Source of the DNA: Flavobacteriales bacterium
Lineage (GTDB): Bacteria; Bacteroidota; Bacteroidia; Flavobacteriales_F; PHOS-HE28
Length of the DNA: 64,000 nucleotides
Direction of reading: 5' to 3'
Assembly (NCBI GenBank): GCA_019638085.1
Contig: JAHBUL010000002.1
Coordinates: 1 to 64,000 of the forward strand
Shown here: positions 1 to 64,000 of the stretch, one piece after another
Layout of the letters: each line of letters opens with the position of its first letter
Numbering within the stretch: position 1 is the first letter of the stretch
Made by a program: the position numbers and the translations under genes
Notes under the pieces: generated by a model
Told to the model about the DNA's origin: nothing
Databases searched by the model: none
What the model saw: only the letters and a program-made list of their open reading frames with translations

Positions 1-251
1 AACTCTTCACCGTATAGGTTCCAAAGCCAATAGCGTATCGGGAAGTAAAAAATAAGGCCTCCGATGATCGTCGCAGGAATGATGATCTTGGGGAATGCGG
101 ATCGGGGGGTGTTTGAAAGCGCGAATACGACCACGCCAATAAGTAGAAGTACCAACAGCGTAAGAACGATCTTCCCACGTCTTTCAGCCTTTACTATCAG
201 ACTGAACAGAACACTCGACCCGTTGTTGGAAATCGTAATCCGGTTCTTCAT
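1..251 (-). CDS. Hypothetical membrane protein, 5'-complete, cut by the window edge
   Basis: Reading the minus strand from an ATG at 251 gives 83 codons without a stop, running off the left edge. The product starts MKNRITISNN. A short polar N-terminus is followed by two hydrophobic stretches, about residues 33-51 and 58-75, separated by a short polar loop (SNTPRSAFPK). The second stretch ends in an aromatic-rich segment (YWLWNLYG). This looks like a small integral membrane protein. I recognise no family and no function can be given. It diverges from fabI, so bases 252-463 probably hold both promoters. Confidence 0.6.
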   Translation of the reverse strand, partial: MKNRITISNNGSSVLFSLIVKAERRGKIVLTLLVLLLIGVVVFALSNTPRSAFPKIIIPATIIGGLIFYFPIRYWLWNLYGEE

Positions 252-463
252 CCTGGAAATGATCCTTCGGAGGTGTTATCCTGATCCAGAGGCGAAAATA
301 CCTGAATTGGAGGTCTAGTGGGATAGTGCGCTTGCGTGAATTCACCTTGGGGAATGGACACGCTTGTTCGTGAAGGAAACTCCGTTAGCCTACGAGGCTA
401 CCGCCTCGAAATCCCAGTGATGGATCCGGCCATCCTTCTATCTTCGGGCCGAAAATCAAACAC

Positions 464-1288
464 ATGGCCTACGGACTATTGAAAGGAAAGCGCGGCGTGA
501 TCAGTGGCGCCTTGAACGAGCAGAGCATTGCGTGGAAAGTGGCTGCCTTGGCCCACGCGGAAGGTGCAAAGATCGTGCTGACGAACGCCCCAGTGGCCAT
601 GCGCATGGGCGAGATCGACAAGCTCGCTGAAGAAACCGGCTCCATCATCATTGGGGCCGATGCCACCAAGGATGATGAATTGGACAACCTTTTCACCAAG
701 GCAAAGGAAAACCTCGGCGGCCCCGTGGATTTTGTGTTGCACAGCATTGGCATGAGCCCCAATGTGCGCAAGAGCAGGACCTATGATGATCTCAACTACG
801 AGTGGTACAAGCAGACCTTGGATATCAGCGCGATGAGTTTCCACCGCATGATACAGGCTGCCGTGAAAGCGGATGCACTAGCCGATGGAGGATCGATTGT
901 GGGCCTCAGCTACATCGCAGCACAACGTGTTTTTCCCGGATATGGCGACATGGCGGATGCCAAGGCCCTGCTGGAAAGCATTGGCCGCTCGTGGGGCTAC
1001 CACTTGGGGAACAAGATGAAGATCCGGGTGAACACCGTAAGCCAAAGCCCGAGCATGACAACTGCCGGCAGCGGCATCAAAGGCTTCACAGGCTTGTTCG
1101 ATTTTGCAGAAGCGATGAGCCCGCTGGGCAACGCACCTACGGAGGATTGTGCCAATTACATCATCTCGTTGTTCAGCGACCTTACCCGGTACGTCACCAT
1201 GCAGAACCTCTACCACGATGGAGGGTTCAGTAGCACGGGTGCCACACCTTTCGTTGTGGACAAGCTGATGAATGAGCCGAAATCATAA
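464..1288 (+). CDS. fabI: Enoyl-[acyl-carrier-protein] reductase (NADH), FabI
   Basis: This enzyme carries out the last reduction of each fatty-acid elongation cycle, trans-2-enoyl-ACP to acyl-ACP, using NADH in the cytoplasm. The 274-aa product is a typical short-chain dehydrogenase of FabI length. Visible features are an N-terminal nucleotide-binding strand (GVISGALNEQSIAW), the LHSIGMSP segment, and the FabI catalytic pattern LSY-x9-Y-x6-K with Tyr150, Tyr160 and Lys167. The C-terminal part (MSPLGNAPTEDCAN, VTMQNLYHDGGFS) also matches the family. It appears monocistronic, with a 212-bp gap to the divergent left-hand gene and an 85-bp gap to the next gene. Confidence 0.95.
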   Translation: MAYGLLKGKRGVISGALNEQSIAWKVAALAHAEGAKIVLTNAPVAMRMGEIDKLAEETGSIIIGADATKDDELDNLFTKAKENLGGPVDFVLHSIGMSPNVRKSRTYDDLNYEWYKQTLDISAMSFHRMIQAAVKADALADGGSIVGLSYIAAQRVFPGYGDMADAKALLESIGRSWGYHLGNKMKIRVNTVSQSPSMTTAGSGIKGFTGLFDFAEAMSPLGNAPTEDCANYIISLFSDLTRYVTMQNLYHDGGFSSTGATPFVVDKLMNEPKS

Positions 1289-1373
1289 GGGAGGTTACGG
1301 CCCGGACAGATCGGTCACTACCACGTAAATTAGGAGCTTCATGCTTTCCATTCGCTCGAATTAGTACCGCATC

Positions 1374-3524
1374 ATGATCCCATCATCGCGAAGAGCCCTA
1401 CTTGCGCTCACCTTGCTGATAGGGAGCTTTGTCGCATATGCGCAGGACGGCAAGACCTTTTTTAAGGATGCTGAGAAAATGCGCGCTGCAGGTCAGTTGG
1501 ATGCTGCGCTCGAACAGTATGGGTTCGCCATCCGCGTGGATTCAAATTATGTGAAGGCTTTGCTTGGGCGGGCCTCGCTCTATTTGGACATGGGGCGAAT
1601 GGAAGAGCGTATGGCGGACATGGAGCATGTGGCCCGGCTCACTCCTCGCGATGCGGACAATCAAACGTTGACCGCCATGGCTTGTCTGGATGCGCATGAT
1701 CCAGCGAAAGCCCGCAAGTATGCCGATGCCGCCATCGCCATATCATCCAAAAGTATGGATGCGTTGCAGACCAAGGTGCGGGCCTGCTTGGCACTCCAAG
1801 ATGTTGCTTGTGCTGTTGCCGCTGCCGATGCCGCCCTCGCCTTGAAAGGCACAACGGACACGTACTACTTGCATGCTCGTAGCCGTATGGCATCGGGTGA
1901 TTTTGCTACGGCGGACACGGACCTTGACAAGGTTATCGAATGGAACCCACTATACGAAGCGGCCTATGTGGCCTCGGGCGAAACGCAATTGGAACTGAAC
2001 AAAACTTACAGGGGTGTATCCATGCAGATGCGCGCCTTGGAAAAAGCGATCAATCGGTGTACCCGCGGGCTCGAATTGAACCCGTCCAGCACGGAATTGC
2101 TCATTGTGCGGAGCAAGGCCTATGCCTTGCAGAAGGAATTCTCCAAGGCCATAGACGATGTAAGTAAATGCGTGGCATTCGGCCGGGAGGACAGCGTGGT
2201 GTATTACCAGCGGGCACTGTATTACCATGGATTCGGACAGGAGCAGAACGCGGTGAACGACCTGAACAAGCTGCTTCTACAATATCCGGACAATGTGCCC
2301 TTCCTATTGCTACGCGCCGAGTGTAGAGAGGCCAACTTGGACTTGGACGGTGCTGTAAAAGACCTCGGACTGGCCGAAAAGCAAATGAAGGATCATCCTG
2401 ATGCATGGAGCGCAGAGGATCTTAAGACCATTACAAAGAGCAAGGAGCGTGTCCAGGTCAAAGTGTTCGAGATGAACCGCGAAGCGGATCCACCGGTGAT
2501 CACCGTGGTGGAGCCCATGCGCAAGGATGATGTGGTGCAAGTGAGCAGTGCATTGGGCATGGTGAAGGTTGCCGGCCATGTGCGAGATAAGAGCCTACTG
2601 AAGTCCATCAAGGTGCAGGAAGTGGATGCTGACTTTGATCCGGAGGAAATGTCGCCTGAATTCCGGGTTACCGTGCCCTTGGCGGCGTCTACCAAAGAGA
2701 TCGAAGTGATGGCCGAGGATGTTTACGGTAACCGGTCCACCATCACCCTGAAGATACAGCGCACGGAAGGGGATCCTCCTTCATTATTGGTCTCCCTACC
2801 CACCGTATCGGCAGATCGTGTGGCGGAGGTACCAGCAGGTAAGGATCAGATCTTTGTGGAAGGAAGGGCAAGTGATCCCAGCGGTATCCGTTCGGTAATG
2901 GTGGATGGCAAGTTCGCCAGTTTCATACCCGATACCACCACCACGGACTTCAGCATCAAGCTGGAAATAGCTGACAAGCAACAATTCACCGTTCGTGCCG
3001 AGGATCGATACGGGAATGTCACCGAAACGGTCTATGCGTTGAAACGGGCAGCGCCCGTGGTGGTGGCAACCCCTAAAGCAGCAGCCGATAGATCCGCATC
3101 CCCAATGGGTAATACTTGGGTGGTGTATATCGAGAACAGCAACTACAAGAACATGCCGGCCCTCACAAGTTTGGGCATGGGCAAAATGCGCAAGGCGTTC
3201 GCCAAGTACGACGCCCAGCGCACCGTGGTGAAGAAGAACCTGACCAAGACGGAATTGGAGCGGTTCTTCAACATCGAACTGCGCGACCTGGTGCGGCGCG
3301 GACAGGTGAATACCCTCTTGGTATGGTATGAAGGGCATGGGCGAAGCCAAGGGGGCAAGGCCTATTGGATCCCGGTGGATGGGAAAGCGGACGATGTCTA
3401 TTCCTTCTACAACTATGGCCCCTTAAAGGGGTTGATGGAGAACTATAGTGAAAGTGTGCGGACCACTTTGGTAGTTAGTGATGCGTCGGGCAATGATCCT
3501 AGTTTCTACGAATTGACCCGGTGA
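1374..3524 (+). CDS. Secreted TPR protein with a C-terminal caspase-like domain lacking the catalytic cysteine
   Basis: The 716-aa product has a signal peptide (residues 1-23, ending AYAQ). TPR repeats cover about residues 25-345, then two Ig-like or cadherin-like modules (about 375-580), then a peptidase C14-like (caspase/metacaspase) domain from about 582. The caspase His is present as H655 in WYEGHG. The block that normally reads DAC carries DAS, so Ser705 stands where the nucleophilic Cys should be. The protein then ends only 11 residues later, so the usual second half of the domain is missing. Only 27 bases separate the stop from the next gene, leaving no room for a lost tail. It probably acts as a periplasmic or surface scaffold or sensor rather than a protease, and likely works with the downstream cyclase. 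Function is inferred. Confidence 0.8.
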   Translation: MIPSSRRALLALTLLIGSFVAYAQDGKTFFKDAEKMRAAGQLDAALEQYGFAIRVDSNYVKALLGRASLYLDMGRMEERMADMEHVARLTPRDADNQTLTAMACLDAHDPAKARKYADAAIAISSKSMDALQTKVRACLALQDVACAVAAADAALALKGTTDTYYLHARSRMASGDFATADTDLDKVIEWNPLYEAAYVASGETQLELNKTYRGVSMQMRALEKAINRCTRGLELNPSSTELLIVRSKAYALQKEFSKAIDDVSKCVAFGREDSVVYYQRALYYHGFGQEQNAVNDLNKLLLQYPDNVPFLLLRAECREANLDLDGAVKDLGLAEKQMKDHPDAWSAEDLKTITKSKERVQVKVFEMNREADPPVITVVEPMRKDDVVQVSSALGMVKVAGHVRDKSLLKSIKVQEVDADFDPEEMSPEFRVTVPLAASTKEIEVMAEDVYGNRSTITLKIQRTEGDPPSLLVSLPTVSADRVAEVPAGKDQIFVEGRASDPSGIRSVMVDGKFASFIPDTTTTDFSIKLEIADKQQFTVRAEDRYGNVTETVYALKRAAPVVVATPKAAADRSASPMGNTWVVYIENSNYKNMPALTSLGMGKMRKAFAKYDAQRTVVKKNLTKTELERFFNIELRDLVRRGQVNTLLVWYEGHGRSQGGKAYWIPVDGKADDVYSFYNYGPLKGLMENYSESVRTTLVVSDASGNDPSFYELTR

Positions 3525-3551
3525 TCGATCGCACGTGTAACTTGCAAGACC

Positions 3552-6500
3552 ATGCACACGCCCATGCGAAGGATCCTGCTTGTATTGCTGCTTGTGGCAG
3601 CCGCATTCCAAGGCCATGCGCAGCGCTATTTCTTCGAGAACATCGCCGTACGTGATGGTCTGCCGGCCTCCAAGGTATACGCCGTTCTGCAGGACAGTAC
3701 TGGTTTACTATGGATCGGGACGGAGGCCGGGCTTGCGAGTTATGACGGGAACAAGGTGAGGACCTTCGGGGCCAATGACCGCTTGGCCCCCAATGGTGCA
3801 CGTAGCCTCTTTTTGGATAAGGACCTACGCTTGTGGGTCGGGCATTTGGGGGGGGGCGTCAGCTTGAAGGAGGGGAACCGCTTCCGTACTTTGCAGTTGG
3901 GCGCCGAGCCGCCCAGCAGGGACATAACGGGCATTGCACAGGATAGCAAAGGAGATGTATGGATAGCCACCTTCGGCGAAGGGGCTTACCGTATTTCCCA
4001 AATGGCCAAGGATGGTACACAGGAGGCTGATAGATACGATGAACAGCGTGGGGTCAGTACGCGCATTACGGGCATCACTACGCTGAACGACGGAAGGCTG
4101 CTCTTCCTTGAGGCCAACGGAGACATGAAAACATGGAACGTGGAAAAGGAAGCGTTCCAAACATTCAAGCCCAAAGGGCTTCCTATGTTGTTGGCCGTAA
4201 CCACGGTGTTCCAAGACAGCCACGATGACCTCTGGATCGGTACCCAAAGCAGCGGGGCCGTGCATTTGGACTCGAAGACCGGCCAAGTGGACACCTATGA
4301 TATCGCCACGGCCCTCCCGAGCAATTTCGTCATGTGCTTCGCAGAAGATGAGCAGGGCCAGATCTGGATAGGAACATGGGACAATGGCATTGCCCGGATC
4401 GAGAAAAATGGTGTGCGGAGGTTCAATGTTGGCAATGGCACGCATAGCCAACGCATACGCTGTATGGCATTGGACCGCGAAGGCAATATGCTGGTCGGCA
4501 CGCATGATGCCGGTTTGGATGTGTACAAAGGCGACCGATTCAGGTCCTTCACTGAGGAGGACCACTTGGTGGATAAGCAGGTTTGGGCCATTACGGAGAC
4601 ACGCGAAGGCAATCTGTGGTTCGGTACCAACGGCGGCATCACTATCCTGGTGCCCGGGCCCAACGGTTCGGGGACGGTACGCCACCTCACCATGCAAGAT
4701 GGCCAGCTTACCAGCAATCATGTGCGGGCATTGGTGGAGGACCAACGGGGCCATGTATGGATCGGTACGGAAGATGGCGGATTATTTGATTTTGATCCGA
4801 ACACCTTCAGGCCGAATAACAATTTGGAGGTGGCCGGCAGCATCGCGGAGAACAAGGTGACGGCGTTGGCCGTGGGTGACAGGGGAGAACTCTGGATCGG
4901 CACCATCAATGGATTGGTACACTCCGAGGACGGCTTGATACCAACTGTGATGCACGTGGCAGATGGTCTCACGGGTGAGCATGTAACTGCACTTTACAAG
5001 GATTCGAAGGGAGTGCTCTGGGTAGGTAGTTCAAGTGGTGGGGTGAGCCGCATTGAAGGCGGGAAGGCCACCCCCTTGGATCTCGGTTTCACATATAGTC
5101 CCACCTGCTTTACCCAAGATGCGCAGGGTCGCCTTTGGGTGGGTACGGAGGGGCGTGGCATTCTGGTGTTGGACAAAGGGAAGCAAGTGGGCAAATACTC
5201 CACCGATGAAGGCTTGATCAGCAACTCGATCCGCTCGCTCGTCACGGATAAGGTCGGTCACATTTGGATCGGTACGAATAGAGGCCTGAATGAATGGCAG
5301 CCCGACAAGGATCATTTTATCCGGTATTCTGCAAGGAGCGGTTTCACCGGGATAGAAGCGAAGCCGAACAGTGCAGTCCTACTTAAGAACGGTGACTTGT
5401 GGTTCGGTACCGCCAACGGTGCCATTTGTATCGGATCATCACCGGACCAGAACAAGGTGGTGCCTCCAACGGTGGCGATCAGGGGCCTTAAGGTCAACTT
5501 GGAGGATCGTCCTCCAGGTGAATACATCGAGCTTGACCACACGGAGAGCAACATGCGCATCGAGTACGGAAGCGTGAGCCTCAGTGATCCCGAGGCGGTG
5601 CGCTATCAGTATTATTTGGAAGGATTGGACAAGACCTGGCAGCCGCTCACGGAGGAGACCGACGTTCATTATCCGGCATTACCAGCAGGTGATTACGAGT
5701 TCAAGGTGAAGGCCATTGGTCGTTCCGGTCTCTTCAGCCCTGTGCCGGCCGAAATGCGATTCACCATTCTTCCCCCATGGTATCGTAGCTGGTGGTTCTT
5801 TACTCTAGTGGCGCTCGTTTTGATCACAGGGACGATCAGTTATGTGAAGGTGCGGGAACGGCAGTTGAAAATGCGTAACCAGGTGCTGGAGCACCGTGTG
5901 GAAGAACGGACTGCGGAAGTGCGCGCGAAAGGCAAGGAGATCGAAGGCCAGAAGGTACGCATTGAAGAGCTGCTGCTGAACATCCTTCCGAAGGCCGTGA
6001 GCGATGAATTACGCGATACGGGCAAGGCCACGGCACGTCGCTTCAATGATGTCACGGTGATGTTCACCGATATGAAAGGCTTTACCACCATGGCGGAAAA
6101 GATGACGCCTGAGGAATTGGTGGCCGAATTGGATGAGTGCTTCGTGCGCTTCGACCACATCACTTCCCGGTATGGCATCGAGAAGATCAAGACCATCGGG
6201 GATAGCTACATGAGCGCCTGCGGTCTGCCGGCCCCTGTGGAATGCCATGCCCTGAGGGCTGTAATGGCAGCGATCGATGTGCGCGAGGAGATGAACCGAT
6301 GGCACGCCGAACGGGAAGGTTCCAATAAGGCGGCTTGGGTGCTACGAATAGGATTGCATTCCGGACCTGTGGTCGCTGGCGTTGTGGGTAAGCGGAAGTT
6401 CGCCTATGACATCTGGGGTGATACGGTGAATACCGCCAGCCGCATGGAGAGTAGTGGTGCACCCGGCGAGGTGAATGTTAGTGGAACTACCTACGAACTT

Positions 6501-6683
6501 GTAAAGAACCACTTTGTCTGTGAGCATCGCGGCCAGGTGGAGGCCAAGAACAAAGGCAAGATCGACATGTACTTCGTGCGGAGGCTCAAGCCCGAGTATA
6601 GCAGCGACAAGGCTGGATGGGCCCCGAACGAGCGCTTCTTGAAAGAGGTGGGTCTGGAACTCGAAGTGGAGGAAATGGTCTGA
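3552..6683 (+). CDS. Reg_prop beta-propeller sensor fused to a class III adenylate cyclase
   Basis: The 1043-aa product begins with a signal peptide (to about residue 24). About thirteen Reg_prop blades follow (recurring LWIGT/LWVGT), then a Y_Y_Y domain (ending about residue 740), one membrane helix (about 748-768), a coiled coil, and a class III nucleotide cyclase domain (about 825-1010). Cyclase residues are present: metal-binding Asp in VMFTD and IGDSYM, substrate Lys in EKIKTIGD, adenine-type Asp in YDIWGD, and Asn/Arg in NTASRME. It should therefore make cAMP in the cytoplasm in response to a periplasmic ligand. In most Bacteroidota this propeller is joined to a histidine kinase (hybrid two-component systems); here the output domain is a cyclase. 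It lies 27 bases after the caspase-like gene and is probably co-transcribed with it. Confidence 0.9.
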   Translation: MHTPMRRILLVLLLVAAAFQGHAQRYFFENIAVRDGLPASKVYAVLQDSTGLLWIGTEAGLASYDGNKVRTFGANDRLAPNGARSLFLDKDLRLWVGHLGGGVSLKEGNRFRTLQLGAEPPSRDITGIAQDSKGDVWIATFGEGAYRISQMAKDGTQEADRYDEQRGVSTRITGITTLNDGRLLFLEANGDMKTWNVEKEAFQTFKPKGLPMLLAVTTVFQDSHDDLWIGTQSSGAVHLDSKTGQVDTYDIATALPSNFVMCFAEDEQGQIWIGTWDNGIARIEKNGVRRFNVGNGTHSQRIRCMALDREGNMLVGTHDAGLDVYKGDRFRSFTEEDHLVDKQVWAITETREGNLWFGTNGGITILVPGPNGSGTVRHLTMQDGQLTSNHVRALVEDQRGHVWIGTEDGGLFDFDPNTFRPNNNLEVAGSIAENKVTALAVGDRGELWIGTINGLVHSEDGLIPTVMHVADGLTGEHVTALYKDSKGVLWVGSSSGGVSRIEGGKATPLDLGFTYSPTCFTQDAQGRLWVGTEGRGILVLDKGKQVGKYSTDEGLISNSIRSLVTDKVGHIWIGTNRGLNEWQPDKDHFIRYSARSGFTGIEAKPNSAVLLKNGDLWFGTANGAICIGSSPDQNKVVPPTVAIRGLKVNLEDRPPGEYIELDHTESNMRIEYGSVSLSDPEAVRYQYYLEGLDKTWQPLTEETDVHYPALPAGDYEFKVKAIGRSGLFSPVPAEMRFTILPPWYRSWWFFTLVALVLITGTISYVKVRERQLKMRNQVLEHRVEERTAEVRAKGKEIEGQKVRIEELLLNILPKAVSDELRDTGKATARRFNDVTVMFTDMKGFTTMAEKMTPEELVAELDECFVRFDHITSRYGIEKIKTIGDSYMSACGLPAPVECHALRAVMAAIDVREEMNRWHAEREGSNKAAWVLRIGLHSGPVVAGVVGKRKFAYDIWGDTVNTASRMESSGAPGEVNVSGTTYELVKNHFVCEHRGQVEAKNKGKIDMYFVRRLKPEYSSDKAGWAPNERFLKEVGLELEVEEMV

Positions 6684-6863
6684 TCCCGGCATTGACCGGC
6701 GTTGAACCAGAGGTCAAAATCCAGTGACCGATAGCACCGATCCCCAGTGTAAGAAGGTGCGATACAGATGCTTGGTCAAGAATGTGGATGTGTTCGTTCC
6801 GGACCTCCTGTCATTGCTTCTGATCAGTCTTCGCACATTGCCAGGCAAGCTTCGCCAAAATGA

Positions 6864-6898
6864 AGAAAGGGCCACGTCCTGAAAACGTGGCCCTTTCT
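6864..6898. terminator. Bidirectional rho-independent-like terminator
   Basis: A perfect 14-bp stem (AGAAAGGGCCACGT and its complement) flanks a 7-base loop. The A-rich start and T-rich end let it work in both directions. It sits between the converging cyclase gene, which ends at 6683, and the T9SS gene, which ends at 6923 on the minus strand. Confidence 0.85.
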
Positions 6899-6922
6899 GA
6901 GGGACGACAATTATTAAGGGAT

Positions 6923-7708
6923 CTACCGCTTCACTACGCGATGGGTTATCACCTTGTCCGCACCGTTCACGCGCAGTAGGTATACGCCCTTGTCGTAGGA
7001 GCTCAGGTCCAACGGAATGCGAATGGTGCCCGATGCATTGGGCAGGCTCTCCTTCCACACCGACTGGCCAGCCGCATTCACCAGGTCCAATTGCAGGTCC
7101 TGGGGCTTGCGCAGTTCCATGGTTATCACAGTGGCTTTGTCGGCGGGGTTCGGTACTACGGATAAACCTCCTTCGCCGATCTCGCCAGCCACGATGCCGG
7201 TTGTTATGTCACCATAGATGATGCCGGTCTCATCAGCACCGCCCAAGGCCAAGTAATAGTCTGCGTTGTTCAAGCTGGTCCACGAGTTGTTCACCAAGCT
7301 GAATTCCGCCGTACCGGTAACGGGAATCGTGGCGATGGTATACTCCTGACCGGCCACCCATTCCGTGGAGATCCATTGCATAGGGGTCATTCCGAAACCG
7401 ACGAAGATCTGGTACCGGTCGCCACCTGCATCCTGCTCTCCGCCGCTACGGCTAACGGGCAAATACGTGCTGGCTGGTTCGGCCTGTTGGATGGTACCAA
7501 GATGGGCTTCCGTGCCGGCATCCCACTTCACGGTGAATACCAAGCTGCTCACCATGCCATCGAAATTGGCACTGGGCCGCAACTTCACTTCCAGTTGCCC
7601 ATCGATATTAGGAACCAAGGTGATGTCCACATTGGAAGCATACATGGTTGCCGTGGCAGCGGCAAAGGCAAGAACGGAAAGCGATCGGCGTAGAGAGAAT
7701 GTGTTCAT
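6923..7708 (-). CDS. Secreted protein with T9SS C-terminal sorting domain
   Basis: The product is about 261 aa. The ATG at 7708 was chosen because it opens a clean signal peptide (MNTFSLRRSLSVLAFAAATA) right after a good Bacteroidota promoter. The middle part (about residues 25-150) is a beta-rich domain, possibly cohesin-like or adhesin-like, of unrecognised function. The C-terminal 75 residues form a type A sorting domain: SVVPNPADKATV near its start and a GVYLLRV...HRVVKR end. The protein should be exported by Sec and then moved to the surface or medium by T9SS. A strong terminator follows it. Confidence 0.85.
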   Translation of the reverse strand: MNTFSLRRSLSVLAFAAATATMYASNVDITLVPNIDGQLEVKLRPSANFDGMVSSLVFTVKWDAGTEAHLGTIQQAEPASTYLPVSRSGGEQDAGGDRYQIFVGFGMTPMQWISTEWVAGQEYTIATIPVTGTAEFSLVNNSWTSLNNADYYLALGGADETGIIYGDITTGIVAGEIGEGGLSVVPNPADKATVITMELRKPQDLQLDLVNAAGQSVWKESLPNASGTIRIPLDLSSYDKGVYLLRVNGADKVITHRVVKR

Positions 7709-7726
7709 GATCCGGGTAATGTCATA

Positions 7727-7757
7727 CAAAAGTAGCAGAGATAGCGCTTCAACGCAA
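7727..7757 (-). promoter_or_regulatory. Bacteroidota-type promoter for the T9SS gene starting at 7708
   Basis: On the minus strand a perfect -7 element TACTTTTG (7734-7727) has a TTG at 7757-7755, with 20 bases between them. A second TTG lies at 7752-7750. This matches the Bacteroidota consensus (TTG, spacer of about 17-23, TAnnTTTG). Transcription should start near 7720, giving a leader of about 12 bases before the ATG. Confidence 0.7.
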
Positions 7758-7796
7758 GGGGGATGTCATGGGTTTTGCACGATCACGGTTGCCCAA

Positions 7797-8441
7797 CTAC
7801 CAGGTGGGGCGAATCGGATGACCCAGGATCGTCCGTAGTTCGGCGATCATCAATGCAGTGGCTCCCCACACGGTTTCGCCCAGCACATCCCAATACACCA
7901 CCATGTGATCGGAGCCATCAACGTTCATGCGGATCGGCTTACGGAACAGGATGTCGTCCCGTAAAAGCTCAGGTAGCGGCACATCCAGCAATTCATCCAC
8001 TTCGCGTGGGTCGGGCCGAAGACTTCCGAGCTGTGGCGCCCAGGCCACTACGGGGGTTACCAAGGTGTGGCTTGGTGGAATGTGGATGCGTGTGAGTTGG
8101 CCCATGATCTCGAAACCGGAGGTGTTGGCACCGGTCTCCTCCTGGAATTCGCGTATGGCCGTATCGATCAGTGAAGGATCTTCGGCTTCGCGCTTTCCGC
8201 CCGGAAATGCGATCTGCCCGCTATGCACGCCGGGGTAGATCGCACGGCGCATCAAGAGGGTGTGGTCCGTCCCGTTCACGGGGTGGATCAGGATCAATAC
8301 CGCGCTCTCACGAGGAGGTGGCGATAAGGCCAGTACCGCCTCGATAGAGGCCCTTGGATAGCCGCTGAGGGCCATGAATGCGTTATGCCCGGGTAATGGA
8401 GCCTCAAGGGCAGCGCGGAGTTCGGAAGGGGAAAGGAGCAC
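7797..8441 (-). CDS. NUDIX hydrolase, CoA pyrophosphatase (NudL/YeaB-like)
   Basis: The 214-aa product hydrolyses the pyrophosphate bond of coenzyme A or related nucleotides, by family resemblance. The NUDIX helix reads GGKREAEDPSLIDTAIREF followed by QEETG, with the longer spacing typical of the CoA subgroup. The accompanying NuCoA motif precedes it (LLMRRA...HSGQIAFPGG). The start is a GTG at 8441, three bases after the stop of the upstream lipoprotein gene, so it is probably the last gene of the dapB-lepB run. Substrate assignment rests on the motifs alone. Confidence 0.85.
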   Translation of the reverse strand: MLLSPSELRAALEAPLPGHNAFMALSGYPRASIEAVLALSPPPRESAVLILIHPVNGTDHTLLMRRAIYPGVHSGQIAFPGGKREAEDPSLIDTAIREFQEETGANTSGFEIMGQLTRIHIPPSHTLVTPVVAWAPQLGSLRPDPREVDELLDVPLPELLRDDILFRKPIRMNVDGSDHMVVYWDVLGETVWGATALMIAELRTILGHPIRPTW

Positions 8442-8444
8442 GGT

Positions 8445-8930
8445 TCAAGAGTTCTTCAAGGCCTTGGCCAGGTCGGCAGCCTCCTTGCGGTAGGTGTGTG
8501 GGCGTGAAGCGATCCATTCGGCCTGTTTGGCGGCTCTTTCAGTGTTGCCCTCACATAACCAGCATAGGGCATTGTACCATTCCACTTGGTCGCTGTAGCT
8601 GCGGCTCATATCGTTCTCCATGAAGTCCAAGTGCATCTCTGCCTTGTACGGATCACCTTCTGCCAGCAATGCGTTGATCAGATAGAAACGGGCTGTTATG
8701 TCGCGGGAGTCGCGATCCACTACCTGCTGCAGACCGGAGATGGCCTGCGTATAGTCCTTGGCCGAATAAAAGGCCATGGCATCCATCAGAGCAGCATTGC
8801 GGGCTGTGCGGGGACGCTGGCTCACAAGGTCAGGGTAGGGGCTGAAAAAGCGATCGCACAACACCGCCGGGTCTGAGGAAGTACAGGAAAGGGCAACCAA
8901 ACAGAAAGCCAAAGGGGCAAATACGCGCAT
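8445..8930 (-). CDS. Small TPR-type lipoprotein
   Basis: The 161-aa product starts at the ATG at 8930, which opens a lipoprotein signal with lipobox LVALSC (Cys at about residue 16). The mature part has helical TPR-like repeats (about residues 50-155: AFYSAKDYTQAISGLQQVV, ARFYLINALLAEGDPYKAE, WYNALCWLCEGNTERAAKQ). It is probably anchored in a periplasm-facing membrane leaflet as a protein-interaction module. It follows the second signal peptidase by 20 bases and precedes the NUDIX gene by three. No specific function can be assigned. Confidence 0.75.
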   Translation of the reverse strand: MRVFAPLAFCLVALSCTSSDPAVLCDRFFSPYPDLVSQRPRTARNAALMDAMAFYSAKDYTQAISGLQQVVDRDSRDITARFYLINALLAEGDPYKAEMHLDFMENDMSRSYSDQVEWYNALCWLCEGNTERAAKQAEWIASRPHTYRKEAADLAKALKNS

Positions 8931-8950
8931 GGGTGCAAGATACATGGGAG

Positions 8951-9886
8951 CTAAAGTTGCTTCAGCGTGCGGTCCGCTATGGGGTGCTCCCCCCAGGACC
9001 GCGCATTCAAGAGGATGAAACCTGCACGGCCCACGATCTGGTCCGCAGGAACGAAACCCCAATACCGGGAATCCGAGCTGTGGTCCCGGCTGTCGCCCAG
9101 CACGAAGTAGTAGTCCTGCTGGATCACATAGTGATCAGCAGGTTTTCCATTGATCAGCATCTTACCCTCAGAGACCTCCACAACATTGTGCTCATAACGG
9201 CTGATAAGACGATCGAAGATCGGTAGGGAGAAGGGTGTTATTGCCACAGTATCTCCAACACCAGGAACGCGCAGTGGCCCATAGTTGTCATTGTTCCAGC
9301 GGAAGTTCGGGCCGAATGGAAAGAGGTTGGCACGTGAGCCGGTGGAGGGGCTGCGAGGCTCTGCACTGATCACCTCCGGGTGCTTCTTTGATCGGGCCGC
9401 CAAGGAGTCGTTCAAGGGAAGGTCGATCACCGTATGGCCGGGCATTACATAATCTGCAGGAAGCCCAAGTTCCAATAGTAGTTCAGATGCATCGGCTCCG
9501 TTCTTGAGCCGTATGCTCCAACTGGAGGTTTGGCCTGGTGCGGGCGGGACTTCGACCCCATTGACGTACAGAACACCCGCACGGATCTCCACTTCATCTC
9601 CCGGTATCCCCGTGATGCGCTTCACCAACAGCTGTCTCTGGCGCCTGGGACGATCATCCTGCACGGGGTCGCGGAACACGATGATGTCGTTTTTCTGCAA
9701 TCCGGTCCAGAGCGGCCAGCGCTCCACACCGAGCAGATCACCCGGTACCAAGGTGGAATACATGCTCGTGCTGCGCACACTCACCCAACGAAGCACGAAG
9801 AGATGGATCATCAACAGCAGGCCCAGGGCCAGCAGAAAAGCTTTTCCCCATTCCGGGATCCGTCCGGTGATCTCCTTCAGGTTCAT
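8951..9886 (-). CDS. lepB: Signal peptidase I (second, shorter copy)
   Basis: This membrane serine peptidase cleaves Sec signal peptides on the outer face of the inner membrane. The ATG at 9886 gives 311 aa and overlaps the stop of the upstream signal peptidase gene by four bases (ATGA). There is one N-terminal membrane helix (about residues 15-35). The catalytic Ser lies in the STSM block just after it, and the catalytic Lys in LVKRITGIPGDEV. The C-terminal signature GDSRDHSSDSRYWGFVP is intact. Bacteroidota often carry more than one SPase I. The tandem, translationally coupled arrangement suggests both copies are made together. Confidence 0.9.
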   Translation of the reverse strand: MNLKEITGRIPEWGKAFLLALGLLLMIHLFVLRWVSVRSTSMYSTLVPGDLLGVERWPLWTGLQKNDIIVFRDPVQDDRPRRQRQLLVKRITGIPGDEVEIRAGVLYVNGVEVPPAPGQTSSWSIRLKNGADASELLLELGLPADYVMPGHTVIDLPLNDSLAARSKKHPEVISAEPRSPSTGSRANLFPFGPNFRWNNDNYGPLRVPGVGDTVAITPFSLPIFDRLISRYEHNVVEVSEGKMLINGKPADHYVIQQDYYFVLGDSRDHSSDSRYWGFVPADQIVGRAGFILLNARSWGEHPIADRTLKQL

Positions 9887-11442
9887 CTGACCCTGGAGAA
9901 CAACCGCTTCCAGCGGATGCCCATGGGGAAGCCGCCCTTCTCGGGGTCGGCGGTGAGCCATACCAGAACGGCCTTGCCCACCACATGGTCGTACGGTACG
10001 AAACCCCAGAACCTGGAGTCCTGCGAACGATGTCGGTTATCGCCCATCATCCAGTAGTAGTCCTGCTGGAAGGTGTACGTATCGGTTTGCTGGCCATTGA
10101 TCCAGATCGATCCGTCCTTCACTTCCAGCTCATTGCCCTCATACACGGTAATGGCCCGGCGATACAAGGGCAGGATCCGCTCGGTGAGGGTGATGGTCGC
10201 ACCGGCCTTGGGTATCCAAAGCGGACCGAAGTTGTCCTCGCTCCAATCGTAGCTGGGGATGTTGGGGAAGATGGGCCAGTAGTCCTTGGGGCCATATGTG
10301 CCCTTGGGTTTGTTCTGGCGCGTCATGCTCACCACGTTGCCGAACTTGCTCAGGGCTTCCGCATTCTCTGCGGTCAGGGGCATGTTGGCCCGGCCGGTCT
10401 CTTCAACCACATCACCAGTTGTGATGTCGTATTGCTCCTTCAGGATCTTCTTGTTGAAACCATCCTTGATCACGAAGTCATAGGCATATTGGCCGGTCGC
10501 CACCAAGGGTTCCGGTGTGCCATTGATGTGGACCAGCCCATCGATCACTTCCACCGTATCACCCGCAACACCCACACAGCGCTTGATGTAGTTCTCCTGC
10601 TTATCCACGGGTCGGATCAGGATACCTCCGGTGGGCCTGCTGGCTTGGCGTCCGTCCGGCATGTTGAATACCACCCGATCCCGTTCCAGTAGATTCTGAC
10701 GTCCGCTCATGCGGGCCAGCTGGTAGTAGCTCATGTTCTGGAAGTTCGCCACCACGGTGTCACCTTCCGGGAAGTTGAACACCACGGCATCGCCGCGTTC
10801 AGGTTTGCCGAAACCGGGGAGGCGCATGTAAGGCAGCTCGAACCAGTTGGTGAAGCTGGGCGTGTGCTGGGTGAAGGGCAAGGTATGGTGTGTGAAAGGG
10901 AAGGTCACCGGCGTCATGGGCAGGCGCGGACCGTAGCTCAGCTTGCTCACGAACAGGTAATCACCCACCAGCAGGGATTTCTCCATGGATTCGGTAGGGA
11001 TGGTGAAAGCCTCGAACGTGAAGGTGCGAAAAGCCGTTGCCACGATCACGGCAAAGAGGATCGCATCACCCCATTGCCCGAGCATGTTGCGCTTGTGTGA
11101 TCCGATAGGGATCGGTCCCACCCACTTGTATTTCTCGCTGAAGGCCAAGTTGGACAGTTCCACCCACGGCACCAGCACCATGATGAAGTGCTCCTTCAAT
11201 GTGCGTTTGCCGAAGGCGATGCTTGTGTTCACGTTGTAAATGATCAGCATCAACAGGTTCACCCCTGGGGCCAAGAGCAGGATCAGCCAATACCAAGGCT
11301 TTCCCAGGATCTTGTTCCACACGTACAGGTTGTAGAACGGTACCAAGCCTTCCCAAGCCGGGCGGCCCGCCTTGGCGAAGATCTTAGGAAGGCAGACGAA
11401 CAGGCTGGCGATATAGAGCCCAAGCAGGGACCAAGCGATCAT
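9883..11442 (-). CDS. lepB: Signal peptidase I (long form with extra N-terminal membrane domain)
   Basis: The 519-aa product is a long Bacteroidota-type SPase I. Residues 1-115 form an extra multi-helix membrane region (DUF5684-like). The peptidase membrane anchor (about 130-150) and catalytic domain follow. Catalytic Ser is in IPTESMEKSL and Lys in NYIKRCVGVAGD. The signature GDNRHRSQDSRFWGFVP is near the C-terminus. A large insertion between the catalytic boxes makes it longer than usual. It lies 126 bases after dapB on the same strand and overlaps the second signal peptidase by four bases. Confidence 0.93.
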   Translation of the reverse strand: MIAWSLLGLYIASLFVCLPKIFAKAGRPAWEGLVPFYNLYVWNKILGKPWYWLILLLAPGVNLLMLIIYNVNTSIAFGKRTLKEHFIMVLVPWVELSNLAFSEKYKWVGPIPIGSHKRNMLGQWGDAILFAVIVATAFRTFTFEAFTIPTESMEKSLLVGDYLFVSKLSYGPRLPMTPVTFPFTHHTLPFTQHTPSFTNWFELPYMRLPGFGKPERGDAVVFNFPEGDTVVANFQNMSYYQLARMSGRQNLLERDRVVFNMPDGRQASRPTGGILIRPVDKQENYIKRCVGVAGDTVEVIDGLVHINGTPEPLVATGQYAYDFVIKDGFNKKILKEQYDITTGDVVEETGRANMPLTAENAEALSKFGNVVSMTRQNKPKGTYGPKDYWPIFPNIPSYDWSEDNFGPLWIPKAGATITLTERILPLYRRAITVYEGNELEVKDGSIWINGQQTDTYTFQQDYYWMMGDNRHRSQDSRFWGFVPYDHVVGKAVLVWLTADPEKGGFPMGIRWKRLFSRVR

Positions 11443-11568
11443 GCGGTGGAGTTCAGAATAGGGCGCAAGGTGGGCACAGGGCAGGTATCCCCGTGAATAA
11501 AAGTTGCAAAGGTGATGCAGGGAGGGAGCATCCCGAAGGAAGGGAAGACGGCAAAAGAGGTGAGTCCA

Positions 11569-12309
11569 TCAGTTGCCATCGAGCAGATCATCCATGGTGA
11601 AGAGCCCGGTGCGCCCCGGTATCCATTCCGCCGCCACAACGGCGCCCAGAGCAAATCCGTGCCGACCGAAAGCCTCATGGGTGATGGACAGCCTATCCTC
11701 CGGGGATTTCCACGTAACAGCATGTGTACCGGGTACCTCGCCGATGCGCTCACTGTGGATCGCCACCGGCATCGTGTCCGTTCCGGTTGTTTTCGCGGCT
11801 ACGTCCTTCGGTTGCTGCTCGTGCAGCTTCCATCCGCTGTACTTCGCGGAACGCAGGTCAATATCCCGGGCCAAGGTGATCGCCGTTCCGCTGGGAGCAT
11901 CCAGCTTATGGATGTGATGCGTTTCCGTGATCGCCACCTGATAGGCCGGCTGGCCATCCATCAGGCCGGCGAGGTATTTGTTCAGTTTAAAGAAGAGGTT
12001 TACGCCAATACTGAAGTTGCTGGCCCACAGTAGGCTACCTTGTTCGGACTGAACCAGGGATTTGATCTCGTTCAGGTGGTCGTACCAGCCGGTAGTCCCT
12101 ACTACCACAGGTACTTTATGTTGCAAACAGAGCCGCATGTTCGCCAGTGCCACATCAGGCTTGCTGAACTCAATGGCAACGTCCGCACCTTCGGGAGCGG
12201 AACCCGCGTTCCGGTGATCCACCCGGAGGATGATCCGATGACCTCTGGATAGGGCCACCTCTTCGATGGCCTTTCCCATTTTCCCATATCCGTAAAGCGC
12301 GATGTTCAT
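11569..12309 (-). CDS. dapB: 4-hydroxy-tetrahydrodipicolinate reductase
   Basis: This enzyme catalyses the NAD(P)H-dependent reduction step of the diaminopimelate/lysine pathway in the cytoplasm. The 246-aa product has the N-terminal nucleotide-binding loop (GYGKMGKAI), the VGTTGWYDH segment and the DapB signature [15 protein letters not shown] (His131, His132, Lys135). It diverges from guaA across about 170 bases. A weak -7-like TTCCTTTG lies close upstream on the minus strand. The pairing with signal peptidase genes is common in Bacteroidota. Confidence 0.95.
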
Positions 12310-12438
12310 GGCAGGAATTCAGCTTGCAAAGGAACGATTCATCCGTGCACATCTTGTTCTGTGCATACGGAGCAGGCTGTTTCGTGCACCATGAAGCGTG
12401 GATCGCAGCCAAAGTGGGGCGGAATTGGAACGGCGGAA

Positions 12439-12446
12439 TACCTTTG
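12439..12446 (+). promoter_or_regulatory. Putative -7 element upstream of guaA
   Basis: TACCTTTG is an exact match to the Bacteroidota -7 consensus TAnnTTTG. No well-spaced TTG lies upstream, since the nearest is only 11 bases away. If real, transcription starts near 12452, which favours a guaA start after that point. Confidence 0.45.
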
Positions 12447-12480
12447 GCGACCCGAAATGTATCGGGCAAATCTTTTTCCC

Positions 12481-14016
12481 TTGCACACCAAGATCCTCAT
12501 CCTCGACCACGGGTCGCAATACACTCAACTATTGGCGCGACGCGTTCGGGAGCTGGATGTATTCTGCGAGATCCACCCCTTCACCGCTGCCGATCGATTT
12601 GCTGACGACCCTTCCGTAAAGGGCGTGATCCTCAGTGGAAGTCCGGCATCGGTTTTTGACAATGGCGCACCTGATACTCAACTCGGTGGCCTCCAAGGCA
12701 AAGTGCCGCTGCTAGGGGTGTGCTACGGTGCGCAGCTCGTGGCGAAGCGTGCGGGAGGCGAGGTGGTCAAAAGTCAGGTGCGGGAATATGGTCGCGTCTT
12801 TCTGGATAACATCCACATAGAGAAACCGTTGTTCACCGGTATCCATCCCGGCACTCAGGTGTGGATGAGCCACGGGGACAGTATTTTGACCCCATCGGAC
12901 AGCATGGAGGTCTTGGCTGGCACCCATGGCGTGCCGGTGGCCGCATTCCGTTTGAAAGGGGAGGAGACCTACGGAGTGCAGTTCCATCCGGAGGTGTTCC
13001 ACACCACGGATGGGCTTCAATTGTTGCGGAATTTCGTCATCGGGATCTGTGGGTGCAAGGCGGACCATTCGCCGAAGGCATTCGTGGAAGAGACCGTGCA
13101 AGGTTTGCGTGACCAGCTCGGAGAGGATCATGTAGTGCTCGCACTCAGCGGTGGCGTGGACAGTTCCGTGGCGGCCATGTTGCTGCAACGGGCCATTGGC
13201 GATCGCCTGCACTGCATCTTCGTGGACAATGCCCTCCTGCGCAAAGGAGAGTACGACCAGGTGCTGGAGAGCTATCGCCACATGGGGCTGAACATCCAAG
13301 GGGTGGATGCCCGTGAGCGATTCCTCACGGCACTGATGGGCATCGAAGATCCCGAGGCCAAGCGCAAGGCGATCGGGCGCACCTTCATTGAAGTGTTCGA
13401 TGCCGAGGCCAAGCGCATCAGCAATGTGAAATGGTTGGGGCAGGGCACCATCTACCCCGACGTGATCGAGAGTGTAAGCGTGCATGGGCCCAGCGTCACT
13501 ATCAAAAGCCACCACAATGTGGGAGGCCTTCCCGCACACATGAACTTGAAGGTGGTGGAGCCACTGCGTTCCCTCTTCAAGGATGAAGTGCGCCGCGTGG
13601 GGAAAGCACTTGGGCTGGATCCTTCCATCCTCGGCAGGCATCCGTTCCCCGGCCCTGGCCTGGCCATCCGGATACTTGGTGATATCACGGCCGAGAAAGT
13701 GACCTTGCTTCAGGAGGTGGATCACATCTTCATCCAGGAGTTGCGCGATGCCGGGCTTTATGATGAGGTCTGGCAGGCCGGAGCGATCCTGTTGCCCGTG
13801 CGTAGCGTGGGCGTGATGGGCGATGAACGCACCTACGAGAATGCGGTGGCGTTGCGGGCGGTTTCCAGCACCGACGGCATGACAGCAGATTGGTGCCACC
13901 TGCCCTATGAACTCTTGGCACGGATCTCGAATAACATCATCAATAAGGTGAAAGGGGTGAACCGTGTGGTATACGATATCAGCAGTAAACCCCCCGCCAC
14001 CATCGAATGGGAATGA
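12481..14016 (+). CDS. guaA: GMP synthase (glutamine-hydrolysing)
   Basis: GuaA converts XMP to GMP using ATP and glutamine. The N-terminal class I amidotransferase has its Cys in GVCYGAQ and His/Glu in FHPE. The ATP pyrophosphatase P-loop SGGVDSS follows, then the GMP-synthase dimerisation domain, ending KPPATIEWE. The TTG at 12481 gives 511 aa, the family's usual length, with the conserved opening [13 protein letters not shown]. An in-frame ATG at 12457 would add eight unconserved residues and lies almost on the predicted transcription start. The next gene overlaps its stop. Confidence 0.95.
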
Positions 14017-15824
14017 TCCGGAACTTGTTGCTTGCCGCCCTATTATTGGGGTGCTTCCCCCTGACCATGATCGGGCAGGAAGTGCGCACGGTGGACGGCG
14101 ACAAGTACATTGTACATACGGTGGAACAGGGTGAGACCTTGTTCGGACTGAGCAGGCATTACGCGGTGCCGCTCGATGCGATCACGGCATCAAATCCGGG
14201 TACGGCTGAAGGGCTCAGCATCGGGCAGACCTTACTGATCCCGGTAAAGGCACAGTCCAGGAAGGAATTGAAGAGCGCACCAGAGCTGGGTGATGGGGAG
14301 CTGCTGCACACGGTAACCAAGAAGGAGACCATTTATGGGATCGCCCGGAAGTACGGCGTTACCCAAGAGGACCTTCGTCGCTTAAACCCGGATCTTTCAT
14401 ACGGACTCCGCGTGGGCATGGTGCTGCGCGTTCAATTGGCCACCAGCACAGCTGCGCCGCCGATCGCCGTTCAGCCGGCGATGATGGACAGTGCCGAATT
14501 CCATCAGGTAGCACCTGGGGAAACACTCTATTCCTTGGGGAAGCAGTACGGCATTTCCCCTGATGCGATCAAGGAGTCCAATGGTGGCCTGCCTGAAGGA
14601 TTGAAAGCCGGCACCTACATACGGATACCGCATGCAGGCCAGAGGATGGAAGTTGACAGCCTGGCCATGCCGGACACCACTCCGAGGCCCTCGTTGGCCA
14701 TTCGCCGACGCGTCGCGGTGCTGCTTCCGTTCACATCCACCGCTTCGGATTCTGTCAGCACAGGTGATGAGGAGTACCGTTCCAATTCCATCACGGATGC
14801 CGCCGTGGAATTCCGTGCCGGCCTGGCCATGGCCATGGATACCCTCCAGACCAAGGGTTTGAATGCAGACCTGTATGTGTTCGATACCGGCATGAAGGCT
14901 GCTCAGTGGACCCCGCTTTTCAAGAGCGATGCCATTCGAGGGATGGACCTATACATCGGACCTTTCCACCGTGCAGCCATTGAGGACCTGGTGAAAGTGG
15001 CCAGCAATGCCCCGATCATTTGTCCTGTACCGCAGAGCAACAAAGTGATCCTCGGCAACCGTACGGTCAGCAAGGCCCTAGGTGGTCGCACGGACCGGCT
15101 GAAGCTGATGGCGCGCTATGTGGCCTTCAACCACGGCAGTGCCAACATTCTGCTTCTGAAGCCGGAGATCTACAGTGAAAAGGATGTTCAAGACCTGATG
15201 GAGCGCGAACTGGACCAAGCCCTTCGCCCGAAGTCGGCTCTCCAAGAGGATTCACTTTTCATGAAGGACCCATCGAACATTAAGAAGCCCATGTCCGTGG
15301 TCACTTGTGATCGCCGGGATGTAGGTGCGGCCATCAGCAAACTGGAGACCGGACGGCCCAACATACTCGTGGTCCCCAGCGAGGATGTGGAGTTCGTGAC
15401 CACGGTGCTGAACAAGTTCTCCGGACTGGTGTCCAAGTACGCGATCACCGTTTACGGATTGAATTCATGGACCACGATGAGCACGCTGGACATATCCGCG
15501 TTGGTCAAACTGAAAGTAAGGCTACCTGCCAACGGATACATCGACTACCATTCGCCGGCTGTCAACGATTTCATAGCCGCCTACCGGGCCCGGTTCCAAA
15601 ACGAGCCCGGGGAATATGCCTTCCTCGGTTACGATGTGGCACTGTACTTCCTGCAGGCCGAGATGCAGTTCGGGAATAGCTTTCCGAAGCACTACGCAGA
15701 AGTGCAGGCCAAACCCCTGTACTTGGACTTCCGCATGCAGAAGCTCGGTCCGGAGAACGGGTGGAGCAATTCCAGCGCTGTGATGCTGGAATACAGACCG
15801 GAAGGGTTGTTCAAGGCGAAATAA
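14013..15824 (+). CDS. LysM-domain protein with periplasmic-receptor-like C-terminal domain
   Basis: The product is about 603 aa from the ATG at 14013, which overlaps the guaA stop as ATGA. An in-frame ATG at 14007 is also possible. A signal peptide or lipoprotein-like leader comes first. Three LysM modules follow (about residues 30-80, 95-140 and 165-205; [42 protein letters not shown]), which bind peptidoglycan-type glycans. The C-terminal 380 residues resemble type I periplasmic binding proteins of amino-acid ABC systems (start [10 protein letters not shown]). It is likely a wall-bound periplasmic protein. The ligand is unknown. Confidence 0.85.
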
Positions 15825-15855
15825 GCGTTGCCGATATTCCGTGATCGGCCCGCAC

Positions 15856-16182
15856 TCAGCTATTCCCGGAAGTAGGCCCGGGACGATATTCGGAGCGGAG
15901 CCAACGGCGCTCCAGCACGAAGGTGCCGAAAGGAAGAAGTGAGGCAATGCCCACACCATACACCCGTTCGATCGGCCACTTTAACCGGGTGAACAGGGGG
16001 ATGGCCAGAATGATGTAGCCGATGAACAGGATGCCATGCGCCCAACCAACATACTTTACGGGCAAGGGCATGTCCGCCATGTACTTCAGCGGCATCGCAA
16101 TGAAAAGGAGTACCAAAAAGCTGATGCCTTCGAGGATGGCAACCCAGCGGAAACGGCGGATCGTAGGAGCGTGTTCTATCAT
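15856..16182 (-). CDS. DUF3817 family small membrane protein
   Basis: The product is about 108 aa from the ATG at 16182 (MIEHAPTIRRFRWVAILEG). It has three hydrophobic helices (about 15-35, 47-70 and 77-95) and the DUF3817 pattern: FRWVAILEG at the start, then KYVGWAHGILFIGY. Function is unknown. In-frame upstream ATGs at 16224 would add a poorly conserved 14 residues. It diverges from the FecCD-type permease gene across about 100 bases. Confidence 0.8.
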   Translation of the reverse strand: MIEHAPTIRRFRWVAILEGISFLVLLFIAMPLKYMADMPLPVKYVGWAHGILFIGYIILAIPLFTRLKWPIERVYGVGIASLLPFGTFVLERRWLRSEYRPGPTSGNS

Positions 16183-16284
16183 AGCGGCCGCGAATATCAC
16201 CCTTTCTTTCCAGCATACGGTCATACAACGGCAAGGAGCGAAGCGGCATCCTATGGCTGGGCCTGCGCCATTTAAGTTTGCCGG

Positions 16285-17295
16285 ATGCGAGGCAGGGGTT
16301 GGTGGTTGGTAGGGTTCGCGGTCTTTGCCATGCTAATGGCCCTGCTCGGCTTGGCCGTAGGCAGCGTGAACATACCCCTGAAGGATGTATGGCATTCGCT
16401 ATTCCGAGCGGAAAATGGTACTTACGATGTGATCATTCTCCACGTGCGCCTACCGGAGATCATTACGGCAATCGCGGCGGGAGCAGGACTGGCAGCGGCG
16501 GGTTTGTTGATGCAGACCATCTTCCTCAATCCACTTGCAGGACCCGGTGTGCTCGGCCTTACCGGGGGGGCGGCACTGGGTGTGGCCTTGGTACTGCTGG
16601 CCCAGCCCCTCTGGGCGATGATGCCGCTTCCGCAAGATCTGCTGGTCACGTTAGCGGCACTTTCCGGCGCCATCGCGGTGCTCCTGCTGATCACCTTCGC
16701 CGACCGGCGGGTGGATGATGGGATCACCTTGCTCATTCTCGGGTTGATGGTCGGCTATCTCAGCGCCGCGCTGGTGAGCGTGCTACAGGCCAGCAGTGAG
16801 GCGCGGGCGTTGAAGGGGTTCGTGCTCTGGGGTCTGGGTTCCTTCGGAGGAATGGAACTTACCCGCCTTCCGTGGCTCCTGGTCCCCGTGGCCATCGGCC
16901 TCATACTGGCACTCACCTTGGTAAAGCCCTTGAACGCCATGTTGATCGGTGATGATCATGCACGCACGATGGGTGTGGATGTGGATCGCGTGCGACGGCG
17001 GTCGATCTGGATCTCCGGTTTGTTGGCCGGCACGGTGACGGCCTTTTGTGGACCGATCGCCTTCCTGGGGTTGGCCGTGCCGCATGTGGCCCGTGCCTTC
17101 GTGCGCAGCGCCGATCATCGGCTCCTGATGCCGGCCACGATCCTACTTGGTGCTGGTCTCGCTTTGGTATGCGATCTGATCGTACGCGGTGCGTGGACCG
17201 GAGCGGTGCTTCCGTTGAATGCGGTGACCAGCCTGTTGGGTGTACCCGTGGTGCTCTGGGTGTTATTGAGCGGCAGAAAATGGGCCAAGCGATGA
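16285..17295 (+). CDS. FecCD-family ABC transporter permease (iron-chelate, haem or cobalamin type)
   Basis: The 336-aa product is a multi-span inner-membrane permease of the BtuC/FecCD family, which moves siderophores, haem or vitamin B12 inward. Family marks include VRLPEIITAIAAGAGLAAAG near residue 55 and the cytoplasmic coupling region CGPIAFLGLAVPHVAR near residue 252. A TAAGTTTG element ends five bases before the ATG, so the true start could lie slightly downstream. The ATPase gene overlaps its stop. No substrate-binding protein or TonB receptor gene is adjacent, so the substrate is undetermined. Confidence 0.9.
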   Translation: MRGRGWWLVGFAVFAMLMALLGLAVGSVNIPLKDVWHSLFRAENGTYDVIILHVRLPEIITAIAAGAGLAAAGLLMQTIFLNPLAGPGVLGLTGGAALGVALVLLAQPLWAMMPLPQDLLVTLAALSGAIAVLLLITFADRRVDDGITLLILGLMVGYLSAALVSVLQASSEARALKGFVLWGLGSFGGMELTRLPWLLVPVAIGLILALTLVKPLNAMLIGDDHARTMGVDVDRVRRRSIWISGLLAGTVTAFCGPIAFLGLAVPHVARAFVRSADHRLLMPATILLGAGLALVCDLIVRGAWTGAVLPLNAVTSLLGVPVVLWVLLSGRKWAKR

Positions 17296-18071
17296 CCGCG
17301 TCAACACCTCTGATACACACCCTGAAGCTCTCGATAGGCCATGGAGGAAGGTCCATGGTGCGCAACATCGATATGGAGCTGCCAGCCGGTAGCCTCACCG
17401 CCTTGCTGGGGATCAACGGGATAGGCAAGAGCACGTTGTTGCGCACGATCGCTGGCCTGCAATTGCCATTGGAAGGTGAAGTGCTGGTGAGCGGGGAGAG
17501 CGTCCATTCCATATCCGCCACGGAACGAGCGCGTCGCATCGCCGTGGTATTGACCGGGCGCCCAAGGACCGGTATGTTGGATGTGGAAACGTTGGTAACA
17601 TTGGGAAGGCAACCGTGGACCGATCGCTGGGGGCGCATAAAAAATGCTGATCACGACGCGGTGGAACAGGCCTTGGAGCAGGCAGGGGCAACTCATCTAC
17701 GCGATCGACAAGTGGCCACGTGCAGCGATGGCGAAGTGCAGAAGGTGTTGATCGCGCGTGCTCTGGCACAAACTACTCCGGTGCTTTTGCTGGATGAACC
17801 AACGGCCTTCCTGGACCTGCCCAACCGGGCCGAGATCGTTCGCGTATTGCGCTCCATTGCGCAAGCGGGCAACAAGGCTGTATTCTTCAGTACGCATGAT
17901 CTCCAGCTCGCATTGGACCTATCAGACCGGGTGGTGCTGATGCGCAGCGGAGAGGGGCTTTGGCAAGGAACGCCCCGAGAGGCCATGCACTCCGGTGAAT
18001 TGGCCAAAGCCTTCAGCGGGAGCGGCGTCTCCATCGATCCGCTCACCGGAACCCATCGCTTCCTACCTTGA
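17292..18071 (+). CDS. ABC transporter ATP-binding protein (FecE/BtuD-like)
   Basis: The 259-aa ATPase partners the preceding permease. The ATG at 17292 overlaps the permease stop as ATGA, and a second in-frame ATG lies at 17280. Walker A is GINGIGKST, Walker B LLLDEPTAFLD and the switch His STHDL. The signature motif reads CSDGE rather than LSGGQ, an SDGE-type variant. This should energise uptake of an iron chelate, haem or corrinoid across the inner membrane. It converges with a T9SS gene, with a long hairpin between them. Confidence 0.92.
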   Translation: MTASTPLIHTLKLSIGHGGRSMVRNIDMELPAGSLTALLGINGIGKSTLLRTIAGLQLPLEGEVLVSGESVHSISATERARRIAVVLTGRPRTGMLDVETLVTLGRQPWTDRWGRIKNADHDAVEQALEQAGATHLRDRQVATCSDGEVQKVLIARALAQTTPVLLLDEPTAFLDLPNRAEIVRVLRSIAQAGNKAVFFSTHDLQLALDLSDRVVLMRSGEGLWQGTPREAMHSGELAKAFSGSGVSIDPLTGTHRFLP

Positions 18072-18151
18072 GCGGGATCGAGCTGAACGATACGAAGCCC
18101 GTGCTCAGCTCTGTGCCTGAGGTCCTGGAAAGCCGAACGTGTGATCCACTA

Positions 18152-18208
18152 ATCTCCCACAAGCGCGCGCTCAGCAACAAGCCGAGCGCGCACGTGCGTA
18201 TGGGAGAT
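18152..18208. terminator. Long imperfect hairpin between converging genes
   Basis: An outer stem (ATCTCCCA with TGGGAGAT) and an inner stem (GCGCGCTC with GAGCGCGC) enclose an 11-base loop. It lies between the ABC ATPase stop (18071) and the T9SS gene stop (18213). There is no clear T-run, so it may be a terminator or simply an mRNA-stabilising end. Confidence 0.5.
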
Positions 18209-18212
18209 GAAA

Positions 18213-21017
18213 CTACTGAACGACGAAGCGGTGTACCTCCGAGCTGCTATTGTTCACCACGCGTAACTGGTAATCCCCGCTGGCCAATCCGGAGATGTCC
18301 AATTGGTAGGTCCCAGCGGCTGCCCGTTCGCGCTGTATGACGCGGCCGGAGATGTCCATTACCTCAAGTTCCACAGGGCCTTGCAAAGCACCCATGTCCA
18401 CGGAGAGCGTGTTATGCGCAGGTACCGGATAGACCTTCACACCATCGTTGTTGGTGGCCTCGGCAATGCCCACGGTGGAGATCGCAACATCCACTTGGGT
18501 GCGCGGTCCTTCGCAGGTATAGGTGGTGAAGCCCACTTCCCAATCATAGAAGATCTCGAAATAGGCGGTTGCTCCGCTTCCTCCGTTGGTAGTGGAGACG
18601 ATCGCGCCCACATCACCAAGCGGATACGGGTAGCCGTTGCTCACGTTGTTATAGGTCATGCCGATGTTGTCGCCGAACATCCGCAGGCCGTACGTACCGG
18701 GGGTAATGTCCCAGTTGAGGTCGATCCGGGACTCGCCCGCAGGCAAGTTGAAATTCCCGGAGACGACCGGGGTACCACTGGGCCACTCCACCAGGCCCAC
18801 GATGCGAACGCCTTCGGTTGCGGCCTTTACCAATACACTTTTCAACTGGAAGGGCGAATAGCATTCGAAGATGGGGAAGTAGACGCTATTATTCTCCGCG
18901 TTCGCATTCGTCCCTGGCGATGCCATTCCACCGTACACCGTGTTGTCCACGGGTTGGCTCGCCTCGGCGCACCAGTAGGAGGTGGCCTCGGTAAGCACCG
19001 GTGTGGTCCATGGGCTTTCAAGTCCTACAGGGCTGGTGGCATCGGCAGTGTCATACCAGAGGATGCTGTCCCCTTGGGCCACCAGCGTGGCGGAGGTTCC
19101 CGACTGGATGGTCACGTTCTGGCTGGTTGGTGCAGCTGGCGTTGGCAGGTGTGCAATGGTCACCGGGGCTGAAGTGATGTCCGGACAAATGCCGCTAACC
19201 GTAACGGTATAGTCACCTTCCACAGTGGTAGTAATGCTCTGCGTGGTCTCTCCGGTATTCCACAGGTAGGAGGATGCATCGCTCGAAGTGAGCGTAATCG
19301 GTGTGTTCCAGCAAGATTCCAGTGGCACATCGGAAGTGATCTCCGGGGTGATGTCCGGTGTTTCGATGATGAAAACACTGGCCGCCGCGGAGCAGGGTGT
19401 CTCCGCATCCACGGTCACTTTATGATAGCCCGGCTCACTCACTATGATGGAGGCGGTGACCTCTCCGGTGTTCCACGCATAGCTGCTTCCACCAGTGGCC
19501 GTCAAGGTGATCGATGTACCGCCGGGGCACATGTGCAGACCATCGTTGCTGGTGATGTTCACCACTGGCGCAATGCACGTGCCCTCCACCAAGGTGATCT
19601 CCTGGTCCGCGTCAATGTTCGTGTAGGTGTCCACTTGCCCGCTGGGCCAGCGTACCACCAAGGTCTCCACTGTAGTATGGTCGGCAAGACCGAAATGGCA
19701 CATCGCTGTGTTCGTGAGGCCATAGCTTTCCCCGGCGCGCACTTCGCGGATCTGCGTGCCCAAGGCCGTGGTAAGTGTAACCCGCGCTCCTACGGCATCG
19801 CGGTTGCTTTCCACACCTGCCAAGCGCACGTTCAGCCAGTGGTTGTCGTTACCGTCGTTCAGCCATAGGCGGTCGGGGCGGCCGTAGTGCGGGGTGGTGT
19901 AGCCCGTACCGTAGCTGGACCACACGTCCATGAAGCCGTCGTTGTTCAGGTCCCCGATGGCATAGCTGTGCAGGTTCGACGTATAGGGGAACAAGCCACT
20001 GATGGGAGTGAACGTGCCATCACCGTTGCCCTTGAGGTAGGTGGTGCTACTGCCCGACAACAGGATGTCCAGGTTGCCGTCGTTGTCGAAATCCTCAAAA
20101 TGACTTTGGATGAACATTCCGACAATGTCCGTGTCCGTACCGGGAACCTCGGTGAAGTATCCGTTCCCATCGTTCTCGAAGAATTGCAACTTATGGTCGT
20201 GGTTCCCTACCACCAGGTCCAGATCGCCATCATTGTCCCAGTCACCAAAGTCGGCACACCAGCTTTGATAGCGGATCTGTATACCATGCTCCAAGGCCAG
20301 ATCCGTGTAATTGCCGTTGCCATCATTCACGAACATACGGTTCCAGCGCCGGGGATCGGCCGGGTTGTTCACCCCTTGGCGACACTTGGCGATGTAGAGG
20401 TCCAAGTTGCCATCGTTGTTGAAGTCGGTGAATACGCTACCGTAGTTCCCGCTCATATCGCTCACCGGGTCCGATGTGAAGTCGATCGGTGTACCGAGGT
20501 TCAGGGTACCGTTGCCATCGTTCATCCAGGTCCGTGGCGCCGCATTGTCGTGGCATCCGAACACGTCGAGGTGGCCATCGTTGTCGATATCGCCGATGCT
20601 GATGTTCTGCATGAACATGCTCACGCTCTGCACCGTACCCGCCGTTGAACTCCCCGGTGCCGTAATGCGCCAATAGTGCTGGCCATCTCCATTGCCGCCG
20701 GTGAACACGTCCTTATGGCCGTCGTTGTCCATATCGGCCACGGCCATGCCCCATTGCTGGGCGGTTCCTACGGAACCCACGTTGTAACCGTGGAAGCTGC
20801 CGTCCAGGTTCTGGTAAAGGATGCGGAGGAAGGTGCTGCTGTCCAGCACAGCGATGTCATCCAGTCCATCACCGTTCAGGTCCGAAACGGCCATGCAGTT
20901 CCCGCTATGCGTTGCATAGGGGAGCAGGCCGGGAGTGTTGGTGAAGCTGGGCTGGGCGATCGCGCCGACGGCGAAGAGCAGCGAAGAGCAGGCAGCAAGG
21001 GTAGAGATCTTGTTCAT
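18213..21017 (-). CDS. T9SS-exported FG-GAP/ASPIC (UnbV) repeat protein
   Basis: The product is about 934 aa from the ATG at 21017 (signal peptide MNKISTLAACSSLLFAVGA). It has many FG-GAP/VCBS calcium-binding propeller repeats (DLNGDGLDDI, DMDNDGHKDV, DFDNDGNLDI) to about residue 400. An ASPIC/UnbV domain follows (SNRDAVGARVTLTT, RWPSGQVDTY). Then come Ig-like modules (YAWNTGE, YLWNTGE), a lectin-like domain near 700-840 and a T9SS sorting domain (KVYPVPAHNT to HRFVVQ). It is probably a surface-exposed adhesin-like or carbohydrate-associated protein. The ligand is unknown. Confidence 0.9.
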   Translation of the reverse strand: MNKISTLAACSSLLFAVGAIAQPSFTNTPGLLPYATHSGNCMAVSDLNGDGLDDIAVLDSSTFLRILYQNLDGSFHGYNVGSVGTAQQWGMAVADMDNDGHKDVFTGGNGDGQHYWRITAPGSSTAGTVQSVSMFMQNISIGDIDNDGHLDVFGCHDNAAPRTWMNDGNGTLNLGTPIDFTSDPVSDMSGNYGSVFTDFNNDGNLDLYIAKCRQGVNNPADPRRWNRMFVNDGNGNYTDLALEHGIQIRYQSWCADFGDWDNDGDLDLVVGNHDHKLQFFENDGNGYFTEVPGTDTDIVGMFIQSHFEDFDNDGNLDILLSGSSTTYLKGNGDGTFTPISGLFPYTSNLHSYAIGDLNNDGFMDVWSSYGTGYTTPHYGRPDRLWLNDGNDNHWLNVRLAGVESNRDAVGARVTLTTALGTQIREVRAGESYGLTNTAMCHFGLADHTTVETLVVRWPSGQVDTYTNIDADQEITLVEGTCIAPVVNITSNDGLHMCPGGTSITLTATGGSSYAWNTGEVTASIIVSEPGYHKVTVDAETPCSAAASVFIIETPDITPEITSDVPLESCWNTPITLTSSDASSYLWNTGETTQSITTTVEGDYTVTVSGICPDITSAPVTIAHLPTPAAPTSQNVTIQSGTSATLVAQGDSILWYDTADATSPVGLESPWTTPVLTEATSYWCAEASQPVDNTVYGGMASPGTNANAENNSVYFPIFECYSPFQLKSVLVKAATEGVRIVGLVEWPSGTPVVSGNFNLPAGESRIDLNWDITPGTYGLRMFGDNIGMTYNNVSNGYPYPLGDVGAIVSTTNGGSGATAYFEIFYDWEVGFTTYTCEGPRTQVDVAISTVGIAEATNNDGVKVYPVPAHNTLSVDMGALQGPVELEVMDISGRVIQRERAAAGTYQLDISGLASGDYQLRVVNNSSSEVHRFVVQ

Positions 21018-21024
21018 GGCGAGG

Positions 21025-21053
21025 GAAAGGTATGATTTTGCGAAATGGGACAA
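21025..21053 (-). promoter_or_regulatory. Candidate promoter for the FG-GAP gene
   Basis: On the minus strand TTG (21053-21051), an 18-base spacer and TACCTTTC (21032-21025) match the Bacteroidota consensus with one mismatch in the -7 element. The start codon lies eight bases beyond, so the leader would be very short. Confidence 0.5.
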
Positions 21054-21166
21054 GTGTTCAACCTTGAGGTATTCCGCTTTTCCAGCGAAAGCGTCCTGTC
21101 TGAGCTTTTGAGGATGCTAGGACAAGAGCGGGACGCTCGGGTAAGAATGAAGGCCAGAACAAGGAA

Positions 21167-21204
21167 CAGCCCGCACCGCCCCATGTTCGGGACAGAGCGG
21201 GCTG
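21167..21204 (-). terminator. Candidate terminator after the 86-aa-repeat T9SS gene
   Basis: An 8-bp G+C stem (CAGCCCGC with GCGGGCTG) encloses a 22-base loop. On the minus strand it is followed by a T-rich stretch (TTCCTTGTTCT). It lies 30 bases past the stop at 21234. Confidence 0.45.
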
Positions 21205-21233
21205 TGCATACCAACCGCTCGGAGCGTTCGCGC

Positions 21234-23288
21234 TTACTTCACCACCTTCACTGTGCTGCGTGCGTTATCCGAGGTCAAGCGCAGAATGTAGCTGCCGGAA
21301 GCAAGCCCTGCCGTCGGCAAGTTGATGTCGATGCCGCTGTGCGTCACATCCAGGAGGAGTTGGCCGGACAGGCTGAAGAGTTCCGCTCGAACAGGGCCGA
21401 CCGTGCCATGGGTTTGCACGGTGAGCCGGTCGCCGAACGGGACGGGATACACCGAGAAGGCATCGGCGCCTTGGAGTTCTTCCAAGCCGGTAACGATCAC
21501 CGCCGTGCAAATAGAGGTCTGTGAGCAATCCCCATCACTCACGATCACCGCGTAATTGCCGCTTGTTGTCACCTCATAGCTCTGATCCGTGGCACCGTCG
21601 ATAGGGGCGTTCTGATCATTGCAGTCCACCCACTGGTAATGCATCCCTTCCGCTCCGGCCGTGAGCGTGTGGTCAACGAGCGTCACGCTTACATCGAAGT
21701 CGATCGGTGCGGGGTTCGCGTTCACGGCGATCCCATTCCCACCGTTGCAATCCACGGTCACCATGCTGGAAACCGTCTCGTAGCAAGGCGTGGTGATGGT
21801 GTAGCTGATCTCACCGAAAGGAACTCCCGCAAGCATCTCACCGCCGAAGGTGTCACTGGTGACGAAGGTGGTATCGTAGTCGGCACCGTTGGACACATGC
21901 ACCGTGGCGCCTACTATGGCCAGAGGTTCGCCGATGAAGAAGAACAGGTTGTTGGCGGGTTCCGGGTCCTCGAACACCGCGATACCATCGCCGTTATTGC
22001 AGTCCACCGTCACCGTCCCCATTACCGTCTCATAGCAAGGCGTTGTGATGGTATAGCTGATCTCACCGAAGGGCACATCCGCCAGGAGCTCGCCACCGAA
22101 AGTATCGAAGGTCACGAAGGTGGTATCATAGTCTGCACCATTGGTCACCTGCACCGTGGCCCCGATGATCGCCATCGGATCACCGATGTAGAAGAACAGG
22201 TTGTTGGTGGTGGCGGCTGCGGGGTTCGCGATCACCGCGATGCCGTCCCCTTCATTGCAGTCCACTGTCACAGTGCCCGTCACCGTTTCCATGCAAGGCT
22301 TGGTGAGGGTGTAACTGTATTCACCGAAAGGCACATTCTCCAACATCTCACCGCCGAAAGGGTCGCTGGTCTCGAAGCTCTCGTAATAGTCCGCGCCATC
22401 CGTTACCTCCACAGTGACGCCGAGGATCGCAATCGGGTCGCCGATGAAGAAGAACAGGTTGTTGGTGGTGGATGGTTCCGGGTTCGCGATCACCGCGATG
22501 CCGTCCCCTTCGTTGCAGTCCACTGTCACTGTGCCCGTCACGGTCTCCATGCACGGCGTGGTGATCGTGTAGCTGTATTCCCCGAATGGCACGTCCGGCA
22601 GCATCTCACCTCCGAAGGGGTCGCTGGTAACGAAGCTCTCGTTATATTGATCGCCATCGGTGACCTCCACCGTGGAACCCGTGATCGCCATGGGGTCGCC
22701 GATGAAGAAGAACAGGTTGTTCCGCGTCGCTGGTTCCGGGTTTTCCATCACCACGATGCCCTCCCCGTTGTTACAATCCACCGTCACCGTGCCGGAAACG
22801 GTCTGATAGCAGGGTGTGGTAATGGTGTAGGTGTATTCACCAAAGGGTACATCATCGATCATTTCACCACCAAATGGATCGCTGGTGACGAAGCTCACAA
22901 AGAAGTCCGCGCCATCGGTGACCTCCACTGTGGAACCCGTGATCGCCAACGGGTCGCCGATGAAGAAGAACAGGTTGTTCCGGGTCAATGGATCCAATCC
23001 GATGGAACTCGTGGCATCGGCACCGAAGACATTGATCAGGCCGGAGCTCTCGTAGTGGCAAACGGCGCTCACCGAATAGGGGTAGGTATTGTCTTCCAGT
23101 TCGGGGAACACCGCTTCTCCGGCGGCATTGGTGGTATGGGTGTTGCCATCGAGCGTTACGCTCGCATTTTCCACCGGCAGTCCGGTGCTGTTATCCGTTA
23201 CTACGATGGTCGCCGTGTGCTGTGCGAATGCACTTAATGCTGCCAAGCAGATGGAAGCAAGCGTGAGATAGAAGTGCTTCATGGTCAT
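21234..23288 (-). CDS. T9SS-exported protein with five 86-aa tandem repeats
   Basis: The 684-aa product has a signal peptide (to about residue 22) and a carboxypeptidase-regulatory-like domain (about 25-100, STGLPVENASVTLDG). Five near-identical modules then begin at NNLFFFIGDP at residues 104, 190, 276, 362 and 446 (spacing 86, 86, 86, 84). Each contains FGGEML, VPFGE, a TTPC or TKPC cysteine and VDCN. An Ig-like domain (about 530-600) and a T9SS sorting domain (VYPVPFGDRL to VKVVK) end the protein. The paired cysteines in each repeat probably form disulfides. I do not recognise the repeat family. It lies 13 bases after the delta-60 gene and is probably in its operon. Confidence 0.85.
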   Translation of the reverse strand: MTMKHFYLTLASICLAALSAFAQHTATIVVTDNSTGLPVENASVTLDGNTHTTNAAGEAVFPELEDNTYPYSVSAVCHYESSGLINVFGADATSSIGLDPLTRNNLFFFIGDPLAITGSTVEVTDGADFFVSFVTSDPFGGEMIDDVPFGEYTYTITTPCYQTVSGTVTVDCNNGEGIVVMENPEPATRNNLFFFIGDPMAITGSTVEVTDGDQYNESFVTSDPFGGEMLPDVPFGEYSYTITTPCMETVTGTVTVDCNEGDGIAVIANPEPSTTNNLFFFIGDPIAILGVTVEVTDGADYYESFETSDPFGGEMLENVPFGEYSYTLTKPCMETVTGTVTVDCNEGDGIAVIANPAAATTNNLFFYIGDPMAIIGATVQVTNGADYDTTFVTFDTFGGELLADVPFGEISYTITTPCYETVMGTVTVDCNNGDGIAVFEDPEPANNLFFFIGEPLAIVGATVHVSNGADYDTTFVTSDTFGGEMLAGVPFGEISYTITTPCYETVSSMVTVDCNGGNGIAVNANPAPIDFDVSVTLVDHTLTAGAEGMHYQWVDCNDQNAPIDGATDQSYEVTTSGNYAVIVSDGDCSQTSICTAVIVTGLEELQGADAFSVYPVPFGDRLTVQTHGTVGPVRAELFSLSGQLLLDVTHSGIDINLPTAGLASGSYILRLTSDNARSTVKVVK
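21699..22979 (-). repeat. Tandem coding repeats, about 258 bp each, five copies
   Basis: This stretch encodes the five 86-aa modules of the T9SS protein. Copies 2 and 3, and copies 4 and 5, look more alike than other pairs, which suggests stepwise duplication. Confidence 0.8.
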
Positions 23289-23301
23289 CAGGTTTTCTAG
23301 G

Positions 23302-24897
23302 TTATTGGGTGATGACCAAGGTAGATACGAAGCGCATACCTTGTTGCTGGATGGTCAACTTGTAGGCGCTAGGGGCGATGTCGCCGGGCAACTGGAAGCT
23401 CACGCGCCCTGCCTCGCGAGCAAGTAATGCGGTAGGAGTTCTGAACACCAATCGACCGTCCGTAGCGTACAGGTTGAGCTGCGCATCGGCTGCGATGGGA
23501 GCGTTCGCTTGTACGGTCACGGAGGTACCTGCCGTGGCGGGATCAGGGAACACGAGAGCATCCATGGAAGTGGACCGCTCTGTGATCCCGGTGCTGATGT
23601 CATTCTGGATCCGGGCCACGTAGAAGTAGTTCTCGTTCATCGTAGTGCGGGCCTGGCCGCCAATGAGGATCTTTCCGTCCGCCTGCTCGGCCATCGCGTA
23701 GATCATGGTGTGATGGTCGGGGATCGCCGGTTGCGAGAGGCCGTTGGTACCAAAGCTCGCATCCCTGGTGCCGTCAGCGTGGTACTTCCATACGGCTTGG
23801 TCGAAGGAACCGGGAGGGCCCACACCCGAGGAACCGGCCATCATGATGCTTCCATCGGACTGTATCAACAGGTTCGATGCGAAATCAAAGTTGGCCAGGT
23901 CTTCTGTCACCGTGCCCAGGTTACCGAATGTGGTATCCAACTCGCCCACTGAAGTGAATTTCGCGAGCAATGCACTGTAGTTGTACGTCTGCGTTACGGT
24001 GACCCCACACACCAAGATGGAGCCGTCGGGCGTCAGCTTCAGGTCCTCACCTTCATCATCCACGTTCCCGTGGTTGTACTTCACCACCCCGGCATCGCCG
24101 AAGGTGGGATCCAGGCTACCATCAGCCTCGAAGCGTACCAGCAGCATCACATACCACAGCTCGGAATTCCCGAAGTAGCCCGAAGCCACGATCTTTCCGT
24201 CCGGTTGCACCACCACGCCTTGGAAGGAATTGCCTCCCACTGCCAGCACCGGGATCGATGCGATCCCGTTCAACCCGAAGCTGGTATCGAACACGCCATT
24301 TGCCGAAAAGCGCGCCACGAACGGGCGCCGTACGTAATCCTCGTTAAATGTGCTTCCACATACAATGATGTTCCCCACCGCGTCCAGTGTAATATCATAG
24401 GCGATGTCCTCCGCGTTCGCGGTTACCACGCTTATGCTCTGTGCCAATACACCATTGGTCCCGAAGGAATTATCCAGCGTGCCATCGGCGTTGAGCTGGA
24501 TCAGCAACAGTCTGTATGTCTGGTAGTCCGTGGTGCCACCGGCCAAGAGGATCTTCCCATCATGCGTCAGCACGGCAGAGTAGATGTCGGCCTCGTTGTC
24601 CAGTTCGTACGTGAATACACCGTTGATAGCAAAGTCAGGGTCCGGAGTGCCATCGGGCAGGTAACGGAACACATAGGCACGCGCAGTGTAGGTGGCATCG
24701 AAGCTCATGCCGATCAGCAGGACCTTTTGATCCTCTTGTACAAGGATCTTCTGTGCGTTATCCAGATCGTTCACCGGGGCTATCACATAGCCCGTTCCAA
24801 TGAACGTGGGGTCGAGGGCGCCGGCCTGGGCATGGAGCATGGCCGGTGCCCCAAGCAGGGCGACAGCGGCAACAAGGGAGTACAGTTCAGTTTTCAT
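23302..24897 (-). CDS. T9SS-exported delta-60-repeat beta-propeller protein
   Basis: The 531-aa product has a signal peptide (to about residue 25). A propeller of delta-60 (DUF5122-type) repeats follows, recognisable by recurring G-x-L-D-x-x-F-G-x-N/D-G-V and D-G-K-I-L/V-x-x-G. A C-terminal sorting domain starts VFPDPATAG and ends LVITQ. It is probably displayed at the surface or released. Its ATG overlaps the stop of a 56-codon reading frame upstream as ATGA. Upstream of both lies an array of phased direct repeats. Confidence 0.88.
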   Translation of the reverse strand: MKTELYSLVAAVALLGAPAMLHAQAGALDPTFIGTGYVIAPVNDLDNAQKILVQEDQKVLLIGMSFDATYTARAYVFRYLPDGTPDPDFAINGVFTYELDNEADIYSAVLTHDGKILLAGGTTDYQTYRLLLIQLNADGTLDNSFGTNGVLAQSISVVTANAEDIAYDITLDAVGNIIVCGSTFNEDYVRRPFVARFSANGVFDTSFGLNGIASIPVLAVGGNSFQGVVVQPDGKIVASGYFGNSELWYVMLLVRFEADGSLDPTFGDAGVVKYNHGNVDDEGEDLKLTPDGSILVCGVTVTQTYNYSALLAKFTSVGELDTTFGNLGTVTEDLANFDFASNLLIQSDGSIMMAGSSGVGPPGSFDQAVWKYHADGTRDASFGTNGLSQPAIPDHHTMIYAMAEQADGKILIGGQARTTMNENYFYVARIQNDISTGITERSTSMDALVFPDPATAGTSVTVQANAPIAADAQLNLYATDGRLVFRTPTALLAREAGRVSFQLPGDIAPSAYKLTIQQQGMRFVSTLVITQ

Positions 24898-25064
24898 TCG
24901 GGTGATGGTTTGGTTTCAGGTTCATCGGTGTGTCTTGTCCTCATTTTCCGGAGGCCGTCCAGCAGGTTCTGCCACGCTTCAGCCTCATCCTTCCTTTTCA
25001 GGTGAAGTTGTTCCAAGCGTTCAAGCTCGTCCTCTGGAATTGCTTTTTTATCAGGCGTTGCCAC
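24894..25064 (-). CDS. Small charged helical protein (56 aa), hypothetical
   Basis: From a GTG at 25064 the minus strand reads 56 codons ending in TGA, which overlaps the ATG of the delta-60 gene. The product is highly charged and helical (PEDELERLEQLHLKRKDEAE), with no signal peptide or cysteine, and a Pro/Glu-rich end. The coupling to the next gene and the charged heptad-like spacing suggest it is translated. No ATG is available, since a stop lies upstream in frame. It could be a small cytoplasmic regulator or only a translated leader. Confidence 0.45.
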   Translation of the reverse strand: MATPDKKAIPEDELERLEQLHLKRKDEAEAWQNLLDGLRKMRTRHTDEPETKPSPE

Positions 25065-25124
25065 GGTGTTTTCGATTGATGCGGCGAAGGTGAGGCACCG
25101 AATTGCGTTCCGGTTCGCTCACCT

Positions 25125-25197
25125 GCTTACATCCTCATTACACCGCCGGGAAAGGACCTTACATCTGCCTTACATCGGAAGAAAAAGCCCTTACATC
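25125..25197 (-). promoter_or_regulatory. Phased direct repeats (GATGTAAGG), likely operator
   Basis: On the minus strand, four copies of GATGTAAG begin at 25197, 25176, 25165 and 25133. A degenerate copy (GGTGTAATG) begins at 25144. The spacings are 21, 11, 21 and 11 bases, i.e. whole helical turns. They lie 60-135 bases upstream of the small ORF/delta-60/86-aa-repeat gene group and just past the stop of a TPR-HTH regulator. Such spacing is typical of operators bound by dimers or arrays of response-regulator-type proteins. The binding protein is unknown. Confidence 0.65.
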
Positions 25198-25259
25198 CAC
25201 CATACAGGAATCCATGACTTTCTGAGCCACAGGATTTTATGAAAAACCCTCCGATCGGG

Positions 25260-26966
25260 TCAAATGGAGAGCAGAAAGTCCACCAATTGCATATCCTCAC
25301 CTTCGATCTGCAACTTCTTTCGCAAGCGCGATCGGGCCACGATGATGCTGTTCAGGCTCTGCTGTGTGATGGCCGAAATGTCCTTGGTGCTCATGTTCAG
25401 CCGGAGGAAGGCGCAGAGCTTCCGCTCATTTGGTGTCAGGGTAGGGAAGCGCTCCAGGAGCGTTTGGTAGAAGGTGGAATGGACCCGTGTGAAATGCGCC
25501 TCGAATTCCTTCCAGTTGTGCTCATCCTGGCTGGCCTGAAGGTCGCGGATGATCTCCTGTACGATCCTTTGGTTCTCCTGCCGGAAGGTCGGCCTAGCCT
25601 TCAGGAGCCGCTCCACGATGTGTGCGATCAACTCGTTCTTCTTCAGCAGGAACAAGGCATTGGCGGTGAGCTCGCGCTCCCGATACTCCAGATCTTCCTT
25701 CAGTGCGGCCTGCTCCGCCGCGAGCTTCTCCCCATGGAGGCGAAGCGTTTCCTGCTCCAACGCGCTGTGGCGCACCCGGCCTTGCATCACTTTGTAGAGC
25801 AGGAACGCCGTAAGCGCCAGGAAGAACAGCGCGATGCCCAGCGCGATGTTCCATGTTTGCCGCCGGGCGCTTTCCGCATCTTTCCGCTGGGCCTCCAGCT
25901 CGAATACCTTCTTCTCCTTGTCCCGCCGGAAGCTGTCCTCCAAGCGAGCGATCGTGGTGCGGCTCTCCGCACTGTACAGGCTGTCGTTCAAGGTCTTGAA
26001 TTCACGGAACGCGCCCAAGGCCGAGCGGTATTCCCCCAAGGTATCGTACAGCTGGGCCAGTGATTCCAGCGAGATGACCATGGACCGCGGGCTGCTGATC
26101 GCTCTGCCCAAGGACAGCGCCTGTTCGAAATGGGCCCGTGCCGCCGCGAAGTGGCCGATGAGCGCTTGGTTCTTCCCCAGGTTGTTGAGTACCTGCGCCT
26201 GCCCCCGCACATCACCAATTTGCTTGCGTACCGCCAGCGACCGCAGCAAGTATTCCTCGGCCTTCATGGGCTCGCCCATCTCCATATAGCAGATGCCGAT
26301 GTTGTTGGTCAGTGCACCCTCGTTGCGCCGGTTGTTCAACGGCTGGTTCATGGCCAGTGCCTGCTCGAAGTACGGAAGCGCCAAGGCATGTTCCGACCGC
26401 AAGAGATACACGCCCGCCAGGTTGTTGAAGGCCCGCACCTTGCGCACGTTCACCTCCTCCGTCGGCAGTGTGCCATGCCCGATATCCAGCGTGCGGAGCG
26501 CCGCGTTGGAATGTGCGATGCTCTTCGGCAAGTCACGCAGGTCCATATACAGCGAGCCCAGCTTCAGTTCCAAGTCCGCCCGCGCCAGCAGGAGCGGTAC
26601 CGCCTCCGGCGTTTTCGTCAACGCCCCGTCGAGTTGTACTTGAGCCCGTTGGTAGGCGGCCAAGGCTTGGGGCATTTCGGCCGTGGCCGCGTAAGCATCG
26701 CCCAGCACCATCAACGCACGGGCCTGCTGTTCACCACCGGTCAGCTGCCCCAATTGCTGCTCTAACTGTAGCGCCACCAGCAGCGCGGAATCCGGATCGG
26801 AAGGCAAGAGTTTTGTTGCCAATTCCAGGTCTGCCTCCGCCCGGGCCTCCGCAGGTGCCGTGGTGGCTTGTGGTAGGGCGTTGAACGGCCTCACGAAGGC
26901 CGCAACGCACAGCAACGCGCACAAGAGCGCCCAGGTGCCGGATATGGGTGAGAGGATGGAACGCAT
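25260..26966 (-). CDS. Membrane-anchored TPR regulator with C-terminal HTH
   Basis: The product is about 568 aa from the ATG at 26966 (alternative at 26990). A signal peptide or anchor comes first. TPR repeats fill about residues 45-345 (NNLAGVYLLRSEHALALPYF, NNLGKNQALIGHFAAARAHF). A coiled coil, one membrane helix (about 372-392) and a second coiled coil lead to a C-terminal HTH (LTPNERKLCAFLRLNMSTKDIS, SLNSIIVARSRLRKKL) of LuxR-like type. The layout puts the TPRs in the periplasm and the HTH in the cytoplasm. This matches a known Bacteroidota class of one-piece membrane regulators. The phased repeats just downstream are a possible target. Confidence 0.85.
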   Translation of the reverse strand: MRSILSPISGTWALLCALLCVAAFVRPFNALPQATTAPAEARAEADLELATKLLPSDPDSALLVALQLEQQLGQLTGGEQQARALMVLGDAYAATAEMPQALAAYQRAQVQLDGALTKTPEAVPLLLARADLELKLGSLYMDLRDLPKSIAHSNAALRTLDIGHGTLPTEEVNVRKVRAFNNLAGVYLLRSEHALALPYFEQALAMNQPLNNRRNEGALTNNIGICYMEMGEPMKAEEYLLRSLAVRKQIGDVRGQAQVLNNLGKNQALIGHFAAARAHFEQALSLGRAISSPRSMVISLESLAQLYDTLGEYRSALGAFREFKTLNDSLYSAESRTTIARLEDSFRRDKEKKVFELEAQRKDAESARRQTWNIALGIALFFLALTAFLLYKVMQGRVRHSALEQETLRLHGEKLAAEQAALKEDLEYRERELTANALFLLKKNELIAHIVERLLKARPTFRQENQRIVQEIIRDLQASQDEHNWKEFEAHFTRVHSTFYQTLLERFPTLTPNERKLCAFLRLNMSTKDISAITQQSLNSIIVARSRLRKKLQIEGEDMQLVDFLLSI

Positions 26967-27130
26967 GGTCACGCGGATGAGCTTGGCCATCGCATGGTGG
27001 TGATCAAAACTACGTACAGAGCGGATCCGGAACTTGCACCCGTAGCTCATTCATCACTCCGTCAGGTTTCCGGTGGACACTGGAGAACCAGCGTCCGGCC
27101 GGGTCAAAGGGCAGTTGGCATGGCGAGCCC

Positions 27131-28123
27131 CTACCGCGTAGGCAGCGCTCCGGCCGGGGTGCCGTCCAACGTGGTCACGCTCCAGTTACCGATATTCAGG
27201 CTCTGGCTGGATTGGGATTGGTAAAAACCGTACGCATGTGTGGTGGTGTACACCACGATCTGCTGCCGGGAAGGCACGGCCCCCATCGGTACACCATCCA
27301 ACGTGGTCACTTTCCAATTGCCGCTGTTCAGGCTCTGGCTGGATTCCGATTGGTAGAAACCGTAGGCATGGCTGCTGGTGTAGACCGCGATCTGGTTCAT
27401 ATTGCTCACCGCATCGATCACGTTGCCGTCCAAGGTGGTCACTGCCCAGTTGGCGGTGTTCAAGCTGCCGCTCATTTGGCTCTGATATAAGCCGTATGCA
27501 TGGGTGCTGGTGTATACCACGATCGTGTTCTCCGATGCAACGGCACCGATCACGTTCCCACTGAGGGTGGTCACCTTCCAGTTCCCGGTGTTCAGACTAC
27601 CGCTGGATTCGCTCTGGTTAAAGCCATAGGCATGAGTGGGCGTGTAGACCACCACCATGTTCCCCGAGCGCACCATGTCGCAACCCGCTACGCCTGGAGG
27701 TCCCTGCGGCCCGGCCGGGCCAGGCATGTTATTGGCCGCGTGCAGGGCGTACGGCACGCTCAACAGCTCGCTGGCCCCGGAGATGCTGTAGTTGCTTCCG
27801 CCAAGAGGATCGGTTTCCGTCCGCAGGAAATACGGGCCGCTGCCCCAATCAATGCTGCCCACGCTACCGCTCACAACCGTGCCACCGCCCAGTTCCACCG
27901 TTACGAGCCCGTTCGCATTGGTGGTGGCGCTGTGTGTTTCCACGAAGACCGCCGTGCCGTTCGCACTGCCTTGCAGAATGCTCATCCGCAGGGTCACGTC
28001 GCCATTGGTCACCAGCATGTCGGCAGCATCGCGCACCACGGCTTGAAAGCTCATGCGCTCCGGCGCTTGTGCCCAGGTGAAGGAAGCGATGCAGGATAGA
28101 AGTAGGAGGAAAGATGAACGCAT
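27131..28123 (-). CDS. Secreted repeat protein with collagen-like stretch and four 44-aa repeats
   Basis: The 330-aa product has a signal peptide (to about residue 18) and an N-terminal domain common in Bacteroidota exported proteins (FQAVVRDA...LV; about 25-130). A short collagen-like Gly-x-y run follows (about 134-147), then four 44-aa repeats with HAYG at residues 164, 208, 252 and 296 (each with VVYT, SLN-x-x-NW, VTTL). There is no T9SS domain, because the protein ends inside repeat four (ALPTR). It could be a stalk or fibre-like surface protein. The upstream T9SS gene ends two bases before its start, so the two are probably co-transcribed. Confidence 0.75.
   Translation of the reverse strand: MRSSFLLLLSCIASFTWAQAPERMSFQAVVRDAADMLVTNGDVTLRMSILQGSANGTAVFVETHSATTNANGLVTVELGGGTVVSGSVGSIDWGSGPYFLRTETDPLGGSNYSISGASELLSVPYALHAANNMPGPAGPQGPPGVAGCDMVRSGNMVVVYTPTHAYGFNQSESSGSLNTGNWKVTTLSGNVIGAVASENTIVVYTSTHAYGLYQSQMSGSLNTANWAVTTLDGNVIDAVSNMNQIAVYTSSHAYGFYQSESSQSLNSGNWKVTTLDGVPMGAVPSRQQIVVYTTTHAYGFYQSQSSQSLNIGNWSVTTLDGTPAGALPTR
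27134..27670 (-). repeat. Tandem coding repeats, 132 bp each, four copies
   Basis: Four 132-bp units encode the 44-aa modules of the collagen-like protein. Unit length is constant and a multiple of three. The outer units are the most diverged. Confidence 0.8.
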
Positions 28124-28125
28124 GG

Positions 28126-28596
28126 CTATTGTTTGATCACCCGCAGTGTGGCCTGTTCGCCGCTGCGCTGAAGGTGGATGAGGTAGGTGCCCGTGGGCCT
28201 GCCGGACAGGGGAATGAAGGTGCGGTGGCCCGAAAAACTGCCGCTGCTGATCAGCCTTCCGTCAGTATCCATTAGACGATAGGCGGTGATGCCATCCCGA
28301 CCGGCAAGCTGTATGGTAATGCCGTCGTTCGCCGGGTTGGGCATCGCGCTCACCCCCAATGCAGCTTCATTTTCCGGCACCTCCACGCTTAGCCATTCAT
28401 ACGGTTGTTGTACGCCTTGTTGCACGGATCCGCCCGTGGAAGTAATGGATAAAGCATCCACCTGGCCGAGCGTCCAGCTCAAGCTACCGCCCGCTCCCGT
28501 GGCCTCGCCGCCTGCTGGCACCACCGCGCGCTGGGCGTGAAGGTGACCGCAAGCGGCCAGCAGGAACAAGGCGATCAGCGAACGCAGGGAGCACAT
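28126..28596 (-). CDS. Small T9SS sorting-domain protein
   Basis: The product is about 156 aa from the ATG at 28596, which opens a signal peptide (MCSLRSLIALFLLAACGHLHAQ). A short segment follows (VPAGGEATGAGGSLSWTLGQ, then GVQQPYEWL), a motif often seen in small Bacteroidota exported proteins. A complete sorting domain (SAMPNPANDGI to LRVIKQ) ends the protein. Most of the mature protein is the sorting domain, so it may serve as a surface peptide carrier or be a remnant. It directly precedes the 44-aa-repeat gene. Confidence 0.75.
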   Translation of the reverse strand: MCSLRSLIALFLLAACGHLHAQRAVVPAGGEATGAGGSLSWTLGQVDALSITSTGGSVQQGVQQPYEWLSVEVPENEAALGVSAMPNPANDGITIQLAGRDGITAYRLMDTDGRLISSGSFSGHRTFIPLSGRPTGTYLIHLQRSGEQATLRVIKQ

Positions 28597-28882
28597 CGAT
28601 GCGAAAGGTATTGAAATGACCTGAACGGGAGTGATGGTCGGGCATGGCACCGCGCGAGGACGCATTCATTGTGTTCAAAACAGGTTCCACACATCACGCC
28701 GCATATGCAAGGCATCGCAATGGATTGCCGGAGGCTCGCAAGAACGTGCAGGGAAGTGGCGCGAACCGCCTCGCTATGCACGGACCTACTTGAACAAAAG
28801 GCGAGCAACAGACACAACCTTGCATTGCAAGCCACCTAACTTTACGCAACGTTACATCTCTCGTCTCCGCATAGTGTCCTCC

Positions 28883-31318
28883 ATGACGCATATCCTTCGT
28901 TGCTGTACAGTGCTCTGTACCTATCTTGCATGGGGTGCAGTGGGCCACGCACAGCTGCAGATCAACGAGGTTTGTTCCAAGAACTACCGCAGCGCGGAGG
29001 ACAGCTTCGGGCATCACACGGACTGGATCGAACTGCACAATGTCGGAACCTCGGCGGTGCAGTTGGGCCAGTACTATTTGAGCGATCGTTTCTACGAGCC
29101 GAGCATGTGGCGCATGCCGGAGATCTTGCTGGAAGCAGGTGGTTACGTGCTGTTCTTCTCCGCGCACAGCGCAAGTGGGGAGGAACATTTCCCCTTTGGT
29201 ATCGCGCAGGAGGGGGAGTCGGTATTCCTCTTTTCCGAAGCGCTCCAGCTTGTGGACCGCATGGACATTCCCGCGTTGAGCAGCGACCATAGCGCTGGTA
29301 TTCCCTTGGGTGGCCAGGATGTGCGCATTTTCCAGCAGCCCACACCCGGGGCACCTAACAACACGCCGGACTATGCCGGATATGCGACCATGCCGCTCCC
29401 GAGCGTTGCGCCGGGTCTTGTTCCTGCGGGTGCCAGTCTACAGCTACACACCAGTTCCGGCGAGGAGATCCGCATATCGCTCGACGGCAAGGACCCCGAT
29501 CCGCTCAGCCCGCTCTACACGGGTCCTTTGGAGCTCAGTTCCAGTGTGGTGGTGAAGGCGCAAGCAAGCCTGCCCGACCACCTGCCATCGCCTGTTTTTA
29601 CCGGCACTTACTTCATTAACGAAACCGCGGGTCTGCCCATCCTATCCCTCTCGGTGGAACCCGATAGCATGTTCCACGAGGAACTCGGGCTGTACATGCT
29701 GGGGCCCGATGCCGATAGCCTTCCGCCGTACGAAGGCGCGAACTTCTGGTCCAACAGGAGCATACCCGTGCGTATGGAGTTCTTCGATGAGCAGGGCCGG
29801 CAGCGCCATGTGCAGCAAGTGGATCTGCGGATGCATGGTGGTACCCAGTCACGCACAAAGCCACAACGCTCCCTCCGTCTGATCGGGCGTAAACGGTACG
29901 GTAACAGCCTGATCGAATATCCGTTCTTCCCGGAACGTGGTGGCTTCGATCAGTACAAGCATTTGGTGTTGCGCAATTCCGGGGGCGATTACTGCCTCGC
30001 TCATTTCCGCGATGGCTTTTGGCACCAACGATCCCTGCACGGAGGACTGGATGTCGACGAGCTGGCATTCCGTCCCGTGCGGGTCTTCATCAACGGTGTC
30101 TATTGGGGCATGATGAACCTGCGGGAACGGCTAAGCCCGGAGGACGTGGCCCTGAACCATGGGCTGGACCGCGACGAGGTCCTCTTCTTCGACCAGGAGA
30201 ACGAACCCGTGCAGGGCGACAGTATCCATTTTGCGCAGCTCTACAACTACATCCTTGATGAGGACCTGAACGATCCCGTGTACTTCCAACATGTGGATGA
30301 TCTGCTGGACCTGAAGAGCCTGAAGGACTACTTCGCCCTGGAGATCTTCGCGGGCAACGCGGACTGGCCTGCGAACAACATACGGGCCTGGAAACCCGCG
30401 GTGGACAGCGGCAAGTGGCGCTACGTGCTCCACGATCTGGATGCCACCATGAACGTGTTCGGATGGATCACCATGGACATTGACATGTTCCAGCGCCTGT
30501 TCGTGCTGTACGAAGGGGAGATGCACAGCCGGATCTTCAAGGAACTGCTGGAGAACGAAGAGTTCAAGCGCACCTTCATCAATCGCTTGGCCGATCTGAT
30601 GAACACAAGCCTCTCCCCACCCGCGCTGAGGGCCGAGCTGAACAAGATCACCAGTGCCACCGATACCGAAGCACAACGGCATTACGCTCGCTGGTCCTGC
30701 GACTGGAATTCGCGGCTGCTGCATGCCGGCGAGCTGATCCCGGAGTTCATCACCGTGCGTGGTGGCCATGTGCAGGACCACGTGCTCAATTGGTTCAACC
30801 TGCCGAATAAGGTCGCGCTCACCTTCGAGAGCTTCCCGCCAGCCGCAGGCACCATTACCCTCAACACCCTGGATCCGCAGCTTCCGTTCAAGGGCACCTA
30901 CTTCAACGGCAACGCGATCGACCTCAGTGCCCATGCCGATGAAGGTTTCGTCTTCGACCATTGGAGTTACACCGGCAGCGAGGGCACGTTCAGTACATCG
31001 GCCACCTACCAAGGGGAATTCGCCACGGATGGTACCATCACAGCGCACTTTCGCAAGCAAGGCCAGCAGTTGTATACCTTCCCCGTTCCCTGTGTGGACC
31101 TGCTGTACGTGAGCTATGAAAGCGCAGCTGCGGGCAGTGGCCAACTGCGGCTTGCGGATATGGACGGTCGCTTGATCCTGTCCGTACCGCAAGCTTTCCA
31201 TGCCGGTGTGAACAAGATCCAACTGGACCTGGCACAGCTGACTCCCGGCGTCTATGTCCTCACGATGGAGCAGCCGGAAGGCATCAGGAGTGCCCGCGTG
31301 ATCAAAACACGGGAGTAG
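28883..31318 (+). CDS. T9SS-exported CotH-kinase-like protein with lamin-tail domain
   Basis: The product is about 811 aa from the ATG at 28883 (signal peptide ending GHAQ). The order of domains is a lamin-tail domain (LQINEVCSKNY, DWIELHN), a chitobiase-C-like module (ISLDGKDPDPLSPLYTG), a CotH kinase-like domain (about 210-560: LRMHGGTQSRTKPQRSLRL, WGMMNLRERL, YVLHDLDATMN), a bacterial repeat module (TITAHF) and a sorting domain (TFPVPCVDLL to RVIKTRE). CotH proteins are atypical kinases known from spore coats, and the role of secreted Bacteroidota members is unknown. A TAACTTTA element at 28837-28844 may be its -7 box. Confidence 0.88.
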   Translation: MTHILRCCTVLCTYLAWGAVGHAQLQINEVCSKNYRSAEDSFGHHTDWIELHNVGTSAVQLGQYYLSDRFYEPSMWRMPEILLEAGGYVLFFSAHSASGEEHFPFGIAQEGESVFLFSEALQLVDRMDIPALSSDHSAGIPLGGQDVRIFQQPTPGAPNNTPDYAGYATMPLPSVAPGLVPAGASLQLHTSSGEEIRISLDGKDPDPLSPLYTGPLELSSSVVVKAQASLPDHLPSPVFTGTYFINETAGLPILSLSVEPDSMFHEELGLYMLGPDADSLPPYEGANFWSNRSIPVRMEFFDEQGRQRHVQQVDLRMHGGTQSRTKPQRSLRLIGRKRYGNSLIEYPFFPERGGFDQYKHLVLRNSGGDYCLAHFRDGFWHQRSLHGGLDVDELAFRPVRVFINGVYWGMMNLRERLSPEDVALNHGLDRDEVLFFDQENEPVQGDSIHFAQLYNYILDEDLNDPVYFQHVDDLLDLKSLKDYFALEIFAGNADWPANNIRAWKPAVDSGKWRYVLHDLDATMNVFGWITMDIDMFQRLFVLYEGEMHSRIFKELLENEEFKRTFINRLADLMNTSLSPPALRAELNKITSATDTEAQRHYARWSCDWNSRLLHAGELIPEFITVRGGHVQDHVLNWFNLPNKVALTFESFPPAAGTITLNTLDPQLPFKGTYFNGNAIDLSAHADEGFVFDHWSYTGSEGTFSTSATYQGEFATDGTITAHFRKQGQQLYTFPVPCVDLLYVSYESAAAGSGQLRLADMDGRLILSVPQAFHAGVNKIQLDLAQLTPGVYVLTMEQPEGIRSARVIKTRE

Positions 31319-31395
31319 GGGAAGGCCGGGCTGTGGTGGAACTCATATATGGTGTTTGCTACGTGTTGGACATCACGCTCCATGCTCCGCCGTGC

Positions 31396-32169
31396 TCACA
31401 CCCAGCCCATCTCGCTGGCATACCGCATCAGCTCTACAGCGTTCTTCATACCGGTTCGCCGAAGCAGGTTGCGGCGATGTGTGATCACGGTCATGGGACT
31501 GATGCAAAGCTCCGCTGCGATCTTTTTACTCGCCTTTCCAACGGCCATCCTTCGCAACACATCCAGTTCACGAGGTGTAGGACGATACTCAACCCGTTCC
31601 GCAGCGCTTTGGGGCAACTGGATATCCAAGAAGTCGAAGCCGTTCGCTTGCCATCCGATCCTGTTGCTGCTCTTGATGCCGCTGATGTCCTTAAGCAAAC
31701 TAAAGGTGCTGTGGACCACCCCGGACGCTTCATCCACTTCAAATACCGCTGACTGCCGCAGTACTTTTATGTAATGCCCGTCCGCTTTCCGCATCCGATA
31801 ATCCAACGTTAGACAGAGTTCGGGCAATTTGCCCGGATCCCGGAACCCGATCATGGCCTTGATCGCGCTCTGGGTCAGGCGGGAAACAGCAGGAGCATCA
31901 TCCGGATGCACGATCCCATAAAGCAGTCCGGTATCAACTTTTGCATCGATGTACCCCAGCACCTCCTTAAAACCGCGAGCATATACCACCCGCCCCAGAC
32001 TGTAATTGAAGACATAGAGAAAATGGCCGGCGAAATGTGGGAACTGACCGAGAAGCTTTTCCAAGCGGGCAGGTAGGTCCTTGTTGGCCTGCGGCGTTTC
32101 GCTACGCAGTTCCTCCAATGTGCGGAACAGGGATGCGACGTCCGGATGATGAGGACCTTTTTTGTTCAT
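31396..32169 (-). CDS. LuxR-family transcriptional regulator with PAS-like sensor domain
   Basis: The 257-aa product has a PAS-like domain (about residues 45-165: GRVVYARGFKEVLGY, GIVHPDD, LDYRMRKADGHYIKVLRQ). The C-terminal LuxR HTH (about 190-250) reads TPRELDVLRRMAVGKASKKI and ISPMTVITHRRNLLRRTG. It is cytoplasmic with no receiver domain, so it is likely a one-component regulator responding to a small ligand or redox cue. It converges with the CotH gene. Upstream lies a 600-base non-coding stretch containing tandem repeats. Confidence 0.85.
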   Translation of the reverse strand: MNKKGPHHPDVASLFRTLEELRSETPQANKDLPARLEKLLGQFPHFAGHFLYVFNYSLGRVVYARGFKEVLGYIDAKVDTGLLYGIVHPDDAPAVSRLTQSAIKAMIGFRDPGKLPELCLTLDYRMRKADGHYIKVLRQSAVFEVDEASGVVHSTFSLLKDISGIKSSNRIGWQANGFDFLDIQLPQSAAERVEYRPTPRELDVLRRMAVGKASKKIAAELCISPMTVITHRRNLLRRTGMKNAVELMRYASEMGWV

Positions 32170-32485
32170 CTTACCAGCGATCAGGCATCACTGAATTTTG
32201 CGAAACGATATTGAAGCAGCGTAAAAATTGCGTGACCCCAGTACCTGATGTTGAGATACATGGATCATGCGGTCATCGGGATCTGAGTTGGTTGTGTTGC
32301 GGATGGTTACCGTTCTTTAATACACCTTGCAGCAAAAGGTTACCAGTTCCATCCGGGCCTTCATGCTTGGTACGGGTGTGGTATGGAGGTTATCATGGCG
32401 ATCAATTATCCTTCATGCCTGAGCGGTCGTTCCAAGGCATTGGGGTGGTTGCGGTTCAATTTTCCAACCTTCGGCTTTTCGGGTA
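32170..32485. other. Non-coding stretch upstream of the PAS-LuxR gene
   Basis: No coding pattern, strong promoter or stable hairpin is evident here. It must hold the promoter of the PAS-LuxR gene, which is transcribed leftwards. Confidence 0.4.
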
Positions 32486-32565
32486 GTTGGTTCTTCAGTG
32501 CGTTGGTTCTTCAGTCTGTTGGTTCTTCAGTCTGTTGGATCTTCAGTCTGTTGGTTCTTCGGCCC
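32486..32565. repeat. Tandem array of five 16-bp units
   Basis: Five consecutive units of GTTGGTTCTTCAGTCT type occur, at 32486, 32502, 32518, 32534 and 32550. The first and last are degenerate. The unit length is not a multiple of three, so no coding repeat is meant. It leads directly into a second array. Confidence 0.8.
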
Positions 32566-32580
32566 TTCGAGTACCTCAGG

Positions 32581-32714
32581 GACCGAAGTCTCAAGACAAG
32601 TCTCGGGACCGAAGTCTCAAGACCGAAGTCTCAAGACAAGCCTCAAAACCGAACTCTCAAAACCGAAGTCTCAGGACAAGTCTCGGGACCGAAGCCTCGG
32701 GACCGAAGTCTCGG
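32581..32714. repeat. Tandem array of 14/12-bp units
   Basis: Ten units alternate between a 14-bp form (GACCGAAGTCTCAA or ...CTCGG) and a 12-bp form (GACAAGTCTCGG). The array is bounded on both sides by related elements, CGGCCCTTCGAG followed by CCTCAGGG, of the kind common in intergenic repeats. Confidence 0.8.
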
Positions 32715-32716
32715 GA

Positions 32717-32750
32717 CCATCGGCCCTTCGAGAGCCTCAGGGTCCGATGG
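32717..32750 (-). terminator. Hairpin at the 3' side of the SBBP gene
   Basis: CCATCGG-C-CCT pairs with AGG-GT-CCGATGG around a 12-base loop that contains TTCGAGAGCCTC. It lies 24 bases past the stop of the minus-strand SBBP gene. It may serve as a terminator, but it also resembles the repeat-family element flanking the tandem arrays. Confidence 0.45.
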
Positions 32751-32774
32751 GGCATGGACAGAGGCTCCGGAAGC

Positions 32775-35700
32775 CTACTTGATCACACTCAACCGCTGCA
32801 CGGTGCGCTCACCGTTCACCGTAATGCTCACCATATAAACACCGCTGGCGATGTCGCTCGGCAGGTCCAGGATGGCGGTGAACCGGTCTCCGTTGTTACT
32901 GAATTCTTTGCTGAACACCTGCTTGCCATAGATGTCCTGGAGGTCCACCGTGATCTGCTGCTCCGGGTCCTGGATCCCATCGATGTTCAGGTTCACTTGT
33001 CCGCTACGCAGAGGGTTCGGCCACAGGCTCGTAACTCCGTTGGCCTGCACCATGCTGGCCTCAGGGCGGTTGCCGCTGTTGTCGATGGTGATGTTGCAAC
33101 TGCTGGCGCAGAAGCCGCTGTAGAGCCCGTTCACCTTCACGTTGATCTCCACGTTGTAGGTATTGCCGTCCTGTAACAAGGGCGCCACGTTGTTGTTCCA
33201 CTTCAACTGCAGGATGTAGGTGTTGCGGATGAAGGTCTGGTCATAGCCCTCCTGGGTGTTGATGATCCGGAACTGGTACTCCGTTGCACCCACTATCGGC
33301 TTCGCATAGATGAAGCTGTTGTTGGTGTTGAAGGTCCGGATCTCATTGCAGGAGTGGCCGTAGGCCGGCGCTTGGATCAGCTGTGAGCAGGTGACCACCT
33401 GTGGCAGGCTCAGGCCCATCTCGCAACCGCCTCCGAAGTGCGCGGTCGCAATGGGGCCATCGCGATCCGTGCGGACACGTGCGAAGTACTTCACACCAGG
33501 TACCAGCGGATTGGTCACCATGTCCCAGAAGTGGACGTAGTTGTACGGCCGTGCAATACGGCGCATGAAGCCGGCATCGGGATCGGAGAACTCGAACTGG
33601 TAGTTGGAGGCCCCGGTCACCTTATTGGCGTAGACCTTATTACCCAGCTGGTTATTGAAGAGGCCGCACTCGGTGGGGGCAATGTTGGCCGGACCGATGG
33701 GCAGGCAGAAGCTATGCGCGCTTCCATAGTTAGGGTTGAGCGGCGTAGTGGAAGGGGAGTTCGCCCCACCGTCGAAATCATCACGAAGCAGGAGCGCGCC
33801 GGCCCTGGTACGCAATTCCCAACCGCCACCCACAATGCCGTCACCGAAGCTGTCCATCAGGCGGAAGCCGTAGCACGCGGAGGTGGGAGTGCTGCCAAGA
33901 CATAGCGTGTCGGTCACCACTTGGTTGTCCTCGCTTGCTACCGGGCCGCCACTTGCGATCACCACATTGTTCACATCGGTCACCTGCCACGTGAGCTGCT
34001 CCGGGTCGCCGTCCGAATTGATCACCACTACCACCTCGTTTCCACCAGGGCATCCGCTGAGGCTCGACAGTTTGGCCAGAAAGCCGTCGTAGATACCGCC
34101 GAACGTGTTCTGGAATCCACCAGCGCTAATGGCTCCCGTGGAGTTGGTGTAGCCCGCGATGTAGATTTTCCCATTGGCATCCAATGCGCCGGACCGCCCG
34201 GAATCATCGGTAAGGCCGCCGTAGTAACTTCCCCATAAGCGGTCGCCATTGGGATCCAACTTCACCACGAACGCATCCGCGCCACCGCCAAGCGTGTATT
34301 GGTGGGCTGCTTTTGCGATCCGGCTGGTGGAGCTGGTCTGGCCCACCAAATAGATATTGGCTGAAGCATCCGTCACACAGGACCAGCCCAGATCGTTGGC
34401 CGTACCGCCGTAGTAGGTGCCCCATTGACGTGTTCCAGCGGCGTTGAATTTCACAAGGAACGCATCGATCAACCCTTTCCTGGAGTTCTGGAATCCGCCG
34501 GCTGCAATGCCCGTGGAGGATGTGGTCTCCCCGGTCAAGTACACATTCCCCAAGCCGTCCACCGCGCAGCCATGCCCAAGCTCATTGCCCGTGCCACCAT
34601 AGTAGGTGCCCCACTGGCGCACTCCTGAAGTGTTGAACTTCACCAGGAAGCCATCACCGGTGCCGCCCCCGAATGTGCTTTGATGCCCCGAAGAGGCAAT
34701 GGAGCCGGAGGAGTTCGTCTGGCCTGCCAGGTACACATTGCCGCTGCCGTCCACCGCGCAGGCATTGCCGTTCTCCCCGTTCGTGCCGCCATAGTACGTG
34801 CCCCACTGGCGCACCCCTGATGCATCGAATTTCACCAGGAACGCATCGTAGTTCCCGTTGTAGCTGTTCTGGTGGCCTCCGGAGCCAATGCCCGCACTGG
34901 AGTTGGAAGAACCCGCGAGATAGGCATTGCCGTTTCCATCCACTGCACAGCAGGCCCCGAATTCGAAAGTGACCCCGCCATAGTACGTGGCCCATTGCCG
35001 CACCCCCGATGCATTGAACTTCACAAGGAAGGCATCCTGCCCGCCACCGAGCGTGCCCTGATGCCCGCTTGCCGCAATACCAGAAGTGGATTTCGAATAG
35101 CCGGCCAAGTACACGTTGCCGCTGGCATCCACCGCACAGGACGTTCCGCCATCCTCCAGCGTGCCACCATAATAGGTGGCCCATAGCCGTGCTCCACTGG
35201 CGTCGAATTTCACGAGGTACGCATCGTAGTTCCCCCCAAGGGTGTTCTGATGCCCTCCGGAAGCAATGCTGCCCGAGGACTTGGTCTGGCCGGCCAAGTA
35301 CACGTTACCGCTGCCGTCCACCGCAGTGGAATAGGCCGCATCATCCCCGGTGGAGCCGTAGTAGGTGGCCCAGATACGGGCAGGGTCGATGGTGATCGGT
35401 AGGGAACGGTCATAGGTGCTCAGTTCAAAACGCAACAGGTCCCCTTCAAGAACGAAACGGGTCGCCACTTCCGCATCCGCTTGATAGCTCACGGGTGCCG
35501 CTTCGATGAAATGGCCCAGCCGATTGCCGTGGAACAACCTGCCAGCCTTGTCCAGAGCGAGTTCCTCCTGATCCTTGAAACGCAAGCGGATCAGTCCCGG
35601 ATCGGCACCGGGATGCACGATGAAGTCATATTCGATCCCCTTCGCCGTGGTGTACACCTTCCAATCGATGCCGGGGTAGACATCATGGTAGGTCACTTGG

Positions 35701-36209
35701 CCAAAGCGGTGGACGTCCATTGCATCATGACCGTAATAATTGGCGAAACTCCCGCTGCGATCATCCGTGGTGATGCGCGCTTGCCTGCTCGCACCCTCCA
35801 GCACCATGTCCATGCGATAGGTCTCGACCCGCACCTTGGACCGGAGTTCCGCTAGTTGCTCCTGCTTGGCCGGATCTTGGCGGGCCTCCTGGAGCAATTG
35901 GTCATATCCTTCCGGCAGGTGAACCCGGTCGAATTGGTATGCGATACCATTGTCCAGCAAGAAAATGTTCGTGTTACCTTCTGAATACCGGAACTTTACG
36001 AAGGATGCGGGAGCACCGGCCATGGTGGTCACCTGTCCCTTGTTCTCCTCGAATCCAGGTGCATCATAGGTCGCCCTCGGCATTTCGGGCCGCGCCGGAA
36101 GTTCCTCGGAAATTGAACGAGGTGAAGAGGCGCCGACAAATGCCGGGGCTGCCTGGGTGAGTGCCAAGATCGCGAGGATCGCAGAGGCCGGATGGAGCAA
36201 GGTTTTCAT
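32775..36209 (-). CDS. T9SS-exported SBBP-repeat protein (DUF7948 N-terminus)
   Basis: The product is about 1144 aa from the ATG at 36209 (MKTLLHPASAILAILALTQA signal). The N-terminal domain is DUF7948-like (FEENKGQV, FLLDNGIAYQF, EYDFIVHPGADP; about residues 45-290). Seven SBBP beta-propeller repeats follow (each W-x-T/S-YYG and D-x-x-GNVYLAG, about 50 residues apart; about 300-660). Then come a proprotein-like module (GCPGGNEVVVVINSDGDPEQ), fibronectin-like modules and a sorting domain (LWPNPLRSGQV to RLSVIK). It is likely a large surface or extracellular protein. Substrate or partner is unknown. Confidence 0.88.
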   Translation of the reverse strand: MKTLLHPASAILAILALTQAAPAFVGASSPRSISEELPARPEMPRATYDAPGFEENKGQVTTMAGAPASFVKFRYSEGNTNIFLLDNGIAYQFDRVHLPEGYDQLLQEARQDPAKQEQLAELRSKVRVETYRMDMVLEGASRQARITTDDRSGSFANYYGHDAMDVHRFGQVTYHDVYPGIDWKVYTTAKGIEYDFIVHPGADPGLIRLRFKDQEELALDKAGRLFHGNRLGHFIEAAPVSYQADAEVATRFVLEGDLLRFELSTYDRSLPITIDPARIWATYYGSTGDDAAYSTAVDGSGNVYLAGQTKSSGSIASGGHQNTLGGNYDAYLVKFDASGARLWATYYGGTLEDGGTSCAVDASGNVYLAGYSKSTSGIAASGHQGTLGGGQDAFLVKFNASGVRQWATYYGGVTFEFGACCAVDGNGNAYLAGSSNSSAGIGSGGHQNSYNGNYDAFLVKFDASGVRQWGTYYGGTNGENGNACAVDGSGNVYLAGQTNSSGSIASSGHQSTFGGGTGDGFLVKFNTSGVRQWGTYYGGTGNELGHGCAVDGLGNVYLTGETTSSTGIAAGGFQNSRKGLIDAFLVKFNAAGTRQWGTYYGGTANDLGWSCVTDASANIYLVGQTSSTSRIAKAAHQYTLGGGADAFVVKLDPNGDRLWGSYYGGLTDDSGRSGALDANGKIYIAGYTNSTGAISAGGFQNTFGGIYDGFLAKLSSLSGCPGGNEVVVVINSDGDPEQLTWQVTDVNNVVIASGGPVASEDNQVVTDTLCLGSTPTSACYGFRLMDSFGDGIVGGGWELRTRAGALLLRDDFDGGANSPSTTPLNPNYGSAHSFCLPIGPANIAPTECGLFNNQLGNKVYANKVTGASNYQFEFSDPDAGFMRRIARPYNYVHFWDMVTNPLVPGVKYFARVRTDRDGPIATAHFGGGCEMGLSLPQVVTCSQLIQAPAYGHSCNEIRTFNTNNSFIYAKPIVGATEYQFRIINTQEGYDQTFIRNTYILQLKWNNNVAPLLQDGNTYNVEINVKVNGLYSGFCASSCNITIDNSGNRPEASMVQANGVTSLWPNPLRSGQVNLNIDGIQDPEQQITVDLQDIYGKQVFSKEFSNNGDRFTAILDLPSDIASGVYMVSITVNGERTVQRLSVIK

Positions 36210-36573
36210 GTCCGTTGGTTGCTTTGGGTGATCCGAACGATGGTCCGGGATCAAGGCACAAAGGAAGACATGGGCCATCCCTCCTGAAATACCGAGTAAT
36301 GGGTATTTTATAGAGGAGCGCTACGCACGATAACGAGACCATGGTGAACGGTGAACTGATCGAAGCCGGACATCCACTGGCCAATGCCTGCCCTTCACTC
36401 TTGGCCTGTCCTTCTTCACCGGTGCGCAAAATGACCGCAGCGTTGTGAGGCCTGATCGACCGATGCCCGAAATGACAGCCCCTCCGGTTTCCAGCTCAAT
36501 ACAACTTCGAACATTCCCCGATTCCAATGGTTTCTTTGCACCGGCGAGTGGGCCAGACAATCAGCAGGCAAGT
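36210..36573. other. Divergent intergenic region between SBBP gene and MFS gene
   Basis: These 364 bases carry no convincing gene. On the minus strand TTCCTTTG (about 36264-36257) resembles a -7 element for the SBBP gene, but no well-placed TTG was found. No clear promoter for the MFS gene was seen. Confidence 0.35.
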
Positions 36574-37761
36574 ATGACCGAAAAACTCTGGAGCCGGAAT
36601 TTCATCATTGCCTGCCTCAGCTACTTCCTGATCGCGTGTACCTTCAGCCTGCTTATGCCCACCATCCCCATCTTCCTTTCGGAAGAGCTGGACGTGGAAC
36701 CCACCAAGATCGGGATCGTGCTGTCATCATACGTCCTTGCGCTGCTGCTTTTTCGGCCGTTCAGTGGCTTCCTGGTGGATAGCTATGCCCGGAAACCCTT
36801 GCTGCTCTTCGGTACCATCATGTTCGTGTCCATCTTCATCGGCTACTACTTCGCCTTCACGGTGCTGTTCTTCATCGTGCTCCGCTTTTTCCATGGCTTG
36901 TTCTGGGGCTTGGCAACCGTGTCGGCCAATACCGTGGCCATCGACATCATTCCATCCTCCCGGCGGGCCGAAGGGATCGGCTATTTCGGGGTGAACACCA
37001 ACCTCGCCATGGCCTTCGCACCCTTCATCGGCGTGAAGATCTATGAAGGCTACGGGTTCCATGCGCTGATCTCAGCCGCCTTGATCATGGGTTTTCTGGC
37101 CATTGTTGCAGCAGCCTTCATCAAAGTTCCCGATCGGGAACCGCTGCCTGAGCATGCACCGATCTCACTGGACCGCTTTATCCTGGTGAAAGCGATCCCG
37201 ATCCTGTTCAACCAATTGTTCCTGGCCTTCGGCTGGGGCACGTTGGTGGCCTTCGCTGTGCTTTACGGCAACGAGGTGGGTGTTCCCAACGCGGGGATCT
37301 TTTTCCTCTTCCTTGCCGGCGGGGTGGTGCTCTCGCGGGTCGCCTCCGGGAAGTTGGTGGACCGCGGCTACCTGCACCGTATGATGGCCGGTGCCATCGT
37401 GCTCATCAGTATCGGCTTTGCCAGCTTCGCTTCGTTCCACGATATCCGGCTCTTCAGCATCTCCGCCTTCCTGATCGGCCTAGGATACGGTACGCTCTTT
37501 CCTGCGTTGCAGACCATCTATATCGCCATGGCCCCATCCACCCAGCGTGGAACGGCCAACTCCACCTACCTCACCGGCTTCGACCTCGGCATCAGCATCG
37601 GGATGCTCCTCGGTGCCTACATCGCGGACCTCTACGGCTTCTCCAACATGTTCCTGATCACGGGGGCGCTCTCCTTTGTGGGCCTGTTCATTTATTGGTT
37701 CAACTCGAGAGGGGTGTTCGAAAGGAACCGGTTGGATAGGCCGGAGGTGCCGGGGAAGTAG
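36574..37761 (+). CDS. MFS transporter
   Basis: The product is about 395 aa from the ATG at 36574 (MTEKLWSRNFIIACLSYFL). It has about twelve hydrophobic helices and the MFS loop motif after helix 2 (GFLVDSYARKPLLLFG). An upstream in-frame start at 36445 would add 43 residues without hydrophobic character and is unlikely. It is probably an inner-membrane drug or metabolite exporter of the DHA1-like group. The substrate cannot be read from the sequence. Confidence 0.85.
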   Translation: MTEKLWSRNFIIACLSYFLIACTFSLLMPTIPIFLSEELDVEPTKIGIVLSSYVLALLLFRPFSGFLVDSYARKPLLLFGTIMFVSIFIGYYFAFTVLFFIVLRFFHGLFWGLATVSANTVAIDIIPSSRRAEGIGYFGVNTNLAMAFAPFIGVKIYEGYGFHALISAALIMGFLAIVAAAFIKVPDREPLPEHAPISLDRFILVKAIPILFNQLFLAFGWGTLVAFAVLYGNEVGVPNAGIFFLFLAGGVVLSRVASGKLVDRGYLHRMMAGAIVLISIGFASFASFHDIRLFSISAFLIGLGYGTLFPALQTIYIAMAPSTQRGTANSTYLTGFDLGISIGMLLGAYIADLYGFSNMFLITGALSFVGLFIYWFNSRGVFERNRLDRPEVPGK

Positions 37762-37841
37762 TGCTGCCGGAGCCGCAGTTCCGAGATGCAGGCACGACAC
37801 ATCATGTGGCGAGCACCACTTGGCTCGGAAGGTCGGATCTA

Positions 37842-38135
37842 TCAATCGAAATACTCGAACTCGATCCCGCTGGGCATCACATGCACCGCCTTCAGGTCCT
37901 GAACCGCCCTGATCTGGTGCTCGATATCCGGTGGGACTATAAAACTGTCTCCCTGATTCAGGACATGGTCGGTACCGGCCAGTGCCAATACACATTCCCC
38001 TTGCGTTACGGTCAACACGGACTCCATGTTCGCCAAGTGTTTCGGCAAGAGGTCTCCGGCCTTGGCCTCCATCTGTTTAGCCGTGAATTTCTTTCCTGTG
38101 GCCAATGTTCTGATCTTGGGTTTTGTCACTTCCAT
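37842..38135 (-). CDS. Small cupin-domain protein
   Basis: The product is about 97 aa from the ATG at 38135 (MEVTKPKIRTLATGKKF). It is a single-domain cupin, a small beta barrel. The second cupin motif region reads LNQGDSFIVPPDIEHQIRA. Only one clear metal-type His (IEHQ) is visible in that box, and the first box (PKHLANMESVLTVTQGECVL) is atypical. The protein may bind a small ligand rather than catalyse. It converges with the MFS gene. Confidence 0.8.
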   Translation of the reverse strand: MEVTKPKIRTLATGKKFTAKQMEAKAGDLLPKHLANMESVLTVTQGECVLALAGTDHVLNQGDSFIVPPDIEHQIRAVQDLKAVHVMPSGIEFEYFD

Positions 38136-38314
38136 CTTTATATGTTCCTTATTCAGCGTTGATCTGCAGTGGTAGTCGTGTTTCAATGTAGGCAATTTAC
38201 AGATCGTATTGCGCCCAGCTCAGCGTGTCCGGGTATCCTGCGGGAGGGATCGGCACTCTTATGACGGGTGTCATGATATGAAGTTATTCAACGGTCTAGC
38301 TTTACTGTAAAGCG

Positions 38315-38716
38315 ATGCCCATGTGGTGGAAAGTACTGCTCATCTGGTTGCTCTTCATGGTGGGTGCCATCCTCAATGGTACGCTTCGCGTGAAGGTGAT
38401 CGTTCCGTTCACGGGCGAAGCGATCGGGCACATCATCAGCACCGTTCTATTATGTGCGATCATCCTATCCATCACATGGTACACGTTGCCGTGGGTGGGC
38501 CTTGGCACGACCCTTCAGGCATGGGTTATTGGAGCCTGTTGGCTGTTCCTCACGCTGGCCTTCGAGTTTGGCGTAGGTCACTTCATCGGTCACCATAGCT
38601 GGACCGAGATGCTGGCGGACTACAATGTGCTGAAAGGACGAGTTTGGGTTTTCGTACCCCTTATCACCTTCCTCGCGCCGTGGTGGATGGCCCACGTGCG
38701 CGGTTTGTTGCCATGA
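38315..38716 (+). CDS. Hypothetical four-helix membrane protein
   Basis: The 133-aa product has four hydrophobic helices (about residues 5-24, 35-56, 66-85 and 108-128). Polar loops contain GHFIGHHSWTEMLADYN, with several His. It may be related to small membrane proteins of unknown function in Bacteroidota. A TAGCTTTA -7-like element lies at 38297-38304. No function can be assigned. Confidence 0.7.
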   Translation: MPMWWKVLLIWLLFMVGAILNGTLRVKVIVPFTGEAIGHIISTVLLCAIILSITWYTLPWVGLGTTLQAWVIGACWLFLTLAFEFGVGHFIGHHSWTEMLADYNVLKGRVWVFVPLITFLAPWWMAHVRGLLP

Positions 38717-38734
38717 CTGCGCGGAGCAAGCTTT

Positions 38735-38928
38735 AGGGTACCTCGAAGAACCTCACTCCGGCGGCATTAACCCTTTCGGGCAAGCACTTCTCGTTTGGTC
38801 ATCCGGCGTTGCTCCTCAGTCAGTTACCTACGGGTAACTTCCTTTCGTCGCGCCTTGGCTGCCCAGAACGATAAGCACTTGTGCCTTCCGATATGTATCG
38901 GAACGTTCGAGGTTCTTCGAGGTACCCT
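38735..38928. mobile_element. 194-bp element with 20-bp perfect terminal inverted repeats (MITE/REP-like)
   Basis: The ends are exact inverted copies: AGGGTACCTCGAAGAACCTC at 38735-38754 and its complement at 38909-38928. Inside are a 7-bp stem hairpin (AGTTACC/GGTAACT, 38822-38839) and another hairpin (TTCCGATA/TATCGGAA, 38886-38903). No transposase is encoded. A non-autonomous mobile or repetitive intergenic element is the most likely explanation. It sits just before, and probably overlaps the start of, the next gene. Confidence 0.65.
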
Positions 38929-39246
38929 TTAGCCATCAAATTGCTCCACACTGCGGTGTGGGTGTTTTTCAATGTGGTGATCTTCTATCTCCTCCTTGCG
39001 GTGCTGACGGACCGGCTGGACACCTGGGCCTGGATCTGTCTGGCGCTCATCGGCGCGGAATGTGCGGTGCTGTTGTTTTTCAGGATGGCCTGTCCGCTCA
39101 CCATTGTCGCACGTCGCTATTCCGACTCTCAACTCCCCAACTTCGACATTTACCTGCCCATCTGGCTCGCCCGGTACAACAAGCACATCTACGGTGTCCT
39201 CCTCGCGTTGATCCTTTCCGGATTGGTCTGGCGTCTGGTGGAGTAA
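38893..39246 (+). CDS. Small membrane protein of unknown function
   Basis: The product is about 117 aa from the ATG at 38893. Two or three hydrophobic helices (about residues 20-40, 45-65 and 95-112 of this form) flank a polar segment with CPLTIVARRYSD and NFDIYLPIWLARYNK. I recall similar unnamed proteins in Flavobacteriales that begin near LLHTAVWVF, i.e. about residue 17 here. The first 12 or so codons lie in the inverted-repeat element, so the native start may be the TTG at 38941 or may have been replaced. Confidence 0.6.
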   Translation: MYRNVRGSSRYPLAIKLLHTAVWVFFNVVIFYLLLAVLTDRLDTWAWICLALIGAECAVLLFFRMACPLTIVARRYSDSQLPNFDIYLPIWLARYNKHIYGVLLALILSGLVWRLVE

Positions 39247-39313
39247 TGGATCCGGTACCGCTGCGCGAATGCGTAACTTGGTACTTGAATAAGGATCCTG
39301 ATCCCATTCACCG

Positions 39314-39685
39314 ATGTTGAAACCCTTCGTCATATTAACCTTCATGCTCTTGTGCAGCGCTGGTGCAGTCGCACAGACGCCCGGATCTGCGACCTCCAGC
39401 GCCGTGCTGCAGAGTTGCTTCATGGGCACGCCGGCATCGTTCTGGACAGCACAAAAACTGACCCCGGATCAATCGCGGCGCATGGAAGCGATCTACGAGG
39501 CCTGTAAGACGGAATGCGATCTGCCGGGTGTGCAGAAGGACGACAACGCTATTTCCAGTTCCGATGGCAGCACGGTGATGGCTGAGTTGAAGAACATCCT
39601 TACGATGGACCAGTACGCGGCATGGACCAGCTATTGCGCGGACTTTGGCAAGGAAGGGAAAAGTGCCGCACCATCATCAAAGTGA
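39314..39685 (+). CDS. Small secreted protein, hypothetical
   Basis: The 123-aa product has a signal peptide (MLKPFVILTFMLLCSAGAVAQ). The mature part carries LTPDQSRRMEAIYEACKTEC and LTMDQYAAWTSYC, resembling the helical LTxxQ segments of Spy/CpxP-type periplasmic proteins. It has four or more cysteines that may pair. Function is unknown. Confidence 0.65.
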   Translation: MLKPFVILTFMLLCSAGAVAQTPGSATSSAVLQSCFMGTPASFWTAQKLTPDQSRRMEAIYEACKTECDLPGVQKDDNAISSSDGSTVMAELKNILTMDQYAAWTSYCADFGKEGKSAAPSSK

Positions 39686-39830
39686 TCATTGATCCATTGC
39701 TGTTCTCGTGATCCGTTCGTGTGGTCGGGCTGTTGCAGCCCATGCCAGCGCGCCGCGGTCACCAACGCAAAGACACGACCAACGATAGCGCAATGCGCCA
39801 GCGTGGTCGGGTCCAAGGTGAGCGGATCAT

Positions 39831-39856
39831 ACCATTGATCCCGCGGGATCAATGGT
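39831..39856. repeat. Perfect 26-bp palindrome overlapping a stop codon
   Basis: ACCATTGATCCCG followed by its exact complement spans the 3' end of the NHL-repeat gene, whose stop is at 39849-39851. There is no T-run. It could form a cruciform or mRNA-end hairpin, or act as a symmetrical binding site. Confidence 0.7.
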
Positions 39857-41891
39857 CCACAACGATACGGACCATGCTGCGTGGGTATTCGCGGATGCGC
39901 ACTCCGTACACACCACTGGCCAAGCCGGTGAGATCGAGACCTTGGGAGGCCGTGGAGACCGGCAATGACAGCGCGATGCTACCGGTGATGTCCAGCACGT
40001 CCAAGGTGGCACTGCGGTCCACGGCGTTCAGGCCGGCGAGGTAAACGATCCCGGTAGTGGGGTTGGGGTGTGCGCTGAGCGTGGGCAGCGCGTTCTCCGC
40101 GATGCCTGCGCCGATCGCAGGATCCATCCGTACCACTTCATTCGTGGTGGCGTTCACGTACCACACACGGCCATCCGGACCCACTTTGACGCCCATGATG
40201 CCGGGCGCGCCGGTGGAGATGGTACCCACAAGCGTGAAAGGAGCGGGGGAGTTGAGGTCGTACACGAGGATGTCGCCGGTCGCAAAGTCGGTAACGAGCA
40301 AGCGGTCGCCGATCACTTCGATACCGGCAGGCTCCACAAGGCCGGTGGTGATCACCGCTTCCCAAGTAGCCCCGGTGTAATTCAGGTATTCCGCCATCGG
40401 CTCGTGGGGGCCGAAAGTGGGCGTTCCGTTCGGCGTTCCGGAACGGATGTCCAGCCGCAGCACGCGCTGTCCGCCGTAGTCCACCACGTAGAGCCGGTCG
40501 GTGGCGTGGTCCAGCACGCAATGGCTCACCACGTGGTCATTCGGGTCCTTGGCGATGGTGAACGCGTCGAAGCGATGCACCACCCCGTCCGCGTGGTCAT
40601 TATTCCCAGGGCCATGGTCGGCCTTGAAATCGTACATCACAATGTCGCCGAGGTTGCCGTCCACCACCCAGAAGCGGTTCAAGGTCTCGGATGCGATCCC
40701 TTGGCAATAGGGGCTTTCGTGCAGCATGTCCAAGTGGCTGCCATTGCCACCGGATGGTTCCGCGTAGATGCTCATGTCCGAGCTCCACAGTGTAGGGCCG
40801 GTGAAGGGCGAGCCGCCGTCGTGGTTGGCATCATACACCCCGTTGCTGGTGGCGAAGTTGCCGTTGTCCGACATGGCGATACCGGTGGGCAGGCTCATGA
40901 AATGCCAGGCATTCCCATCCTGCTTGTATTGATGGGTCATGCCGGGGGCACCCGCATCGAAGAAGGTGACCGTGCTGCCGCCGGAGTTCTCGGTGCCCTT
41001 GTTGATCACCCAGAGCTCGTTCCGGGCCAGGTCCTGGTGGAAGTCGAGGTCGCGTGGGGTGTTCACTTGATCGCTGCTGGAACCCACGGTGGTGAAGGTG
41101 GGGGTGGAGAACAGGTACTGGTCCACGATGTTGGGGATCGGTGCGTTGATCACCTCTTGGAGCATGCTGTGGTCATTGCCCGGCACTTGGTCGGCTTCAC
41201 CGTTCAGGTTGCTCGCCCATACGTCCAGGTCGTAGGTGCCTGTTTGCGTGGGCGTCCAGGGAATGTTGTGCTCGAAGTGGTAGTCCTCACCCGAAGCGAT
41301 GTTCAAACCGCTCAACGAGTTGACCTGCGGGCTGCCGCCGTCGATCGTGTAGTTGAGGTCCATGTCCGTGATGGTCGCCATGCCATGGTTGCGGATGGTA
41401 CCCGCCACGGTGATCGCTTGGTCCGCGAAAGCGTACTTCGGGTTGGAAAGTTCGCTCACGGCGAGGTCCAGGTCCGCAGGAAGGGCGGCCACGAAGGAGA
41501 AGGTGTTGCCAGCTCCCATGGACATGTATTGCCCGATCAAGAAGCCGCCCGCCTTCACATTGTAATGGGTGCCGCCATCGCCCCAATCGTCCACAACGAT
41601 CAAGTTGTAGGTGGCCCCTTCCGTAAGGTCGTAGGGCCCTTCGGTATAGGTCTGGTTGGCTCCGTAACCGCCGGGGCTCTGGTTCTGGTCGCCGCCGCCG
41701 TTGCAGCCCACGGCGTTGTTCCCGCCGAAGGCGATGGTGTTGCTGCCGCAAGCGGAACCGTCCGGCACCAGCTGCCAATAGGCTTCATAGCCCCATGTGT
41801 CGGTGATCACCTCTATGGTGATCGGTACTTGGGCCTGTGGGAGGGCGGGAAAGAACAAAGCGCCAAAGGCGAAGGGTAACAGGTTTCTCAT
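39849..41891 (-). CDS. T9SS-exported NHL/CARDB-domain protein
   Basis: The 680-aa product has a signal peptide (MRNLLPFAFGALFFPALPQAQ). A glycine-rich N-terminal domain (about 25-135; WGYEAYWQLVPDG, GDGGTHYNVKAGG) and a CARDB-like module (about 140-235) come next. An NHL-type beta-propeller (about 265-600; RLYVVDYGGQRVLRLD, RLLVTDFATGDILVYD, RVWYVNATTNEVVRMD) and a sorting domain (LSAHPNPTTGI to RIVVDH) end it. It is exported by T9SS and likely surface-exposed, with unknown ligand. A symmetric palindrome overlaps its stop. Confidence 0.87.
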   Translation of the reverse strand: MRNLLPFAFGALFFPALPQAQVPITIEVITDTWGYEAYWQLVPDGSACGSNTIAFGGNNAVGCNGGGDQNQSPGGYGANQTYTEGPYDLTEGATYNLIVVDDWGDGGTHYNVKAGGFLIGQYMSMGAGNTFSFVAALPADLDLAVSELSNPKYAFADQAITVAGTIRNHGMATITDMDLNYTIDGGSPQVNSLSGLNIASGEDYHFEHNIPWTPTQTGTYDLDVWASNLNGEADQVPGNDHSMLQEVINAPIPNIVDQYLFSTPTFTTVGSSSDQVNTPRDLDFHQDLARNELWVINKGTENSGGSTVTFFDAGAPGMTHQYKQDGNAWHFMSLPTGIAMSDNGNFATSNGVYDANHDGGSPFTGPTLWSSDMSIYAEPSGGNGSHLDMLHESPYCQGIASETLNRFWVVDGNLGDIVMYDFKADHGPGNNDHADGVVHRFDAFTIAKDPNDHVVSHCVLDHATDRLYVVDYGGQRVLRLDIRSGTPNGTPTFGPHEPMAEYLNYTGATWEAVITTGLVEPAGIEVIGDRLLVTDFATGDILVYDLNSPAPFTLVGTISTGAPGIMGVKVGPDGRVWYVNATTNEVVRMDPAIGAGIAENALPTLSAHPNPTTGIVYLAGLNAVDRSATLDVLDITGSIALSLPVSTASQGLDLTGLASGVYGVRIREYPRSMVRIVVDH

Positions 41892-42030
41892 GGGCGTTGG
41901 GGTTGTGCGGTGAATTTAGTCGTTGAGTTTTTGTTGCGCGTCAATTGCTCGGTCCAGAGCGAGAGCATTCGCTGCTTATTGGATTCCTGCCAGTGCTTCA
42001 GCTCCAAGCTGTGCATGCACCCGAAGCACT

Positions 42031-44067
42031 TCAATGTTGCAGGTTGACCTTGCCGTGAAGTACCGCACCATGGTCTCGGATGGTGAGCAAGTACAACCCG
42101 GCAGCGTAGGCTGATAGATCGATGCCTGCCTCTTGGACCTTGTGCAACGGCGCGGTCAGGATCGATCGGCCGGTACCATCGCGCACTAGCACAACCGCAT
42201 CAGAAGACAGGGGTGGTAGGTTTTGCAGCCATACCGTGCCGGTGGAAGGGTTCGGGAACACGGAGATCGTCCCGTTGAGGGTCGCTTGCTCTTTGATACC
42301 CACGAACTGATCACCCACGCTGATGCGGTCCACGTACAGGTAGTTGCCCCCGTCCGTAACGTTCACCAGCTTGATGAGTACGTGATCCGAACTCTGGTAC
42401 GCCGCCAAACTGATGCTAGCGGATTTCCACGTGGTGGTGCTATCGGGAATGTAGGGTGTGGTCTGCGTGGGTCCGGTGGCCAGCGCGCCACCGCTGCGCG
42501 TCCATATCTGGCTGAAGTTGACGCCACAATCCGTGGATGCGAGCACCACCAGTTGGTCCGAATAGTTCGGGCTGCTGCGTGCATAGGCCCAGCGGAAACG
42601 CAGGGAGGGCGTCGCACCGAAGTTCAACAGGTCGAAGCTGGGTAGCACCAGTGCATCGCTCTGGCCGTAGTTGGTGTAGGTGAGGTTGTCGATGCGTGCC
42701 GAAGCGATGCCCTCGGCCTGCACGGCCACGGTATCCAGTTCCCAGGTGTGCTCGCCATCGGGGTTCTCCACGGTGATCCCGTTCGGGGGGAATACGAGCG
42801 ACTCAAAGCCTTCGGTGAACGGAGGTAACTGCCCCGCCACGGGATCCGCAACGGTGATCATCCCGGTGATCATTAAGCTATCACTTCCAATGGTGTTCTG
42901 CACCACCAAGGCCACGTCATACGTGCCCGGTGTTGCATAGCTCACCACCGGATCCTCGATCGCCGATGTGGTGGGGGTGCCTCCGGGAAAATACCACTGC
43001 CAGCCAAGCGGGTCATTCAGGGCCGTGCTTACGAACTGTACGGGATTGCCGGTGCATACCTGCTGCACGAGCGTGGCGAAGTTGGCCACCGCTGCGCAGG
43101 GCGAAGGGACGAACGAGGAGTCGCAACCGGTGGCCGTGGTATTGCCCGCTTGCCAGATGTCGTACCGGAACAGTTCCAGCAAATCCTGCATGCGGTCCTT
43201 TTGCCCCTGAGTGAACATGCTCTTGCACGCGTCGTTGGTGTAGTCCATGTAATTGTCCACCAGGTCGTTCACATCGGGTAGGTCGTTGCTACAGGTGTTA
43301 GCGGAAGCAGGGCAGCCGAAGTGGGGTGCCGCCACCGGTGGTGTATCGCAGACCAGATCGCCCGTGGTGCAAACGTCCGTGCCGCAGCCATCCTGGAAGG
43401 TGTGGTACAAGCCCAGCCAGTGGCCCGCCTCATGGCTTGCCGTGCGGCCCAGGTGGTAAGGCCCCTGCACCGTGCCCAGGGTACCGAAGGCCTTGTGCAG
43501 CACCACGATGCCATCCTCATCCGCGGGACCATCGGGGAAGGATGAATAGCCCAAGGTTCCGCTGTTGTTGTCGATGTCCTGCACCACGTAGATGTTCAGG
43601 TAGCGCGTGTTGTCCCATCCGCTGATCTGCTTCAGCATGGTGCGCTGGAAGCTTTGGTGATCCGCCAAGGGGCTGTTGATCCGCACGATGCCATTGGTGC
43701 ATTCGCCATTGGGGTCGAACCGTGCAAGACAGAAGCGCACCTCGGCGTCCACGCCGTTGCCATCCCCGTTGGTGCCTGCCTGTTTCCGGTAATCCTCGTT
43801 CAAGACCTGGATCTGACTTTGCACCTGTGCATCGCTGATGTTCTCCGGACCGCCTTGGTGGAAGATGTGCACCACCACGGGGATCACCTTCACATCGTTA
43901 CTGCGTTCCGTGCCCGATGCAGCTAACCGTGCCGTACTGAACGCTGCCTCCATGCCCTCAATGCCGTGCTGATGGCGAGCTAGGTAGGAATCGAACCCGC
44001 AAACGGGGGCTTGGGCCTGCAGACTTTGAATGGCACAAGCGAGCATACCTATGATCACATTGCGCAT
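42031..44067 (-). CDS. T9SS-exported M43 (pappalysin-type) metalloprotease
   Basis: The product is about 678 aa from the ATG at 44067 (MRNVIIGMLACAIQSLQAQ signal). The metzincin zinc site HEAGHWLGLYH is intact, with the Met-turn in DNYMDYTND further on. A PKD domain (about 335-400; FPGGTPTTSAIEDPVVSYATPGTY), a jelly-roll or MAM-like domain (about 415-585) and a T9SS sorting domain (VFPNPSTGTV to KVNLQH) complete it. The enzyme should be secreted and degrade extracellular proteins, similar to Bacteroidota M43 peptidases such as karilysin-like or mirolysin-like enzymes. Conserved cysteines suggest disulfides. Confidence 0.92.
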   Translation of the reverse strand: MRNVIIGMLACAIQSLQAQAPVCGFDSYLARHQHGIEGMEAAFSTARLAASGTERSNDVKVIPVVVHIFHQGGPENISDAQVQSQIQVLNEDYRKQAGTNGDGNGVDAEVRFCLARFDPNGECTNGIVRINSPLADHQSFQRTMLKQISGWDNTRYLNIYVVQDIDNNSGTLGYSSFPDGPADEDGIVVLHKAFGTLGTVQGPYHLGRTASHEAGHWLGLYHTFQDGCGTDVCTTGDLVCDTPPVAAPHFGCPASANTCSNDLPDVNDLVDNYMDYTNDACKSMFTQGQKDRMQDLLELFRYDIWQAGNTTATGCDSSFVPSPCAAVANFATLVQQVCTGNPVQFVSTALNDPLGWQWYFPGGTPTTSAIEDPVVSYATPGTYDVALVVQNTIGSDSLMITGMITVADPVAGQLPPFTEGFESLVFPPNGITVENPDGEHTWELDTVAVQAEGIASARIDNLTYTNYGQSDALVLPSFDLLNFGATPSLRFRWAYARSSPNYSDQLVVLASTDCGVNFSQIWTRSGGALATGPTQTTPYIPDSTTTWKSASISLAAYQSSDHVLIKLVNVTDGGNYLYVDRISVGDQFVGIKEQATLNGTISVFPNPSTGTVWLQNLPPLSSDAVVLVRDGTGRSILTAPLHKVQEAGIDLSAYAAGLYLLTIRDHGAVLHGKVNLQH

Positions 44068-44539
44068 TTGGATTCCTTCATTCATGGATTTCGTGCGTCC
44101 GTTACTATTGATCCCTCCAAGTGATTTTCATCATTAATTGAGCAAGGTACATACAAGCTACGTGCAAGAATTGGGGCAATGTTGGATTGGTGAGAACATG
44201 TTCCTTCATTTTCTGGAATAGAGCAGATAGCCTTCGTTCTGATGGACAAGGTGGGGGAACCAACGCCCTCGTTCGGGAACTGCTCCGCCTCACGTTTGCG
44301 AAAGGGCACGTAGGCATGGCCCCCGAACAGACCTGCCATAGCGAAGGCCCATGGCCCCAAAGGGTTGCCGTCCGATACGCTGTTCGGCTAACGCTCTAGC
44401 CAAGACTTGCCATTCGTCAATCGGCTACCCCTTATGTTACTCTACCTTTAAGGTGTATAATGTGGACTGGATCACGGAATGGTCCGGCGCGTTTCAAACC
44501 AACAACACCATGTTTCACGGCGGATATGATCTCTAGGGA
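44068..44539. other. Intergenic stretch between the M43 protease and SHOCT genes
   Basis: No convincing gene is visible in these 470 bases. It must contain the M43 promoter at the left and, at 44443-44450, a TACCTTTA element that may serve the SHOCT gene with a leader of about 90 bases. Confidence 0.4.
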
Positions 44540-44545
44540 ATGCAT

Positions 44546-44728
44546 ATGATCGGGTGGATCTTCTGGTTCATCATCATCTTCGGGTTAGGGGGCTTCTACG
44601 TGCCCGTGCCGAAAAAGATGGTCAAACGGGATAGCCCCTTGGACATTCTCAAACGCAGTTTTGCGAACGGGGATATCAGCAACGAAGAGTACACGGAAAG
44701 GAAGAGCGTGCTGCTGGACAAGCAATAG
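44546..44728 (+). CDS. SHOCT-domain small membrane protein
   Basis: The product is about 60 aa. One N-terminal membrane helix (MIGWIFWFIIIFGLGGFYV) is followed by a C-terminal SHOCT motif (SPLDILKRSFANGDISNEEY, then L). An ATG at 44540 two codons upstream is equally possible. SHOCT tails are short oligomerisation modules. The protein probably sits in the inner membrane with a cytoplasmic tail. Its role is unknown. Confidence 0.75.
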   Translation: MIGWIFWFIIIFGLGGFYVPVPKKMVKRDSPLDILKRSFANGDISNEEYTERKSVLLDKQ

Positions 44729-44889
44729 TCGCGGGCAGCAACGACGGTGAGCGACTACCACTTCCGCGTATGCCGAGTTGTTGCGCGTCGCACCTTTTCG
44801 TTGGGGTCTGCCCTTCCGGATAGGCGCCGCTTGCGCCTGGCAACGGTCATTGTCTTCGCTGAACTTGCTAGATCGGGAAGAGCAGCGGG

Positions 44890-46134
44890 TCAGCGCATTT
44901 CCCGCCCGCTGAACGCCTTCCACCCAACGAAGTATGCGACCGAGACCAACAACAACCCGGTGATCAGATAAGGGGCGTTCACTTGCCAGATGAATAATGC
45001 GCCCGCGAACAGCGGTCCGCTGGCTTGGCCCAGGCTGTTGGCAGCATTTCCGATGCCGAGCGCCGACCCGGTGCGACCGCTTTCACCGCGCTTGGAGATC
45101 AACGTCGCGACGTTGGGTATGATGAACGCCGTGCCCATGGCCAGCAGCGCGACAAGCCCGAACACGGACCACTTGGTGCTGGATAATACCAGCAGTGCAA
45201 GACTGATGCCCATGAGGCCGAAGCCAGCACGGATCTGGTACAACTCGCGGATGCGCCCCGCGAAGAAGCCCACGCCCCCGATCTGGAACACGGCCATCAC
45301 CAACCCGCACACCATAAAGACCGCCCCGACCTCGCCAGTACCGAAGTTGAATTTCGCCTGTGCGTACAGCGCGAAGATGGCCTCGAAGACCGCGAGCCCG
45401 AATTGTACCGCGAACGCCAGACCGAGCAATGGTCCGAGATCGCGCACAAGACCACGCCAGTCGGCTCTTTTTTCTTCACGCTTGTGGCGTTCATCGGACG
45501 CAGACCTTGACTCCGGCAACCAGCGTAGCGCCGCGAACAAGGCGAGCAGGCCCAGCAGCGCCGCAGCGAAGAAGGGTACCGAAAAACCGTCGATCAGGAA
45601 ATGCCCGAAGCTGGCTCTGAAATGCAGATCCGTAGCGGACAACATTCCGCCAAGGGCCGGACCGACGACGAAGCCCAAGCTCACCGACGTACCCAACCAG
45701 GCCATGCCCTTGCTCCGTTCCTTATCGGTGGTGAGGTCGGCCACATAAGCGGCCGCCACCGGCAACATTGCCGAGGACAGTATACCGCCGAGAACACGCG
45801 CCCCGTACAGCATCCACAACGAGGTGGAGAGACCGAAAAGAACCTGTGCGATAACGTAGCCACCGATGCCGATAAGGATCAGCGGCCTTCTGCCGATGCG
45901 GTCCGACCAGCGGCCCCACAACGGCGCGAAGAAGAGCTGCATCAATGCGAACATGCCCGTGAGCAACGTGACATGCAGCACAATGGACCCCTGCGACACG
46001 CCCGCTTCGAGGGCGAGCCGCTCCACGTAGAACGGCAACACCGGCAGCGTGATGCCGAAGCCGATCATCACCACGAAGAGGCAGGCGTAGAGGGCGAACA
46101 AGTGCTTCTTCATGGAGAGATCATCCGCGATCAC
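44890..46134 (-). CDS. MFS transporter (TetA/DHA1-like), last gene of the phosphoketolase operon
   Basis: The 414-aa product has about twelve helices and the MFS motif GRWSDRIGRRPLIL after helix 2. A GTG at 46134 overlaps the stop of the GH130 gene by four bases, as at the other junctions of the operon. The more typical ATG lies at 46113 (MKKHLFALYACLF). By context it could move a mannoside, sugar or by-product such as acetate, though sequence resemblance is to DHA1 drug exporters. Direction and substrate are unknown. Confidence 0.88.
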   Translation of the reverse strand: MIADDLSMKKHLFALYACLFVVMIGFGITLPVLPFYVERLALEAGVSQGSIVLHVTLLTGMFALMQLFFAPLWGRWSDRIGRRPLILIGIGGYVIAQVLFGLSTSLWMLYGARVLGGILSSAMLPVAAAYVADLTTDKERSKGMAWLGTSVSLGFVVGPALGGMLSATDLHFRASFGHFLIDGFSVPFFAAALLGLLALFAALRWLPESRSASDERHKREEKRADWRGLVRDLGPLLGLAFAVQFGLAVFEAIFALYAQAKFNFGTGEVGAVFMVCGLVMAVFQIGGVGFFAGRIRELYQIRAGFGLMGISLALLVLSSTKWSVFGLVALLAMGTAFIIPNVATLISKRGESGRTGSALGIGNAANSLGQASGPLFAGALFIWQVNAPYLITGLLLVSVAYFVGWKAFSGREMR

Positions 46135-47249
46135 TCAAGGGCCTTCATTTTCGTTTCGGGCAGGTCTGCGGGAGCCCCATGGGGCAATTGGTCCGGCACA
46201 TGCAGGCGCGCCACGCCGATCCGGCTGTCGGCCATGCCGTAGTATACATCGAACCGATCCGGTGTGCCGAGGTCATCGCGCCGATCGACCCCGGTAGGGA
46301 AGACCACGTTGGCGATCGTCCCCTCGAGTTCTTCCGGCGATTCGGGGGTAAGCACCGGTTCCTGCGACCGATAGAGGATCTCCCGGGGACACTTCTCCGA
46401 GAGGATCATGACACCGGCCGAGTAACAGAGTTGCCGACCAGCATTCACCGGCTTGGTCGTCTTGCTCACGCCATGGTACAGCATCAGCCAGCCATGACTG
46501 GTGAGCATAGGCGGAGTACCACCGCCGATCTTGAGCATCTCCCAAGGCGATACGGGTGTTGCCAAGCGGTGATGCGAGTTGAACAAGCCAACCTCATTCA
46601 ATTCGTGCCCTTCCAACGGCAACGGGCAATAGGAGATCCAGATGCTTTCGCGTTGGGGATCTACCGCCCGCGACAGAGGTTCGCGGCAGGTTTCCTCCGG
46701 AAGGGATCCGGTGAAGAGCGGCCGATGGATGAGGGCGAACTGCATCTTGCCCGCGTGATTGGGAATGGCCACGGGGAATAGGCTGGCGTCCTTGTTGTCC
46801 ACATGCACGAAGTCGATCCCGTTGTACGCTTCGAAGGTCGCCAGCCCGAGGCGCTTCCAGTGCATTAGGTCCTCCGAAACGGCCATCGCGATCCGCGGGC
46901 CTATGGATGAGAACGCCGTGTACGTCATCAGGTATTTCCCGAACCGTTCGAGGAAGGTGACGCGCGGATCCTCACATCCACCGCCGCCCTCATGGAGCTC
47001 ATAATCCGCTTCGGGTTCCAAGGCGATGCCGAGCCGCTCCACCCCATAGGGATCACCCGCTTCGTTGAACTTCACGCGAGCTATACCGATGCGCGAATAG
47101 TTTCCCTTCGCAACGAGCCGGGGAAAAAGATACAGATGGCCATCCGGGCCGCGCACCGCAGCGGGGTTCAAGGTGCCCTCCACCTCGAGCGGGTTCCCCG
47201 GTTCCGGCTCCATGATCAGGCCGAGACGTTCCATTTTGAAGTCGCTCAT
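46131..47249 (-). CDS. GH130 glycoside phosphorylase (beta-mannoside type)
   Basis: GH130 enzymes cleave beta-mannosides with phosphate, releasing alpha-mannose-1-phosphate. The 372-aa product has the family's five-blade propeller length, an early EGTLNPAAVRGPDGHLYLFP segment and the catalytic GGGGCEDPR block with Asp94 as the likely proton donor. FVHVDNKDASLFP and GGGTPPM also fit. There is no signal peptide, so it is cytoplasmic. It overlaps the phosphomannomutase-like gene upstream and the MFS gene downstream by four bases each. The exact linkage (1,2- or 1,4-mannoside, or mannosyl-glucose) cannot be read from the sequence. Confidence 0.9.
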   Translation of the reverse strand: MSDFKMERLGLIMEPEPGNPLEVEGTLNPAAVRGPDGHLYLFPRLVAKGNYSRIGIARVKFNEAGDPYGVERLGIALEPEADYELHEGGGGCEDPRVTFLERFGKYLMTYTAFSSIGPRIAMAVSEDLMHWKRLGLATFEAYNGIDFVHVDNKDASLFPVAIPNHAGKMQFALIHRPLFTGSLPEETCREPLSRAVDPQRESIWISYCPLPLEGHELNEVGLFNSHHRLATPVSPWEMLKIGGGTPPMLTSHGWLMLYHGVSKTTKPVNAGRQLCYSAGVMILSEKCPREILYRSQEPVLTPESPEELEGTIANVVFPTGVDRRDDLGTPDRFDVYYGMADSRIGVARLHVPDQLPHGAPADLPETKMKALE

Positions 47250-48028
47250 GTGCGTGCTTGTGGTTGAGGCAGGTTAAACTGAGTGTTTCCCAAGCAGGCG
47301 ATGATCGCCTCGATCACGCGCTTCGTTTCCTCCGGATCCCGCACCTGTATGGACAATGCGCCCGCTTCCTTGGCCGGCACGTCGTTGCCGCCGGGGTACA
47401 AGGCATCACCGATAAAGATCATTTGATCGATGGGAACGGCGAGGATGTCCCGAAGCTTTCTGATCCCGTATGCCTTGTCGATGCCCGGCTTGTTGATGTC
47501 GATGGATGTCGTGCCCCCCAAGCGCACACTGAACTCTGGGAGGCGCTCGTCCAGCAGTGCTTTCATGCTTTTGCGCTTCGCGAGGTCAGGGTCCCACTTC
47601 TCCTTGGCATCGAGCGGGGCTTGTTGCCCCAAGGCGGAGAAGGTGATCTGGCTTCCGCGGTCCTCGATCAACTCACCCCAGGTCTTCTGCGCCTTCAGCG
47701 CCGATGCTGCGATCGCTTCATTCAACGCTCCGATGATACGCTGCTTTTGCTCCGGGGTGAAGTCTTCCGAATAGAGTTGTTCCCAACCTGCTCCATACCG
47801 ATAGAACTTCGTTCCACAGGTGGGCAACAGGGACAGGTCCTTCAGGTGTCCATCATCCGGAAGATGCCCCAGCACTTGTTCCTGGAACTGCTTCCAGCTA
47901 CCACCGGATATGATCGCCACTTGCACGATGGCGAGCAGAGCGCTCAACAGCGCGACCATTTCGCCGTCCACGGCCGATTTGCTTTCGGCAAGTGTTCCAT
48001 CCAGATCGAATACGATGAGCTTTTTCAT
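47246..48028 (-). CDS. HAD-IIB protein related to eukaryotic-type phosphomannomutase
   Basis: The 260-aa product has the four HAD motifs: DLDGT (Asp8, Asp10), ISGGS, Lys185 and GDALYPGGND (Asp208, Asn215, Asp216). GDALYPGGND and GGTTSIDINKPGIDKAYGI closely resemble the PMM2/Sec53-type phosphomannomutase signatures (GDKTxPGGND, SFDVFPxGWDK). This suggests interconversion of mannose-1-P and mannose-6-P rather than simple dephosphorylation. It lies between GH130 and mannose-6-P isomerase, exactly where such a mutase is needed. A sugar phosphatase remains possible. Its ATG overlaps the manA stop. Confidence 0.8.
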   Translation of the reverse strand: MKKLIVFDLDGTLAESKSAVDGEMVALLSALLAIVQVAIISGGSWKQFQEQVLGHLPDDGHLKDLSLLPTCGTKFYRYGAGWEQLYSEDFTPEQKQRIIGALNEAIAASALKAQKTWGELIEDRGSQITFSALGQQAPLDAKEKWDPDLAKRKSMKALLDERLPEFSVRLGGTTSIDINKPGIDKAYGIRKLRDILAVPIDQMIFIGDALYPGGNDVPAKEAGALSIQVRDPEETKRVIEAIIACLGNTQFNLPQPQART

Positions 48029-49011
48029 GATCGTTCGGGTAGCGCCAATTCCAAGATCCTCATTGAGACCTGTGGCCGGCAGGTGCATTCACCCACTATG
48101 GCCGGCAACAGCATCACGTCGCCTTTGCCAATGGCATGGGGAACGGCATCGTGCTCCACGAAGCCATTGCCGGAGAGGCATACGAGCACACGCGGTCTTC
48201 GGGACTCACCGACGGTGAACGGTATATCGCTCTGGACGCGCCATAGCCGAAAGTGATCCGAGTTGAACAGAAGCTCGCGCAATGGATCTCGCTCTTCCAC
48301 CACGGGTAGGGTCGGGGCCTTGGCTCCTTGCGCGAGATCGATGCAGGCCATCGCCTGTTCCACTTGCAGCGGACGCGGCTTTCCGGTCTTGGGGTCCACA
48401 TGGTCCCAGTCGAAAAGACGGAAGGTCACATCGCTGTTCTCCTGCACTTCGAAGACGACCACGTCGCGCATGGTGTGCACGGTCCCGGCGGGTATCAGGA
48501 TGGCGTCACCGGGCTTCGGGGTGAAGTAGGCCAACTGGTCCGCGATCGTTCCATTCGCGAGCGCGCTTTGCAGAGTGTCGAGGTCACTGCCGGGGACAAG
48601 GCCTGCATAAACGCGCGCGTCCTTGCCAGCTTCCAGCACCACCCAGGCCTCGGTCTTGCCGCTTTCGCCCGAAGGCAGGTAGTCCACTTGCGTGTCGGAA
48701 GGATGCACCTGTACAGAGAGCGTGTCCTGCGCATCGAGGAACTTCAGCAGCAGCGGAAATCGTTGGAAGCGTCCAGTCGCTTCTCCCATCAATTGTTCCG
48801 GTGCCTGCGCCAAGATCTCGCTCAGCGTGCTTCCCTTGAACGCTCCGTTAGCGATGATGCTGGCGTGATCCTTCCGATCGCTCAGCAACCAAGCTTCCCC
48901 GATCGGGTCATCGGGGGGCAGTGGATCGGATAGCAGATGGGCCAAACGGCGCCCGCCCCATATCCGGTATTGATAGATCGGTGCGAACCGTAGTGGATAG
49001 AGGTCGGTCAT
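48025..49011 (-). CDS. manA: Mannose-6-phosphate isomerase, class I
   Basis: This enzyme interconverts mannose-6-phosphate and fructose-6-phosphate with a zinc ion. The 328-aa product has the short bacterial class I layout: QVHPSD and KTEAW zinc ligands near residues 100-120, GDAILIPAGTVHTM carrying the third His ligand, and ENSDVTFRLFDWD. It overlaps both neighbours by four bases. In context it joins mannose metabolism to fructose-6-P, the substrate of the phosphoketolase in the same operon. Confidence 0.92.
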   Translation of the reverse strand: MTDLYPLRFAPIYQYRIWGGRRLAHLLSDPLPPDDPIGEAWLLSDRKDHASIIANGAFKGSTLSEILAQAPEQLMGEATGRFQRFPLLLKFLDAQDTLSVQVHPSDTQVDYLPSGESGKTEAWVVLEAGKDARVYAGLVPGSDLDTLQSALANGTIADQLAYFTPKPGDAILIPAGTVHTMRDVVVFEVQENSDVTFRLFDWDHVDPKTGKPRPLQVEQAMACIDLAQGAKAPTLPVVEERDPLRELLFNSDHFRLWRVQSDIPFTVGESRRPRVLVCLSGNGFVEHDAVPHAIGKGDVMLLPAIVGECTCRPQVSMRILELALPERS

Positions 49012-50246
49012 CCTCGTGCGATCGGTTCTGTCCGTGACCGCTCATGGACCTGTTCTTCCACCTTGGCACTGTGTTGTGTGCCTGAGTTCCACAGTTCGAT
49101 CGCTGGCATGTCCGGATCGCCATGCTCGTAACAGAGGATGCTCAGCGCTGCGGTATCGAGCAAGAGGTGCTGCGCGTCCGTTACGGACTCTCCGATCCAT
49201 CGCGCAGCCAGCACCCGGAGAAAATGACCGTGGGAGAAGAGGGCGATATTCCCTTCCAATGTGCGGAGCCGTTCGATGAGACGATCCGCACGCGCCGCGA
49301 CACTCTCCGGTGTTTCCCCGTGCGGGGAACCGTCGCGGAAGTGGTTCCATTCGGGCCGTTCCGCGAGGATCTCCGTCGGCGTGCGTCCTTCATACGTGCC
49401 ATTGTCCCATTCGATGAGGTCGGGTTCGATCTCGAACGCCGGAATTGGCACCGCGAGTTCGCATGTGCGCCGGGCACGGATCAGCGGGCTGGCGAGCACC
49501 TGCGTGAAGGCAACGTCCCGAAGGCGTTCTCCCACGTTGCGCGCTTCCTGTTCTCCATGCGCGGTCAGTGCGATATCGGTGCTTCCGGTGTATTGGCCGG
49601 TAAGGGACCATGCGGTCTCGCCGTGGCGGACGAGGAAAAGACGCAGCGGTCCGGGATCTTGTGTGTCCCTGCTTTCAGGGTCGATGTCCTGCTGCTGTGG
49701 AACGGATGCCCTGATCGGAGTTGCGCCGATGATCCCTCGCTGAGGCTGCACCTCGAGCTCCGCCACTTTCGCCAGCCGACGACGATGGCGTTCTTCCCCA
49801 CTGAAACGCGCCCCGAGGAAGGTCTTCACCAGTTCCCACGCGATCGCGTGACCGATCACGAGCCCACCAAGGCAGATGACATTGAGGTCGTCATCTTCGA
49901 CGCCTTGTCGCGCGGAAAAGGGATCATGGGTGAGGCACGCGCGCACGCCCGGCACTTTGTTCGCCGCCACCGTTACGCCCACGCCGCTGCCGCAAATGGC
50001 AATACCACGGTCCACGGTCCCTGCGGACACCGCGCGTGCCAGCGGGATCACGAAGTCCGGGTAGTCATCATCGGGCATCAACTGGCTGGCACCGAGATCG
50101 ATCACCTCCGCTCCGGCCTTGCGCAGTTCGTGCACGAGGTATTCCTTCAACTCGTAGCCTGCGTGATCGGCGGCAATGCCGATGACCTTGGGCTTTTCGC
50201 TTTTTACTGTGATCGGTCCAATCGACATCCCGCGTTCTGGTATCAT
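49008..50246 (-). CDS. Fusion of ribose-5-phosphate isomerase B and a histidine phosphatase
   Basis: Residues about 18-165 form an RpiB/LacAB-type isomerase (Asp27-His28 in ADHAG, Cys85 in ICGSGVGVTVAANK, His107 in THDPFSARQ, NVICLGG). After a 35-residue linker, residues about 200-395 form a phosphoglycerate-mutase-like histidine phosphatase (RHGET with His208, second His in FSHGHFLRV). The 412-aa ATG at 50246 overlaps the aldolase stop as ATGA. The first half should interconvert ribulose-5-P and ribose-5-P. The second is likely a sugar-phosphate or phosphoglycerate phosphatase or mutase. Both halves look intact. Confidence 0.88.
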   Translation of the reverse strand: MIPERGMSIGPITVKSEKPKVIGIAADHAGYELKEYLVHELRKAGAEVIDLGASQLMPDDDYPDFVIPLARAVSAGTVDRGIAICGSGVGVTVAANKVPGVRACLTHDPFSARQGVEDDDLNVICLGGLVIGHAIAWELVKTFLGARFSGEERHRRRLAKVAELEVQPQRGIIGATPIRASVPQQQDIDPESRDTQDPGPLRLFLVRHGETAWSLTGQYTGSTDIALTAHGEQEARNVGERLRDVAFTQVLASPLIRARRTCELAVPIPAFEIEPDLIEWDNGTYEGRTPTEILAERPEWNHFRDGSPHGETPESVAARADRLIERLRTLEGNIALFSHGHFLRVLAARWIGESVTDAQHLLLDTAALSILCYEHGDPDMPAIELWNSGTQHSAKVEEQVHERSRTEPIARG

Positions 50247-51319
50247 GACCGTTTGTGCGTATCGTCGGCCACTGCATCCGGCGCTGTTCGATCGTTGTTC
50301 TCTTCTTCCATGGCGGCCGTGTATTCACCGCGGCGGGCAGCCCTGTTGCATCGTGCGCGGTGGAGCAGGATCCGTTGTGCCGCAAGCACGTTCGCGTCAT
50401 CACCGTGCCAAGCCTCCAATGCCGGTTGTTGAATGGCGCGCGCAAAGGAGAAGGCCAATGCCCAAGGCGCACGTGCCCCGTACCGTGCGTTCATGGCGTT
50501 CAAGCGCGCTGATGCGAGTTCCGCGGATTGTCCACCGGATAGGAAGGCCACACCGGGAACGGCAGCGGGAACCGTTCGCAAGAGCACGTTCACCGTGGCC
50601 TCTGTCACCGCTTCCACCGATGCCTGCCGAGGGCTTTTCAAGCCGGGCAATACCATGTTCGGCTTCAGGATGATCCCTTCCAATAGCACACCCTGTTCGT
50701 TCAGTTGGTCGAACACGATCCGCAGGACTTCTTCGGTGACCTCCGCACAGAGCTCCAGCGTATGATCGCCGTCCATCAACACTTCCGGCTCCACAATGGG
50801 GACCAGTCCGGCCTCTTGGCACAACGCCGCATAGCGCGCAAGCGCTTGCGCGTTGGCTTCAACACACCCCCGGCTGGGAAGATCCGTTCCGATGGCGATC
50901 ACCGCGCGCCATTTCGCGAAACGCGCACCCATGCCGGCATATTCGGCCAGGCGATCGCGCAAGCCGTCCAAGCCTTCGGTGATGCGCTCGCCGGGATGAC
51001 CGGCGAGGTCCTTCGCGCCCATGTCCACCTTGATGCCGGGAATGATCCCCGCATCCGTAAGCTCTTCCAGGAAGAGCTTGCCTTCTTTCGTCCGCTGGCG
51101 GATCGTCTCGTCATAAAGGATCGCACCGCTGATCGCCTCGCCAAGATCGGGCGTAGTGACGAGCAACTCGCGATAGGCGCGGCGCGCCTCCACGGTCTGC
51201 GGAATGCCGAGCGCTGCGAAGCGCTTGTTGCAGGTCGGATCGCTTTCATCCATCGCCAGCAGACCCTTGTCGTTCGCGACCATGGCCTGCGCAGTGTCGA
51301 TGAGCGCTTGCTTGTTCAT
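50243..51319 (-). CDS. Fructose-bisphosphate aldolase, class I
   Basis: This metal-independent aldolase forms or cleaves fructose-1,6-bisphosphate and can often use sedoheptulose-1,7-bisphosphate. The product is about 358 aa from the ATG at 51319, which overlaps the phosphoketolase stop. Family marks are [15 protein letters not shown] near the N-terminus, [17 protein letters not shown], the Schiff-base lysine block [10 protein letters not shown] near residue 220 and FLSGGQS. The C-terminal 25 residues are a charged tail ([10 protein letters not shown]) not typical of the fold. Confidence 0.92.
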
Positions 51320-53703
51320 TTGGTGTTGCCCCATTTCCAGTTCCGGATCTCCGGCATGTCCTGGCCGAATTCATTGATGTATGCCCTGTGCGCGATGAGC
51401 TTCTCCGCGAGTTGCTGCTTCAGGCGGATCCCCTTTTCACCGGTCTGCGGAAGGCGGTCGATGGTGTCCATCACCAGGTGGAAGCGGTCCAGGTCGTTCA
51501 ACACCGTCATGTCGAACGGCGTCGTGATGGTACCTTCTTCCTTGTAGCCCCGCACGTGGATGTTGTCGTGGTTGGTGCGACTGTAGGTAAGCCGGTGGAT
51601 CAACCACGGGTAGCCATGGAAGGCGAAGATCACAGGCCTGTCCTTCGTGAAGAGCGCATCGAAATCCGGGTCGCTCAACCCGTGCGGATGTTCGGTATCC
51701 GGTTGCAGCTTCATGAGATCGACCACGTTGACCACCCGGATCTTCAGCTCGGGCAAGTGCTCGCGCATGATGGAGACGGCAGCGAGGGTCTCCAGCGTAG
51801 GCACATCGCCAGAGCAGACCATGACCACATCGGGCGATGCGCCTTGGTCGTTGCTGGCCCACTGCCAGATCCCGATACCGGCGGCGGTGTGCTTCACGGC
51901 GGCATCCATCGTGAGCCATTGCGGCGCGGGATGCTTGCCAGCGATCACCACGTTCACGTAGTGGCGGCTGCGCAGGCAGTGGTCCATCACCGAGAGCAGG
52001 CAGTTGGCATCCGGCGGCAGGTACACGCGTACCACCCCGGCCTTCTTGTTCATCACCACATCGAGGAACCCCGGATCCTGGTGCGTGAACCCATTGTGGT
52101 CCTGGCGCCAGACGTGCGAGGCCAGCAGGTAGTTCAACGAGGCGATCTCCCGCCTCCAGGGCAGGCCCGCCGTCACCTCCAGCCACTTGGCGTGCTGGTT
52201 GAACATCGAATCGATGATGTGAACGAACGCCTCGTAGCAATTGAAGAGCCCGTGCCTTCCGGTAAGCAGGTAGCCTTCCAGCCAGCCTTCACATTGGTGC
52301 TCGCTGAGCATGGAGTCCAACACGCGGCCGGAGGGCGCGAGGGATACATCAGTGGGCAAGGTCGCTGCGTCCCATTGGCGATCGGTGGTTTCAAAGAGTG
52401 CTGCCAGGCCGTTCGAGGCCGTTTCGTCCGGGCCGAAGACCCTGAAGTTCCGCTGCTCGCTGTTCAGCTTCATCACATCGCGCAGGAAGGGAGCCAGTAC
52501 ACGCGTGTCGCCGATGCCAATGACCCCCGGCAACGGCACATCGGCCGCGTAGTTCCGGTAGTCCGGCATCTGTAGGTCGCGCAGCAGCAAGCCGCCGTTG
52601 GCGCGCGGATTCGCGCCCATGCGCCGATCACCCTTGGGTGCCAGTTCGGCCAGTTCCGCTTGAAGGCGACCGTGTTCATCGAAGAGTTCCTCCGGCCGGT
52701 AGCTCCGCATCCAGTGTTCCAATAGCGGGAGATGTTCCGGTTTCAGATCCGGATGGAGCGGGACCTGATGTGCGCGGAAGCTTCCTTCCACCGGTAGTCC
52801 ATCCACGACCTTGGGGCCGGTCCAACCCTTGGGTGAAACAAGTACGATCATCGGCCAGCGCGGACGTGTGGCATCGCCTGTTGCGCGGGCCTTCTCCTGG
52901 ATCGCCTTGATCCGCCCTACCGCAGTGTCCAGCGTTGCGGCCATCGCCTCGTGCATCAGCGCCGGCACATGCCCTTCCACATAGAGCGGGTCCCATCCAT
53001 AACCGCGGAGCAGCTGGTCCAATTCTTCGCGGGTGATGCGGGCAAGCACGGTGGGGTTCGCGATCTTGTAGCCGTTGAGATGCAGGATCGGCAGCACCGC
53101 GCCATCGGTGATCGGATCGAGGAACTTGTTCGAATGCCACGCCGTGGCCAGTGGTCCCGTTTCGGCCTCACCATCGCCGATGACACAGGCCACGATGAGT
53201 TCTGGATCATCGAACACCGCACCGAACGAATGACTGAGCGAATAACCCAGTTCGCCGCCCTCATGGATCGAGCCGGGCGTTTCCGGTGATGCGTGGCTGG
53301 GAATGCCCCCCGGGAATGAGAACTGCAGGAAGAGCTTCCGCAGACCCGCCTCATCCTGACTGATGTCGGGATAAACCTCACTGTAGGTACCTTCAAGATA
53401 GGTATTGGCCACAACGGCGGGGCCGCCGTGCCCCGGACCGGAGACATAGATCATGTTGAGGTCGTACTCCTTGATCACCCGGTTCAGGTGTACGTAGATG
53501 AAATTCTGGCCCGGAGTGGTGCCCCAGTGCCCCAGCAGCAGGCGCTTCACATCCGCAGGGGCTAGCGGCCGCTTCAGCAGCGGGTTGTCATACAGGAAGA
53601 TCTGGCCCACCGACAAATAGTTGGCGGCACGCCAGTAGGCGTCCATGTTTTGAAGGAGTTCCGGCGTGAGGGTATTGGCCTCGGTTTGGATTTCGGCGTT
53701 CAT
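51316..53703 (-). CDS. xfp: Phosphoketolase (xylulose-5-P / fructose-6-P type)
   Basis: This thiamine-diphosphate enzyme cleaves Xu5P to acetyl-P and G3P, or Fru6P to acetyl-P and erythrose-4-P. The 795-aa product has family length and signatures: [18 protein letters not shown] and GPGHGGPA near the N-terminus, the ThDP-binding block [14 protein letters not shown] near residue 178, and [16 protein letters not shown]. It starts three bases after the acetate kinase stop, so the acetyl-P product is passed straight to that enzyme. Xu5P versus dual specificity cannot be told from the sequence. Confidence 0.95.
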
Positions 53704-53706
53704 CGT

Positions 53707-54909
53707 CTATGTTCTTTTGGTCGAGTTCAGTTCAAGGATGCGGTCAACGGACCGCGCGATCATCAGTTCTTCATCCGTGTGGATCACGCGCACTTTCACG
53801 CGGGACTTCTTCGTGGAGATCAACGGTGCGTTCTTCGTGTTGACCTTGCGTTCCAGTTCGATCCCGAGGAAGTCGAGACCATCACAGATCCGTTCGCGGA
53901 TCAGTGGTGCGTTCTCGCCGATGCCTCCGGCGAAAACAAGCACGTCCACACCGCCCAGTGCAGCGGCGAAGGAACCGATCCACTTCTTCGCTTGGTAACA
54001 AAAGAGCGCCAAGGCTTCCGCCGCATGCGGGTCGTGGTCCTCGTTCGCCAACAGGTCGCGAACATCGCCGCTGGTGCCCGATACGCCGAGCAATCCCGAC
54101 TCATGGTTCACCATCTTTTGGAACCGGGCCGGGGTCATGCGCTCGGTGCGCGCGAGGTAGTAGCCTACGCCGGGATCCAGATCGCCGGTGCGCGTGCTCA
54201 TCACGAGGCCTGATGTTGGTGTGAAGCCCATGCTGGTGTCGATGCTCTTGCCGTTGTGTACCGCCGCCATGCTTGCCCCATTGCCGAGGTGCGCCAGGAT
54301 CACGCGGCCCTTGGCAGCGACGGGATCGAGGCGGCCGAGCTCTTCCATCAAGTAGGCGTAGGACAAGCCGTGGAAGCCGTAGCGTTCCACTCCTTTGCTC
54401 GCATACTTCCGTGGGATCGGCAACAGCTTCGCCACCTGCGGCATGGTACGGTGGAAGGCCGTGTCGAAACAAGCGACCTGGATCAACTTCGGGTGGCGCT
54501 TGCGCACCGCTTCGATCAACGCGATCTCGCGCGGCAAATGGTCCGGGGCGTACGGCGTGATGCGGTGCAATTCCGCGAGCAACTTCGATGTGATCCGCTC
54601 CGGCGCGGTATGCTTCATGCCATGCACCACGCGGTGTCCCACGGCGCGCACCGATGCGAAAATGGGTTGTAGCTGGAGCCAGTCCAGCAACAGGTCCACC
54701 ACCTTGCTGTGGTCGGCAGCGGCGACGGGTCGGGATGCTTGCGGTTTACCTTCCGCATCACGAACGATCCACTTCGCCCCGTGCGAACCGATGCGATCGA
54801 TCTTCCCATCGAGCCGCCGCACAGGCATTTCGCGCGCCTCATGGATCGCGAACCGGATGCTCGACGAGCCGCCGTTGATGCTCAGGACACAAGGGAATTC
54901 AGATCTCAT
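53707..54909 (-). CDS. ackA: Acetate kinase
   Basis: AckA makes ATP and acetate from acetyl-phosphate. The 400-aa reading starts at the ATG at 54909 (MRSEFPCVLSINGGSSS). The reading frame is open further upstream, but that extension has no family match. Conserved blocks are NGGSSSIRF, CFDTAFHRTMP, GFHGLSYAY, HLGNGASMAAVHNGKSIDTS and FAGGIGENAP. It is the first gene of the eight-gene operon, 65 bases after the DUF6629 gene. Together with phosphoketolase it forms the energy-yielding end of a bifid-type shunt. Confidence 0.95.
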   Translation of the reverse strand: MRSEFPCVLSINGGSSSIRFAIHEAREMPVRRLDGKIDRIGSHGAKWIVRDAEGKPQASRPVAAADHSKVVDLLLDWLQLQPIFASVRAVGHRVVHGMKHTAPERITSKLLAELHRITPYAPDHLPREIALIEAVRKRHPKLIQVACFDTAFHRTMPQVAKLLPIPRKYASKGVERYGFHGLSYAYLMEELGRLDPVAAKGRVILAHLGNGASMAAVHNGKSIDTSMGFTPTSGLVMSTRTGDLDPGVGYYLARTERMTPARFQKMVNHESGLLGVSGTSGDVRDLLANEDHDPHAAEALALFCYQAKKWIGSFAAALGGVDVLVFAGGIGENAPLIRERICDGLDFLGIELERKVNTKNAPLISTKKSRVKVRVIHTDEELMIARSVDRILELNSTKRT

Positions 54910-54974
54910 GGAAACATCTTGGTCCAGAACCGCCAGTGGACCAGCATTGGTGGTCGAACGGAAGGCCCTGCTGG

Positions 54975-55655
54975 TCATCTGGCTGTGCGTGTGTGAGGCA
55001 TTCCTTTCAACGCTGAGACCATCGCACCGACACTCGTATACCTGATGTGCAGATAGATGAGCACGCTGAGGGCCGCCGCGAAGAAGCACCAGATCGATAC
55101 CAGGGCCAGGAGTTGAACGAGATAGGCCGCGACGAACGCGAGCAAGACCAGCCCGCCGAACATCCGCACGAACACGTGGCTCGAGAAGAAGGAACTGACG
55201 CAGGTCGCCGTGAGGTAGAAGAGGATCATCGGCACTGCGAGGAAGTGCGGTGACACATACACGATGTGCTTGCCGATCACTTGCGCTTCGAGCGGGCCGA
55301 TGATCAGGAAGTAGAGCTGGTAGAGGCCAGCGACCAGGCCGATCGCCAGGAACACATGCAGGGCCTTCTTGCGCCAGCGCACCGGTTCCATCACCGCGAT
55401 GGCGAAGGGCACATAGATGGGCCACAACGTGTGCGAGAAGACCGAATACACATAGGTCATCACTTGCTTCAACACGGGTGCGTCCTGTTGGAAGGTCAAC
55501 CAGATCACCCCTTCAGTGAGCTGCTGGATCCCGAACAGCAAGGGAATGATCGCATAAGGCAGATCGCTCTTCGTTTTTGCGCGTGCAATGCTGGCCACGC
55601 CGATCGCAGAGAGCGCGGTGCCGGAGATGAAACTGGCTGTTGCTGAAAAGCACAT
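54975..55655 (-). CDS. DUF6629 membrane protein
   Basis: The 226-aa product has about seven hydrophobic helices and the DUF6629 opening MCFSATASFISG. It continues AIIPLLFGIQQLTEG and a conserved LWPIYVPFAIAVMEP loop. The cysteine at position 2 is followed by a Ser/Thr stretch, but this is not a lipobox. Function is unknown. It sits between the copper-type P-ATPase gene and ackA in a unidirectional run. Confidence 0.85.
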   Translation of the reverse strand: MCFSATASFISGTALSAIGVASIARAKTKSDLPYAIIPLLFGIQQLTEGVIWLTFQQDAPVLKQVMTYVYSVFSHTLWPIYVPFAIAVMEPVRWRKKALHVFLAIGLVAGLYQLYFLIIGPLEAQVIGKHIVYVSPHFLAVPMILFYLTATCVSSFFSSHVFVRMFGGLVLLAFVAAYLVQLLALVSIWCFFAAALSVLIYLHIRYTSVGAMVSALKGMPHTRTAR

Positions 55656-55771
55656 GGGCGGCGGTCGTTACTGTTCCAGTGATCGCATTGCGTCACTTCC
55701 AAAGTGTACTGCGATCCATTCTTGATGCAGCATCCACCAAAGCTGCCCTATCATGGGTAGCGGACATTCCA

Positions 55772-58700
55772 TCAAGCCGCTTCCTGAACGGGTTGCAGGT
55801 TAGCGGCCACTTCGGGTTTACCCGCCACGGCTTGCTTACCTGGCTTGTGGATGCCTTCCAACTTGGTGCGCTTCAGCAGCAGCGCATTGGCCGCCACGAT
55901 GAGGGTGCTGCCGGACATGGACAACGCGGCGACCTCCGGGCTGAGCACGAAGGGGAACAACACGCCCGCAGCGAGCGGGAATGCGATCACGTTGTAGCCC
56001 ACCGCCCACCAGAGGTTCTGGTGCATCTTCCGCACGGTCGCACGGGAGAGTTCAATGGCGCCCACGATGTCGTATGGATCGCTTTTCATCAGCACCACGT
56101 CGGCGCTTTCCATCGCCACGTCGGTACCGGCACCGATGGCAAAACCCACGTCGGCCTGTGTCAGCGCGGGCGCATCGTTCACGCCATCGCCCACCATGCC
56201 GACCTTTTTGCCCGTGGCCTGCAGTTCCTTCACCTTCTCGGCCTTCTGGGCCGGTAGCACATCGGCCAGGATGCTCTCGATGCCGAGGTCCGCAGCGATG
56301 CGTTTCGCGGTGCCCAGGTTGTCACCCGTGAGCATCACCACTTCGATACCGCGTTCGCGCAACTTTGCCACGGCCGCTTTGGAGGTGGGGCGGATCGCAT
56401 CGGCGATGGCGATAAGGCCGATCACGCGAGCGGCTTGTGCCACGTGCACCACTGTGCGGCCGTCGCCTTGCAAACGGGTGGCCTCGGCTTCCAGGGCACC
56501 CAAGGCGAGCTTCTGCTGATCCATCAGGGCCCGGTTGCCGAGGAACACCGTTCCCCCGGCCGTTTCGGCGTGTGCGCCCATGCCTTGCACACTCTGGAAT
56601 CCTGTTGGTGCCGCCACGGTCAGGTTCTCCGCCTTGCGCAGGATCGCTTGGGCCAGTGGATGTTCGGACCCCTGCTCCACCGCCGCAGCGGCGGCGAGCA
56701 CAACGTCTTCAGTAACGCCTTCCGCTGTGATGATCTCCACCACCTCTGGCTGGCCGATGGTGAGCGTGCCCGTCTTGTCAAAAACGATGACCTGGAGCTT
56801 GGTGGCGTCCTCCAGCGCTGAAGCGTTCTTGAACAGGATGCCGTTCGCCGCGCCCAAGCCGGTGCTCACCATCACCGCCATCGGCGTGGCAAGGCCCAAC
56901 GCGTCCGGGCAGGCGATCACGAAGACCGTGATGGTCAAGGTGGTGGCGAAGAGGAGCGGTTCACCGATCCACCAGAACCACACGCCGAACGTTAAGAGAC
57001 CGATCGCGATCGCGGCGATCACCAACCATTGCGCGGCCCTGTCGGCAAGGAGTTGCGCGGGTGCCTTGGAGTTCTGCGCCTCTTGCACCAGTTTCACGAT
57101 CTGCGCCAACGCGGAGTCGGCCCCGACCTTCGTCGCCTTGTAGCGGAAACTGCCGCTCTTGTTGATGGTGGCGCCGATCACCGTGGCTCCGGGATCCTTC
57201 TGCACCGGCATCGATTCCCCAGTGAGCATGGATTCATCCACCAACGATCCGCCGGATTCCACAATGCCATCCACCGGGATCTTGTTGCCCGGCCGGATCA
57301 CCAGGATCTCGCCAGCCAGCACTTCGGCCGTGGGCACCTCCACTTCGGCACCGTTGCGAATGACCATCGCCATCGCAGGGGTGAGGTTCATCAGCGCCTT
57401 GATCGCCGAGGAGGCACCGGCACGGGCGCGCATTTCGAGCCAGTGGCCAAGCAGGATGAAAACGAGGAGCACGGCGGCGGCCTCGAAGAACTGCCCTTCG
57501 CCCTTGAAGAAGAAGGTGGTGCCGACACTGAAGAGGTAACCGGTGCCCACGCTCAGTACGATCAACGCGGCCATGCCGAGGGTGCCCTTCTTCAGCGCGC
57601 GCCATGCGGAAACGAAGAACGGCCAGCTCGGATAGAGGATCGCGGCGCTTGCGAGGAAGAAGAGCCACAGGTTCAACTCCAGCCCGAACGGCGGCGCTGG
57701 CGGCGTGAAGAAGCCGCCCATCGGGGCGAAGACGAAGATCGGAATGGTGAAGGTGAGGCAGATCCAAAAGCGGTTGCGCATGTCGCGCACCATGGCCGCC
57801 AGGTCCGTTCCACTGTGGCCCATCTCGTGTGCCATTTCCGCAGGCATGCCCTTCTGATCCTTCGGCGCTGCGTGGCCTTTGTGCCCTTCGTCGGCGGGCG
57901 CTGTAGGCTTCGCATCGGCGGCAGGCGATGCCTTCTTATCGGCGGTTGCTGGAACAACAGGTGCGGCGGCAGGTGATGCCTTCGGTGCTTTAGCCACTGG
58001 TGTTGGCGGTTTCGCATCCGCAGCAGGCACATCCTTTTTATCGGCAACAACTGGAACAACAGGTGCGGCTGCAGGTGATGCCTTCGGTGCTTCAGCCACT
58101 GGTGTTTTCGGCGTCGCATCGGCGGCAGGCGATGCCTTCTTATCGGCGGTCACTGGAGCAGCGGGCGCTGCGGCTGGTGGTGCCTTCGGTGCTTCAGCCA
58201 CTGGTGTTGGCGGTTTCGCATCCGCAGCAGGCACATCCTTTTTATCGGCAACAACTGAAACAACAGGTGCGGCGGCAGGTGATGCCTTCGGTGCTTCAGT
58301 CACTGGTGTTGGCGGCTTGACATCCGCAGCAGGCGCTTCCTTTTTATCGGTAGCAACTGGAGCAGCGGGTGCAATGGCCGGTGATGCTTGCGGTACTTCG
58401 GCTACTGGTGTTGGCGGCTTCGCATCCGCAGCAGGCGCGTCCTTTTTATCGGCAACAACTGGAACAACAGGTGCGGCAGGCGATGCTTTCGGTGCTTCAG
58501 GCACTGGTGTTGGCGGCTTGGCATCCGCAGCAGGCGCGTCCTTTTTATCGGCAACCACTGGAGCGGCAGGTGCAGCGGCAGGTGGGGACTTCGGTGCTTC
58601 AGCCACTGGTATTGGCGGCTTGGCATCCGCAGCAGGCGCGTCCTTTTTATCGGCAACCACTGGAGCAGCAGGCACAGCGGCTGCGGCAGGTTTCGACGCA

Positions 58701-59095
58701 TCGGCAACCGGCATTGCAGCCATTTCCTTTTTGTCTTCCGGTGCTGCAACTGCAGCCGGTGGTGCTTCTGCTCCAGGTGAAGCAACAGGTGCGGGCGTTG
58801 CGGGCTTCGGAGCGGCAGCAGCGGGCGGTGCAGCATCCATTGGTGGTTCCGCATCATCGTGCTCGGCCTTGTGCTTGATCCTTGGCCTGCGGTGTACTCC
58901 CCCGTTGGCGCGGTGCATGGCCACCTTGATGTCGGCGGTCTCAACCCGCGTCTCGTCGAAGCGCACCGTGGCGGTCCCTGCCGCGAAATTCACCGTTACG
59001 CTTTCCACGCCCGGCACATTGCCGATGCGTTTCTCTACGCCGTTCACGGTCAATGCCGAGAGGAGGTCGTGTACATCAATGACGCTGGTCTTCAT
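55772..59095 (-). CDS. Copper-type P1B ATPase with degenerate HMA domain and long Ala/Pro repeat linker
   Basis: The 1107-aa product exports or delivers a heavy metal, probably Cu, across the inner membrane using ATP. Residues 1-62 form an HMA-like domain with its fold sequence ([20 protein letters not shown]) but no CxxC metal site. Residues 121-400 are a 34-aa repeat linker (DKK[13 protein letters not shown] type). A His/Met-rich segment ([22 protein letters not shown]) leads into eight membrane helices. Catalytic parts are TGES, the intramembrane [10 protein letters not shown] motif, DKTGT (about residue 771), SEHPLA and [11 protein letters not shown] in place of CPC or CPH is unusual. Confidence 0.9.
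57896..58735 (-). repeat. 102-bp tandem coding repeats in the P-ATPase linker
   Basis: Starts of the DKK-led modules fall at residues 121, 149, 183, 216, 250, 284, 318, 352 and 386, almost all 34 residues apart. This makes seven full 34-aa (102-bp) units with shorter or partial ones at each end. The units are close to identical at DNA level in places, so recent expansion is likely. Confidence 0.8.
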
Positions 59096-59260
59096 GGTAG
59101 GGGTTGGGTTCTTGTTTGCCGAGTAATCAGGTCCTTGCTCGCGTGGTCCGCATTGGAACCCAGGGGGAAGGCATACGTCGCATCAAGGTGATCGATGGTT
59201 CTCCAACGAAGCCCTGCGTATTACCGTTGGCGCGTTCGTTCGATATGATCGGCCGGACCT

Positions 59261-59539
59261 TCATGCCGCCCGACCTGCCTTTGTTGCACCCATGTTATAG
59301 ACCCAGGCGATGCACATTCCTGCAAGCCATCCCAACAGGAAGGTCGCGACAAGCCCGACGAGGGACTCACCCAACGGGACGCCCATCCTTACGATGCCGC
59401 TCACGTCGAGCCCATGCAGCAGGCTGTTGAAGAGTTTCACGGTACCTGTGCCTCCGCCGATCAGCATCACCAGCGCGCAGCCCACATAGAGCAACGCTCC
59501 GGTAAAGCCGAAGGCCATCCCCGCTCGTTTCACGTTCAT
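59261..59539 (-). CDS. DUF5676 membrane protein
   Basis: The product is about 92 aa from the ATG at 59539 (MNVKRAGMAFGFTGALLYVG). Two hydrophobic helices surround the conserved TVKLFNSLLHGLDVSGIVRM loop, with LGWLAGMCIAWVYN at the end, the hallmark of DUF5676. Upstream in-frame ATGs at 59548 and 59572 are possible. Family members commonly neighbour copper P-ATPases, as here. The function is unknown, but a role in metal handling is likely. Confidence 0.85.
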   Translation of the reverse strand: MNVKRAGMAFGFTGALLYVGCALVMLIGGGTGTVKLFNSLLHGLDVSGIVRMGVPLGESLVGLVATFLLGWLAGMCIAWVYNMGATKAGRAA

Positions 59540-59605
59540 GGTTTCCATTGTTGATCGTGTTTGGTGTTTCATTCCACAACCCTTCCTTCAGGGCCGTTCA
59601 TGCGT

Positions 59606-60367
59606 TCATTGCGCACGTTTTCGTTTTGCCGATGCGCGTTTGCGTGGATACTTCAGTTCCAAGGAGTCCAGATGGTCCCGTACGACCTTGGCCACCGAGT
59701 AGTTCCTGCACCAACGCTTGTTGGCCGGGATGATGTTCCAAGGCACGTCGTTACATCCCGAAAGCACCTGCTCGTAGGCCTTCCGATAGTGGTCCCAATG
59801 CTTGGCGGCAACATCATCCGCTGCATCGTACTTCCACCTCTTTTGCGGATCCTGCTTGCGTTCCGCGAGGCGTTCCTTTTGCTCGCCCTGGTCGATGTGC
59901 AGATAGAACTTGAGCACACCGATGCCGCTGGACACCCAATGTCGCTCCAAGGCGTTGATCAGTTCCAAGCGGTGCCGTAGGCCGGCCTCAGGAATGGACT
60001 TGGCCACGGTAGGCACCAGGACATCCTCATAGTGCGACCGGTTGAACACGCTGATCATGCCCTTTGCCGGAAGATGGGGATAGATCCTCCAGAGGAAGTC
60101 GTGATCGCCTTCCTCCTTTGTGGGCATTCGGAACGACTTGGTCTCAATTCCCATCGGGTTCATGCACGCCAATGCATGGCGTATGGTACCGTCCTTTCCC
60201 GATGTGTCCATGCCTTGCAGCACGATCAAGAGGGCATGTCTTCCGTCGGCGAAGAACTTGTTCTGCAGCTCGAACAGTTCCTTGTGCAGCTCGGACAACT
60301 TTTCCTTTGTTTCCTTCTTCTCCCATCGCTTCGGTGGTTCTGTGGATATTCGGTTCAGATGGATCAT
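59606..60367 (-). CDS. ppk2: Polyphosphate kinase 2 (PPK2) family
   Basis: PPK2 enzymes transfer phosphate between polyphosphate and nucleoside diphosphates or monophosphates. The 253-aa product is a single-domain PPK2 with Walker A GMDTSGKDGT (residues 52-61), Walker B region NRSHYEDVL and a lid with KEEGDHDFLWR. The C-terminus is a basic tail (KRASAKRKRAQ). Class (ADP- or AMP-directed) cannot be decided safely. It lies between the heavy-metal-binding proteins and DUF5676, linking phosphate-energy storage with metal and acetate metabolism. Confidence 0.9.
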   Translation of the reverse strand: MIHLNRISTEPPKRWEKKETKEKLSELHKELFELQNKFFADGRHALLIVLQGMDTSGKDGTIRHALACMNPMGIETKSFRMPTKEEGDHDFLWRIYPHLPAKGMISVFNRSHYEDVLVPTVAKSIPEAGLRHRLELINALERHWVSSGIGVLKFYLHIDQGEQKERLAERKQDPQKRWKYDAADDVAAKHWDHYRKAYEQVLSGCNDVPWNIIPANKRWCRNYSVAKVVRDHLDSLELKYPRKRASAKRKRAQ

Positions 60368-60412
60368 GGCTGTGCTGGTTTGAGTGTTTCAGGACCTTGT
60401 TTGCCGCTGTAC

Positions 60413-60646
60413 TCAACACCCGACCCGCTCTTCCAGCGCCATGCCGCACTTGGGGCACTTGTCCCCTCGTTTGCCCGTTACCTCCGGGTGCATGGGGCAG
60501 GAGTAGGTGCCTGTTGTTGTCCCCGACCAGGCGGAAGCGGTGTGAGCAGGCATGGTGGTGATCGGTCGATCGGCGATCGTGGCGTTGTTCAAGTGTCGCA
60601 TGCGTGAGTGGTGTTGATCACTATTGGTCGTGTTCGCTGGTTTCAC
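60413..60646 (-). CDS. Small heavy-metal-binding-domain protein (one module)
   Basis: The 77-aa product contains one complete heavy-metal-binding module (PF19335-like: YSCPMHPEVTGKRGDKCPKCGMAL) at about residues 48-71. This holds the CPMHPE and CPKCGM metal ligands. The preceding 45 residues are polar and low in complexity, and a start at 60601 is possible. No signal peptide is evident. It is the third of three such genes in a row and probably buffers or delivers Cu or another soft metal. Confidence 0.75.
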   Translation of the reverse strand: MKPANTTNSDQHHSRMRHLNNATIADRPITTMPAHTASAWSGTTTGTYSCPMHPEVTGKRGDKCPKCGMALEERVGC

Positions 60647-60670
60647 TTTGCGTGGTCCGTTCCAGGGGGT

Positions 60671-60970
60671 CTAGCAGCAGCAGGAGCTCTTGCCGTCATC
60701 AGGTCTCTTCACGTCCGCTTGTTCGGCAACATGGGTATGATCTTCCGCTTTGCTGGGTTCCGTGGGCGTGCCGCACATGGCACAGTGTGCTTCCTCTTGG
60801 CTGTTCGGGTGCTTATGCAAGTCCCGCTCATGGTCTTCCGCCGCAACGGGTTCCAAGAGCATCCCGCACTTCGAGCAATGGTCGCCCTTCTTCCCGGTGA
60901 TCTCCGGGTGCATGGGACACGCATATAGGGTCCCGGTCAATTCGGTGTTGGTCTGCTGTTCGCTTTGCAT
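60671..60970 (-). CDS. Heavy-metal-binding-domain protein with Cys-rich tail
   Basis: The 99-aa product starts at the ATG at 60970 (MQSEQQTNTELTG). It has one HMBD module (ACPMHPEITGKKGDHCSKCGM) at about residues 17-37 and a second partial site (AHCAMCGTP) near 60. The C-terminus ends SSCCC. The reading frame is open upstream, but only this start follows a proper gap of 41 bases to the preceding gene. No signal peptide is seen, so it is likely a cytoplasmic metallochaperone-like protein. Confidence 0.78.
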   Translation of the reverse strand: MQSEQQTNTELTGTLYACPMHPEITGKKGDHCSKCGMLLEPVAAEDHERDLHKHPNSQEEAHCAMCGTPTEPSKAEDHTHVAEQADVKRPDDGKSSCCC

Positions 60971-61011
60971 GATAATCTGGTTTTTTTGTTGGGTCCCGCA
61001 GGAGCCTGTTC

Positions 61012-61425
61012 TTATTTCGCTTTGGTGGGCTTCATATCCATGCCGCACTTGGGGCACTTGTCCCCTTGTTTGCCCGTGGCCTCCGGATGCATCGGGCAGG
61101 CGTACGTGGCCGCCTTCATTTCGGTAAGGGCCATACCGCACTTGGAGCATTTATCGCCTTTGGCGCCGGTGATCTCCGGGTGCATGGGACATGCGTACAT
61201 GGGCACGGGTACGGTAAGGGCCATGCCGCATTTGGAGCATTTATCGCCCTTGGCACCGGTGACGTCCGGGTGCATGGGGCAACTGTACACGGGTTCCTGT
61301 GCGGCGACCGCGGCAGTGTCGTGCGAATGGTCGTGTTGGGCGTTGGCTGGAGAAATGAACGGGGTCATGGTCATCAGTGCGAGCGACAGCGCCGCACCGA
61401 ACAGGGAGGTTGAAAAGGTCTTCAT
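61012..61425 (-). CDS. Secreted protein with three tandem heavy-metal-binding modules
   Basis: The 137-aa product has a signal peptide (to about residue 29, ending SPANA) and a His-rich stretch (HDHSHD). Three nearly identical modules follow (YSCPMHPDVTGAKGDKCSKC, YACPMHPEITGAKGDKCSKC, YACPMHPEATGKQGDKCPKC), each with paired CPMHP and CxKCGM ligands. It should work in the periplasm as a metal sink or donor for the neighbouring P-ATPase. Lys-rich ends and no membrane segment suggest a soluble form. Confidence 0.85.
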   Translation of the reverse strand: MKTFSTSLFGAALSLALMTMTPFISPANAQHDHSHDTAAVAAQEPVYSCPMHPDVTGAKGDKCSKCGMALTVPVPMYACPMHPEITGAKGDKCSKCGMALTEMKAATYACPMHPEATGKQGDKCPKCGMDMKPTKAK

Positions 61426-61598
61426 GGTTTAAGGTTGTTTGGTGTTGAATGTTTTATGCTGTCCAGATCATCGTCGCCAATTCCCGGCATGCCATGTTCA
61501 GCGCTTTTGGGATGTGCATTGATACGCGGACCGTCGGTGCGGTCCGACAAATTGGGGGGAGGTGAATGGTGAACATCGAATTCAAGGACTAAACCCGT

Positions 61599-63932
61599 TC
61601 AGGCAGGAATACGCGTCTTCTGGTTGTCCCGGACAAGTGGACGTAGGGGTTCCGGGATCACGACCAATGCGCTCGTCCGGCGCACCGGGCGCAATGCCCG
61701 CTGCTGTTGAGCCTTTTTTCGGCTTCGTTCCATGAGCGATCGCGCGATGAGGTAGCACACCGTGCTTTCGGCCCCTTGGTTCAGGTTCACGCTGTGCTCT
61801 TCCAACCCATCGTAGCATCCACCGGTGGCACGGTTGTACATGACCTGGGCCAGGTGATTGCGGCCGAGGAACCACTCAAAGGCCAGGTGCATTTTGCGCG
61901 CATGCTCCGGAATGCCGAAGGTGTCGTGGAAGAGCGCCAGCGCGGAAATGGTGTAGGCCACGTCAATGGGCTGCTCACCGAATTGGTCGGGTGTGATACC
62001 GGGTTCCATCCAAGTCCGGTTGGAGATGACGCGCAGCATATCACCCTTGAAAAGATGGGCCAACAGGAAGCTGAACGTGCCTTGGGCCGTCTCGCGATAG
62101 ATGTCATTCTTGGTTTCCAGATAGGCCAGTAGCATGGCCTCCGGGAGTGCGGCGTTCCCGTATGTAAGGATGGGCTCGAACCAGTTCCAGTTCGCCGTCG
62201 CCGTGTCGGCGTAGGTGCGCTGCAGGCGCGCTGCCAGCCGATCGATCAACGCGGTGACGCGTTCTTCGCGGCGAACGGTGTTGTAGGCATGCAGGCCTTT
62301 GATGGCGAAGGCCATGGCCCGTGGTGACGTGAGTTCACCGGCCCAATGGAAGGTGGCGCGCAGCCCCTGTTCCGCCTTTTGCGAAGTGTTCCCGTCGAGC
62401 AGTGTTCCGTGAGCGACGCAAATGCCCAAGGCCCACAACGCGCGACCATGGCTGTCGTCCAGGTTCTCTCCGAAGTTCTGCTCGGTGAACGCACCATCGA
62501 TGTCGGTGTAGTTCAGGAACCGGCCGTCCGGCTGTTGGCAGTGAACGATGTGTTCCAAGTAGCGCGAAGCCAGATCGCGGACCTCTTCGTTCCCGCCCAC
62601 GTTGTCGGCATGGATGCACACGGCGATCAGTGCTCGGGCGTTGTCGTCCAAGGTGTGCCCGGAATCGATATCCGGTTCACTGAGATCGCAGAATTGCACC
62701 ATGCCGATGCGGTCAGTGAGGCGGCTCAGATGGCCCAGGGTGATCGGCGGCCATTGGAAGCGCAGCTCGCCGGTGGTACCGGTGCGTCGTGCGAACGCAC
62801 GTGCGTGGGCTATGGCCACATTCTCCCATGCGGTGGCCCGCATGCGGTGCAAGGCATTGCGTGCCATCCGGTCCATGCGCTCCGGGTCCAGTAACAGGGC
62901 AATGGTGGCCTGCGCCAATTGGTCGGGGCTGTTGAAATCGATGAGCACCCCGGTGCCTTCATCGAGAACCTCGGCAGCGTGCGGTATGCGCGTGGAGATC
63001 ACCGGGCAACCGGAGCCCATGGCATAGGCGAAGGTGCCGCTCACCGCTTGTTGCGGATCCTTGGAGGTGAACAGGTAAACGTCCGTGAGCTGCAGGTAGT
63101 CCAACAACTCGTCGAGTTCCAGGTAGCGGTCCACGAACCGCACATGGTCCTGCAGACCGAGTTCATCCACCTTGCGCAAGAGCATTTCGCGGTACTGTTC
63201 GCCCTCCTGTTGCACCACTTCCGGATGGGTGCGGCCCAATACCAGGTAAAGCACATTCGGCACACGTTCTTTTATCGACACGAGGGCATCCAGCGCCATT
63301 TCGATGTCTTTGTTCGCACTCAACAACCCGAAGGTGGAGAGTACCCGACGGCCTTGTAGTCCATGCTTCTCCTTCATCCGTTGCTTCTCGATCCATTGCA
63401 CGGCATGGGTCCCGTGCGGGACCACCGAGATCTTGCGCGCTTCTATCCCGTACTGATCGCGCAGGACCCGCGCTGAACGCTCGGTGAGGACGACAATGTC
63501 CGATGCGCGTTCGCCCAGCGCGCGGACCATCTCCGCACGTTCGGCCGAAGGCGAGGTGAGCACGGTGTGGAAGGTGATCGCAACGGGTTTGCTCACCGCA
63601 TTCAGGAAACGCAACAGGTACTGGCCTTCACCCGCTTGGTAGAGACCGAACTCGTGCTGCACCCAAACCCGCTTGATGCTTTCGTCCCGGTCCACTTCCC
63701 CCGCCAGGCGTATGTGGTCATCGGGATACATCGCGTTCAGGCGGTGGGTCACTTCGGAAGGGTAGGCGCGATCGATGGACGAGTTCTCAACGGCGCACAC
63801 GGTATAGCGATCGGGTCCGCTGAACGTCTTGTTCAACGCGGATACCAGGTCCTGCGTGTAGGTGGCGATCCCGCACACGCGGGGCGGATAGGAAGTGAGG
63901 ACCAGTACGCGGTCCGGTGCGGTGTTTTTCAT
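61599..63932 (-). CDS. GT4 glycosyltransferase fused to a hairpin-fold glycosidase-like domain
   Basis: The 777-aa product has an N-terminal GT-B glycosyltransferase (about residues 8-390: YPPRVCGIATYT, VWVQHEFGLYQAG, VVPHGTH, VISTRIPHAAEVLDEGTGVL). A C-terminal (alpha/alpha)6-hairpin domain (about 410-740: DIDSGHTLDDNARAL, DGRFLNYTD, EPILTYGNAALPEAML) is of the type found in glycosidases and epimerases. Such fusions occur near GH130 in other genomes. A role in making, or making and trimming, a mannose-containing product is plausible but inferred. Its ATG overlaps the stop of an upstream gene that runs off the window. Confidence 0.85.
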   Translation of the reverse strand: MKNTAPDRVLVLTSYPPRVCGIATYTQDLVSALNKTFSGPDRYTVCAVENSSIDRAYPSEVTHRLNAMYPDDHIRLAGEVDRDESIKRVWVQHEFGLYQAGEGQYLLRFLNAVSKPVAITFHTVLTSPSAERAEMVRALGERASDIVVLTERSARVLRDQYGIEARKISVVPHGTHAVQWIEKQRMKEKHGLQGRRVLSTFGLLSANKDIEMALDALVSIKERVPNVLYLVLGRTHPEVVQQEGEQYREMLLRKVDELGLQDHVRFVDRYLELDELLDYLQLTDVYLFTSKDPQQAVSGTFAYAMGSGCPVISTRIPHAAEVLDEGTGVLIDFNSPDQLAQATIALLLDPERMDRMARNALHRMRATAWENVAIAHARAFARRTGTTGELRFQWPPITLGHLSRLTDRIGMVQFCDLSEPDIDSGHTLDDNARALIAVCIHADNVGGNEEVRDLASRYLEHIVHCQQPDGRFLNYTDIDGAFTEQNFGENLDDSHGRALWALGICVAHGTLLDGNTSQKAEQGLRATFHWAGELTSPRAMAFAIKGLHAYNTVRREERVTALIDRLAARLQRTYADTATANWNWFEPILTYGNAALPEAMLLAYLETKNDIYRETAQGTFSFLLAHLFKGDMLRVISNRTWMEPGITPDQFGEQPIDVAYTISALALFHDTFGIPEHARKMHLAFEWFLGRNHLAQVMYNRATGGCYDGLEEHSVNLNQGAESTVCYLIARSLMERSRKKAQQQRALRPVRRTSALVVIPEPLRPLVRDNQKTRIPA

Positions 63933-64000
63933 GTTGGGTTCTTCTTTAGCTGTTCCAAAAGCGCGGGCAACTTCACCGAAGCCACCGCCACGCGTTCATC
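63929..64000 (-). CDS. 3' end of an upstream gene, cut by the window edge
   Basis: Twenty-three codons and a TGA can be read, ending EQLKKNPT. The TGA overlaps the ATG of the GT4 fusion as ATGA, so the frame is fixed by coupling rather than by recognised homology. The gene probably belongs to the same operon as the GT4 fusion. No function can be seen from so short a piece. Confidence 0.5.
   Translation of the reverse strand, partial: DERVAVASVKLPALLEQLKKNPT

Follow-up and report, generated by a model that had tools for sequence, protein, structure and literature searches.

A Flavobacteriales bacterium carries a short set of phased direct repeats between the end of a gene for a membrane-anchored regulator and the start of a run of genes for secreted proteins. 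What reads these repeats, and to what effect? We analysed computationally the 64,000-nucleotide stretch of DNA that holds them (the window), the genome from which it comes, and related loci in the genus and across the Bacteroidia. We hold with good confidence, from comparison of sequences, that the TPR-TM-HTH regulator encoded next door has this array as its operator and would activate the secreted-protein operon as stacked dimers.

The array and its repeating unit

An earlier note on this DNA had described five repeats at spacings of 21-11-21-11, and copies and spacings alike proved exact on the minus strand, where GATGTAAGG-type copies have their 5' ends at 25197, 25176, 25165, 25144 (GGTGTAATG) and 25133 (GATGTAAGC). 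The count of five, however, had overlooked a sixth, degenerate copy, CCTGTATGG, whose 5' end at 25208 precedes that of the copy at 25197 by 11 bp; we had noted it as a possibility, by stepping outward 11 bp, ahead of the genome search. The array comprises six half-sites on the minus strand, spaced 11-21-11-21-11, with TGT cores at 25206, 25195, 25174, 25163, 25142 and 25131. Dimer 1 has the degenerate CCTGTATGG (25200–25208) as its left half and GATGTAAGG (25189–25197) as its right half; dimer 2 has GATGTAAGG in both places (25168–25176 and 25157–25165); and dimer 3 pairs GGTGTAATG (25136–25144) with the promoter-proximal GATGTAAGC (25125–25133).

A genome search for copies paired at 11 bp found matches at this locus only. 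With up to three mismatches allowed, GATGTAAGG-N2-GATGTAAGG occurs three times in the 3,994,526-bp genome (25189–25208, 25157–25176 and 25125–25144), and the reversed control does not occur in the whole genome. Because these matches are only the three pairs of the array, the unit is an 11-bp direct-repeat dimer, present three times with a 32-bp period; the alternation of 11 and 21, correct as to its spacings, is better stated as a series of 11-bp dimers that recur at 32-bp intervals. The core offsets of 11, 32, 43, 64 and 75 bp are close to whole turns of B-DNA, which places the six TGT cores roughly on one face and supports the earlier view of regulatory direct repeats so disposed. A pattern search found GATGTAAG 60 times in the genome, with three or more copies clustered in just one place besides the array, and a six-TGT pattern with the spacings of the array matched once in the window and never in 100 shuffles; a chance origin is excluded.

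A second cluster of at least three GATGTAAG copies (contig C34, 203258–203360) was considered as a further array and rejected, being a GGTAAGGGA simple repeat or minisatellite. This look-alike, built of GGTAAGGGA/GATGTAAGGG units, occupies 8225–8425 of locus L032 (G000:C34, about 203224–203424) and precedes a 161-aa open reading frame that resembles a four-helix-bundle (23S-associated) protein. The window itself has two neighbouring tandem arrays at 32486–32718, one with a 16-bp unit, GTTGGTTCTTCAGTCT, and then one with 14-, 26- and 40-bp units around GGGACCGAAGTCTC; they lie just past the point at which a large gene for a secreted protein (32775–36278, minus strand) ends.

The regulator and the predicted promoter and operon

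The regulator gene (25260–27050, minus strand; 596 aa), annotated from Pfam and NCBIfam, sequence features and structure prediction, lies on the same strand as the array and has its stop codon 51 bp before the array starts. Its product has an N-terminal signal or anchor (residues ~31–58), a TPR region (~67–360), a TM helix (~398–422), a coiled coil and a C-terminal, putatively LuxR-like HTH (~540–596); no kinase, receiver or NTPase domain was found in it. The HTH matches neither GerE nor any other Pfam family, and it aligns weakly with TtrR (E = 0.004) and with DosR, 3clo and 6jqs (E = 0.45–0.73). Structure prediction was confident for the TPR domain and poor for the C-terminus, where a four-helix topology appeared at low confidence, and a PDB fold search with the predicted HTH returned nothing significant. 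Given that poor prediction and the lack of a significant fold, the family call rests on the weak sequence matches, which suggest an HTH of the LuxR/NarL type. The earlier note had been reminded of LytTR sites by the 21-bp spacing and of OmpR/PhoB tandem sites by the 11-bp one. Neither kinship is borne out, as the regulator matches no LytTR, Trans_reg_C (winged-helix) or Response_reg domain in Pfam or NCBIfam; the 21-bp step, unlike a half-site spacing of the LytTR kind, separates one 11-bp dimer from the next, and 11-bp direct repeats are a geometry in common with OmpR/PhoB sites, no more. No further copy of the regulator's HTH is detectable in the genome of the window, and the presence there of three genome-unique dimers right beside an HTH with no detectable paralogue argues for the operator reading.

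With its first base 39 bp beyond the last TGT core, a -7-like element, CACCTTCG (25085–25092, minus strand), is conserved as CACNTTNGCNG in five orthologous loci. The Bacteroidota -7 consensus is TAnnTTTG (PMC7366714); CACCTTCG fits it at just four of the six consensus positions, and its place is taken by CACATTTG in some orthologues and by TAnnTTTG in relatives across the class. If -7 elements begin near -11, which is our own estimate, transcription is predicted to start near 25081, and the last half-site would span roughly -50 to -44, a little ahead of the -33 region. A scan for sigma-70-type promoters and terminators gave a single chance-like promoter, at the regulator's end, and no terminator-like site.

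The GTG start of a small gene (24894–25064, minus strand; 56 aa) lies 28 nt beyond the start of the -7-like box. Its product is charged and probably helical. The small gene is apparently coupled translationally, through an ATGA overlap, to the gene after it, which is the first large one in the predicted operon and encodes a signal-peptide protein with delta-60/DUF5122 beta-propeller repeats (23302–24897, minus strand). After a gap of 13 bp follows a gene, likely of the same operon, for a secreted repeat protein with a T9SS type A C-terminal sorting domain (21234–23288, minus strand), and after another of 180 bp a gene, possibly of the same operon, for an FG-GAP/UnbV protein with a T9SS sorting domain (18213–21053, minus strand). 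This predicted operon and its T9SS-type products agree with the earlier placing of the repeats upstream of a surface-protein operon. In the genus set described below, the small gene was found in the 10 genomes with the regulator and in no others, and its end is alike in the eight orthologous loci examined, including that of the window. The 56-aa protein belongs to no known family and might modulate the regulator or work with the secreted protein. It is conserved around KDE.EAW..LLE.L and is always encoded by the first gene of the operon.

We envisage the regulator as a one-component sensor of the inner membrane, whose periplasmic TPR domain would sense a signal and whose cytoplasmic, putatively LuxR-like HTHs would bind side by side, two to each 11-bp dimer. 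The dimers would stack cooperatively, one every three helical turns, and the proximal one, just upstream of the -33 region, would help RNA polymerase to open a weak promoter, thereby turning on expression of the small gene together with that of the secreted proteins, some of them exported by the T9SS.

That this would be activation, not repression, we infer from position only. Position alone is no proof of activation, and the array starts only those 51 bp past the regulator's stop codon; the adjacent regulator could bind it as a repressor, or chiefly control its own gene. We consider this unlikely, since every half-site precedes the -7 element, with no overlap of either that element or the predicted start, since a poor consensus match at -7 is what one expects of an activated promoter, and since the regulator's own start, which autoregulation would concern, is about 1.8 kb from the array.

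Conservation within the genus

The genus set comprised 45 genomes, and searches at family and order level gave the identical 45. The regulator is present in 10 of them, including that of the window, to whose copy the other nine are 60–66% identical. According to the earlier note, absence of the pattern from related genomes would speak against it; in most orthologous loci we found the array in register behind the regulator; in L048 the first dimer is gone, and L049 and L051 are 12 bp shorter. An alignment of the five best loci has its invariant columns in the half-sites, at 12, 23, 44, 55, 76 and 87 (again 11-21-11-21-11), and in CACNTTNGCNG (columns 126–136). The 7-mers of the half-sites are invariant at 31 of 42 positions in these loci, the linkers at 4 of 75 (p = 7e-15), and this footprint of invariant half-sites between drifting linkers supports the operator reading. 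In L048, where part of the array has thus been deleted naturally, a GTTCTCAGTTGTCG tandem repeat fills the gap left by the first dimer.

The footprint also bears on two quite different views of the repeats. Simple GGTAAGGGA repeats elsewhere in the genome could be taken to suggest a decaying minisatellite, or repeats brought together by chance, but half-sites that are kept at 60–66% protein identity, with linkers that have drifted, refute this, and with the array not reproduced in shuffles the idea is scarcely credible. It is very improbable, too, that the repeats work as RNA in a 5' leader, be it riboswitch-like or protein-binding. All copies are indeed on the operon's coding strand, but it is their helical-turn spacing that is conserved, not the linkers; no stable fold (z = 0.31) and no match to an Rfam family were found; and the conserved -7-like element is downstream of the array, which would place the array outside that transcript.

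A profile of the array gave clear matches (E 2e-27 to 0.019) in exactly the 10 genomes with the regulator and directly behind it, five of these genomes having been outside the model of the profile. The sole other match in this range, a marginal one (E = 0.017), was at G034:C66:340–411, in a genome without the regulator. The restriction of the array to regulator genomes, always just behind the regulator, favours the operator reading and upholds the tie to the neighbouring membrane-anchored TPR-HTH protein that had been proposed at the outset, and block inheritance of the locus could account for part of this co-occurrence. At L079 a different secreted, T9SS-tailed protein is encoded downstream, from which it follows that the array travels with the regulator and not with one cargo.

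Two genomes of the genus have a paralogous regulator, 34–35% identical in its C-terminus. Right after its stop codon both carry GTCCACCGATCGTCCAC, with GTCCAC half-sites 11 bp apart, and a -7-like element, TAGGTTGCG, 38 bp from the second GTCCAC; the distance is 39 bp when counted from the base before GTCCAC, which is equivalent to the T of TGT. The paralogue has other half-site letters and an unchanged 11-bp/39-bp geometry, a combination that again supports the operator reading.

Survey of the class Bacteroidia

A profile of the C-terminus matched 177 of 395 sampled Bacteroidia genomes, which thus have homologous HTH domains. From the better-scoring homologues we took a sample of 40 TPR-type loci and then 20 fresh ones, 60 in all. 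Since the composite rule of a TGT pair followed by a -7 element was drawn from the window and the first loci, the set of 40 is only partly independent of it, and other spacings and offsets served as controls.

Imperfect 9-mer direct repeats in the 260 bp behind the regulators of the 40 loci peak at 11, 32 and 33 bp. TGT pairs 11 bp apart occur there in 19 of the 40 loci, as against one in front of the regulator and two further down, and pairs at other spacings average about 5.5. Elements that agree with TAnnTTTG at five or more of its six positions stand, relative to the second TGT, seven times at +39, four times at +40 and at most once at any other offset. The 20 fresh loci on their own support the rule weakly: 11-bp TGT pairs, found in five, do not exceed some other spacings, and the -7 elements of these pairs are at +38 (one) and +39 (two).

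The strict composite, an 11-bp TGT pair with a -7 element at +39 or +40, occurs in 15 of the 60 loci, as against an average of 0.25, and never more than 2, over 200 shuffles; the background was none in 89 kb of own-genome loci and one in 104 kb of regulator coding sequence. By pair spacing, in downstream flanks only, composites number 13 loci at 11 bp, four at 32 bp and zero to two at every other spacing. The -7 offsets in these flanks include, besides 39–40, a second group at 70–72 that corresponds to one additional 32-bp dimer upstream. A test free of TGT was anchored on 14 perfect TAnnTTTG elements; the octamer 38–41 bp upstream of them is repeated at 11 bp in up to seven of the 14 loci, and at other spacings in at most one. 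The 11-bp pairs with a -7 element at +39/40 across the class, seen also in this test, are further support for the operator reading. Among genes behind composites, 11 of 12 start with an apparent signal peptide, lipoprotein and TonB-receptor types included. The three quarters of loci without a strict composite may have half-sites without TGT or divergent or remote targets, or the rule may not be valid for all subfamilies; proteins of ~960 aa with a related C-terminus had the composite in none of 18 loci. Some regulators also have 11-bp TGT pairs in front of them, on the opposite strand (upstream flanks of L202, L210, L213 and L219), as expected of sites that serve divergently transcribed targets.

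Among loci, the five bases that follow TGT differ and track the recognition helix; for example, ISPDSVKTARYRLRKK goes with CTACC, NIS.KSV.MNRYR with AGGG/AGAT and GISTDSLRVSRYRLRKK with TGCCT. Similarity of helices correlates with that of half-sites (Mantel r = 0.39, p = 0.0002), a value inflated by shared ancestry, and still does so when close pairs are removed (r = 0.18, p = 0.013). That half-site letters correlate with the recognition helix adds to the case for the operator reading, which is weakened in turn by the four-of-six match at -7, by the occurrence of the composite in a quarter of loci and by the drop in this correlation without close pairs.

These comparisons bear as well on whether the array is bound by some other DNA-binding protein, for instance a response regulator from an unlinked gene, with the TPR-HTH gene as a bystander. 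The genome holds many other regulators, and OmpR-type domains such as those of SARPs use 11-bp direct repeats too. Against such a binder, which we think quite unlikely, stand the strict co-occurrence of the array with the adjacent regulator, the paralogue with its different half-site and same geometry, the variation of half-sites with the recognition helix, and the finding of the rule behind homologous regulators across the class.

Returning to the adjacent regulator as the binder, we think it probable that one grammar holds for the class, in which TPR-HTH regulators of Bacteroidia activate the adjoining secreted or outer-membrane gene through TGT half-sites 11 bp apart (optionally repeated at 32–33 bp), with the last TGT 39–40 bp before the -7 element and the five bases after TGT set by the recognition helix. 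Were these bases so set, one could read off from sequence the operators of a great many orphan regulators.

Relation to known regulators

MalT of Escherichia coli is a cytoplasmic protein, and MalT boxes are arranged as direct repeats. It has a TPR-like sensor and forms multimers that bind the boxes cooperatively and recruit RNA polymerase (PMC4381067). The TPR-like sensor and, as proposed here, the cooperative multimers that recruit RNA polymerase are the features in common; MalT, however, is a STAND ATPase, whereas in the regulator of the window we found a TM helix but no NTPase domain. SARP regulators (AfsR) bind 11/22-bp direct repeats as an activating side-by-side dimer, with the 3' repeat 8 bp from the -10 element (PMC10936776). 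They share with the present case direct repeats at a distance of one helical turn or two and activation by a side-by-side dimer, here a proposed one, and differ in their OmpR-type DNA-binding domain (PMC10936776) and in those 8 bp to -10, as against about 32 bp from half-site to -7 here. We regard MalT and the SARPs as the closest working analogies, and SusR-like regulators and hybrid two-component systems (HTCS) as the closest in kind.

In HTCS of Bacteroidota, AraC-type HTHs of phospho-signalling proteins bind direct repeats ~21 bp apart on average (PMC3878776). Direct repeats on one face, upstream of surface-protein operons, are common to both; HTCS differ as phospho-signalling proteins with AraC-type HTHs, and no kinase or receiver domain was found in the window's regulator. 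That regulator also aligns over most of its length, residues 108–586, with NCBIfam NF053779 (the BT3442 family; E = 6e-14), yet at 51.6 bits against a cut-off of 940 it is not a member; no operator for the BT3442 family is described in PMC2954219. For SusR-like regulators of Bacteroides (SusR, BT3705), the predicted motifs consist of a pair of direct-repeat sites whose centres are separated by 67 or 77 bp (PMC3878776), a spacing not seen here, where distances between cores reach 64 and 75 bp at most. What is shared is a membrane regulator with a C-terminal HTH of obscure family, confined to Bacteroidota, and direct repeats on one DNA face, together with periplasmic sensing and activation of nearby outer-membrane or secreted systems, both of them proposed for the present regulator; the difference, by the published description, lies in the 11-bp pairs every 32 bp and the fixed 39 bp to the -7 element. 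In the searchable literature we found only the SusR and HTCS work, with no operator of TPR-HTH regulators described and no 11-bp dimer ruler at a fixed 39–40 bp from -7. The best reading would be that the array extends the direct-repeat logic known from these Bacteroidota membrane regulators (SusR/HTCS) with a new arrangement.

A fixed grammar (11, 32 and 39–40 bp, with a helix-read half-site) would make the targets of such regulators predictable, and for the regulator in the genome of the window the pattern search predicts a single target locus. It also offers a model, open to test, for the way in which an activator tethered to the membrane makes contact with RNA polymerase in a phylum whose promoters are unusual, and suggests activator-controlled circuits for engineering in Bacteroidota.

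At five loci (L188, L191, L195, L208 and L215), regulators of the GISTDSLRVSRYR or a similar type go with TGTTGCC/TGTTAAC half-sites, often as two dimers at a 32-bp distance, and the genes downstream resemble those of TonB receptors; these regulators may be SusR-like proteins.
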